DNA from: Thermomicrobiales bacterium
GTDB lineage: Bacteria; Chloroflexota; Chloroflexia; Thermomicrobiales; CADCWN01
Direction: 5' to 3'
Assembly: GCA_030446685.1 (NCBI GenBank)
Contig: JAUJMV010000006.1
Location: forward strand, 153,256 to 199,411
DNA length: 46,156 bases
Shown: positions 1 to 46,156 of the stretch, piece by piece
Numbering within the stretch: position 1 is the first letter of the stretch
How the letters are laid out: each line of letters begins with the position of its first letter
Translations under genes and position numbers: made by a program
The notes under the pieces: model-generated
Seen by the model: the letters and a program-made list of their open reading frames with translations, nothing else
What the model was told of the DNA's origin: nothing
Database searches by the model: none

Positions 1-606
1 ATCCGTGCCGACGACGTCGAAGAACTCGGTGCGGGTCGCGCCGGGGGACAGCGCGATCACCCGCAGCCCCGTGCCGAGGGACTCCTGCCACAGCGCCTCG
101 GTGAAGCTCAGCACGAACGCCTTCGCCGCCGCGTACACGGCCATGTTCGGGGCGGGGAAATACGCCGCCATGCTCGCGACGTTGATCAGCACCCCGGTGC
201 CGGCGGCGCGCAGCCGCTCGATGAACGCCCGGCTGATGTCGACGACGTTGGCGACGTCGACGTTGATTTCCTCCTGGAGGCGCCGCGGGTCCTCGGTATG
301 GAATGGGCCGAAGGTGCCGAAGCCCGCGTTGTTGACGAGGCTCGTCACGGTGAGGCCGCGCCGGGCCACCTCCTCCGCGAGCGCCTGACCCGCGGCGGGG
401 AGGCTCAGGTCGAGCGGGATCGCCGTGGCGCGGATACCGTAGGTCGTGCTGAGTTCGGCGGCCAGCGGCTCGAGACGGTCCCGGCGTCGGGCGACGAGCA
501 CGACGTCCGAGCCCCGCCTGGCGAACGCGCGCGCGAACTCGACGCCGATGCCGGAACTGGCGCCGGTGATGAGGGTGGTCTGCCCGTGGTAGTCGACGGC
601 GGTCAT
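1..606 (-). CDS. SDR-family NAD(P)-dependent oxidoreductase (3' end outside window)
   Basis: The frame runs from an ATG at 606 to the window edge, giving 202 residues with no stop, so the C-terminus is missing. The N-terminus reads TLITGASSGIG, the Rossmann TGxxxGxG cofactor motif. NNAGFGTFG (NNAG motif) follows, then YAAAKAF, the YxxxK catalytic motif, and an SPGATRTEF segment typical of classical short-chain dehydrogenases. The substrate cannot be told from sequence. A GGAGG ribosome site lies 5 nt upstream of the ATG. It is divergent from the TetR gene at 772 across a shared promoter/operator region, so local repression by that regulator is likely (inference). Confidence 0.9.
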   Translation of the reverse strand, partial: MTAVDYHGQTTLITGASSGIGVEFARAFARRGSDVVLVARRRDRLEPLAAELSTTYGIRATAIPLDLSLPAAGQALAEEVARRGLTVTSLVNNAGFGTFGPFHTEDPRRLQEEINVDVANVVDISRAFIERLRAAGTGVLINVASMAAYFPAPNMAVYAAAKAFVLSFTEALWQESLGTGLRVIALSPGATRTEFFDVVGTD

Positions 607-694
607 GGCTGCCTCCTGGGGGTTGAGGGTGGACGGACGGGACGGCGCGGCGCCGGGCGGGGGCGCCGCCGAGAGGACCGCGCAGCACCACCTC

Positions 695-765
695 AATTAT
701 AATGCCATAATTGTCACTAAGTGTCAATATCGGCCTATTGCGCCGAATGTCTGGTATGGTATACT
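695..765. promoter_or_regulatory. Divergent SDR/tetR promoter with TetR-type operator
   Basis: Positions 711-727 (TTGTCACTAAGTGTCAA) form an inverted repeat with one mismatch, a plausible TetR dimer site. On the minus strand a TTGACA -35 box (722-727) has a CATTAT -10 box 17 bp away, so the palindrome would cover the SDR promoter. On the plus strand TATACT at 760-765 is a -10 box only 6 nt before the tetR ATG at 772, with TTGCGC at 738-743 as a weak -35 box. The positions are read directly; the regulatory roles are inferred. Confidence 0.6.
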
Positions 766-771
766 GGGCGC

Positions 772-1374
772 ATGAATTCGCAGGTCGCTGACGCCCCAGG
801 GCTGCGAGCGCGCACCCGCCGAGCGGTGCAGGCCGAGATCGGCGGTGCGGCCATGCGCCTGTTCCTTGAGCAGGGCTTCGACGCCACCACGATGGAGCAA
901 ATCGCGCGCGCCGCCGGCATCTCGCGCCGCTCCCTCTTCCGTTACTTCAGCACGAAGGAGGACATTGTCCTCGGCCACCTCGTCGAGGCGGGGCTGGCCG
1001 TGAAGGACGCCCTCGAAGCTCGTGCGGTGAGTGAGCCCCCCTGGGAGGCGCTGCGTGCCGCCCTCGAGGCGCTCGCCCTCGACCCCCAGTACTCGCCCGA
1101 GAGGACCCTCGGGATCGCGAAGATGCTCTACGGGACGCCCTCGCTGCGCGCCAGCCACTTCGAGAAGCAGTTGCGGTGGCAGGAACTCCTCGTGCCGAAC
1201 ATTCAACTGCGCCTGGGCGCGGCGACCGGCGACGGGCCCGATCCGCGGGCACAGGCAATCGTCGCCTGCGCCCTGACGTGCCTCGACGTCGCGACCGAGA
1301 CCTGGACCCGGAGCGACGGCGAGGGAGACCTCGGCCAACTTTTCGACCAGGCGGTTGCCGCGGTTCGCGGTTAG
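772..1374 (+). CDS. TetR/AcrR-family transcriptional regulator
   Basis: 200 residues, the usual TetR length. The N-terminal helix-turn-helix occupies about residues 18-66 and contains the family signature DATTMEQIARAAGISRRS followed by LFRYFSTKEDIV. The C-terminal helical ligand/dimer domain is not diagnostic. The ATG at 772 is preferred over upstream in-frame starts because the DNA-binding domain begins shortly after it and the -10 box ends at 765. There is no clear Shine-Dalgarno sequence, so the mRNA may be leaderless. It faces away from the SDR gene, its likely target, and probably represses both genes through the palindrome at 711-727 (inference). Confidence 0.9.
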   Translation: MNSQVADAPGLRARTRRAVQAEIGGAAMRLFLEQGFDATTMEQIARAAGISRRSLFRYFSTKEDIVLGHLVEAGLAVKDALEARAVSEPPWEALRAALEALALDPQYSPERTLGIAKMLYGTPSLRASHFEKQLRWQELLVPNIQLRLGAATGDGPDPRAQAIVACALTCLDVATETWTRSDGEGDLGQLFDQAVAAVRG

Positions 1375-1739
1375 CGGGTCCTCGACGCGCACGTCGCTAC
1401 AGTACGGGGCGTGCGCGCGGCGGCGTCCTCGAGGAGGTTCCGGCGTCGCCCCCAACGACGGGCAGGAACCCTCACCCGATGCACGCGCACTCAGCCTCGC
1501 GGCGAGTCAGGTGAAGATCAATGCGCGGACATGCCGCAAGTGGGGCATGGTCGCCCCTGGGGGCGGGCGGCCGCCGGCCGTGGTGTGGGGCCGCCGGCCG
1601 GCCACGACTTTCCCCGCCGCGGCCAAGTCGACGACCCGGCCCACCTTCGGCAAAAAGCGGCGTGGAGTGATCATCGAAAGGCGGCAAGACCCGGAGTCGC
1701 CGGACACGATCTCGCCCTACCGCGACACCTCGCCGGAGG
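1375..1739. other. Intergenic stretch without recognisable gene
   Basis: This GC-rich stretch separates the convergent tetR and SMI1/KNR4 genes. It contains short repeated GGCCGCCGGCCG tracts around 1570-1600. I see no convincing coding signal, RNA gene or clear terminator. Confidence 0.5.
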
Positions 1740-2171
1740 TCACACGCGCTCCTCACGTTCTTTCCCTGTCAGGAGCCGCTCGATTCCTTCCCGAAACGTC
1801 GGTCCGATCACCTCGCAACAGTCAGGATCGAGGTCTCCGAATGGCACGCGGATCAGCGCCGGTCGGGTAGCGGAAGTGGTGTAATCCAGGGCGAAGCACT
1901 CCCCGCCTCCGTCGCTGCCGATGGCCAACACTATCGGCAGGTATCGGTCGATGTGATAGTCCTCGTTGAGCTGTCCAACCTGCTCGATGGGCCACAGCGA
2001 GAGAGAGTCTCGACCGAGATCGCCCTCGCCGCCGTTCGACCAACTCAAGAATATCTTGTACTCCTCCGGCAGCACGAACCGGAGCAGCCTTTCCACGTCC
2101 AGGATCTGTTCCCATGTCGAGCCGTCATTCTTGAACCAATGGGCAGCGATAGCGTTGATGGCGCGATTCAT
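1740..2171 (-). CDS. SMI1/KNR4-family protein
   Basis: About 143 residues from the ATG at 2171. LPEEYKIFLSWSNGGEG, followed by LSLWPIEQV and AIGSDGGGECFALDY, is the recognisable SMI1/KNR4 (SUKH) core. In bacteria this fold is often an immunity protein to contact-dependent toxins or a general protein-interaction domain. No toxin gene is adjacent, so its role is unknown. The frame extends upstream to 2300, but that part overlaps the end of the neighbouring IS630 element and looks non-coding. The N-terminal 25 residues before LLRFVLPEEY are less typical, so the IS may have disturbed the 5' end. Confidence 0.75.
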   Translation of the reverse strand: MNRAINAIAAHWFKNDGSTWEQILDVERLLRFVLPEEYKIFLSWSNGGEGDLGRDSLSLWPIEQVGQLNEDYHIDRYLPIVLAIGSDGGGECFALDYTTSATRPALIRVPFGDLDPDCCEVIGPTFREGIERLLTGKEREERV

Positions 2172-2232
2172 GCCGACGTTCCCATCATTCGGGCGCGAGA
2201 TCGATCGGGAGACTGCTAGAGGATCATCCCGG

Positions 2233-3306
2233 CTTGGGCGGAAGATCTGGTATGGTTGGCTGTGAAGGAGGGCGGCGGATGCGGGCGTTGGCGGTACCAT
2301 GGACGGCGGCGGAGTTGGAGCGGCGGTATCGGGCGGCGGCGACGCCGCTGGCGGCGCGGCGGTACCAGGCGCTGTGGCTGCGGGCGCAGGGGATCGGCAT
2401 GCGCGAGGCGGCCGCGACGGTCGGCGTCACCACCGAGACGTTGCGCGCCTGGATCAAGCGCGGGGCGGCCGAGGGGTTGGACGCGCTGGCGGGACGCAAG
2501 CCCGGCCCGGGCGGGCGGGGCAAGCTGACGGCGGCGCAGCAGGAGCAGGTCCTGGCGTGGGCCGACGCCGCGCCGCGCGTGACGATGCCCACGCTGCGGG
2601 CGCGGATCAGGGGAAGCTGGAGCATCGCGCTGAGCGAGCCCCAGGTCTGGGCGCTGGTGCGCGGGCGCGGCTTCCGGCGCGTGGTCCCGCGCAAGCGCCA
2701 CTACCAGGCGGACCCGGCGGCGCTGGCCGGCGCCGAAAAAAACCGAGCGTGCTGGCCGCGTATGTGGCGACGCGCCCCGACACCCACCTGCTGTATGCTG
2801 ACGAGGCGTGGTGGGGGTTGGCCACTGAGGTCGGCAAGGTCTGGGCGCGTGGGACGCGGCCGGTGCTCGACGTGAGCGGTGGCCGGTCGTGGACGCCCGT
2901 GATGGCGGTGGTCGAGCCCGCCACTAGGCGGCTGCACGGCCTGATCGCCGGGCGCTTCGACGCCCGCTGGTTCGGCCGCTTCCTGCGCGAGGTCGCCGCT
3001 GCCTATCCCGGCGAGCGCGTCATCCTGGTGGTGGACAACGCGGGCTGGCACCGGGCCAGGGCGCTCGCCGTGTCCGCGAACGTCATCCTCTGGTTCCTCC
3101 CGCCCCACTGCCCCGAGGCGAACCCCGCCGAGCAGATCTGGCAGTGGCTGCGCGACCATCACACGCGCGGCGAGCTGTTCCGCGACCGCGCGGCCCTCCC
3201 TCGACGCCCTCTGCCGCGGGCTGGTCGCGCTGATGGACGACCCGGCGCGGGTGCGCTCGCTCACCGCCCGCGCCGCGCCGCCGCGCGATGCAAGACTTTC
3301 CTCAAG
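2233..3306 (+). mobile_element. IS630-family insertion sequence, copy A
   Basis: The ends carry imperfect inverted repeats. The left reads CTTGGGCGGAAGATCTGG from 2233, and the complement of the right end reads CTTGAGGAAAGTCTTG. The same terminal sequence recurs at the tail fragment ending near 4433, which supports the right boundary. The element encodes a two-frame IS630/Tc1-mariner-type DDE transposase. It lies just upstream of the SMI1/KNR4 gene. The exact outer bases and the TA target duplication are uncertain. Confidence 0.7.
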
Positions 3307-3315
3307 ACGGTATGA
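2279..3315 (+). pseudogene. IS630 transposase orfA/orfB with -1 frameshift site and a second, disruptive frameshift
   Basis: The first frame starts at ATG 2279 behind AAGGAGG and encodes the helix-turn-helix half (MREAAATVGVTTETLRAWIK). At 2737-2743 the reading frame passes A_AAA_AAC. A -1 shift there joins it to the catalytic half (YADEAWWG, then VVDNAGWHRA and PPHCPEANPAEQIW, the DDE residues). A second change, one extra C near 3198-3200, moves the last 40 residues (MDDPARVRSLTARA) out of frame. The tail fragment at 4262-4433 shows the undamaged reading LLDALCGDLVALMD. So the first shift may be programmed and the second is probably decay or a sequencing error. Confidence 0.75.
2737..2743 (+). 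other. Candidate programmed -1 frameshift heptamer A_AAA_AAC
   Basis: In the zero frame the codons are GAA AAA AAC, which gives the classical X_XXY_YYZ slippery heptamer. A -1 slip opens exactly the frame that encodes the transposase catalytic domain. Programmed frameshifting is known in several IS630-family elements. No stimulatory stem-loop was worked out. Confidence 0.55.
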
Positions 3316-3354
3316 GTCGGAGAACGCATTCAAGGTGCGCTGTTCAGACCATCC

Positions 3355-3384
3355 GGGGCGGGCTGATCGGCGTCAGCCCGCCCC
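3355..3384. terminator. GC-rich hairpin downstream of IS copy A
   Basis: A perfect 12-bp stem, GGGGCGGGCTGA/TCAGCCCGCCCC, encloses a 6-nt loop. There is no T-run. It sits between the IS and the DHFR-like gene and could terminate transcription from either side. Confidence 0.5.
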
Positions 3385-3561
3385 GTCGGGTCTCCTCCCG
3401 GCGCGCAAGCCGAAAGGCGTGCCCGGATGGTCCTTACCACGCTGCCGATAGTATGAACACGCTTCGTGTCCCTTCGTACCTTCGTAGTCAGATTGTCTCT
3501 CCCCGTCTCCCGCCCCGCTCTGCGCGCGCGCCGCTCTGCGCGCTCTGTGGCTGAAATCCCT

Positions 3562-4153
3562 CTACTCGGGGCGGTCCACGGTGTAGTGGGTCAGGGACGA
3601 CGCCGGAGGGGAGAGAGGCCGGGCCTCGACGAGTCGCAGGTTGAGCCGCACGTCGTCGGGGAAGATCTTCTTGCCGCCCCCAGCACGACCGGGTAGACGA
3701 GCAGGTAGTAATCGTCGATCAGGTCGTGCCGGGCCAGGGTTTGGATGAGGACGCTGCTGCCATCGATGAAGATGTTCTTGCCCGGCTGCGCCTTCAGGGC
3801 GCGCACCTCCTCGATCACGTTGTCCTTGATGAGGGTCGAGTTCCGCCAGGCCGAGGCGTCGGCCAGGGTGGTGGAGACGACATACTTCTGCATCGCGTTG
3901 AAGCCGGGCTCGTTCGGGTCGCCGTCCGCCATCGGCTCGAAGGCGCCGCCGTGGATCTGCCACGTCTTGCGCCCGAGGAGCAGGGTGTCGCCCTCGCTCA
4001 TCACGTTGGTGAAATGGTCGCCGATCGCATCGTCCCAATAGGGCCAGGTCCACCCACCCTGGGTGAAGCCGCCCTCCGTATCCTCGTCCTTGCCCCCGGT
4101 GCCTGGATCACCCCGTCCAGCGACATGAACTCCGAGACAACGATCTTGCGCAT
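3562..4153 (-). pseudogene. Dihydrofolate reductase-family (RibD C-terminal domain) protein, two frameshifts
   Basis: Starting at ATG 4153, MRKIVVSEFMSLDGVIQAPG is the typical N-terminus of YyaP/YwjB-like dihydrofolate reductase-family proteins. The core in the second frame reads LLLGRKTW and IFIDGSSVLIQTL, then LLVYPVVLG. The third frame supplies GKKIFPDDVRLNLRLVEARP, and translation ends at 3562. Two single-base deficits in C runs (4093-4097 and about 3677-3681) cause the shifts. With one base added in each, a full-length protein of about 196 residues results. These may be sequencing errors. The gene lies between IS copy A and a tail fragment of the same IS. Confidence 0.75.
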
Positions 4154-4261
4154 CTGCTCCTCCTCTGCTCTCGGTCGGGGCGAGCGCCCTGCATCCTACA
4201 TCAGCCACATCCGATAGTCGCTCGGGATGGCGCGAGATCGACAGTTTAGAACATCAGTGGT

Positions 4262-4433
4262 CGAGCAGGGATGGCTGCGCGACCACCACACGCGCAGCCT
4301 CCTCTTCCAGACCCGCGCCGCGCTCCTCGACGCCCTCTGCGGCGACCTGGTCGCCCTGATGGACGAGCCCGCCCGCGTCCGCTCCCTCACCGCCCGCGCC
4401 CACAGTAGCGCGACCGATGCAAGAATTTCCGCC
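4262..4433 (+). mobile_element. 3' fragment of an IS630 element related to copy A
   Basis: The translation WLRDHHTRSLLFQTRAALLDAL, continuing to LVALMDEPARVRSLTARA, matches the C-terminus of the copy A transposase. The DNA ends in the same terminal repeat (complement GGCGGAAATTCTTGCATCGG). Everything upstream of residue WLRDHH is gone. IS copy B is inserted immediately to the right, at the TA at 4434-4435. Confidence 0.75.
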
Positions 4434-4435
4434 TA

Positions 4436-5417
4436 CAGCGTTTTTCAGGGTGATGTGGCTTAGCCGCAGGGCGAAGAAGTGGCGGGCGTCCTGGGGCGTG
4501 ATGGCGTCGAGGGCGGGGCCGATGGCCTGCTGCACCGCCTCCCCGGTGCGGGCCTTCGCGCGGCGCAGCGCGGCTTTGCACTTGGCGAACGCCTCCTCGA
4601 TCGGCCCAAGTCGGGCGAGTAGGCCAGCGCAGCCGGCGGCCCGCCGCCTCGATCAGCTCGCGCACGGCGCGCGCGTCGGCACGTTGTCGAGCACCACCGT
4701 CTGGCCGGGGCGCAGCGCCGGGGCGACGCAGGTGCGGATGAACGCCTCGACCGTCGCGGCATCCGCCGCGCCCTCGACGGTCATTGCCGCCCCGATGCCC
4801 GCGGTGGTCAGGGCCGCCAGGGTGGTGATGTTGCGCCCCTTGTTGAAGGGGACCCGGTCGTGCGCCGGGCGCGCGGCGCCCGCGCGACCCGGCGTCATCG
4901 CGACGTTCGCGCCGGTCTCGTCGAGCGCGACGACCTCGTCCGGGTCCCACGTCGCGACCTCCTCGCGCCACGCCCGCCGCTTCACCTCGCCGCGCTCGGC
5001 CGCCCCGAGCGTCTTCGAGGTCCACTCGGCGCGCGATCGTGCGCCACATCGGCTCACGCTCACCGCCTGCCCCGTCGTCGCCGCCCACTGCTCTGCTCCG
5101 GCGTCGGGCGCGGCTTCCAACTGGGCGGTGAGCGCCGCGCCCGCTCCGGGCCGATCGCGGGCCGGTCGCCCTGGCGCGGGCGCGGGGCCAGGCCGCCGGT
5201 CGCCCGCCGCAGCCGGAGGTAGTTGCCTATCGTCGTCAGCGACACGCCGAAGCGCCGCGCGACCTCCTCCCGCGCCTGCCCGGCGTCCACCGCCGCCACG
5301 ATCCGTTCCCGCAGATCCGCCGAATATGCGCGCATCCTCGCCTCCCGCTCACCGCGCCCGCGCCGCCCTCGCCCTCCTTCCATCCTAACCCCTATCACAC
5401 TCCCCTGCAAAACGCTG
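4436..5417 (-). mobile_element. IS630-family insertion sequence, copy B
   Basis: The ends are inverted repeats: CAGCGTTTTTCAGGG at 4436 and the complement of the right end, CAGCGTTTTGCAGGGG. They are flanked by TA on both sides (4434-4435 and 5418-5419), the target duplication expected for IS630. The element is 982 bp. It encodes a transposase on the minus strand. It inserted at the very 3' end of the sensor kinase gene, whose open frame now reads into the element. Confidence 0.85.
4460..5335 (-). pseudogene. IS630 transposase of copy B, multiply frameshifted
   Basis: The start MRAYSADLRERIVAAVDAGQ at 5335 is the classical IS630 N-terminal helix-turn-helix. Later parts are spread over three frames: VVALDETGANVAMTP (first Asp), FNKGRNITTLAALTTAGI, QTVVLDNVPTR (second Asp), YSPDLG, and finally QQAIGPALDAITPQDARHFFA, ending near a TAA at 4460-4462. 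At least three frameshifts separate these pieces, so it is unlikely to make an active transposase unless the shifts are sequencing errors. Confidence 0.8.
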
Positions 5418-6787
5418 TAAGTCGGTATCAGCCGCCCGCTTGGGGGCTGGGCCGCGGGGCGGGCGAGGGGCCGGTGAAGGGCGCCGCCGCCGGGGGCGTT
5501 GGCGGCGACGAGATCGCCGCCGTGCGCCAGCAGGATGCGCCGCGCGATCGTCAGGCCGAGCCCGGCCCCGCCGGTGCGCCGGTTGCGCGACGCCTCGCCG
5601 CGGTAGAGCGGTGTGAAGAGGTGCGGCAGATCGCCCGGCGCGATCCCGGGGCCGCTGTCGGCGACGGTGAAGACCGCGCGCCAGGGATCGAGGCGCCAGG
5701 CGACCGCGACGCGCCCGCCGGCGGGGGTGTGACGCAGCGCGTTATCGAGCAGGTTCTCGACGGCGCGCGACAGCAGATGCGCGTCCCCCTCCACCACCGC
5801 CTCGTCCGGCGCGACCGTCGCGGGGCCGGTCAGGGCCAGCGCCACCCCTTTCGCGTCGGCCTGGGGGCGCAGGCCGTCGACCAGCCGCCGCAGCAGGTCG
5901 CCGAGGGAGAGCGGCTCGCGGCGCGGCGTTTGATCGAGGTACTCCAGGCGGGTGTACTCGAAGAGGTCGGCGATCAGGCGTTCGAGCGTCGCCGCCTTGT
6001 CCCGCGCGACGGCGACGTAGCGCGCGGCCTTCTCGGGTGTGTCGGCCACACCCTGGTCGAGGCCGTCGAGGTAGCCGCGCAGGGCGAAGAGGGGGGTGCG
6101 CAGGTCGTGGACGACGGCGCCGATGAAGAGCCGCCGTTCCTGCTCGAGCGCGGCCTGCCGCTCCAGCGCGGCGCGCAGCGCGGCGCCCATCTCCGCGAAG
6201 GCCCCGTTGACCGCCGCGACCTCGCGGACCGGGGACATGGGCAGGGCGACGGCGAGGTCGCCGGCGGCGATCTGGCGGGCGGCCCGGCCCGTCGCCGCCA
6301 GCGGCACGACCACCGAGCGGTTGAGGAACCAGGCGACCCCGCCGAGGGTCAGCAGCAGGGCGGCGAGGACGACGAGCAGCAGGCCCTGGGAGTCGGTGGG
6401 CGGTTCGAGGGGGACGTAGAGGAAGGCCGTGCCGAGGGTGCGAGGGCCGTCGGCGCCGGCCGCGGTGACGACGATCCGTTGGATGGCCTTCGAGTCGGCG
6501 GACTCGTCGGCGCCGGCGAGCGGGTCGGCGGCGCTGCGATAGAGCTCGCGCCCCAGGCCGTCGACGAGGACGAAATCCACCCCGCGTGAGGCGAGCGCGG
6601 CCGCTGTGCCGGCCTGCCAGGCGGGGTCGGGCCAGCGCGCGACATCGGCCCGCAGCGCCCGCGCGACACCGTCCGCGGCGTCGCGCGGCAGGTCATGCCA
6701 GGCGATCAGCCCGGCGACGACCAGGGAGGGGACGGCGATGATCGCGACGAGCGCGAGCGCCAGCCAGCGGCGGATCGGCAGCGTCAC
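5060..6787 (-). CDS. Sensor histidine kinase, 3' end fused to IS copy B
   Basis: The GTG start at 6787 overlaps the regulator stop (GTGA). Two membrane helices (about residues 8-28 and 135-155) flank a short extracytoplasmic domain. They are followed by HAMP (156-208), HisKA with VVHDLRTPL (His227), an N-box NLLDNALRHT, and G-boxes DSGPGIAP and GGAGLGLTIARR. The normal protein should end near residue 450. The literal frame instead runs past 5430 into the transposase N-terminus and stops at 5060. One base fewer near 5476 would give GGAFTGPSP and a natural TGA at 5428-5430, just before the IS. The kinase domains are intact. The partner is the adjacent OmpR-type regulator. Confidence 0.85.
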   Translation of the reverse strand: MTLPIRRWLALALVAIIAVPSLVVAGLIAWHDLPRDAADGVARALRADVARWPDPAWQAGTAAALASRGVDFVLVDGLGRELYRSAADPLAGADESADSKAIQRIVVTAAGADGPRTLGTAFLYVPLEPPTDSQGLLLVVLAALLLTLGGVAWFLNRSVVVPLAATGRAARQIAAGDLAVALPMSPVREVAAVNGAFAEMGAALRAALERQAALEQERRLFIGAVVHDLRTPLFALRGYLDGLDQGVADTPEKAARYVAVARDKAATLERLIADLFEYTRLEYLDQTPRREPLSLGDLLRRLVDGLRPQADAKGVALALTGPATVAPDEAVVEGDAHLLSRAVENLLDNALRHTPAGGRVAVAWRLDPWRAVFTVADSGPGIAPGDLPHLFTPLYRGEASRNRRTGGAGLGLTIARRILLAHGGDLVAANAPGGGALHRPLARPAAQPPSGRLIPTYSVLQGSVIGVRMEGGRGRRGRGEREARMRAYSADLRERIVAAVDAGQAREEVARRFGVSLTTIGNYLRLRRATGGLAPRPRQGDRPAIGPERARRSPPSWKPRPTPEQSSGRRRRGRR

Positions 6788-7503
6788 CGGCGGCCTCCTT
6801 CCCCCTCTTCGCGGCGTCCCTCCTCGAAGCGGTAGCCGACACCCCAGACGGTGACGATGTACCGCGGGTGGGCGGGATCCGCCTCGATCTTCTCGCGGAT
6901 GCGCCCGATGTGGATGGTGAGGCTGTGGCGGTCGCCGAATTCGCCCCAGAAGCGCTCGAAGAGCTGCTCGCGGGTGAAGACCTGGCGCGGGGACTCCGCC
7001 AGCAGGTGCAGCAGGTCGAACTCGCGCGCGGTGAGAGCGACCGGCCGGCCCTCGACGCGCACCTCGCGCGCGCGCAGATCGAGGACCAGGCGCCCGAAAT
7101 CGAGCAGGGCCGCGGGCGGCGGTGCGCCGCGGCCGGCGCGGCGCAGCACCGCCTTGATGCGCGCGACGACCTCGGCGGGCGAGGCGGACTTGACCACGTA
7201 GTCGTCGGCGCCGAGGCCGAGGCCGCGGATCTTGTCGCTGTCCTCCTGGCGGGCGCTGAGGAAGAGCACCGGCACGTCGGAGCGCTCGCGGATCCGCCGG
7301 ACGATCTCGAAGCCGGACTGGCCGGGCATCATCACGTCCAGCAGCACGCAGTCCACCGGCGCGCGGTCGAGCGCGGCGAGCGCGGCGGGGCCGTCCGGCG
7401 CGGTTAGGACGGCGTAGCCCGCCGCCTCCAGGAAGTCGCGCATCAGGTCCGCGATGTCGGCCTCGTCATCGACGACGAGGATCGTCGCCCCTTGCCCCGC
7501 CAT
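6784..7503 (-). CDS. OmpR/PhoB-family response regulator
   Basis: 239 residues. The receiver domain has acidic residues VDDEAD, phospho-acceptor Asp56 in LLDVMMPG and Lys105 in DYVVKS. The C-terminal winged helix has LTAREFDLLHLLAESPRQVFTREQL and RIREKIEADPAHPRYIVTVWGVGYRF. ATG 7503 follows GAGGAG. It precedes and overlaps the kinase gene, forming a two-component operon. The divergent ABC exporter carries 11-bp-spaced direct repeats in its promoter region, the kind of site this family binds, so the exporter is the probable target (inference). Confidence 0.93.
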   Translation of the reverse strand: MAGQGATILVVDDEADIADLMRDFLEAAGYAVLTAPDGPAALAALDRAPVDCVLLDVMMPGQSGFEIVRRIRERSDVPVLFLSARQEDSDKIRGLGLGADDYVVKSASPAEVVARIKAVLRRAGRGAPPPAALLDFGRLVLDLRAREVRVEGRPVALTAREFDLLHLLAESPRQVFTREQLFERFWGEFGDRHSLTIHIGRIREKIEADPAHPRYIVTVWGVGYRFEEGRREEGEGGRR

Positions 7504-7609
7504 CCGTCGCTCCTCACCGGGGTGACCCCCACGCGCCTGCACTCATTATTCACCAGGTCCGGGCCACGCCGCCAGGCTCTTGCCCCCCTCGGAGGACGCG
7601 TTACCGAAG

Positions 7610-7666
7610 TGTTGAGCCTCTGTTGAGATTTGCGCCCACCGGGCGTTGAGGTCGCGGCCCTAGCAT
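7610..7666 (+). promoter_or_regulatory. Candidate response-regulator binding repeats and promoter of the ABC exporter
   Basis: TGTTGAG occurs at 7610-7616 and 7621-7627, exactly 11 bp apart, and CGTTGAG at 7644-7650. Tandem heptamers with 4-bp gaps are the usual target of OmpR/PhoB regulators. TAGCAT at 7661-7666 could serve as a -10 box without a good -35 box, as expected for an activated promoter. The binding partner is inferred from adjacency. Confidence 0.5.
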
Positions 7667-7713
7667 AAGAGTGTGGCGGGCAGGGGCGCCGCCGGAACAG
7701 GAGGAGACGGATC

Positions 7714-7785
7714 ATGAACGCGAACCGGACGACGATTGGCGCCGCCTGGCTCCGCCCGCGCGCCGCGCGAGGCGAGGCCCGGTAG
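7714..7785 (+). CDS. Small ORF (23 aa), possible leader peptide of the ABC operon
   Basis: ATG 7714 is preceded by GGAGGAG at ideal spacing. The ORF encodes 23 residues, Arg- and Ala-rich at the C-terminus (WLRPRAARGEAR), and stops at TAG 7783-7785, 50 nt before the ATPase gene. The strong ribosome site is the only evidence that it is translated. It could be a translated leader or a chance ORF. Confidence 0.35.
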   Translation: MNANRTTIGAAWLRPRAARGEAR

Positions 7786-7835
7786 GATGGGGCGCCGTGG
7801 CCGAACACAACACCAGTGAGGAAAGGGCTGACGAC

Positions 7836-8575
<740 letters not shown>

Positions 8576-8579
<4 letters not shown>

Positions 8580-9757
8580 CCGTGACCAAGCTGTTCCAGA
8601 CCGCGCGGATGGCCTTCGCCGCGCTGCTGAGCAACCCGTTCCGCACGGCGCTCACGACGCTCGGGATCATTATCGGGATCACGTCCGTCATCCTGCTGAC
8701 CTCGCTCGGGAGCGGGGTGCAGGAGCGGATCACCGGCCAGATCGACGACCTGGGGACGAACACCTTGCAGATCATGCCCGGCGCCGACGGGGCCGACGGG
8801 CCGCTCGGCGCCGTCGCGGCCTCCACGCTGACGCTGGAGGACGCCCGCGCCGTGGCGGGGATGCCCACGATCACCGCGGCGTCGCCGATCATCTCGGTGG
8901 CCGCGCCGGCGGGCGGGCGGACGATCCAATTGATGGGCGTGGACCCCGCCTACGCCCGGATACGCACCGTGACCCTCGACGCCGGGCGCTTCCTGGAAGG
9001 GCCGGGCGAGACCGTCCTGGCGGCCGACCAGGCGCGGGAGTTGCTGGGCGTCGCGCCGGGGGACGCGATCGGGCGGACGGTGGTGATCCGCGACGCGACC
9101 TACACGGTGGTCGGCGTGGCCGGCGCGCCGACCGGCGGGCTCGGGCCGCCGCAGGGGGCGGCTTCCTACCTGCACACAGACGACGCGATCCAGATCGCGG
9201 GGGTCGCGACGGTCGGGCAGATCGTCGCCCAGGCCCGCGACACGGACGCGGTCGACGGCGCGGTCGCGGCGATCCGGGCGGCGCTGACGGCGGCGCACGG
9301 CGGCGCGGAGGACTTCCAGGTGCAGACGCAGGCGCAACTGCTCTCTACCTTCACCCAGATCTCGAACCTGCTGACCTCCCTGCTGGCGGGGATCGCCGGG
9401 ATCTCCCTGGTGGTCGGCGGGATCGGCATCATGAATATCATGCTCGTCTCGGTCGCGGAGCGGACGCGCGAGATCGGCCTGCGCAAGGCGCTGGGCGCGA
9501 CCGACGGGGACGTGCTGCGGCAGTTCCTGTTCGAGGCGGTCCTGCTGGCCCTGATCGGCGGGATCGTGGGAGTCGGCGCGGGGGTGGGGCTGTCGGCGCT
9601 GGCCTCGACGATTTCCGACAACCTGCCGACGCTGGTGACCGGCTCCTCGGTCGCGGTGGCATTCGGGGTGGCGGCGGCGATCGGGATCGTCTTCGGGGTG
9701 CTGCCGGCCTACCGCTCGGCGCGCTTGCAGCCGGTGGAGGCGCTGCGCCGGGAGTGA
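8576..9757 (+). CDS. MacB/FtsX-type ABC transporter permease
   Basis: 393 residues. An N-terminal membrane helix (about 20-45, LGIIIGITSVILLTSLGSG) is followed by a large periplasmic MacB_PCD domain. Three C-terminal helices carry the FtsX domain, with GIGIMNIMLVSVAERTREIG before the usual LRKALGA motif, and the C-terminus is YRSARLQPVEALRRE. These are hallmarks of MacB-like export or lipoprotein/antibiotic-response permeases. The substrate is unknown. No MacA-type membrane-fusion gene is adjacent. A strong hairpin follows at 9782. Confidence 0.92.
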
Positions 9758-9781
9758 CTCGGGGCGCGAGCGCGCCGGGAA

Positions 9782-9819
9782 CGGCCCCGCGGTGGTTCAT
9801 CGGAACCACCGCGGGGCCG
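9782..9819 (+). terminator. Hairpin terminator after the ABC operon
   Basis: A perfect 17-bp stem (arms 9782-9798 and 9803-9819) with a 4-nt ATCG loop lies 25 bp after the permease stop. It lacks a T-run. Similar T-less GC hairpins follow other operons in the window, suggesting a shared local terminator style. Confidence 0.75.
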
Positions 9820-10162
9820 CCGCATGTCCGGGCGGTGGGGCGGGTACACGCTGCGAGGGAGAGCGCGGCACGGATCGCGCGCCGGGCGTTGACCGTGACT
9901 GCGGCGACTGCCCGGACCTTAGCCGGATTTCGGGCGGCGCGGTGGGGTTCCCCCACGATGGCGGCCGTAGGGGTAGGCCCCCGACCCGCGGTCCCGTTGG
10001 GCCGCCCGGTGGCCGGGGCAGACCAATGGCGCCGGTGGATGGCCGGGCGGGCAGGCACGGGGGCCTGCCCCTACAATCCCGAGCCGATCGCCTGGTCCGG
10101 GACGAAGTGCGCGCCTCTAGGCCGGTCGTGCGACCTCGCCGATCCGTCGCCGCGCGGCCCGC
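9820..10162. other. Intergenic stretch between exporter terminator and rep1 promoter
   Basis: No gene is recognised. It contains the palindromic repeat annotated at 9967-10075. An open frame continuous with rep1 extends through here, but its codon choice and composition do not look coding. Confidence 0.5.
9967..10075. repeat. Dispersed palindromic intergenic repeat, copy 1
   Basis: The left arm GTAGGGGTAGGCCCCCG (9967-9983) and right arm (10051-10075, ending GGGGGCCTGCCCCTAC) are imperfect inverted copies. A second copy with the same arm sequence is at 27069-27209. The layout resembles a small non-coding MITE or REP-like element. No target duplication was established. Confidence 0.55.
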
Positions 10163-10200
10163 TTGACCAGGCAAGCTGCCCCCCGTACACTGTACGTACG
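10163..10200 (+). promoter_or_regulatory. rep1 promoter with TGTACGTAC palindrome
   Basis: TTGACC (10163-10168), a 17-bp spacer, TACACT (10186-10191), then TGTACGTACG (10191-10200) beginning on the last base of the -10 box. The parA operon promoter at 20399 and a duplicate at 19513 have the same geometry. A shared repressor binding at the transcription start is inferred. Confidence 0.65.
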
Positions 10201-10233
10201 TGTTCGGCCCGGCGGCGACGAGGGGAGGCGGCG

Positions 10234-11934
10234 ATGGTCAGGGCGGTGGTGGTCGATCCGGGGAGCGGCGAGGGGCTGACGTTCGGGCAGGCCTGCGAGA
10301 TGCTGGCGGTCTCCTCGACCGAGCTGGCCTCGCTGCGCGAGCAGGGGCTGGTCGCCTGCCTGCGCCGGGGGAGCCGCCAGGTCTACCCGCGCGAGGCGCT
10401 GATGCTGACCCGCCGGCTGCTCAGCCTGGGGCGCGAGCGGGACTGGGGGCCGGCGACGCTCTGCTGGTACGCCGATCTGGTCTTCGCGGGGCAGATCGGG
10501 CGCACGATCCTGCTGCCGACGCCGGCGGGCGAGGCGCCGCAGTCGCTCCAGCCGCCGCGGAGCTGGCTGGAGACCGGCCACGTCGCGGCGGTGCTGCACG
10601 ACCTGGAGGCGCTCGACGGCGGGCTCGACCCGGACGGCCCCGGCGAGGACGAGCCCCTGGTCGCGGTCCTGCGCAGCCTGCTGGCGATCGCGCTCGGCCC
10701 GGACCAGCACTGGCCGGACCTCCCGGCGTTGCAAGGGTCGGCGCTCTACCCGATCGTGGTCGACCTGGAGGCGCGCGGGGTCCCGACGCTGAACCAGGCC
10801 CCGGCGATCGCGCGGGACGCGCCGCAGATCTTCATGGCGCTGGTTCTGGCCTTCACCGCGATCGCGCCGCCGCTCGCGGGCGAGCTGGGGGAGCTGGTGC
10901 GTGCGATGCACGCCAAGTTGAAGGGCCATCAGGCGCTGGAGACGGCGGTGCCGGCCGAGGAGCAGACGGTGATCACCCGCGAGGAGTTCATCGCGGTCGA
11001 CAAGTTCTACGCCGGCAAGGCCCCGGAGATCCACAAGCCGCCGGAAGCCTGGAACGTGGAGGTCGGGATCGTCAGCGCGCAGCAGCGGACGGTGGCGCTG
11101 CAGATGCGGCTGCCGGACGAGATCCCGCAGCACACGATCGACAACATCATCGACCTGATCCGCCCCTTCCTCGGCCCCTACGGCGCGCGGGTGGTCCACC
11201 TGCTCTACGAGGTGGCGAATGACCCGCCCTACTGGCGCAACCCGCACATCACGATCGACACCAACGAGCTGCTCGACCGGCTGGGGGCGAAGCGCGACCG
11301 GCGCGGCGTCCACCAGTCGCGCAACCGCGAATTGCTGCGCAACGCGCTCAACAGCGCGCACAACCTCGAGATCCACGCCGAGTACACGACCAAGGAGGGG
11401 GGGCGGCCGGTGCGCAAGGTGGTGCGCAAGACGATCGTCTCGCTGACCGGGGCGACCTTCGACGCGGCCGAGCACCAGAGCCTCTCGACCGAGGAGCTGT
11501 TCCAGCGGGGGCTGCCGAAGTCGATGAACATCCGGCTCAATTTCTACGAGGGGGTGCGCCGCCCGGACGGCCGGCTGGGCAACCAGTACGTGCTGATGCC
11601 GCGGCTGGCGGAGCCGAAGGCGCTGGCGAAGGCGAACCACGCGGCGACGCACGAATTGCTGCGCGCCTACTTCCTCTTCCGCTACCGGCAGACGCGGATG
11701 AAGAACCAGACGCTGACGGTGATGCGGCAGACCGCGCTGGAGAAGGCGAACATCAAGAACAAGAACCCGCGCATGGCGACGCAGACGCTGCGGAAGGCGC
11801 TCGACAAGCTGGTCGCCGGGGGCACGCTGGAGGGCTACTCGCCCGAGCTGCCGACCAAGCCGCAGGGGACGTTCGAGGTGACGCTGGCGCAGTCGGCCGT
11901 CCACACCTTGCCGCTGGGGGGGGACGAGGGGTAG
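10234..11934 (+). CDS. Candidate replication initiator Rep1 (no recognised family)
   Basis: 566 residues from ATG 10234 behind GGGGAGG. The N-terminus (about 10-60, LTFGQACEMLAVSSTELASLREQG) resembles a MerR/excisionase helix-turn-helix. Two later regions look like winged helices: TNELLDRLGAKRDRRG with RELLRNALNSAHNL (about 350-385), and QTALEKANIKNKNPRMATQTLRKALDKLVAGG (about 500-535). The C-terminal half is rich in Arg and Lys. I do not recognise the family. The initiator role is inferred from the two winged-helix-like segments, the adjoining iteron cluster, rep2 and parAB. It could instead be a regulator. A hairpin terminator follows. Confidence 0.6.
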   Translation: MVRAVVVDPGSGEGLTFGQACEMLAVSSTELASLREQGLVACLRRGSRQVYPREALMLTRRLLSLGRERDWGPATLCWYADLVFAGQIGRTILLPTPAGEAPQSLQPPRSWLETGHVAAVLHDLEALDGGLDPDGPGEDEPLVAVLRSLLAIALGPDQHWPDLPALQGSALYPIVVDLEARGVPTLNQAPAIARDAPQIFMALVLAFTAIAPPLAGELGELVRAMHAKLKGHQALETAVPAEEQTVITREEFIAVDKFYAGKAPEIHKPPEAWNVEVGIVSAQQRTVALQMRLPDEIPQHTIDNIIDLIRPFLGPYGARVVHLLYEVANDPPYWRNPHITIDTNELLDRLGAKRDRRGVHQSRNRELLRNALNSAHNLEIHAEYTTKEGGRPVRKVVRKTIVSLTGATFDAAEHQSLSTEELFQRGLPKSMNIRLNFYEGVRRPDGRLGNQYVLMPRLAEPKALAKANHAATHELLRAYFLFRYRQTRMKNQTLTVMRQTALEKANIKNKNPRMATQTLRKALDKLVAGGTLEGYSPELPTKPQGTFEVTLAQSAVHTLPLGGDEG

Positions 11935-11943
11935 GGCGCGGAG

Positions 11944-11985
11944 CGTAGGGCGTAGGGCGTAGGGCGTAGAGCGTAGGGCGAAGGG
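11944..11985. repeat. Tandem 7-bp repeat after rep1
   Basis: Six consecutive heptamers of CGTAGGG, with variants CGTAGAG and CGAAGGG, start ten bases after the rep1 stop. Comparable 7-bp arrays follow the S9 peptidase gene and lie between the two Gfo/Idh genes. Confidence 0.8.
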
Positions 11986-12026
11986 GCGCCGGGGCGAGGA
12001 GAATTCCTCCCGCCCCGGCGCCCTTT
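11981..12026 (+). terminator. Long hairpin terminator after rep1
   Basis: AAGGGGCGCCGGGGCG (11981-11996) pairs with CGCCCCGGCGCCCTTT (12011-12026), and the inner AGGAG/CCTCC arms extend the stem around an AATT loop. It separates rep1 from the iteron region. Confidence 0.7.
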
Positions 12027-12080
12027 CGTATTCCGGCGCCCATCGGTGGCGGCGGAGGGGCGTCCACGGCCGGGTGAATG

Positions 12081-12951
12081 TGTGAGTGGCATGGACGCCC
12101 ATCCGGGTAGCGTTTCCGCGCTGCAATGGGCGAGAGCCGGCCCGCTGGCACCGTGGCGGGGCCGGGTGGCGCGCGTCCGGGGCGTCCACGGCTGGGCGTC
12201 GTGTGAGCAGCGTGGACGGGCGACGGGCGAGGTGAGCGGTGGGGCGGGGGTGTCCACGACGCGGCCGGGGTGTGAGCAGCGTGGACGCCGCGCCACGGGG
12301 CCGAGGAGGGCTGTGGTGTGAGTAGCGCGGACGGCCACTGGGAGCGGCGGCGGGGGATTGCGGTGTTGTCGTGAGCGATGGGACGCGCGTCCCGACCGGA
12401 ACAGCGGCGGCGAAAGCGTCCACGGTCAGGTGGATGTGTGAGCAGCGTGGACAATCGGGCAGATCCCGCGTCGGTAGGGTGGTGCGAGTGGCGTGGACGC
12501 CGTCCGTGGGGCGGGCGCGGGTGGCGGGGCTGTGTCGCGTGGCGCGGACGGATGGCGGGGGATTGCAGCCCCCGACGATGGCGAGGGGAGGCGCGACCCT
12601 CGACGAGGGGCATTCGTACGAGAGGGAAGGCGCGAGCGGCTCGGGGGATGGCGGCAGCGGCGGCCGGGCCGGCGCGTCCACGCCGCCTCCGATGTGTGAG
12701 CAGCGTGGACGCGTGGACGCGCGCGGGACCGTCCACGCTCCGGTGCAGGGTGTGACCAGCGTGGACGATCGGTGTGAGCAGCATGGACGATCGGTGTGAG
12801 CAGCGTAGACAGCGGGGCCGTCCACGCCGCTCACACGCGCGGCCTGTGATTTTCCCGATCCGGATCGCGTTCCTGCCACCTCTCGGTCGGGCGAGAAAGG
12901 GCGCGCCGCCAGGGAGCGGCGGGGCGACGTACACCGTCCACACTGCTCACA
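12081..12951. repeat. Iteron cluster, probable replication origin
   Basis: The 17-bp consensus TGTGAGCAGCGTGGACG occurs with 0-4 mismatches in direct orientation at about 12081, 12202, 12271, 12317, 12369, 12437, 12483, 12695, 12751, 12773 and 12795, with a more degenerate copy near 12531. Two copies are inverted, at 12819-12835 and 12935-12951. Three copies at 12751-12811 are spaced exactly 22 bp, two helical turns. Extra half-sites (CGTCCACG) occur between them. The cluster fills the 1.27-kb gap between rep1 and rep2. No convincing gene is present in this interval. Iterons beside rep genes are the standard plasmid origin layout; the function here is inferred. Confidence 0.8.
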
Positions 12952-12996
12952 CATCGGGCGGAACGTGGACGCACCGCCTGGAGACCGCGATTCCTC

Positions 12997-13032
12997 CTTA
13001 TAAGTAGTATTGCAACATGTATTGTCGTTAAC
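12997..13032. other. AT-rich patch beside the iterons, candidate unwinding region
   Basis: A 36-bp stretch (about two-thirds A+T, including TTATAAGTAGTATTGC) stands out in surroundings near 75% GC. It borders the last iteron and precedes rep2. It could be the DNA-unwinding element, the rep2 promoter, or both. I see no good DnaA box. Confidence 0.45.
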
Positions 13033-13207
13033 CCCGGAGACCTGCCCAAGTCGTCGCGCGTGGCGCAGACTAGGGTGGCCGTGGTGCGGGCGGCGGTGAC
13101 ACCGATGGGGCGCCGGGGACGGTTCGATCGAGCACCGGGGCCGGTGGGGGTGTCGGGGGTTGGCCGGGTGGCCGAGGGGTGACGCGGGCGCGGGACGGGA
13201 GGTGGCG

Positions 13208-14797
13208 ATGACGGCGAAACCCACGGCGGCGGGCCGTGCGTCCACGCCCACGCCCATCTCGTTCGAGACGAAGCGCCGGGTGCGGCTGGCCGAGGGGCAG
13301 CGCCGGGGCTTCGAGAGCGCCTGGAACGAGTATTACGACTGCTACGCCAGCACGACCTACCTGGAGAAGCCGCTGATCAAGCTGGAGGACATCGGCTATC
13401 ACCTCTACCTGAAGAAGAACATCAGCCGGACCGACCCGACCTGGGAGCTGCCGTCGTTCCGGCAGCAGATGCGGACGCTCGACCTGAGCCAGGACAAGAT
13501 CCAGGCGATCGAGGCGCGGCTGGGGCGGGCGGGGCTGCTGGTCAAGGAGTCGGGGCGGGGCCGGGGGCCGCGCGGCGAGAATGTCGCCAATGATTATGTC
13601 CTCTACGAGCCGCAGGAACTGGGCGACTTCCTGGCGGCGGTCGAGCGGGGGGAACTGCCGGGGGCGCTGAACCCGAAGGGGGTTCAAAAGCTGGCGGCGC
13701 TGCGGGCCAGGTTACTGAACGGCGACGGCGCGACCCCCGGCGCGGACAAGGACCGGGACACGGACCAGCGGGAGACTGCCGCCCCCGCGGAAACAACGGC
13801 CGATCCCCCACGGGAGGCCAGGCGCCGGAAGGGGAGCCATGGGACGGATCGGGCCGCCGAGCAGGGTCGGGCGGCGCCGGCTGGCGGGCACACCGGCGAC
13901 CAGGAGGGGGCGAGCCCACAACCCGCGCGCCCTGTAGCGAAAATCACTACACCCCCTGTAGCGGAAAGCGGTACACCTACCGTATCACCCAGCCGTACAC
14001 CCCCTGTAACGACGGGCGGTACAGACAACAGACGAGCTTCAACACACGAAACCCAACAGACGGAACAACAACAGCCGACCCGCCCGGCAACGGCAGGACC
14101 TGGCCCAACACCCCTTGTTGTTGTTGCTGATAATCAGAGCGCTTTGGTGCAAGGGTTGGTCGAACGGGGGATTACCGCTCATGTGGCGGAGCAGTTGGCG
14201 ACGCAGGCGCCGGCGGCGCGGATCGTCCAGCAGAGGGCGGTGTTCGATTTCCTGCGCCGGGAAGCGCCGGACGATCCGCGCCTCGGCCCCGGACGGTTGC
14301 GGCGGATGATCGAGGCGGACTGGACGCCGCCGCCGGAGTTCGGCAAGGAGGCGGGGCGGCCGGAGCCGGGAGGGGCGCCGCCCGCCGCTCGCCAGGACGC
14401 CGGGCCGAGCGCGGCCCAGGCCGCGCGGCAGGCGACGCTCGATGCGATCGGCGCGACCGCGGCGGACCAGGTGCTGTGGGACCGGCTGGCGCTGGAGGCG
14501 CCCCGCCTCCCGCCGCTCTTCCGGGGCGCGATCTTCCACGCGCCGGGGGGCGACGCGCCGGCCGCGCTGATCTTCCCCGACCGCGAGGCGTGCGCGCGGG
14601 CGCAGAGCGCGGCCTACGCGGCGGAGCGACAGCGGATCGCGCGGCGGGTCGGCGCGCACTACCGCCGCCCCTGGGTGCGGGTGGTCTGCCTGGCCTATGA
14701 GGAGGTGGCGCGGTTGTTGGAGGCCCCCGGTGGCCTGGATGCCCCTTCCGGCGCGGAGGACGGCTCCTGCCCGCCGCCCCGGCGGGGGGATGGCTGA
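13208..14797 (+). CDS. Candidate replication initiator Rep2
   Basis: 529 residues from ATG 13208 behind GGGAGG. The N-terminal 160 residues look like a winged-helix DNA-binding unit (FRQQMRTLDLSQDKIQAIEARLGRAGLL, then NDYVLYEP). A long Pro/Thr-rich, probably disordered linker (about 190-305) contains 8-residue repeats encoded by 24-bp DNA repeats. The C-terminal part has LVQGLVERGITAHVAEQLATQ, followed by a segment ending LRRMIEADWTPP. That pattern resembles the conserved C-terminal helices of some phage and plasmid replication proteins. The family is not certain. It is convergent with uvrA. The initiator role rests on this pattern and on the iterons upstream. Confidence 0.6.
   Translation: MTAKPTAAGRASTPTPISFETKRRVRLAEGQRRGFESAWNEYYDCYASTTYLEKPLIKLEDIGYHLYLKKNISRTDPTWELPSFRQQMRTLDLSQDKIQAIEARLGRAGLLVKESGRGRGPRGENVANDYVLYEPQELGDFLAAVERGELPGALNPKGVQKLAALRARLLNGDGATPGADKDRDTDQRETAAPAETTADPPREARRRKGSHGTDRAAEQGRAAPAGGHTGDQEGASPQPARPVAKITTPPVAESGTPTVSPSRTPPVTTGGTDNRRASTHETQQTEQQQPTRPATAGPGPTPLVVVADNQSALVQGLVERGITAHVAEQLATQAPAARIVQQRAVFDFLRREAPDDPRLGPGRLRRMIEADWTPPPEFGKEAGRPEPGGAPPAARQDAGPSAAQAARQATLDAIGATAADQVLWDRLALEAPRLPPLFRGAIFHAPGGDAPAALIFPDREACARAQSAAYAAERQRIARRVGAHYRRPWVRVVCLAYEEVARLLEAPGGLDAPSGAEDGSCPPPRRGDG
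13930..14025. repeat. Four 24-bp repeats inside rep2
   Basis: Units start at 13930, 13954, 13978 and 14002, a period of exactly 24 bp. Units 1, 2 and 4 contain CCCTGTA(G/A)CG and end in TACA, so each carries a TGTA...TACA inverted repeat. Unit 3 is more diverged. In protein they give PVAESGTP-like octapeptides. They may be Rep-binding sites embedded in the gene, as in lambda O, or simply a coding repeat. Confidence 0.65.
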
Positions 14798-14891
14798 ACC
14801 CAAGCGAGGCGCCCGGCGTTCGTGGCGTACGGCGACGCCCGCAGTCGGTTGGCGGCGCGGTTGCCGGGACCGTTGCCGATGGTCGGCGGCC

Positions 14892-17756
<2,865 letters not shown>

Positions 17757-17785
17757 CGTCGGCTCCTTCGACCCTTTCTCGGCCA

Positions 17786-17841
17786 GCCGCCCGCTCGCCG
17801 CCCACCACCGGCCCGTGGATGGCCGCTCGCGAGCGGGCGGC
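17786..17841 (-). terminator. Hairpin between the sigma-NTase gene and uvrA
   Basis: A perfect 13-bp stem, GCCGCCCGCTCGC/GCGAGCGGGCGGC (17786-17798 and 17829-17841), encloses a 30-nt loop. It lies 17 bp past the sigma-NTase stop and would separate its transcription from uvrA. Confidence 0.55.
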
Positions 17842-17857
17842 GGCGGGTGGGCGGGTG

Positions 17858-19396
17858 TCAGTCGTCGGCCGTCAACGGTCGGTCGGCGGCCTCCCCGTCG
17901 TAGTAGTAGGCGGCCTCATCGACCGTGACCTGGCTCTTGTGGGTCAGCCGCAGCGGGGACGGCACCTTCTGGATGGTACCCCGGTCGGCCAGCCACTCGC
18001 AGATGGCGCCGAGCGCCCAGTTGCGGTCCTGGAGTTGCTTCCCGAAGTACTCGTACAGCTCGCTGATGGTGCGGATGCCGCCCTCCTCGCGCAGGTACTC
18101 CAGGAGCGGCCCGAAGAGGACGTCCACCTTGCCGTCGATGTACCGGTTGATGCGGTCGAGCGCGCGCCCGATCGTCGCCTCGTCCTTCGGTTGGTGGATC
18201 AGGTCGGTGTAGACCGTGTGGAAGAAGGCGGGGTTGATCGCGAGCGCCTGCGGCAGGACTTCGCGCGTGGTCACCTCCCCGTGGAGCAGGACCTCGATCT
18301 GCGCGAGGTTCTGGATGGTGTACATGATCCAGAGGAAGCTGTACGGCACGTCCTTGCGCGTGACGAGCCATTTCTCCGCCTTGGCGAGCGTGACCAGCGC
18401 GCCGGCGCCGGCGGTCATCAGCCGCAGTTGCCGGTCGCGCGCCCCGATCGAGCGGACGTTGTCGTAGTAGGCGCGGATGCTGTCGTCAGTGGTGAACAGG
18501 AGCGTGCTCAGCGCGAACGACGAGTGCCAGAAGGACCCCTGTAATGCCCCCTCGATCGATTGCTTGAACTTGCCGCGCGGGATGAGGCTGGCGTGGATGT
18601 TGATGCCGTTCTCCACCAGGGAGAACTCCCTGGTCGGCTTCTCCTCCCGGCCGACGAGGAGGATGTCGATGTCCGACTTGCGCCAGACCGTGTCGTGGGC
18701 GAGGCTGCCGTAGAGGATCGCGGCAATGATGTAGCGATCCTGCCTGACCTTGCCGACGAACGACTCCAGCGCCTCGTTGAAGAGCGCGACGGTCTCGGCG
18801 AACTGCTCGTTGCGTGACGGGCGCTGCTCCCGCAGGGTCTCCCGCACCATGTCCAGCATCCTTTCTCGCAGCTTCCGCCGCGCGGAGAAGAGGCGCTTCT
18901 TGACGGTCGTCACCGGCACTTCGAGGAAGGCGGCGATCTCGCCCTGCGCGTAGTCGCCGATGTAGAAGAGCACCGTCACCATCCGCTCGTGCTCGGGCAA
19001 CTCCCCGATCGCGGCCAGCACCCGCTCGCTCCGCTCGCGCTCCTCGCAGGCGGCGTCGGGGTCGGTCCCGGTCGCCGGCAAGTCCGCCAGCGCGTCGAGC
19101 GCGACGGTGCGCAGGCGCTTGCCGCGAGTCAGGCGGTTGCACTGCGTCAGCACGATGCGCTTGAACCACCCGGGGAACGCCTCCGGCGCGCGCAGTTGAT
19201 CGAGGTTGCGCCAGGCCGCGAGGAAGGCTTCCTGCGCGGCGTCCTCAGCCAGGTGGAAGTCGCCCAGCACGGCGTAGGCGCAGGCGAACGCCAAGTCCTG
19301 GAAGCGCCGCACGATCTCACCGAACGCCTGTCCCTGCTCGGCGCGGGCGGTGCGCGCCGCGGTCGCCCTGGCTATCAGCAGACTGATCTCGTCCAC
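17858..19396 (-). CDS. ECF-type sigma factor fused to a nucleotidyltransferase domain
   Basis: 512 residues from GTG 19396, which sits 9 nt after GGGGGAGAA. A GTG at 19405 is an alternative. Sigma region 2 is at about 25-92 ([18 protein letters not shown], then [16 protein letters not shown]). Region 4 is at about 125-180 ([17 protein letters not shown], then [18 protein letters not shown]). From residue 222 it continues as a Pol-beta-type nucleotidyltransferase: [21 protein letters not shown] gives the GS motif (230-231) and paired Asp242/Asp244. A helical C-terminal part of 260 residues follows with no recognised family. No anti-sigma gene is adjacent. The fused domain may sense or modify a ligand, but this is speculation. 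Confidence 0.8.
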
Positions 19397-19512
19397 CCTC
19401 GACACTTCTCCCCCGTCCACGCACGGTCCTCCACCGATAAGAGCCAAGTTGGCGCCGAAAGGATACCAAGCCCCGCCGGGCGCCGGTCCGGGGCGAGCCC
19501 GCCACGCGCCGT

Positions 19513-19549
19513 TTGATAAGCGGCCCCCCTGTGGGTGCTGTACGTACAG
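19513..19549 (+). promoter_or_regulatory. Decayed duplicate of the parA-operon promoter with CTGTACGTACAG
   Basis: TTGATA at 19513-19518, a 17-bp gap, a poor TGCTGT -10 box, then a perfect 12-bp palindrome CTGTACGTACAG at 19538-19549. The flanking DNA (TTTGAACAGTGCGGCG and onward) matches the region after the parA promoter at 20437. The operator has been kept while the -10 box has degraded. Confidence 0.6.
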
Positions 19550-19607
19550 TAGATGTTTGAACAGTGCGGCGTGGTGGCCGTGGCGGGATTGGCGGGGCAG
19601 GCGGGGG

Positions 19608-19690
19608 ATGCGGGAGAAGAGGGTGCGGCGGGGCCGGTCACTGCCCAACGAGGAGAGCGGGAGGCTCGCGACTGAAGGGGGGTCCCGTCC
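19608..19690 (+). pseudogene. Remnant of a ribbon-helix-helix gene like 20494-20715
   Basis: The start MREKRVRRGRSLPNEES aligns with MREKRARWGRPPLDEER of the intact gene at 20494, and the upstream DNA is also alike. The similarity stops after about 20 codons, and the frame runs antisense through the toxin gene. It marks a truncated duplication of the par operon's 5' end. Confidence 0.6.
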
Positions 19691-19697
19691 GGCTGGA

Positions 19698-20045
19698 TCA
19701 GGACGAGAGCGGCAGGCCGAGCTGCCGCTGGATAGCGCGCTCTACCTGCCGCAGATCGTCCGGTAGGAGCCGTCCAATGGCGTCCCCGAGGCGCTCCTTC
19801 GTGGCGGTGGTGAGTTGGTCCGCCATGGCCTTCCGTTCCACTCCGTTGAACGTGATGCGCGCCTCGCTGGGATAGAGGCGCGCGGTGTTCGTGGTGAGCG
19901 GCACCACCTGGACCCGGTTGGCGAAGCGGTTGGAGATGTCGTTACTGACGATCACCGCCGGGCGCCGCTTGCCGATTTCGCCGCCGCGCGCCATCGAGAA
20001 ATCGACCCAGTACACCTCGCCGCGATGGATGGCGCGCTGGCTCAT
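19698..20045 (-). CDS. MazF/PemK-family endoribonuclease toxin
   Basis: 115 residues from ATG 20045, overlapping the antitoxin stop (ATGA). Typical features are [10 protein letters not shown] at the start, [23 protein letters not shown] and the C-terminal [13 protein letters not shown]. The family cuts mRNA, usually at short specific sequences, until neutralised by its antitoxin. Length and motifs are normal, so it looks functional. It lies between the two copies of the par-operon promoter, as expected for a replicon-stabilising module. Confidence 0.9.
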
Positions 20046-20266
20046 GCCGAGGTCTCGCCGATCAACCCCTCGCTCCACTCGCGGGCGTCCGCTTCGCGCT
20101 CGGCGTCGGCGGCCATGGCGCGATAGCCCTCCTCGAGATCGGCCGCCGTGAGTAGGTGCGGCCGGACCAGTTCCTCGATAAAGCCGCTGATGCGCCCCCG
20201 CCCGATCTGCTCATGCAGCCCCTGATAAACCTCTTCCGCGATTGTTATGGTCAATTTTCGTTGCAT
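20042..20266 (-). CDS. Ribbon-helix-helix antitoxin (MazE-type partner)
   Basis: 74 residues from ATG 20266. [20 protein letters not shown] starts a ribbon-helix-helix N-terminus (strand RKLTITI, then two helices), followed by an acidic C-terminal tail ([23 protein letters not shown]) suited to binding the toxin. It precedes and overlaps the MazF-type gene. The palindrome at 20282-20305, directly upstream, is the likely autoregulatory operator. Confidence 0.85.
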
Positions 20267-20281
20267 TGCTCCCAATCTCCC

Positions 20282-20305
20282 CGATAACGTATATACGTGT
20301 TATCG
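20282..20305 (-). promoter_or_regulatory. Toxin-antitoxin operator
   Basis: Arms CGATAAC and GTTATCG surround a GTATATAC core, 16 bp before the antitoxin ATG. It is AT-rich compared with the surroundings and includes promoter-like sequence. A GTATATAC core also forms the operator of the Doc module at 31695. Confidence 0.65.
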
Positions 20306-20398
20306 TATTATACCTCAACGCCTTGAGCGATCCAGCCTTCGAGCCAAACTTGAATCGGTAGCCCGATTTGGTAGTGTGGGGAGCTGGGTTCGTGCCGT

Positions 20399-20436
20399 TT
20401 GACAACCGGCCCCGCCCACCGTATTCTGTACGTACA
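20399..20436 (+). promoter_or_regulatory. par operon promoter with TGTACGTACA operator
   Basis: TTGACA (20399-20404), an exact 17-bp spacer, TATTCT (20422-20427), then the palindrome TGTACGTACA (20427-20436) starting on the last base of the -10 box. This is close to a consensus sigma-70 promoter. The operator position would block transcription initiation. The small ribbon-helix-helix protein encoded next is the best candidate repressor. Confidence 0.75.
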
Positions 20437-20493
20437 TGAATTGTTTGAACAATGCGGCGCGGTGCCGTGGCAGGATGGGCGGGGAAGGCGGGG

Positions 20494-20715
20494 ATGCGGG
20501 AGAAGCGGGCGCGGTGGGGCCGGCCGCCGCTCGACGAGGAGCGGCGCAACCGCACGATCACCTGCTATTTGGAGTGTCGCCAGATCGCGCGGCTGGACGA
20601 GCTGGCCGGCGCGCAGGGGCGGTCGCGCAACGACCTGATCCGCGAGGCGGTGCGGGCGTACCTGGGCGCCACGGGGGACGGTGGCACCCAGGCGGGGCGG
20701 GAGGAGAGGGCATGA
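20494..20715 (+). CDS. Ribbon-helix-helix regulator of the par operon
   Basis: 73 residues from ATG 20494. An in-frame start at 20452 is possible, but the decayed duplicate suggests 20494. RTITCYLECRQIARLDELAGAQ followed by SRNDLIREAVRAYLG is a CopG/Arc-type strand-helix-helix. The basic N-terminus (REKRARWGRPP) may contact DNA. Its stop overlaps the parA start (ATGA). In small plasmid partition systems such a protein often represses the operon and can bind the centromere. That role is inferred from position and fold. Confidence 0.8.
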   Translation: MREKRARWGRPPLDEERRNRTITCYLECRQIARLDELAGAQGRSRNDLIREAVRAYLGATGDGGTQAGREERA

Positions 20716-21533
20716 AGCGGGAGCGCATCGTCGCCATCGTCAATCGCAAGGGGGGCAGCGGCAAATCGACGACGACGCTGAACCTCGCCGGGGCGCTGGC
20801 CGACCTGGGGCTGCGCGTGCTGGCGGTGGACCTCGACCCGCAGGCCTCGCTGACCCGGCTGCTGAGCGACGACCCGGTCGAGCGGGGGATCGGGGCCTGC
20901 ATCTCCGCGCCGGGGCAGTCAGCCGCCGAGCTGATCCGCAACACCGGGGCGGGGATCGACCTGCTCCCCGGCGACCGCTCGATCGAGGCGGCGGCGCTGG
21001 CGCTCAACGACTCGCCGGCCGGCTTCCTGCGCCTGCGGCGGGTGCTGGCGCGGCTGGAGGGCTACGGGGTGGTGCTGCTCGACACGCCGCCGGCGCTCGG
21101 CTTCGCGGTGTCGAGCGCGGTCCTGGCGGCGGGCTGGGCGGTGTTGCCGACGGCGACGACGCAGCAGGACATCGACGCGCTGGTGGACACGTTGGGGGCG
21201 ATCGACGAGCTGGCGGAGGACGAGATGCACGGCGCGCGGCGGCTGGCGATCGTGCCGAACGCGGTCCACCGCGACCGGCCGGACCAGGGGGGGCTGGCGG
21301 CGCTGCAGGGGGCCTACGGCGAGCTGGTCGCCGCGCCGATCCCGCACGCGGCGGCGATCAAGCGCGCCCTCAACCGCCGGCTGCCACTCTCGCGCACCGA
21401 GCCGGGGGCGGCGCCGATGGCGGCCTACCGGGCGCTGGCGCGGCGGGTGGCGGACGCGATCGCGGGGCCGGCGCCGGACGGGGCGGGGGCCGCCCCGGAG
21501 AAGGAGGCCGCCCATGTCGGCGCGATCGTCTAA
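20712..21533 (+). CDS. parA: ParA-family partition ATPase
   Basis: 273 residues from ATG 20712. It carries the deviant Walker A KGGSGKST (residues 13-20), Walker A' VDLDPQASLTR, and Walker B VVLLDTPP. No N-terminal helix-turn-helix is present, unlike type Ia plasmid ParA, so autoregulation probably depends on the separate ribbon-helix-helix protein. It overlaps parB by 20 bp. It drives segregation of the replicon by ATP-dependent nucleoid binding, stimulated by ParB. Confidence 0.93.
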   Translation: MKRERIVAIVNRKGGSGKSTTTLNLAGALADLGLRVLAVDLDPQASLTRLLSDDPVERGIGACISAPGQSAAELIRNTGAGIDLLPGDRSIEAAALALNDSPAGFLRLRRVLARLEGYGVVLLDTPPALGFAVSSAVLAAGWAVLPTATTQQDIDALVDTLGAIDELAEDEMHGARRLAIVPNAVHRDRPDQGGLAALQGAYGELVAAPIPHAAAIKRALNRRLPLSRTEPGAAPMAAYRALARRVADAIAGPAPDGAGAAPEKEAAHVGAIV

Positions 21534-22737
21534 CCGCCGCCAGGCCGAGATCGCGGTGATCCGGCCCGCCCAGCCGCGCGCGACCTCCGAGGCGATGCGC
21601 GGGGCGACCGAGCGCCGGCTGCCGGGCGCGATGGAGGTGCCGATCGAGCAGGTGGTCGCCGATCCGGGGCAGCCGCGCAAGGACTGGGCGCACGACGACG
21701 GCGAGCGGCGGCTGGCCGAGCTGGCCGACAGCATCCGCGAGTTCGGGATCATCCAGCCGCTGCTGGTCCGCGAGGAGGGGACGATCGCGGACGGCCGCCA
21801 GCAGTACGTGATCATCGCGGGGGGGCGGCGGCACGCGGCGGCGCTGCGGGCGGGGCTGACGCTGGTGCCGGTGGTGATCCGCGGCGACGAGGCGGCGCGC
21901 GTGCGCATCCTCCAACTGCTCGAGAATTTGCAGCGGCAGAGCCTGAGCGCGCTCGACGAGGCGCGCGCCTACCAGGAGTTGATCGATCTCGAAGGGCTGA
22001 ACCCGCCGGGGCTGGCGGAGCGGCTGCACGTCTCGGCGCAGCACGTCCGCGACCGGCTGCGGGTGCTGGCCGACCAGGTGCTGGCCGACGCGGTTGAGCG
22101 GCGGCAAATCTCCAATACGGCGGCGCGCGAGATCATGAAGCTGCCGGACGAGGAGGTGCAGGCGTTCCGGACGCGCGTGCTGGCGGGCGAGCGGTTGCAG
22201 ACGAACGATGTGGTGGCGGCGCGGGCGCGGCTGGCGGCGGCGGGGATCATCAACCCGCGGCGCAAGGTGGGGCGGGCGGCGGAAGGGCCGGCGACCGTTC
22301 CCGGCGACGATCCGCCGGTGGTCGAGACCGCCGCGCCGGGGTCTGAACCGGCGCCGGGACAAACGACGTTTGTCCCGCCCGACGCGCACCCGGAGCCTGG
22401 GGCCGGAGCCCTATCGCCCGGCCCCCCTCTGCCGGGGCCTGGGGCGGAACAGCCGGAACAAACGGCGTTTGTCCCGGCGCGCGAGCCAGTGATCGGCCCC
22501 GCCCCGGCAGCGCCCGATGCGGTGACGCTGCCGGGTGAACTGGCGGAGGTGGCGGAGCGGGTGGCGGCGGCGCTCGACCGGACGCTGTGGGGCGAGGCGC
22601 GGCAGCAGGTGGCGGAGGCGCTGGCGGCGCTGACGGACGAACCGGCGCGGGTCGCCTGGTGGCTGCTGGTGGACGCCGGGGTGCGCGAGCGATTGACCCA
22701 GCCGGGGTGGAAGGGCCGGCCATCGGGCGACGATTGA
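21514..22737 (+). CDS. parB: ParB-family centromere-binding protein
   Basis: 407 residues from ATG 21514 behind GAAGGAGG. The ParB/Srx CTPase domain (about 40-140) has VVADPGQPRKDW, LADSIREFGIIQPLLVRE and the GGRRHAAALRAG motif, then LLENLQRQSLSALDEARAYQ. The helix-turn-helix part has LHVSAQHVRDRLRVL. A Pro-rich linker (about 265-330) encodes two GQTTFVP/EQTAFVP segments whose DNA forms palindromes. The C-terminal 75 residues are helical, probably the dimer domain. A hairpin terminator follows. Confidence 0.93.
   Translation: MSARSSNRRQAEIAVIRPAQPRATSEAMRGATERRLPGAMEVPIEQVVADPGQPRKDWAHDDGERRLAELADSIREFGIIQPLLVREEGTIADGRQQYVIIAGGRRHAAALRAGLTLVPVVIRGDEAARVRILQLLENLQRQSLSALDEARAYQELIDLEGLNPPGLAERLHVSAQHVRDRLRVLADQVLADAVERRQISNTAAREIMKLPDEEVQAFRTRVLAGERLQTNDVVAARARLAAAGIINPRRKVGRAAEGPATVPGDDPPVVETAAPGSEPAPGQTTFVPPDAHPEPGAGALSPGPPLPGPGAEQPEQTAFVPAREPVIGPAPAAPDAVTLPGELAEVAERVAAALDRTLWGEARQQVAEALAALTDEPARVAWWLLVDAGVRERLTQPGWKGRPSGDD
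22355..22377. promoter_or_regulatory. Palindrome in parB, candidate centromere site 1
   Basis: Arms CGGGACAAAC and GTTTGTCCCG match perfectly around GAC. The coding uses CAA and TTT codons where the gene otherwise prefers CAG and TTC, which suggests that the DNA itself is under selection. It does not match the canonical parS TGTTTCACGTGAAACA. Confidence 0.5.
22453..22477. promoter_or_regulatory. Palindrome in parB, candidate centromere site 2
   Basis: Arms CCGGAACAAAC and GTTTGTCCCGG (one mismatch) surround GGC, 99 bp centre-to-centre from site 1. The core ACAAAC...GTTTGT is shared with site 1. It encodes the second QTAFVP segment of ParB. Confidence 0.5.
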
Positions 22738-22771
22738 GCTCGGCCGTACCCAGGGACTCGTCGGCAAGCAC

Positions 22772-22804
22772 GGGAGGCGCCCGCGTCTGGCGCGGGCGCC
22801 TCCC
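22772..22804 (+). terminator. Hairpin terminator after parB
   Basis: A perfect 14-bp stem, GGGAGGCGCCCGCG/CGCGGGCGCCTCCC, has a 5-nt loop and lies 34 bp after the parB stop. It has no T-run, like the other hairpins in this window. Confidence 0.75.
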
Positions 22805-22870
22805 GGCGTTGTCGGGCCGTGAAGTGCGTCGTTGCGGCGCAGTCGAGCCGCCCCGCCGCCCCGCTCCCCC

Positions 22871-22899
22871 TGGACAGCCCCTCCGCGCGGGCATACACT
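22871..22899 (+). promoter_or_regulatory. Promoter of the S9 peptidase gene
   Basis: TGGACA (22871-22876), a 17-bp spacer and TACACT (22894-22899). This predicts a leader of about 110 nt before ATG 23017. Confidence 0.5.
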
Positions 22900-23016
22900 G
22901 GCGGCGACGAGGTGGCAGGTAAGGGGGTGGATCGGGGTGGTGTCGTGTCGTCGTCGGGCCGGGCGCCGGGCGGGGTGCGGGGACCGCGCCGATCCGCGAC
23001 AGGCTAGGAGGATGGA

Positions 23017-24996
23017 ATGGCTCGGCCCCTCTCGCCGGAGACGCTGGTCTACGGCTTCAGCACGGCGGGCGACCCGCAGGTGTCGCCGGACGGGACGCGA
23101 GTGCTGTACACCCTCGCGCGGGTCGATCGGGAGTCGAAGAAGCCGGACAGCCAGCTCTGGGTCCGCGACATCGACGGCGGCAACCCGCGGCGGCTGACGC
23201 AGGCCGGCGAGCGCAACGGCGGCGGGCGCTGGTCGCCGGACGGCGGGCGGATCGCCTTCGTCTCGAACCGCGTGGCGGGCGGCAACCTGCAGAGCAAGCG
23301 GAGCGGCCTCTTCGTCCTGGCGCTCGGCGAGGGGGGCGAGGCGCGTGAGGTGACCCGCCACAACGGGCCGATTGGCGACCTGGCCTGGTCGCCGGACGGG
23401 GCGCGGATCGCCTACACCGCGCTGTACGACCCGGAGAACCCCGACGAGGCCGACCGGCCGGAGGGGGCGCCGCCGCCGGTGCGCGTGACGCGCCGGATCG
23501 ACTACAAGCAGGACAACCGCGGCTATCTCCACGACACGCGCACCCACGTCTTCGTCGTGGACGTGGCGAGCGGCGAGCGGCGGCGCCTGACCGAAGATGC
23601 GGCCGACCACAACTTCCCGCAGTGGTCGCCGGATGGCAAGTGGCTGGCGGCGCAGCGCCCGAACCACAACGGGATGCAGTCGCAGCTCGTCCTGATCCCG
23701 GCCGACGGCGACGGGGCGGGCGAGGTGACGGCGATCGGGCCGGAGGAGGGGACGGTCGGCGTCTGGTCGTGGTCGCCGGCCGGGGACCGGATCCTCTTCG
23801 CCGGGGACACGCGGCAGACTTACCAGAGCGACTTCTTCGTCTACACGGTGGCGGACGGCGCGATCCGCCGCCTCACCGACGACCTGCCGTCGCTGCCGGA
23901 GGCGGGCTTCCCGACGATCTCGTCGCCGGCGCAGCCGGTCTGGCTCGACGACCGGCAGGTGCTGTTCCACGCCCTGCGGGCCGGCGGCAGCGCGCTCCAG
24001 GTGATCGACGCCGAGACCGGCAGCCTGGAGCCGGTCAAGGGCTGGCAGGCGATGCACGCCGGCCTGAGCGTCGACGCGGAGCGGCGCTACGTCGCGCAGG
24101 CGCAGGCGAGCCTCGAAGGGCTCGGCGAGATCGTCGTGACCGATCTGCGCTCGGACGAGAGCCGCGTCATCACCGAGTACAACCGCGCGGTGCTGGCGGA
24201 GCAGCCGCCGGCGGGGTGGGAGCGGTTCGACGTGCGGCGCGGCGACTTCACGATCGAGGCCTGGCTGCTGAAGCCGCCGGACTTCGACCCGGCCCGGCGC
24301 TATCCGGTGATCCTCGACGTGCATGGCGGGCCGAACGGCTTCTACGGCTACGGCTTCAACCCGATCCAGCAGTCGCTGGCGACGGCCGGCTTCCTGGTCG
24401 TCTTCTCCAACCCGCGCGGCTCCGGCTCGTACGGGCGCAACTTCACGCAGCAGGTGCTCGGCGACTGGGGCGGCGAGGACTTCAAGGACCTGATGGCGGT
24501 GGTGGACGCCGTACTGGAGCGCCCCTACGCCGACGGCGATCGCACCGGCATCTTCGGCTACAGCTACGGCGGCTACATGACCTCCTGGACGATCGGGCAG
24601 ACCGACCGCTTCAAGGCGGCGGTTTGCGGGGCGCCCTGCTTCGACCTGGAATCGTTCTACGGCACCAGCGACATCGGCCACACCTTCGGCAAGAACCAGT
24701 TCGGCGGCCCGCCGCACGAGCGGCAGGACTGGTACGCGGCGCACTCGCCCTCGAAGTTCGCGCACCGGGCGACGACGCCGACGCTGATCGTCCACGGAGA
24801 GGCGGACGAGCGCTGCCCGATCGGCCAGGGCGAGCAGATGTTCATCGCGCTGAAGGAGGCGGGCTGCGAGGTCGAGTTCGCGCGCTATCCGGGCGGCTCG
24901 CACCTCTTCCTGCGCGGCGGCCCGCCGGAGCACCGCGAGGATTTTCTCGAGCGCACCCTGGCCTGGTTCAAGGACCACCTGGGCGAGCCGGCGTAG
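23017..24996 (+). CDS. S9-family (acylaminoacyl-peptidase-like) serine peptidase
   Basis: 659 residues from ATG 23017 behind GGAGG. The N-terminal beta-propeller (about 1-390) shows repeated WSPDG blades (RWSPDGGRIAFVSNR, WSPDGARIAYTA, WSPDGKWLAAQR). The C-terminal alpha/beta hydrolase has the nucleophile GYSYGG (Ser516), Asp597 in HGEADERCP and His629 in GGSHLF, the expected order and spacing for S9C peptidases. There is no signal peptide, so it is cytoplasmic. The family removes acylated or N-terminal residues from oligopeptides. It has its own promoter and is followed by an inverted heptamer array. Confidence 0.93.
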   Translation: MARPLSPETLVYGFSTAGDPQVSPDGTRVLYTLARVDRESKKPDSQLWVRDIDGGNPRRLTQAGERNGGGRWSPDGGRIAFVSNRVAGGNLQSKRSGLFVLALGEGGEAREVTRHNGPIGDLAWSPDGARIAYTALYDPENPDEADRPEGAPPPVRVTRRIDYKQDNRGYLHDTRTHVFVVDVASGERRRLTEDAADHNFPQWSPDGKWLAAQRPNHNGMQSQLVLIPADGDGAGEVTAIGPEEGTVGVWSWSPAGDRILFAGDTRQTYQSDFFVYTVADGAIRRLTDDLPSLPEAGFPTISSPAQPVWLDDRQVLFHALRAGGSALQVIDAETGSLEPVKGWQAMHAGLSVDAERRYVAQAQASLEGLGEIVVTDLRSDESRVITEYNRAVLAEQPPAGWERFDVRRGDFTIEAWLLKPPDFDPARRYPVILDVHGGPNGFYGYGFNPIQQSLATAGFLVVFSNPRGSGSYGRNFTQQVLGDWGGEDFKDLMAVVDAVLERPYADGDRTGIFGYSYGGYMTSWTIGQTDRFKAAVCGAPCFDLESFYGTSDIGHTFGKNQFGGPPHERQDWYAAHSPSKFAHRATTPTLIVHGEADERCPIGQGEQMFIALKEAGCEVEFARYPGGSHLFLRGGPPEHREDFLERTLAWFKDHLGEPA

Positions 24997-24997
24997 C

Positions 24998-25094
24998 GAA
25001 GTACGAGGTACGAAGTACGAATGAGCTCCCGGCTGCACGACCGGCGAGGCGGCCCCGTCGCTATTCGTACTTCGTACTTCGTACCTCGTACTTC
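24998..25094. repeat. Inverted array of 7-bp repeats after the S9 gene
   Basis: The left arm (24998-25022) is made of GTACGAA/GTACGAG heptamers. The right arm (25063-25094) is its reverse complement with one extra heptamer. The 25-bp stem would enclose about 40 nt. It begins directly after the stop codon and ends 15 bp before the iolD start, so it may act as a terminator or attenuator. Confidence 0.75.
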
Positions 25095-25109
25095 ACCCCG
25101 GAGGTTGCG

Positions 25110-26993
<1,884 letters not shown>

Positions 26994-27068
26994 GAGGGGG
27001 TAGGGGGAGAGGGGGCAGGCGTTGGGTGTTGGAAGCCATCGCGGGGCTAGAGTGCGGGCCTACCATTC

Positions 27069-27209
27069 GTAGGGGCAGCCCCCCGTGGCTGCCGGCCTGG
27101 CCCGCCACCGACGTGGCCAATCGGGCACCGGCCCCAACCGTCCCGCCACCGTGGCCGCCGAGGGCGTCGGAGGTCGGCCACGCGGGCAGCCACGGGGGCT
27201 GCCCCTACA
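27069..27209. repeat. Dispersed palindromic intergenic repeat, copy 2
   Basis: The left arm starts GTAGGGGCAGCCCCCCGTGG at 27069. The right arm at 27184-27209 ends CACGGGGGCTGCCCCTAC. The arms are near-perfect inverted copies over about 25 bp, and the middle is also imperfectly self-complementary. The element at 9967-10075 shares the arms. Confidence 0.65.
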
Positions 27210-27247
27210 AACCTAGCGCCTGCGCCCTACGGCTGGTTGGGGGGACC

Positions 27248-28147
27248 ATGCGGATCGGGAACGCGCCGTGCTCGTGGGGGGTGCTGGAGTTCGAGGGGGA
27301 GGCGGAGGCGATCGGCTACGGGCGGATGCTCGACGAGCTGGCGGAGACGGGGTACGCCGGGACGGAATTGGGCGACTGGGGCTTCATGCCGACCGAGTCG
27401 GGCGCACTGCGGGGCGAGCTGGCACGGCGCGAGTTGACGATGCTCGGCGCGTTCGTGCCGGTGGCGCTGGCCGACGCAGGGGCGCACGCGGCGGGGGAGG
27501 CGCAGGCCCTGCGGGTGGCGCGGCTGCTGGCGGCGGTGGCGGGGGAGACGCCGCCGGTCGTCGTGCTGGCCGACGACAACGGGGCCGATCCGGTGCGGGC
27601 GGGGCGGGCCGGGCGGATCACGCCGGACCTGGCGCTGGACGCGGCGGCCTGGCCGGTCTTCGCGCGCGGGGCGGAGGGGATCGCGCGGGCGGTGGTCGCG
27701 GCGACGGGGCTGCGGACGGTCTTCCACCACCACTGCGCCGGGTGGATCGAGACGCCGGACGAGATCGCGCGCCTGCTGGACCTGACCGACCCGGACCTGC
27801 TCGGCCTCTGCTTCGACACGGGGCATTACACCTACGGCGGCGGCGACCCCCTCGACGGGCTGGCGCGGTTTGGCGACCGGATCGCCTACGTCCACTTCAA
27901 GGATTGCGACCCCATGGTGGCCGTGCGCGCCCGCGCCGGGGGGTGGGACTACGTCGCGGCGGTGCGCGCGGGGGTCTTCTGCGAGCTGGGGCGGGGAGTG
28001 GTCGACTTCCCGGCGGTGGCGCGCGCCTTGGTGCGGCGCGGCTACGACGGCTGGATCGTGGTCGAGCAGGACGTGCTGCCAGGGCTGGGCACTCCGCGGG
28101 AGAGCGCCCGGCGTAACCGGGACTATCTGCGGGGCCTCGGGCTGTGA
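27248..28147 (+). CDS. iolE: IolE-like inosose dehydratase / sugar phosphate isomerase-epimerase
   Basis: 299 residues from ATG 27248. [11 protein letters not shown] at the N-terminus is the IolE signature. TIM-barrel metal-site residues are visible in [50 protein letters not shown] and WIVVEQD. The family dehydrates scyllo-inosose to the diketone used by IolD, which is encoded just upstream. The link to inositol is strong by context, but related isomerases share the barrel. Its stop overlaps the start of an iolG-like remnant. Confidence 0.85.
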
Positions 28148-28362
28148 GTGACCAGTTGGGCGATGGGCTGATCGGCGCGGGGCGCATCAGGTGGCTGCGC
28201 GCCGGGCACCTGGCCCGCCGCATCGCGAACGCGCGGCCGCCGGCGGTCGCCGATGTCAGCCCGGAGGCCGCGCGGCGTTGCGCGGATGGCCGCATCCCCG
28301 TCGTCCTCGCCCTAGCCGCGCGCCGCTCCTGCGATGAGCGCCGGCCGGCGCGCGTGGGGTGA
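28144..28362 (+). pseudogene. Truncated iolG-like (Gfo/Idh/MocA) N-terminal remnant
   Basis: A 72-codon frame starts with GTG 28144, overlapping the iolE stop (GTGA). GLIGAGRIRWLRAGHLARRI, followed by AVADVSPEAARRCAD, matches the NAD-binding N-terminus of inositol 2-dehydrogenase-type proteins. The next residues degrade and the frame stops, so about 80% of the protein is missing. The operon was probably iolD-iolE-iolG before this loss. Confidence 0.65.
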
Positions 28363-28674
28363 CACGCGCCGTATTGCCAATGTGCTATTCGCGGCCCAGG
28401 GTATGCGATGAGCGCCCTGTGCGAGAGGAGTGGGCCGATCGTTGGGGGCGTCTGCTCGACGGGTGACAGCGCGGCCCCCCGCGAGGTTGGCATCCGCTGC
28501 TCCGGCGGATCAGGTGGGGCGTCGGGCCGGATCGCTTGGGGGAACGATCGCTGCCCTCCGGCGTAGATCGTGGTAGCATTTGGGGTGGCACGACGGGGCG
28601 CCGCGCCAGCCGCGTGGCGAGGGGATGGGGGATCGCGCCGCGCCGAGTGCCGCGGCGGGAGTGGATGCAACGAG
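28363..28674. other. Intergenic stretch before the APC permease
   Basis: About 310 bp with no recognisable gene, repeat or clear terminator. It may hold decayed remains of the iolG-like gene and the promoter of the permease. Confidence 0.4.
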
Positions 28675-30903
28675 ATGGATCGCAAAGAACCGGATACGTC
28701 ATCGAGCGAGACGACCCCGAACGGGAACGGCTCGGAGCGGGAAGCGGTTGCCCGGCGGTCCGCCGTCGGTTACCGGGCGGGTGACGCGCCCGCCGCGCCC
28801 GGATCGGGGTCGCGGCCGGCGGGGCCGAAACGGCCGGGCGCGGCGCGGCCGGTGGACGAGCGCTGGCTGCGGGGCAGCCACCCCGGCGACCGTTACGTCC
28901 GCGTGGCGCAGCCGGCGCCCGCCGATCCGGCCGCGCCGGATCGCGCGCCGGCCGTGTCGCCCGCCACGCGCCGGCCCCGGCGACTGGGTGCCCTCGGGCG
29001 CTGGCTGCTCGACGGGCACGTCAAGGAGCCGGACGCGCCCTACGAGCGGGAACGGGACGCGGCCCACCACACCCAGCCGTGGTGGAAGGTGATGTGCCTG
29101 ACCGGCGTCGACTACTTCTCGACGCTCGGGTATCAGCCGGGGATCGCGGCGCTGGCCGCCGGCGCGCTCTCGCCGATCGCCACGCTCGTCCTGGTGCTGA
29201 TCACGTTGTTCGGCGCGCTGCCGATGTACAAGCGGGTCGCCGAGGAGAGCCCGCACGGCGACGGGTCGATCGCGATGCTCGAACACCTGCTCCCCTGGTG
29301 GCAGGGCAAGCTGTTCGTCCTCGGCCTGATCGGGTTCGTGGCGACCGGCTTCGTCATCACGATCACGCTGTCGGCGGCCGACGCGACGGCGCACCTCATC
29401 GAGAACCCCTTCGCCCCGGCCTTCCTGCACGGCGGGGAGGTCTGGATCACCCTCCTGCTGATCGCGCTGCTGGGCGCGGTCTTTCTCAAAGGGTTTGGGG
29501 AGGCGATCGGCATCGCGGTCGGCCTGGTCGCGGCCTATATCCTGCTGAACCTCGTCGTGGTCGCGACCGGGTTTCTCGAGGTGGCGCGGCAGCCACAGGT
29601 GCTGGCCGACTGGCGGGACGCCCTCTTCCAAACGCACGGGAATCCGCTGCTGATGGTCGGCGCGGCTCTGCTGATCTTCCCGCGGCTGGCGCTGGGTCTG
29701 TCGGGGTTCGAGACGGGGGTCGTGGTCATGCCGCTGGTCCGGGGCGACCAGGGCGACGCGCCGGCGCAGCCCCTGGGGCGCATCCGCAACACGCGCAAGC
29801 TGCTCACGGCGGCGGCGGGGATTATGAGCGTGATGCTGCTGGCGAGCAGTCTGGTGACGACACTGCTGATCCCGCACGAGGAGTTCGAGGAAGGCGGCGC
29901 GGCGAGCGGGCGAGCGCTGGCCTACCTGGCGCACGAGTATCTGGGCGACGCGTTCGGCACGGTCTACGATGTCAGCACGATCTTGATCCTCTGGTTCGCG
30001 GGCGCCTCGGCGCTGGCGGGCCTCTTGAACATCGTGCCGCGCTACCTGCCGCGCTACGGGATGGCCCCCGAATGGGCGCGGGCGACGCGGCCCCTGGTGC
30101 TGATCTTCACGCTGATCTGCTTCATCGTCACAATCGTCTTCCGGGCGGGGGTCGAGGCGCAGGCCGGCGCCTACGCGACGGGCGTGCTGGCGCTGATCAC
30201 CTCGGCGACGATCGCGGTGACGCTCTCCGCCAAGCGCCGCGGGCAGCGGCGGGCGACGATCGTGTTCGGCGCGATCGCGCTGGTCTTCATCTACACCACG
30301 TTCGTGAACATCGTCGAGCGGCCGGAGGGGCTCAAGATCGCGGCGATCTTCATCGCGGCGATCGTCGTCACCTCGCTGGTCTCGCGGGTCTGGCGCACGA
30401 CCGAGCTGCGGACGACGGAGGTGGTGGTGGACGAGGCGGCGCGGCGCTTCATCGCCGAGGCGGTGCAGGGCGACGCGATCCACCTGATCGCCAACCACCC
30501 GGACGAGCGCAACGCGCGCGAGTACCTGCTGAAGGAGATCGAGCAGCTCGAGGAGAACCGCCTGCCGCACGGGGCGCCGATCCTCTTCCTGGAGGTCACC
30601 GTCCGCGACGCCTCGGAGTTCGCCCCGGTTCTGCATGTGCGCGGGGAGCAGATCGGGGAGTACCGGGTGCTGCGGGCGGAGGGCTCCTCGGTGCCGAACG
30701 CGATCGCCGCCTTCCTGCTGTGGCTGCGCGACGCCACCGGGGCGCGGCCGCACGCCTACTTCGGCTGGACCGAGGGCAACCCTTTGAAGTTCCTGATGCG
30801 TTACATCCTCTTCGGCGAGGGGGACATCGCCCCGCTCACCCACGAGGTGCTCCGGAAGGCGGAGCGCGACCCGGCGCGCCGCCCGGCGGTCCACGTCGGC
30901 TAA
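28675..30903 (+). CDS. APC-superfamily permease (amino acid or cation transporter)
   Basis: 742 residues from ATG 28675. A 125-residue hydrophilic, Pro/Gly-rich N-terminus is probably disordered. [26 protein letters not shown] then starts a membrane domain of about 11 helices (roughly 140-590), with [15 protein letters not shown] and [21 protein letters not shown] soluble C-terminal domain of 150 residues ([24 protein letters not shown]) ends the protein. The overall plan resembles APC-type amino acid and KUP-like transporters found in Chloroflexota and Actinobacteria. The substrate is unknown. The N-terminal start could be later, but no stronger ribosome site was found. Confidence 0.8.
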
Positions 30904-30969
30904 GCGGGCGGGATGTGGCGGGAGACAGCGCAGGGCTGGCCGACTATTCGGCGATTATGGGCGGGATGG

Positions 30970-31401
30970 TCAGCGATCGGGAACGAGCGCCCCACGGATG
31001 GCATCGGCCAGGTTCTCGACCGGCCAGCCCCGGCTGAGTTCGATCATCCAAGCCATCCGCTCGTCCTGAGAGGCGGTGAGATTGTGGCCGTTCAGGAGGA
31101 GGAATGTCGCTAGGGCGATGAGCGCCGTCCTCTTGTTGCCCTCGATGAACGGCTGCGTCTCGGCGATCCCGTGAGCTAGGACCGCCGCCTGCAGTGCGAG
31201 ATCGGCATGTTGATAGGCTGCATAGTTCGCCGGACGGGCCAGCGCCGACTCAAGCAGACCTCGGTCGTGCAATTGATCGGCGGCCTACTGATCGCTGCAC
31301 GCGAACAGATCCGCATAGAGGTCCAGCACGTTCTCTACGGTGAGATAGGAGAGCGGCCGCTGCGGCGCACTGTCCTGTGGTGGTTGGAATGGTGTCGTCA
31401 A
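30970..31401 (-). pseudogene. doc: Doc/Fic-family toxin interrupted by an in-frame stop
   Basis: The reading frame starts at TTG 31401, overlapping the antitoxin stop (TTGA). It reads LSYLTVENVLDLYADLFACSDQ, then TAG at 31285-31287, then AADQLHDRGLLESALARP and the rest of a Doc protein. The Fic motif reads QPFIEGNKRTALIAL, with Gln where the catalytic His of HxFx(D/E)GNKR is expected. Doc proteins phosphorylate EF-Tu. Here the nonsense codon splits the protein, and the remaining 3' part could only be made from an internal start. Whether the stop is real needs confirmation. Confidence 0.75.
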
Positions 31402-31649
31402 GAGGGTTCAACCTCACCGCGGTCGTACGCCGCGAGCTTCTCCAAAGCTTCGCGATTCTCCGCGAGCGCCCGCCGACCGATCTCGCGAACATGTGTCCGC
31501 ACCCTCGCCGCAGGCATGATCAGCAGTTCGCCAGTTGGGAGGCTCTCGACCACTACGTCGGTGCCCTCGGTGTAGCCCAATTCCTCGAAGTCGCGCGACA
31601 GCGAGACGACATTGCTGTTGCCGACGCGCCGAATCTTCACGCTGTCCAT
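31398..31649 (-). CDS. AbrB/SpoVT-type antitoxin of the Doc module
   Basis: 83 residues from ATG 31649, preceded by GGAGTTACGAT. DSVKIRRVGNSNVVSLSRDF followed by EGTDVVVESLPTGELLIMP is the swapped-hairpin AbrB/MazE DNA-binding fold. The charged C-terminal tail (ALAENREALEKLAAYDRGEVEPS) would bind the toxin. It overlaps the doc start by 4 bp. An 18-bp perfect palindrome upstream is the likely operator. Confidence 0.85.
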   Translation of the reverse strand: MDSVKIRRVGNSNVVSLSRDFEELGYTEGTDVVVESLPTGELLIMPAARVRTHVREIGRRALAENREALEKLAAYDRGEVEPS

Positions 31650-31694
31650 ATCGTAACTCCTCCATGCCGCAGGGTGTCTATCCTACAGGAGTTA

Positions 31695-31712
31695 GTATAT
31701 ACGCGTATATAC
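31695..31712 (-). promoter_or_regulatory. Operator of the Doc module
   Basis: GTATATACGCGTATATAC is a perfect 18-bp palindrome 45 bp before the antitoxin ATG. The half-site core GTATATAC is the same as in the MazEF-type operator at 20282-20305. Confidence 0.65.
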
Positions 31713-31792
31713 AACCCTGACAAGAACCGATCGCCTCACCTTGCCTCATCTCCGAGGGCTTTTGATCGCAAATGGCTTTTTAAGAGACTGGT

Positions 31793-33385
31793 TAGGATGG
31801 GCGAAGAGTGGCGGGCGTCCTGGGGCGCGCGGCGTCCGCGGGTCGGTTCGGCGCGGGATGCCTCCTCGCGCATATTCGGCGGATCGGCGGTGGATCGCGC
31901 AGGCCGAGGGCGCCGTCGAGACGGCTAGCGCGCGAGCGGATGAACGCCTCGATCGCGGCATCCGCGCGCCAGGCGGAAGAGGGTCGCTGACGCCCGAGCC
32001 GGTCGAGGCGCGCCGGGCGCGCGGCGCCCGCGCGCCCCCCTCCGGCTGCGCGCCGGGTGAGCGAGACCTCGAAGCGAAGCGACCTCCTCGCGGCCCGCGC
32101 CGTCGCCAGGGCGCCCCGGCCCGCCACTCGGCGCGCGCGATCGTGCGGTATACGGCGCTCACCTGCCCCGTCGTCGGAAGCCGCGCTCCCGAGGGCGCGC
32201 CACCCTGGAGCAGCACTGCGGGCCGATCGCGGGCCGGTCGCCCTGGCGCGGGCGCGGGGCCAGGCCGCCACTCGCCCGCCGCAGCGTGGCGCCGATGTCG
32301 TCAGCGACACGCCGAATCGCGCGCGCCGTCCAGCCACGATCCGTTCCCCGGACCCGAATATGCGCGCATCCTCGCCTCGCTCACCGCGCCCGCGCCGCCG
32401 CCCTCCTTCCACCCCTCAACCCCTATCACAGCAAAACGCGACGAGGGCGTTTGAAGCGGCGGCGCGGTGGCGCGAGAGGAGTTCGCCCATGGTCCCAGCC
32501 CTGCGTTCCGGCACAGGGGCGGTCCCGTCGTCTTCGCGCGCTCCGAGACCGGCGCGAACGTCGCGATGACGCCTGGCGGTACTGGCGCACCGCTGCCCGC
32601 GCCGCTGCCCGCGCCGGCGGCAAGCCGCGCACCTACCGCGAAGGAGTCGCTGCTGCTCGTCGCCCTGCTGCGCGCCCTCTGGCGCCTCTCCTACCAGGAC
32701 ATGCACGACTGGCTGCGCGCCTGGCGGCCCTGACCACCGGGCGGGCATCAGCAGTGCAAGCGGCGCGGCGGCGGGCGCGCCCACGCCCTACGAGATGCTC
32801 TTCGTCGTGGCGGTGCAGGCGGCGTTGCCGCCGAGCCTCGCAGGGCGCGACCTGATCATCGTCGCGCCGATCCTCGCCTGGCGCCGCCGAGCCCCGGCCG
32901 CCGCCAGCGGCCACGCGCCAGCGCACCACCCGACGCCCTGGCTGCGCGGCTTCCGCGCCCGCACTGCTGTGCCGACGCTCAGGGCCTGCCGCTCTTCTTC
33001 GTCGTGGCCCCCGCCAACTGCCATGACGCCCCCTTCGCCAAGCTCCTGCTGGCGACCTCTACCGGCTGCGCCCGCGCGTCGTCCGCATGGACGCGGCCTA
33101 CTGGGGGCTGGCCCCATCCTCTGGGTCCGCACCGCGCTCGGCGCGGTCGCGTGATCCCCTGGTTCGCCAAGCGGCAGAAGAACCGCGACCGCCTGCCCCC
33201 GACCTGGACCGCCACCGAACTCGGCAAGCGCGGCGGCATCGAGCGCTTGCTTCGACTCCAGCGGCCCCGCCCTCGACGCCACCTACGCCGCGACCGTCAT
33301 CGTGGCCCTCGTCGCCCACCAGGCCTTCTTCGACCTCATCCGCGCCCCGAAACGCGTCCTCGCCCACCTACTCTGAAAAACGCTG
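31793..33385. mobile_element. Decayed composite insertion region between TAAGAGACTGGT direct repeats
   Basis: TAAGAGACTGGT occurs on both sides (31781-31792 and 33386-33397). The left 650 bp (to about 32441) is a minus-strand copy of IS630 copy B with many deletions; GGCGGGCGTCCTGGGGCG and the 3' block ATGCGCGCATCCTCGCCTC are shared. The right part is a different transposase on the plus strand, ending in TGAAAAACGCTG, the complement of the copy B terminal repeat. The region interrupts the 3' end of the MFS gene; the lost tail may be the frame ending at 31746. Confidence 0.65.
32600..33370 (+). pseudogene. Degenerate IS4/IS5-like DDE transposase
   Basis: Pieces in different frames line up as one protein: SLLLVALLRALWRLSYQDMHDWLRAW, then TPYEMLFVVAVQAALP, GRDLIIVAPILAWRR, HHPTPWLRGFRAR, LPLFFVVAPANCHDAPFAKLLL, RPRVVRMDAAYWGLA and VIPWFAKRQKNRDRLPP, then TELGKRGGIERL. 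The order fits an IS4/IS5-type transposase with an Asp-containing RDLIIVAP strand, a VVRMDAAY strand and a late Glu. At least five frameshifts make it non-functional. The family assignment is tentative. Confidence 0.5.
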
Positions 33386-34625
33386 TAAGAGACTGGTCCC
33401 CCGATGTCTCGCGCGGCGTCGAGGGTCGTTTCGGCGCGGGCGGTCGCGCGCCGTCGGGCGCGGCGGTGGCGCGCAGGCCGAGGGCGAGGACGGCTAGCGC
33501 GAGCAGTGCGATCGCCGCGGCCAGGCGGAAGAGGGCGACGCCGCCGAGCCGGTCGAGCAGCAAGCCGCCGCCGAGCGCGCCGGTGAGCGAGCCGAAGCCG
33601 AAGGACATCGCCGCCAGGAGTCCCTGCGCGGTCGCGGCGCGCTCGCGACCGGCGGTCTGGTGTGCCAGCGTGACCGAGGCCAGCAGGTAGGCGCCGAAGG
33701 TGCCGCCGTGCAGCAACTGCACCGGCAGCACCCAGGCCGGCGCCGGCAGGACGCTGTAGAGGGCGAAGCGGACGGCGTAGAGCCCGATCGCCAGGGCGAG
33801 GACGCGCCGGGCGCCGAGGCGCGCGAGCATCCGCCCCCGAACGCCAGCACCGGCAGCGCTGGCCGCGGCGACCGCGTAGGCCAGGCCGAGGAGGCGCGCG
33901 CTGCCGCCCAGGGCGGCCAGGTGGATGCCGAGGAAGTTGTACATGACGCTGGAGCCGACCGTGACCAGGTAGGTCACCAGCAGGAGCACCAGCAGCGCCC
34001 GGTTGCGCGCCACCCCGGCGAGCCCGCGCCAGCCGCGATCGGCCGACCGGCGCCGCGGCGGCAGGCCGGCGGTCGCGACGAGCGCCAGCACGATCGAGCC
34101 GGCGTAGGCCAGCAGGAAGAGGGGCGACACGCGCCCGCCCATCCACCAGCCGACGAGCCAGACCGCGGCGGTGTAGCCGAGCGAGCCCCAGACGCGCAGC
34201 GTCCCGTAGGCGACGCCGCGCTCCTCGCTGAGGGTGACGCCGTAGCTGTCGAGCAGGGCGGGGATCGGGGCGGCGCTGAGCGCGAGGAGGCCGATCAGGG
34301 TCAGGATGGCCGGGAAGGTCTCGGCCCGCGCGAGGAAGAGGGCGGCGGTCGCGGCCAGGGCCAGCGCGCCGCGCAGCACCAGCCGGTGGCTGCCGGTGGC
34401 GTCGGTGAGCGCCCCGGCGACCGGCGCGAGGGCGGTGCCGAGCGGCAAGGTCGCCGCGAGGAGGCCGACCTGGGGGCCGCTGAAGCCGAGCTGGCGGTAG
34501 TAGAGGGTGAGGAAGGGGGTGAGGGCGCCGATCGCGGCGAAGTACCACCAGTAGGCGCCCCGCAGCCAGTGGTCGGGCCGGCCGGCGGCGCGAACCGCCC
34601 GGGAGTGTACCGTTGCGGATTCCAT
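33336..34625 (-). CDS. MFS transporter with IS-derived C-terminus
   Basis: 429 residues from ATG 34625, which overlaps the DUF72 stop (TGATG). Twelve membrane helices can be traced, from WLRGAYWWYFAAIGALTPFLTLYY to ALFRLAAAIALLALAVLAL. GFSGPQVGLLAATLPLG and the G-rich motif after helix 2 fit the MFS_1-like sugar/nucleoside group of LacY/NupG shape. The substrate is unknown. The last 18 codons (after DQSL) come from the inserted element at 33386. The original tail may be KKPFAIKSPRR, now at 31746-31780. The core is intact, so function may survive. Confidence 0.8.
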   Translation of the reverse strand: MESATVHSRAVRAAGRPDHWLRGAYWWYFAAIGALTPFLTLYYRQLGFSGPQVGLLAATLPLGTALAPVAGALTDATGSHRLVLRGALALAATAALFLARAETFPAILTLIGLLALSAAPIPALLDSYGVTLSEERGVAYGTLRVWGSLGYTAAVWLVGWWMGGRVSPLFLLAYAGSIVLALVATAGLPPRRRSADRGWRGLAGVARNRALLVLLLVTYLVTVGSSVMYNFLGIHLAALGGSARLLGLAYAVAAASAAGAGVRGRMLARLGARRVLALAIGLYAVRFALYSVLPAPAWVLPVQLLHGGTFGAYLLASVTLAHQTAGRERAATAQGLLAAMSFGFGSLTGALGGGLLLDRLGGVALFRLAAAIALLALAVLALGLRATAAPDGARPPAPKRPSTPRETSGDQSLTAFFRVGGRGRVSGRG

Positions 34626-35592
34626 CAGCGCTCATGTCCTCGGCGGTGTCGTGCGCCGTGCCACGGGCGACGGGCGGGCGGCATCCCCGCCGAGAGGAGG
34701 CGGGGGCGGTGCCAGCGCCCGGGCGCTCTGCGTGTCCGATCCTTCAGCCGCCCGCCTCCCGTCTCGGGGAGTGGCGGGTGTGGCAGGCGTAGCTGGTCCA
34801 TCAGGCGCAGGGCGTTGCGCGGCCCCTGGTTGCCGTAGTTGGTGTTGAAGAAGACGTGGACTTCTTGGGCGGCCTGCCGCGCCGCGTCGATCTTCGGGAC
34901 CCACTCGGCCAGCTCCTCGGCGCTGTACTCCCAGTTGAAACGGTCCCGGCTGGAGCCGGTGAAGCGGTACCAGGTGGCGGCGTTGCGGCCGTGGAAGCGG
35001 ACGATCGCGACCCGGGGATTGGTGACGGCGTAGAGGGGCGGGACGCTGCCGGAGCCGAACTGCGGCTCGTCGGCCATGGTGTAGCTCAGGCCGGCGTCGC
35101 GCAGCAGCGCCAGGGTCTCCTCGGCCCCCTCCTCGTCGAGCCAGTCGCGGCGGCGGAACTCGACGGCGAGGGGGTAGCCGGGCAGGAGTTCCGGGAGCAG
35201 GCGCAGGTAGTCGCGGTGCTCCTCCGTGTTGCGGTAGGAGGGCGGGAACTGGAAGGTGATCGCCCCGAGCTTGCCGGCCTCCGCCAGCGGGGCGATCGCC
35301 TCACCGAAGGCCACCGCCAGGTCGGCGTCCGGCTCCGGGGCCGCGCCGCGCGGCGTCTCGGGCGTGGCGGTCAGCTCGCGGGGGGCTTGACGTCGAAGCG
35401 GAAGCCGGGGGGCGTGCGCGCGACCCAGCCCTCCACGGTGCGGCGCGCGGGGACGCGGTAGTAGGTCGTGTTGACCTCGACGATCGGGAAGTAGCGGGCG
35501 TAGAAGGGGAGCTGCTCCGCCGGTTTCAGCCCCGGTGGGTAGAACGGGTCGTGGTCGCTCCAGGCCGAGGTGCCGATCAGCAGCACGCCCAT
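34625..35592 (-). pseudogene. DUF72 (YecE-like) protein, one frameshift
   Basis: MGVLLIGTSAWSDHDPFYPPG at 35592 is the DUF72 N-terminus, and NTTYYRVPARRTVEGW follows. The frame stops at PPAS. One base earlier it resumes as RELTATPETP and continues with GAITFQFPPSYRNTEEHRDYL, AVEFRRRDWL, VRFHGRNAATWYRF and EVHVFFNTNYGNQGPRNALRLM, the full DUF72 barrel. The break is in a G6 run (35380-35385); a seventh G would restore it, so it may be a sequencing error. The function of DUF72 is unknown. The end overlaps the MFS start (TGATG), indicating an operon. Confidence 0.82.
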
Positions 35593-35732
35593 CCTCTTCC
35601 TCCCCCGATCGGGGCCGCGACAGCGTGGCCACCCGCCTCACTGGCGGCGGGTGGCCGCCGGTTGTGCAAGGTCCGTTCCACCCGCACCGGCATCCGGGGC
35701 GGGGCCTGGCGCGGCGGCGCTCCCGCCCGCCG

Positions 35733-36986
35733 TCAGAGGCCGTGGTGGGCGTCGATCGGCGCCTGGTAGGCGCGCGCGCGGCCAGCCAGCACGTCCGCGA
35801 CCGCGACCGGGCCGCCCGCGGCCGACGATTCGAGGATTGCGAAGGCGGTGGCGAGGTCGCGCAGCCCTTCCTGACCGCTGGTCTCCGGCTGGCCGCCGGC
35901 GCGGATCGCCGCCAGCCAGTCGTGGATGAGGAGGGCGAACGAGTCGGTCAGGCCGCGCGGGAAGAAGTGTTCCCGCGCGGCGCTGTCCGCCTCGCGGTCG
36001 AAGAGGGCGCGGGCCGCCACTTCCTCGCCGCCATCGCGGACGAGGGTCGTCCCCTTGAGGCAGCCGCGGTCGCCGTAGATGGCGACGCCCTCCGGCAGGC
36101 CGGTCGGGGCGCCGTGCCCGGCCCAGGTGAAGGCGAGGGTGCCGACCGCCCCGTTGGCGAATTCGGGCAGGGCGAAGAAGGCGTCGTCGGCGTCGGCGGG
36201 GTGGCGCTCGACCGCGCCGTCCGCGTCGCGCCGCAGCCGCTCCGGCTCGAAGACGCGCGCCAGGGCGGTGATCCGCTCGACCTCGCCGACGAGGTAGCGC
36301 AGCCGGTGCGCCAGGTGGACGCCCATGTCGATCGCCGCGCCGCCCCCGGCGACGAGCCGGTCGTGGCGCCAGGGGGTGTCGGCGACCACGCGGTCCGGCG
36401 ACCACTCGGCGGTGCCGATCGAGACCGCGGCGGCCATCTGGACGCGGCCCAGCTCGCCGCGCTCGATCAACCAGCGCGCCAGGCGGACCGGCTCGGCGTA
36501 GCGGACGTTCTCGAAGACGCCGAGCGTCAGGCCGCCCCGCTCGGCCGCCTCGACCAGCAGGCGTCCGGCCTGCACCGACACCGCCAGCGGCTTCTGGATC
36601 AGCGCGTGCTTGCCCGCCGCCAGGCAGGGCAGCCCGGCGGTGTGGTGGACCGGCAGGGTGGCGGTGATGTCCACCGCGTCGACGACATCCTCCGCCAGCA
36701 GGGCCTCGACGGTCGGGTAGACGCGCGCCTCCTCCTCCGGCTGGAAGTCGCTGACGTAGAGGTGGGGGGCGGCGAGCGGGTCGGCGGGGTTCCGGCTAAC
36801 CGGCTGGCGCGGGGGCGGCCCCTCGCCGCGCTTGCGGAACATGTGGGCGTCCTCCGGCCGGCGCGCGACCAGCGCGGTGATCCGGAAGTCGTCCACGCCC
36901 GCCTCGCGCAGCAGGCGGTAGCCGCGCAGGTGGGCCGGCAGGATGCGACCGCAGCCGATGATGCCGATGCGGATGGGGGCGGGCAT
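35733..36986 (-). CDS. Gfo/Idh/MocA-family oxidoreductase 1
   Basis: 417 residues from ATG 36986 behind GGAGG. The Rossmann start RIGIIGCGRILPAHLRGYRLL, VVDAVDITATLPVHHTAGLPCLAAGKHALIQKPLAVS (with the EKP-like QKP motif) and a C-terminal GGGAAIDMGVHLAHRLRYL are diagnostic. The family oxidises sugars or inositols with NAD(P). Lys in QKP is conserved, while the usual Glu is Gln. With the second such gene, and with iolD/iolE upstream, a role in polyol catabolism is plausible but not shown. Confidence 0.88.
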   Translation of the reverse strand: MPAPIRIGIIGCGRILPAHLRGYRLLREAGVDDFRITALVARRPEDAHMFRKRGEGPPPRQPVSRNPADPLAAPHLYVSDFQPEEEARVYPTVEALLAEDVVDAVDITATLPVHHTAGLPCLAAGKHALIQKPLAVSVQAGRLLVEAAERGGLTLGVFENVRYAEPVRLARWLIERGELGRVQMAAAVSIGTAEWSPDRVVADTPWRHDRLVAGGGAAIDMGVHLAHRLRYLVGEVERITALARVFEPERLRRDADGAVERHPADADDAFFALPEFANGAVGTLAFTWAGHGAPTGLPEGVAIYGDRGCLKGTTLVRDGGEEVAARALFDREADSAAREHFFPRGLTDSFALLIHDWLAAIRAGGQPETSGQEGLRDLATAFAILESSAAGGPVAVADVLAGRARAYQAPIDAHHGL

Positions 36987-37000
36987 CGTTTCCTCCGTGA

Positions 37001-37095
37001 GGCGGGTAGGCGGGTAGGCGAGTAGGCGGGTAGAAGAAGACGCGGAAGGCGCCCGGCCTCCTCTAGCCGACTAGCCGACTAGCCGACTACCCGCC
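37001..37095. repeat. Inverted 7-bp repeat array between the two oxidoreductase genes
   Basis: The left arm (37001-37033) is GGCGGGTA-type heptamers. The right arm (37063-37095) is ACTAGCC/ACTACCC heptamers, imperfectly complementary. The right arm overlaps the last codons (GSRLVG) and stop of the second oxidoreductase, so that C-terminus is repeat-encoded. Confidence 0.7.
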
Positions 37096-38147
37096 TCCGT
37101 AAGCGGCAGCGACACCTCTTGCCCGGCCCGCGCGCCGCGCAGGCCGGCTTCGAGGATCTCCTGGGTGTCGCGGCCGACGGCGAGGCTGACCAGGCCCTCG
37201 ATCGGGCGGTCCTGGGCGAGGCAAGTGAGGAAATACTCGACGGCGCTGCGCTCGCCCTCGGGGAGGGGCGGCGGCTCGATCGGGCGGCCGTCGGGATTGT
37301 CGCGCGTGACGTGGAGGACGTGGCCGGCGCTACCGCCGCCGTGCCCCTCCCCCTTCGGCGGCTGGCGCTCGGCGACGAGGGTGCCGTCGCGCCCGTAGAG
37401 GACCGGGCCGCTGTTGAGGACCGGGCCAGCGGCGGTCCAGGTCGCCTCGATCGCGGCCATCGCGCGGTGGTAGCGCAGCAAGAGCAGGGCGTTGTCGTCG
37501 ACGGCGATGTAGTCCTTCTGGAGGCGCCCGAGGGTGGCTTGGGCGCGCGCGGGCATGCCGAGGAGCAGGCGGGCCATGCTCGCGCCGTAGCCGCAGTAGT
37601 CCATGTAGGCCCCGGCGCCGTTGCGGGCGGGGTCGTAGAGCCACTCGTAGAAGTAGGGCGAGCAGCCGTACTCCTTCGGGCCGCGGTGGCCGCCGCGGAA
37701 GTTGAGGCGGAAGAGGTCGCCGATCGCGCCGTCGGCGGCGAGCCGGAGGGCGTGGCGGATCTCCGGGCGCCAGGCGGTCGGCCAGTTGACCATCAGTGGC
37801 ACCCCGGCGTTCGCGGCGGCGACGCGCATCCGCTCGGCCCCGGCGAGCGAGGCGGCCATCGGCTTCTCGGTCATGATCGGCCGGCCGTGCGAGGCGGCCA
37901 GTTCGACCAGCGGCACCTTGCCGGCGTTGTCGGCGAAGATCAGGACGGCGTCGGGCCGCTCCCGCTCCAGCAGGTCGGCGGGGTCGGCGTGGCCGCGCTC
38001 GACGCCGCACTCGTCGCGCGCCTTGTCGCGCAGGGGCGCGTTGGGGTCGGCCACGGCGAGCGTCACGTCGTCGCGGCCCGCCAGCTCGCGCAGATGCGTC
38101 CAGACGTGATCGTGGATTAGGCTCAGCACACCGATCTTCCAGGCCAT
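37071..38147 (-). CDS. Gfo/Idh/MocA-family oxidoreductase 2
   Basis: 358 residues from ATG 38147 behind GGGAGGGG. MAWKIGVLSLIHDHVWTHL starts a Rossmann domain lacking the strict GxGxxG. RPDAVLIFADNAGKVPLVELAASHGRPIMTEKPMAAS carries the EKP motif, and the C-terminal domain has GAGAYMDYCGYGASMARLLLG with the DxxxH-like region altered to DYCGYG. The substrate is unknown. The last residues come from the heptamer repeat. The layout suggests transcription with the oxidoreductase downstream. Confidence 0.85.
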   Translation of the reverse strand: MAWKIGVLSLIHDHVWTHLRELAGRDDVTLAVADPNAPLRDKARDECGVERGHADPADLLERERPDAVLIFADNAGKVPLVELAASHGRPIMTEKPMAASLAGAERMRVAAANAGVPLMVNWPTAWRPEIRHALRLAADGAIGDLFRLNFRGGHRGPKEYGCSPYFYEWLYDPARNGAGAYMDYCGYGASMARLLLGMPARAQATLGRLQKDYIAVDDNALLLLRYHRAMAAIEATWTAAGPVLNSGPVLYGRDGTLVAERQPPKGEGHGGGSAGHVLHVTRDNPDGRPIEPPPLPEGERSAVEYFLTCLAQDRPIEGLVSLAVGRDTQEILEAGLRGARAGQEVSLPLTEAGSRLVG

Positions 38148-38205
38148 CGCCCCTCCCTCCCCTTGCCTTGTCGCCACCGTGAGCGCCGGTCGGTCCGTGG
38201 CACTC

Positions 38206-38245
38206 ACTGTTACCCGATCGGTGGAGGGATTGCAAGGCGGGACTT
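38206..38245 (-). promoter_or_regulatory. Weak promoter before oxidoreductase 2
   Basis: On the minus strand TTGCAA, a 17-bp spacer and TAACAG can be read about 60-100 bp upstream of ATG 38147. The match is modest. Confidence 0.3.
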
Positions 38246-38280
38246 GCACTGGGGCTGGCACGCCGCCGCGAACGCGGGAA

Positions 38281-38319
38281 GTGGGGCCGGCGGGGGACCC
38301 CTCCCCCTGCCGGCCCCAC
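38281..38319 (-). terminator. Hairpin after the secreted-protein remnant
   Basis: An 11-bp perfect stem, GTGGGGCCGGC/GCCGGCCCCAC, encloses a 17-nt loop, 20 bp past the stop at 38339. It probably ends transcription of the cupin unit on the minus strand. Confidence 0.5.
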
Positions 38320-38338
38320 CAGGGCCGCCCGGCGCGTG

Positions 38339-38494
38339 CTACGGCTTGTGGGTGACGATAGCGCCGCCGCTGATGGTTGTCGTCAGGCTGGGTGTCGTAG
38401 ACGACCCGGCCACTGGCCTTGTCCCAGACCTTGATGTGGAACGTGTCGCCCCCGCCGTTGCCCTGACCGTCGCCGGCGGTCGGACAGCCGCGCT
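38339..38494 (-). pseudogene. C-terminal remnant of a secreted post-COAP-1-like protein
   Basis: One frame gives GDTFHIKVWDKASGRVVYD, the next ISGGAIVTHKP and a stop at 38339. Together they resemble the C-terminal domain of Chloroflexota/Actinobacteria surface proteins (FRIKIWDK...GGGSIVIHK). Only about 50 codons remain, with a frameshift in between. Confidence 0.5.
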
Positions 38495-38936
38495 AGTGGC
38501 CCGGCCCGGTGATCGCCACGCCGTAGCGCGCGGCGGTCGCCACCAGCCGCTCGACCTCCGGCGCCCCACCCCGGTTCGCGTCCGGCCCGCCCAACTCCCG
38601 GTAATAGCCCTCGATCCCGGCGGGGGCCGCCAGCACCAGCAGCCGCGCCTCCGCCGAGACGACCCGGAAGGTGTGCTCGCCGCCGCGTGGCAGCAGGAGG
38701 CAGGTCCCGGCGGGGCAGTCGAGCGGCTCGCCGCCGGCGTGGAAGGTCACCCGCCCCTCCAGGACGTAGACGACCTCGTCCTCGCGCGCGTGGACGTGGT
38801 GGGGTGGGCCGGCGCCGCGCCGCTCGCGCAGCTCGACGATGGCGAGGCGGCCCCCGGTCTCCTCGCCCGCCACCAGCACGCTCGTCGCGTCGCCTGGCCG
38901 CGCGACCCGTGGCCGGGGGGCCGGTGCGTCAGTCAT
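38493..38936 (-). CDS. Cupin-domain protein
   Basis: 147 residues from ATG 38936. GPPHHVHAREDEVVYVLEGRVTF is cupin motif 1 (two His and a Glu as metal ligands), and PRGGEHTFRV is cupin motif 2. It is a single-domain beta-barrel of unknown substrate, similar to quercetinase-type small cupins. The start overlaps the end of the preceding 70-codon gene, so the two are co-translated. The stop abuts the secreted-protein remnant. Confidence 0.88.
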   Translation of the reverse strand: MTDAPAPRPRVARPGDATSVLVAGEETGGRLAIVELRERRGAGPPHHVHAREDEVVYVLEGRVTFHAGGEPLDCPAGTCLLLPRGGEHTFRVVSAEARLLVLAAPAGIEGYYRELGGPDANRGGAPEVERLVATAARYGVAITGPGH

Positions 38937-39141
38937 CGTGCCCCTCCCCGCCCTGTTCCGGGCGATACGCCACCGGCCCCGGCGCCGCCGGGGCCGGCGA
39001 GCGCGCCTGAATCCAGGCGATGGCGGCGGCCAGCGAGGCGGCCCGCGCGCGCTCGCCCGACTGGAGGTGTTCGACTTCCAGCGGCTCCCCGGCGCCCGCG
39101 CGCCGGTCGCGCACTACGAACGAGGCGTACTCCCTGGCCAT
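38929..39141 (-). CDS. Small hypothetical protein (70 aa)
   Basis: ATG 39141 follows GGAGGACCG, a strong ribosome site. The protein starts MAREYASFVVRDRRAGAGEP and contains the helix ARAASLAAAIAWIQ. I do not recognise the family. It overlaps the cupin start by 8 bp, which supports translation. The role is unknown. Confidence 0.65.
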   Translation of the reverse strand: MAREYASFVVRDRRAGAGEPLEVEHLQSGERARAASLAAAIAWIQARSPAPAAPGPVAYRPEQGGEGHDD

Positions 39142-39227
39142 CGGTCCTCCTATGCTCCTCGGCGTATGGACGTGGGGCGGGGGGCGCCCGGGGGCGGGGC
39201 CCCCCCCCCGCCGACAGTTCCCGGCGC

Positions 39228-39840
39228 TCAGTCGCGCGCGGCCGGTTGGCCGCCGCGGTGGACGGCGTAGCCGAGCAGGAACCAGCCGATCGTGGTATGG
39301 ATCCCGCTGATGGCCTGGCCGGCGGTCAGGCGAGGGCGCCCATCGCGACGATGCCGAGCGGCAGCCAGAGGGCGGCGGCGAGCAGGGGACGAAGCGCAGC
39401 CAGCCCCGGAAGACGCGCGCGCGCAGGACGGCGATCCCGACGAAGATCAGGGTGAGCATGCTCAGCGGCCAGGCGAGGTCGGTGATCGTGTAGAGCAGGC
39501 TCGCGCTGCCCGGCGCCGCGAACTCGTAGACCTGGAAGAGGGCGGCGAGCACGACGCCGACCAGTTCGAGCCCCAGGAGAATCTTGCCGGGGAGCCGGTC
39601 GCCCGCGGCGCGCAGGGTCCACAAGCCGAGCACGCTGCTGAACCAGCCGAGGGTGAAGAGGAGGCCCAGGGCGGCGCCGAGCCGGTTGCTGTCGCCCTGC
39701 TGGAAACCGTTGGCGGCGAACGAGAGGAAGAGGAACGGGCTGCCGAGCATCCCCAACGCGCCGAGGACGCGGTGGAGCGGCGCGGCCCCCCGCTCGGTTG
39801 TGGCGGCGGACTCTGCCATTACCTGTGACCGAACGACCAT
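39228..39840 (-). pseudogene. Multi-pass membrane protein, two frameshifts
   Basis: ATG 39840 follows AAGGAGTT. The first frame encodes about four membrane helices (VLGALGMLGSPFLFLSFAANG, LGAALGLLFTLGWFSSVLGLW, ILLGLELVGVVLAALFQVYE, AWPLSMLTLIFVGIAVL). The remainder, LLAAALWLPLGIVAMGALA then GIHTTIGWFLLGYAVHRGG and a stop at 39228, is in two other frames. Missing bases in C runs near 39388 and 39329 account for both shifts. Repaired, it would be a six-helix protein of about 204 residues. The family is not recognised with certainty. Confidence 0.7.
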
Positions 39841-40042
39841 GGCGAACTCCTTGTGCTTGGACCGTGGCGCGCTGCCGTTGCCATTGCGCTGCAAGAAACC
39901 GTGAGCGGCGGAATCCTCCCGATAGCAAACCTCCTCGTCGTCGCCGGACCGCTCGCACCCGGACCACCCGGTCGCTCGTCTGCCCTGCCCCCATTCTGCG
40001 GCCCGGCGCGGCCGCGCGGCACTCACGGGTGCCTCACACTCA

Positions 40043-40064
40043 CCCTCACAGTCAACTGTGAGGG
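40043..40064. promoter_or_regulatory. 22-bp perfect palindrome before the XRE-NB-ARC gene
   Basis: Arms CCCTCACAGT and ACTGTGAGGG flank CA. A partial repeat of the left arm (CCTCACACT) lies just upstream. The position, about 118 bp before the regulator start, suggests an operator, possibly autoregulatory. Confidence 0.5.
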
Positions 40065-40181
40065 CTACGTGTTAGCCCGATCGACGGGCGCGACCGCGTG
40101 CTACCATTGGCGCGGGCGAGCGGTTGGCGTAGGCGCGCGGTGTCAGGATTGTCCCGTGTGTGGAGGGGGCTGGGGGCGGTT

Positions 40182-42532
40182 GTGGCGAGGGAGGAGGGCG
40201 CGTCATTCGGGGCGCGGCTGCGGGGGTTGCGGGAGGCCGCGGGGCTGACGCAGGAGCAGTTGGCCGAGCGGGCGGGGCTGACCGCCAAGGGGATCGCCGC
40301 GCTCGAGCGCGGGCGGCGGCAACGCCCCTACCCGCACACGGTGCGGGCGCTCGCTGACGCGCTGGGGCTGGACGAGGGGGCGCGCGGCGCTCGCCGGGGA
40401 CGCCCGCGCCGTCCGCGTGCCCCGCGCCGCCGCCGCCCCCGCCGATGCCGGCGCCGCCGACCCCGCTGATCGGGCGGGATGACGATGTGGCGGCGCTCGT
40501 CGCGGCCCTGCGCGGCGCGGCCGCGGCTGCCCCGGCGCGACTGGTGACCCTGACCGGGCCGGGCGGTGTGGGCAAGACGCGCCTCGCCCTCGCGGTGGCG
40601 GCGGACGTGGCGGCCTGGTTCCCCGACGGGGTCGCCTTCGCCCCCTCGCCCCGCTGGACGATCCCGCGCTCGTCCTCCCGGCGGTCGTGGCGGCGCTCGG
40701 GCTGCGCGAGGCCGGCGGCCGGCCGGCACGCGCGCGCTGCGCGCCCCTCGCGGGGGCAACACCTCCTCCTGGTGCTCGACAACTGCGAGCATCTCCTCGA
40801 CGCCGCGCCCGACATCGCCGATCTGCTCGCCGACTGTCCGGGCCTGGCGATCCTCGCCACCAGCCGGGCCCCGCTGCGACTGCGCGGTGAGCGGGAGTGG
40901 CCGGTCGCCCCGCTCGCGCCGCCCGAACTGGCCCGCCTGCCGACCGCGGGTGAGATCGCGGGCAACCCGGCGGTGCGGCTCTTCGTCGAGCGCGCGCGCG
41001 AGGTGGCCCCGGGCTTCGCGCTGGCGCAGGCGAACGCGGCGGCGGTGGCGGCGATCTGCCGGCGCCTGGACGGGCTGCCGCTGGCGATCGAGCTGGCGGC
41101 GGCGCGGGTCCGGCTCCTCAGCCCGACGGAGGTGCTGGCGCGGCTGGACCGGGCGCTGCCGCTGCTGGCGGGCGGGGGGCGCGACCTGCCGGCGCGGCAG
41201 CGGACGATGCGCGACGCGATCGCCTGGAGCTACGATCTGCTCGACCCCGCCGGGCAGGCGCTGTTCCGCCGGTTGTCGGTCTTCGCGGGCGGCTGGGAAC
41301 TGGCCGCCGCGGAGGCGGTGGGCGCCCCGGTGGGGGACGTGCTCGGCCCGCTGGCGGGCCTGGTGGAGCAGTCGCTGGTGGTGGCGGTGGCCGAGGCGGG
41401 CGGCGGGACGCGCTACCGGCTGCTGGAGCCGGTGGGCGAGTACGCGCGGGAGCGGCTGGAGGAGGGCGGCGAGGCGGAGGGCGCGCGGCGGCGGCACGCG
41501 GAGTACTACCTCGCGCTGGCCGAGCGGGCGGGGCCGGAACTGGCGGGGCCGGCGCAGGTCGCCTGGCTCGCCCGGCTCGACCGGGAGCAGGACAACGTGC
41601 GCGCCGCGATGGCCTGGGCGCTGGCGGCGCCGCGGCTCGACATCGCCGCGCGCCTCGGGTGGGCGCTCCACATCTTCTGGGCGATGCGCGGCCACCATCG
41701 CGAGGGGCGGCGGTGGCTGGAGGCGGCCCTCGCGCGGGGGGGGCTGCCGCCGGCGGAGGAGGCGCGGGCGGTGGCGGCGGTGGGCCTCCTGGCCCGGATG
41801 GAGGGCGATTACGAGACCGCGATGACGCACCTGGGGCGCGCGTTGGCGCTATTCCGGGAGCAGCGGGATACCCCCAGCATCCTCGCGACCCTCAGCCGGC
41901 TCGGGCACGCGGCCCGGCTCCGCGGCGATTACCGGCGGGCGCGGACCCTGGCGGAGGAGGGTCTCGCGCTCGCGCGCGAGGTGGGCGACCGGGCGCGGGT
42001 CGTCTGGATGCTCGATGTCCTGGGCCTGGTGGCGCTGGCGGAGGGGGACTACGCGCGGGCGGCGGCGGTCTTCGCGGAGGCCCTGCCCCTGGCGGAGGCC
42101 GAGGGCGACGGGCGCTATCTCGCCGGGCTACAGGCCAATCTCGGGGCGGCAGCCCTCGGCCAGGGGCGTCATGCGGAGGCGGGCGCGCGGAGCCGGGTGG
42201 GCCTCGAACTGTCCGCGGGGCTCGGGCTGCGGCGGGGGGTCGCGATCAACCTGGACACGCTGGCGAGCGTGGCCGCGGCGGCGGGGCAGCCCGGGCGGGC
42301 GGCGCGGCTCTACGGGGCGGCCGAGGCGCTGCGGGAGGCCGAGGGGCTCGCCCCCTGGTCGCCCGCGGATCGGGCCTTGCACGAACCCCATCTGCGCCCC
42401 CTGCGCGCGCGACTCGGTGAGGCGGCCTTCACCGCGGCGTGGGCCGAGGGGCGGGCGCTGGGGCTGGAGGGGGCGGTCGCGCTCGCCCTGTCGCCCGCCG
42501 CGAGCGAGGCCGCCGCTGGCAATGGCAGCTAG
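40182..42532 (+). pseudogene. XRE-HTH / NB-ARC ATPase / TPR regulator with frameshift(s)
   Basis: From GTG 40182 the frame encodes an XRE helix-turn-helix (SFGARLRGLREAAGLTQEQLAERAGLTAKGIAALERG). A frame change near 40379 then leads to the frame that opens at 40445: PLIGRDDDVAALVAAL, Walker A GPGGVGKTRLALAVA (NB-ARC), LVLDNCEHLLDAAPDIADLL, GLPLAIELAAARVRLLS, and a C-terminal TPR region (GHHREGRRWLEAAL, YRRARTLAEEGLALA, YARAAAVFAEALPLA). A second, self-compensating shift garbles 40650-40757. It would be about 780 residues if repaired. Such signal-sensing STAND regulators are abundant in Chloroflexota. The target is unknown. Confidence 0.8.
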
Positions 42533-42639
42533 CGCGTCGGGGAGCGCGGGGCGGGGGCACCCCCAACTACATTCTGGCCCGGCTCCAGTGGCGATACCCA
42601 GACGACGGGGCGGCTTGGGATGCCTGGCGGGAGGCGACC

Positions 42640-43029
42640 GTGGCCTGGCGGGAGGCGATTGACGGGGCCTACCCACCGGGATTCTGGGACGCCTACGCTC
42701 GGCTGCGCGACCGAGATCCCGCCGGTCTCGAGACCGCCATCGCCTTTCTCGAGGCCGATCCCTGGCTCTTCCGGTCAGGCTGCGTGAAAGCCGCGCTCAT
42801 CCGGTACATCAACCGGCTGGAATTGTTGCCTGGGCAGCGCGCGCGGCTGCGCGCGGTCGTGCCCGCGGCGGTGGACCACCGCGATCGGCGGGAGTTCCGA
42901 GCCTACTGTCGGCTGGCCCGGAGGCTCGATGCAGCGGAATTCCGGCGCGCGTTGGAGGGACGCGCGAAAGACGTGGAGCCAAGGGTCCGCCAACGGGCGA
43001 GGTGGGTCCTGGTAGCCCTCGATCAGTGA
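42640..43029 (+). CDS. Hypothetical protein
   Basis: About 129 residues from GTG 42640, which has GGGAGG 5 nt upstream. The frame stays open back to 42439, and NYILARLQWRYPDDGAAWDAWREA before the GTG also looks coding, so the true start may be earlier. It is Trp/Arg-rich and helical (FWDAYARLRDRDPAGLETAIAFLEADPWLFRSG, then LARRLDAAEFRRALEGRAKD). I do not recognise the family. It follows the regulator in the same direction. Confidence 0.6.
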   Translation: MAWREAIDGAYPPGFWDAYARLRDRDPAGLETAIAFLEADPWLFRSGCVKAALIRYINRLELLPGQRARLRAVVPAAVDHRDRREFRAYCRLARRLDAAEFRRALEGRAKDVEPRVRQRARWVLVALDQ

Positions 43030-43117
43030 GCGATCCGCCAGGTTTGCCCTCGCGCAACGTGCTACCCTACACCCGGTGCGGGGGGCGCGGCGTCGCCGAG
43101 GTGGGGAATGAGGCGGC

Positions 43118-44352
43118 ATGACGCCATTTCGGTCGGTGGCCTTTCGGCGGTTGTGGAGTTCGAGCCTCGCTTCGGCGAGCGCGCAGGGGATGGAGCGCAC
43201 CGCCACCGCCTGGCTGGCGGTCGAAGCGGGCGGCGGGGCGTTCGCCGTCGGCCTGGTCTTCGCGGCGCGGATGCTGCCGTCGCTGCTCCTCGGGCTGGTG
43301 GCGGGGACGGTCGCCGACCGCGGATACACCGCGGGCGACGCGGCAATTGCTGGTGGTGGCGCTGGCGGGGCTGACCCTGATGTCGGCGATCAGTGTGCTG
43401 CTCTGGTCGGGGCCGCGCTACGTCTGGCAGCCGGTCGCGATCTCCTTCATCTTCGGCTGCCTCCAGGTCTTCGATACACCCGCGCGCCAGACGCTGGTGA
43501 CCGATACCGTGCCGGCGGACGCGGCGGCGCGGGCGTTGGCACTGAACGCCCTGGCGGGACGCCTCGCGACCGCCTGCGTGGGCGTTGATCGCCGGGGCGA
43601 TCATCCCGGCCTTCGGGGTCGCCCGCTGCTACCTGGCGATCGCCGCGGCCTTCGGGATCGGCGGGGTGATCCTGTCGCGGCTGCGGGTGGCCCGTCGGGA
43701 GCACGGCCCAGTGGTCGGCGCACCCTTCGTGCAAGCGTTGCGGGAAGCGGGTCGCATGATCGCTCGCCGTCCCGGCGGTGCGGACCCTGAGCATCGCGGG
43801 CATCGCCTGCGAGATTTTCGCCTTCTCGCACGGCAGCGCGCTGCCGATCGTGGCGCACGACGTGCTCGACGCCGGGGCGGCGGGGCTCGGCGCACTCAAC
43901 GCGGCGGCGGCGTTCGGCGGGACGGTGGCGGTCGCGCTGCTGGCCGCGCTCCCGGGCCGAGTTCGGCGTCAACCGCTGCTGGGCGGCGTCTTCGTCGGCG
44001 TCGCGGGCTGGCGCTGGTCGCGCTGGCGTCGGCGCGGTCGCTGCCGGTGGCGGTCGCGATCATGGCGGTGACCGGGCTGTGCGCCGGGGCCTTCGACCTG
44101 CTGCAGCAGACCCTCATCCAGCGGAGGCGGCGGTGCGGAGGCCCAGCGCGGCCGGGGCGGTCGGCATCTGGGTCCTGGGACCCTGCGGCTCGGCCCCGGC
44201 TGGACACCTGGAGATGGGCGCACTGGCGGCGGCGATCGGCGCACCGGGCGGCTTGCTGATCAACGGCTCGCTGACGCTGCTCTCGGCCGCGTGGCTGCTG
44301 GTGCGTGCCCCCGATTATCGCTGGCGTGCGGCGACTGAGGCCGCACACCGGG
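43118..44352 (+). pseudogene. MFS transporter (EntS/MFS_3-like), multiply frameshifted
   Basis: ATG 43118 starts MTPFRSVAFRRLWSSSLASASAQGMERTATAWLAVEA, the N-terminus of the MFS_3 group. Segments in successive frames give LLVVALAGLTLMSAISVLLWSG, VFDTPARQTLVTDTVP, GARLATA-like and IIPAFGVARCYLAIAAAFGIGG, RTLSIAGIACEIFAFSHGSALPIVAHDVL, VAIMAVTGLCAGAFDLLQQTLIQ and GALAAAIGAPGGLLINGSLTLLSAAWLLV. Five or more frameshifts are needed. Because all parts are present in order, sequencing error is as likely as decay. Confidence 0.75.
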
Positions 44353-44366
44353 TGATGACTCCCTGG

Positions 44367-44485
44367 GGGCGTGTCTTCAAACCCCGATTCTCGTCGCTTC
44401 GTGGTGGCCGGCTAATGAACGTACGCGGCCAGGACGATACATCGCAGCAAATTGCTGACCCCGAATCGGGTTTGAAGACACGCCC
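44367..44485. mobile_element. MITE-like element with 23-bp terminal inverted repeats
   Basis: The left end GGGCGTGTCTTCAAACCCC (44367-44390) and the complement of the right end (44463-44485) match except for one extra C. The 119-bp element has no ORF. The ends resemble those of IS5-type elements. No clear target duplication is seen. It lies just past the MFS pseudogene. Confidence 0.65.
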
Positions 44486-44537
44486 TAGTACTACAGCGAC
44501 ATGGGTGGCTGAGGTTGTTCCAGCGTTGCTGGCGGCC

Positions 44538-44960
44538 TCAGTTCTTCAGCCCGGTAACGACGAAGTGGTCGCTGGCCTCGAGCCAGTGCTCGCCAGCGAA
44601 TCCGCCGGGAACAGCAGACCAGATCGTCGGACAGGGACAGCCGTCCCCCGACGTTGTCCCCCGCGAAGGCGGCGACCACCGGATGGGGCTGCGCGGGAGG
44701 CGAAGAAGGCTGTCATGCGCTCGTCGGCGGTTCGCCCCTGGGCGATCCCAGGCCCATTCGTCGCCACGGTCGGCGCGTCGGCCAGGCGGTGTCGGAGGCC
44801 ACGACAATCCCGGCTGGTCCGGCGGCACCGGACATGGAGGCATACGCCCCGACGATTCTTGCGCGCCCGCGGCGTCGGTGACCTCCCGGCGGTCCCCGAA
44901 GTGGAACCACGAGGCCCGTCACCCGCCCCGGAATGTGGTAGCCCGAGGGGCGTCATGATT
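44538..44960 (-). pseudogene. Decayed gene of unknown family
   Basis: Coherent segments in different minus-strand frames read RIVGAYASMSGAAGPAGIVVASDTAWPT, then NGPGIAQGRTADERMTAFFAS, HPVVAAFAGDNVGGRLSLSDD, and FAGEHWLEASDHFVVTGLKN with a stop at 44538. They seem to come from one protein, but I do not recognise it. At least three frameshifts separate the pieces. Confidence 0.4.
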
Positions 44961-44999
44961 GCCGCTTTCATCGCCGCCGCCAGTCTCCTGCCCTGCCTG

Positions 45000-45530
45000 G
45001 TCTGCGGGGTCGTAGGTAGGCGCACCCGTGCAGCGCGCCGACGATGCCCGCCGCCGGCGTTTCACAGTCTGCCGCCGCGCCTCCGGGATCTCGCGCCAGC
45101 CGGCCCTGCGCATCAGCCAGCACCCTCCGACGGGCGCTGGGCACCCGGCGGTCGGCCGGTCTTACCGCGGGCAGGCGGCAGGAGCGTGGCGACCCGTGCC
45201 CCAGCGCGTCGGTCAGCCGCCGGGGTCCTCACCGCGACCGGCGGCTCGCTTACCGGCTGCGACGGGCTCGCGCGCACGGCGGGCGCTGGCGCGCATGCAT
45301 GGTGCGCCGCCGCGGGACCAGTGGAGTGTGGTGCGCTCGCTCCCGGCGGCCCAGCGCGCGCCGACCCGCGGTCAGCGCGACCATCTTGGCGGATGGCCGC
45401 TCCCGGCACGGGCGGCGAGTCGCTGGTGCTGGACAGCGCCGCACCTCGTACTGGTCACGACGGCCTCCTCCAGCGCGACCTCGATCGCCCACCGGCCCCC
45501 GGCCGCGGCGGGCCATCGCGCCCACTCGAC
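45000..45530. other. Stretch without a recognisable gene
   Basis: Several frames are open only because of the GC content. It may contain the missing 5' part of the PIG-L gene that follows, but no HPDD metal motif could be found. Confidence 0.3.
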
Positions 45531-45534
45531 CGGC

Positions 45535-46156
45535 GGCGGGAGATCATCGCCATCATCCGCGAGTTCAGGCCGGATCTGGTGCTGTCGCCGTCGCCGGCCG
45601 AGAGGCCCGCCCAGGCTTCGTCCGGCAGGCGTGCCACCAACGCCCGGACCACCGCTACAGGGGACCGCCGCAGGGACGCTCCGGCCAGCGGCGCAGCGGC
45701 GCGGCCTATATGGTGACGGTGCCGCACGCCGAAGGCCTTCGCGGACCATCGGGGATGCCCGCCTCCGCGCGCCGCGCCGCGTCGGCGGATGGGATGTACC
45801 TCGCCGACCGCTTCCAGGAAGCCCTACCCATTCACCCCGGACGTGGTCGTGCACCCTGGCCGATCTTCAGGAAGCCCGTCTCGTCGACGGAGACGCCCGC
45901 CGGTTCGCGATGATCAGGTCAACACCGCGTCGGCGCCAGGTCAGCGCGCTACGACTTCGCCCAGGTGCTGCCCTACATTCTTGCGCGCCGGCGACCGCGA
46001 CCAGGTGCCGCGCCTCAGCGGCGAAGCGCGGCGCGATCCGCGCGTGTAGCCCGTCCAGGCTGCGCGCGCGCTGAGTTCGTCGCGGCTGCGCGGCATCGCC
46101 GACCGCTTCCGCGAGCAATTGGTGGCGCGTAGTACGGGCCGGAGCGGGGGAGCGGC
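45535..46156 (+). pseudogene. PIG-L/LmbE-family deacetylase, frameshifted and cut by window end
   Basis: RRREIIAIIREFRPDLVLSPSP is the characteristic PIG-L segment. AAYMVTVPHAEGL, MYLADRFQ, RKPYPFTPDVVV, YDFAQVLPYILARRR-like sequence and finally LRGIADRFREQLVA follow in changing frames, in the correct order. The family removes N-acetyl groups from amino-sugars with a zinc site. The N-terminal HPDD motif was not found. At least four frameshifts occur in 600 bp. Confidence 0.6.

Follow-up and report, generated by a model that had tools for sequence, protein, structure and literature searches.

RctB, the initiator at ori2 of Vibrio chromosome 2, has two classes of site, 12-mers and 39-mers (PMC5395669). 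Ori-lambda holds four 18/19-bp palindromes within gene O, with an AT-rich stretch on their downstream side (PMC6022878, in its account of the origin). For the chromid-like replicons of Ktedonobacteria, which belong to the Chloroflexota, Pfam searches gave no canonical Rep initiator (PMC13289182). Our searches of the open-access literature listed no description of how replication starts on the second chromosome of multipartite Chloroflexota, and the words replication, dnaA and initiator are absent from the text of PMC10972752.

Here we describe a locus from a Thermomicrobiales bacterium, within a 46,156-nt stretch of one contig that was analysed as a whole (the window). Two genes, A and B, flank one repeat array, and a second array lies inside gene B. 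We consider it probable, at about 60%, that the two genes and the two arrays together serve as a two-initiator core from which a large secondary replicon is replicated. The features are as follows.

10234..11934, plus strand: gene A, 566 aa, candidate iteron-binding initiator with a predicted N-terminal MerR-like HTH and a predicted C-terminal double winged-helix region
12080..12952, plus strand: array 1, 18-bp repeats, by motif count (shuffles, at most 2)
12080, 12201, 12270, 12316, 12436, 12482, 12694, 12750, 12772, 12794, plus strand: direct copies of array 1
12819, 12935, minus strand: inverted copies of array 1
12062, 12184, 12252, 12418, 12676, 12731 (span 12062..12736), minus strand: inverted half-sites GTCCAC, each 17–19 bp upstream of a direct copy
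12981..13040, no strand: AT-rich patch separating array 1 from gene B, 40–42% GC
13208..14797, plus strand: gene B, 529 aa, with an N-terminal part, a predicted disordered linker and a conserved C-terminal half; 35 homologues
13932–13950, 13956–13974, 13980–13998, 14004–14022, no strand: array 2, four 19-bp imperfect palindromes at an exact 24-bp pitch
14021..14160, no strand: AT-rich stretch with many rare codons, directly downstream of array 2
14892–17756, minus strand: uvrA, the next gene after B
20709..21533, plus strand: parA (Pfam AAA_31, E 2.6e-24)
21514..22737, plus strand: parB (Pfam ParB_N, E 2.5e-21; TIGR00180 above cut-off)

Gene A and the intergenic array

The original prediction described at least 14 copies of a 17-bp repeat, mostly direct, in the gap between the two genes. 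The array is genuine and its copies are mostly direct (ten, with two inverted), with a repeat of 18 bp: 12 copies agree with GTGTGAGCAGCGTGGACG in no fewer than 15 of its 18 positions, and a count of at least 14 is reached only under a looser rule (best 15-mer, at most three mismatches, both strands), which yields 16 sites against a mean of 5.25 and a maximum of 9 in 20 shuffles. When the 1273 bp between A and B were shuffled 200 times under a first-order Markov model, sites matching at 14 or more of 18 positions averaged 0.11 and never exceeded 2. The last three direct copies follow a 22-bp pitch, and six of the ten direct copies carry the inverted half-site GTCCAC 17–19 bp upstream, a motif that occurs within 25 bp of 16% of random positions. 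These pairs of direct copy and inverted half-site may act as self-limiting dimer sites. The AT-rich patch said to border the array is present, and may serve in unwinding or as the B promoter.

Neither flanking protein could originally be assigned to a known Rep family, and neither reaches a Pfam or NCBIfam cut-off. Gene A stays below every cut-off in both collections and matches no Rep model, with Rep_3 (PF01051) absent even at E 10. Across the A family, none of 64 members matches Rep_3 at E 0.1, and no Pfam Rep model is listed for any. The structures closest to the predicted A fold are the iteron initiators RctB, RepE and pi, the best being RctB domains 2–3, and residues 12–91 have a MerR-like predicted fold. 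Foldseek E-values for A are weak (best, 0.011). A diverged array adjoins an A homologue in nine of the ten testable loci, the window included, directly showing that A recurs beside an array in other lineages. Gene A is rare, being found in 7 of 158 genomes of the class and 6 of 400 of the phylum. A phage or plasmid origin of the module was considered and rejected, A homologues being absent from viral contigs and from 72,556 plasmid records.

As originally noted, parA and parB lie 6 kb away, both with Pfam matches; no standard parS occurs in the window within three mismatches. This proximity, together with the MerR-like fold, could mean that array 1 functions as centromere or operator and A as its partition or transcription regulator, leaving B alone to initiate from its intragenic array. 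Such an arrangement would suit the wider distribution of B-type matches, which occur in 15 of the 158 class genomes (8 of them lacking A) when A itself occurs in 7, and the B-type match on contig C2 of genome G137, which sits about 5 kb from a parA-like gene. We nevertheless think it improbable, because the predicted C-terminal fold of A is closest to initiators, and because genomes G192 and G342 have A and an array with no parAB recognised in the stretches examined (18 kb and 3.7 kb, respectively). Moreover, A homologues in a second family (f10) lack the MerR-like part, yet the array remains adjacent in four of five.

Gene B and its intragenic array

Array 2, which did not figure in the original prediction, falls in the predicted disordered linker of B and is written in very rare codons. 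Four sites are observed there, against at most one in 20,000 random synonymous recodings, for a motif defined post hoc, after the sequence had been inspected. A motif-free palindrome test is not significant for the window copy of B: 3 of 60 shuffles reach its count, and although 10 of 12 control genes score at least 8 of 60, the other two, uvrA with 3 and a gene for a peptidase with 2, do no worse than window B. A plain k-mer repeat test likewise does not place this gene above all 25 shuffles. Because these general tests fail for the window gene, the claim of array 2 rests on the rare-codon test with its post hoc motif. The f10 homologues retain intragenic palindromes, read in two frames, and here, for all five genes, the observed count is reached by no more than 1 of 60 shuffles; one of the five is from G126, a genome matching that of Ca. 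Chlorohelix, a known phototroph. Four of these five genes also exceed all 25 shuffles in the k-mer test, as do one other f10 gene (C58) and one control, gene A of the window. For the remaining B genes, the shuffles of 60 reaching the count number 3 (G137), 3 (G130), 15 (C13), 26 (G103), 49 (G134) and 56 (G135).

In the structural model of B, the N-terminal part has low confidence and the linker is predicted to be disordered; the linker count covers 29 of 34 alignment rows, the five left out being those in which the linker was not delimited. At the end of the conserved C-terminal half, the predicted fold of residues 417–497 best matches DnaA domain I, and on this model the C-terminal domain is likely a helicase-binding part. 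Foldseek E-values for B are weak (best, 0.55). Profile comparison by HHalign, using the first 29 of 34 rows of the A4 alignment, is negative between the window C-terminus and DnaA domain I, and gives E 0.0019 with a probability of 14% over 74 columns in a single comparison for the C-terminus of f10 B. Window B has no match at E 10 to the N-terminal domain of lambda O (Phage_rep_O, PF04492 / TIGR01610), and PF04492 is listed at E 0.1 for 4 of 34 B alignment members. Two f10 homologues scanned singly exceed the Pfam cut-off for Phage_rep_O, and B of genome G123 falls below the NCBIfam cut-off for this domain. By eye, no P-like helicase-loader gene was recognised next to B, up to parA.

The locus had been described as a classic iteron layout with two initiator candidates. 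Initiator-like A and B do surround the array, with A homologues beside an array of their own in nine of ten testable loci and a predicted A fold closest to RctB/RepE/pi, but the layout is not merely classic, since B has an intragenic palindromic array and its family members resemble lambda O. A simpler scheme, on the pattern of iteron plasmids, would have A initiate alone at array 1 and would make B an accessory wHTH protein whose palindromes are purely autoregulatory; it would fit three genomes (G192, G342 and G230) in which A and an array are present and B was not recognised by eye in the stretch examined. The DnaA-domain-I-like C-terminus predicted for B and the O-like N-terminus of its homologues make this scheme decidedly unlikely, as does G126, in which chromosome 2 keeps array and B together while A is on chromosome 1.

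In the two-initiator core that we favour, A would bind the intergenic 18-bp iterons in the manner of RctB and RepE, and B, like lambda O, would bind the four palindromes within its own coding sequence. The AT-rich stretch adjoining array 2 would open, the C-terminus of B would recruit the replicative helicase, and parAB would segregate the products. Both arrays and the rare-codon signature of array 2 are directly observed; the folds of both proteins are predictions.

Skew and replicon context

A GC-skew minimum had been expected at 12–13 kb of the window. It is absent; the strand-corrected skew of C96, the scaffold that carries the window, changes sign at about 98 kb, approximately 65 kb from array 1, and does so on plus- and minus-strand genes alike. 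This switch favours a former plasmid core, intact yet no longer a working origin, with firing elsewhere (near 98 kb of C96) and A and B as regulators or relics, and the lone A of G126, located on the dnaA-bearing chromosome, points the same way. We regard this account as unlikely, given that both ORFs and both arrays are intact, that rare codons are retained in array 2 and that the module is kept in a second family. Between 94 and 106 kb of C96, in addition, none of the direct-repeat families listed, the first 20 out of 39 and 20 out of 37, exceeds three copies, and no initiator gene was recognised by eye.

GC skew was rejected as proof of an origin, being contrary on C96, uninformative on contig C77 of G123, where strand correction abolishes the local minimum seen in the raw skew at 118 kb and leaves no usable skew, and weak on chromosome 2 of G126. 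There, a square-wave fit with 61 samples places the best origin at 1.98 Mb and the array (2.094 Mb) in the top 2.8% (permutation 0.05 at the array, 0.21 for any position), and a 41-sample run places it at 2.10 Mb (0.006 and 0.15). Third-position skew and coding bias do not indicate the array, and the chromosome 2 skew weakly supports it as the origin.

Two further indicators were set aside. The presence of uvrA does not settle whether this is a core-gene replicon, since C12 carries another uvrA, split into several pieces. The source assembly has no true DnaA (best match, 51 bits), yet its completeness is 85%, and the DnaA cut-off is passed by 36 of 41 genomes searched, G001 included; a missing contig is therefore likelier than loss of DnaA. 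By eye, one of the two weak DnaA matches in this assembly resembles an IstB-like transposase helper.

The separation of A from array and B on different chromosomes of G126 is shown directly. A bolder version of the two-initiator core is a Chloroflexota-specific second-chromosome origin in which RctB-like A acts at iterons beside a lambda-O-like B with its intragenic origin, and the A of Ca. Chlorohelix acts in trans from chromosome 1. We advance this version tentatively and with more doubt than confidence; if true, the main chromosome of Ca. Chlorohelix controls the firing time of the second. The parts sit on separate chromosomes of a closed, enriched organism, and the two-initiator reading opens the way to a concrete test.

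Comparison with known replication systems

Of the two protein families in the module, each with its own array, the first escapes Pfam altogether and the second nearly does. The presumed secondary replicon resembles the chromid-like replicons of Ktedonobacteria (PMC13289182), likewise Chloroflexota secondary replicons for which Pfam gave no canonical Rep. Gene A was found in none of the 29 genomes searched of f30, which we infer from genome size to be Ktedonobacteraceae, and so provides no answer to that case.

With RepE of mini-F, pi of R6K and other iteron plasmids, the locus shares the predicted double winged-helix A, the 22-bp pitch, the AT-rich patch and parAB. Unlike RepE and pi, the 64 members of the A family have no Pfam Rep model, and A of the window has an additional MerR-like N-terminal part.

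RctB and ori2 share with it the predicted A fold (RctB domains 2–3) and an iteron array, and the Vibrio secondary chromosome has a counterpart in that of the Chlorohelix-matching genome. The direct copies of array 1, some alone and some paired with an inverted half-site, are reminiscent of the two kinds of RctB site (PMC5395669); the 12-mers described there contain TGATCA, whereas the 18-mer consensus of array 1 lacks GATC. Unlike RctB, this system has a second initiator-like protein, B, with its own intragenic array, and no sequence match was found.

Lambda O differs in that B of the window has no O model match, no recognised P-like loader gene and a DnaA-domain-I-like predicted C-terminal fold. 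The f10 homologues of B have an O-like N-terminus, and the four palindromes of array 2 with their downstream AT-rich stretch parallel ori-lambda as PMC6022878 outlines it. The two-initiator reading would unite an iteron origin and a lambda-type intragenic origin, both textbook types, within one bacterial replicon.

A repeat array between two candidate initiator genes

The module consists of gene A (a 566-aa candidate iteron-binding initiator), array 1 (18-bp repeats) and gene B (a 529-aa candidate second initiator).

Features of the window
10234–11934: gene A
12981–13040: AT-rich patch after array 1
13208–14797: gene B
13932–14022: array 2, four 19-bp imperfect palindromes (TGTAnCG ... CGGTACA type) within the gene B coding sequence
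19698–20078, minus strand: small ORF immediately before parA

Twelve copies of GTGTGAGCAGCGTGGACG (≤3 mismatches; ten direct, two inverted) lie between genes A and B; among 200 Markov-shuffled versions of this stretch, the maximum was two. A pitch of 22 bp, about two helical turns, separates the final three direct copies, and an inverted half-site lies 17–19 bp upstream of six of the ten direct copies. The layout in the original prediction, a repeat array between two genes with an AT-rich patch and parAB 6 kb away, is a sound description; its count of at least 14 repeats is reached only under a looser rule. By eye, we take the ORF before parA to be a PemK/MazF-type toxin. GTACA/TGTAC motifs resembling the array 2 half-site occur at 10185–10195, upstream of A, and at 12929, adjoining the last array 1 copy; through these, B might possibly control A.

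Palindromes within gene B

Array 2 has a pitch of exactly 24 bp, falls in a predicted disordered stretch of B (residues ~173–307, pLDDT <50) and is followed directly by an AT-rich stretch. Selection here seems to act on DNA rather than protein, because all four phased valines use GTA (a codon with a 1.2% share of those for Val among the counted genes of C96, the source scaffold), all four threonines use ACA (2.4%), and none of 20,000 synonymous recodings produced more than one site, compared with the four observed. The motif for this test was chosen after the sequence had been seen, and a motif-free palindrome test on the GC-rich window gene B was not significant.

B genes of another family, f10, carry a different palindrome, GGTAAACnnnGTTTACC, in at least four copies each. 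In the motif-free palindrome test, the count observed in each of the five f10 genes is equalled by no more than one of 60 codon shuffles. For G123 and G124 the spacings run 22, 42, 23 and 45; because neither 22 nor 23 is divisible by 3, the copies fall in two reading frames, which a simple protein repeat cannot explain. These palindromes provide independent support for DNA-level selection inside B genes. Across 29 window-type B orthologues, the linker motif V...[GS]T occurs 69 times (5.9 in shuffles); of its 41 gaps, 31 are a multiple of 8 residues, and in 11 rows the count is above all of the row's own shuffles; the window B linker has two, not above all its shuffles. Five B homologues (P0116–P0120) keep the C-terminal half and have one or two other winged-helix-like modules as N-terminus, an architecture we interpret as domain swapping.

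Recurrence of the module

Genomes with gene A numbered 2 of 41 in the near search, 7 of 158 in the class, 6 of 400 in the phylum and 3 of 47 in G192's class. Eleven A loci were read, ten with both flanks (G001 was left out, its contig ending inside A), and in nine of these ten the array beside A exceeds every one of 20 shuffles (G000, the source assembly, and G123, G124, G125, G127, G192, G202, G230 and G342). The pitch is often 22–23 bp and the repeat varies by lineage (GTGTGAGCAGCGTGGACG; GTGTGGTCTGCGGTAAA; GGTGCGGTTACTCATAA; TTCGTGGGGTCTGCTAAA), as would be expected if protein and site had co-evolved. The order A, array, B is common to the window and four f10 genomes, and G202 has a differently built B in the same order. 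parAB lies 6 kb downstream of B in the window but upstream of A in f10; in G127, other genes lie between parAB and A.

The contigs of G126 (2,961,161 and 2,453,413 bases) match the circular 2.96 and 2.45 Mb chromosomes of Ca. Chlorohelix allophototropha (PMC10972752). Contig 1 has dnaA at its start and A, alone, near 2.5735 Mb; contig 2, at 2.0928–2.0950 Mb, has a B gene containing palindromes alongside seven copies of a GTGTGGTATGCGGTAAA repeat. The array thus stays with B even when A sits on the other chromosome; we infer that A acts in trans. Another B-type gene lies ~5 kb from a parA-like gene on a 1,074,634-base contig; Thermobaculum terrenum chromosome 2 is 1,074,634 bases (PMC3035366).

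Active or retired origin

Evidence for an active origin is the weakest part of the case. On the 266-kb C96 (eight assembly gaps, no tRNA), genes of either strand reveal a clear replication-type switch in skew at ~98 kb, a point that precedes the window by 55 kb. No such switch lies at the module, and the GC-skew minimum predicted at 12–13 kb of the window is absent. That the module is a retired origin is a serious rival. Around ~98 kb, no initiator gene was recognised, nor any larger repeat array among the families listed. On G126 chromosome 2 (61 samples), the skew points best to 1.98 Mb, with the array ranking within the best 2.8% of positions (permutation 0.05 there, 0.21 overall). We retain the reading of the module as an origin, at a probability of roughly 60%, since the structural evidence, the recurrence and both arrays agree.

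No true dnaA was found in the 7.04 Mb G000 assembly; it was over the cut-off in 36 of 41 genomes searched. Five contigs bear six ParB matches, five of them above the cut-off, which suggests several replicons. B-type matches at C13:54261–55130 and C52:8713–8922 (the latter a short open frame) are each ~4–5 kb or less from ParB genes. The iteron 16-mer occurs singly at C34:116432, C46:9957, C108:4960 and C97:25190 (three exact matches, one with one mismatch), directly downstream of an element common to these sites, (T/C)TCGACATAA, and at or near gene starts; some of these genes look, by eye, like tyrosine recombinases, which may be linked to the replicon. A second uvrA (C12:196383–199240) matches in four pieces, so either this part is misassembled or the gene is broken.

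We found no system of this kind described in the mainly open-access literature on Chloroflexota iterons, replication initiators and secondary chromosomes. For chromid-like replicons of Ktedonobacteria, Pfam searches are reported to have found no canonical Rep (PMC13289182). In phage lambda, gene O itself contains the origin, made up of four 18-bp inverted-repeat iterons beside an AT-rich region (PMC6022878).
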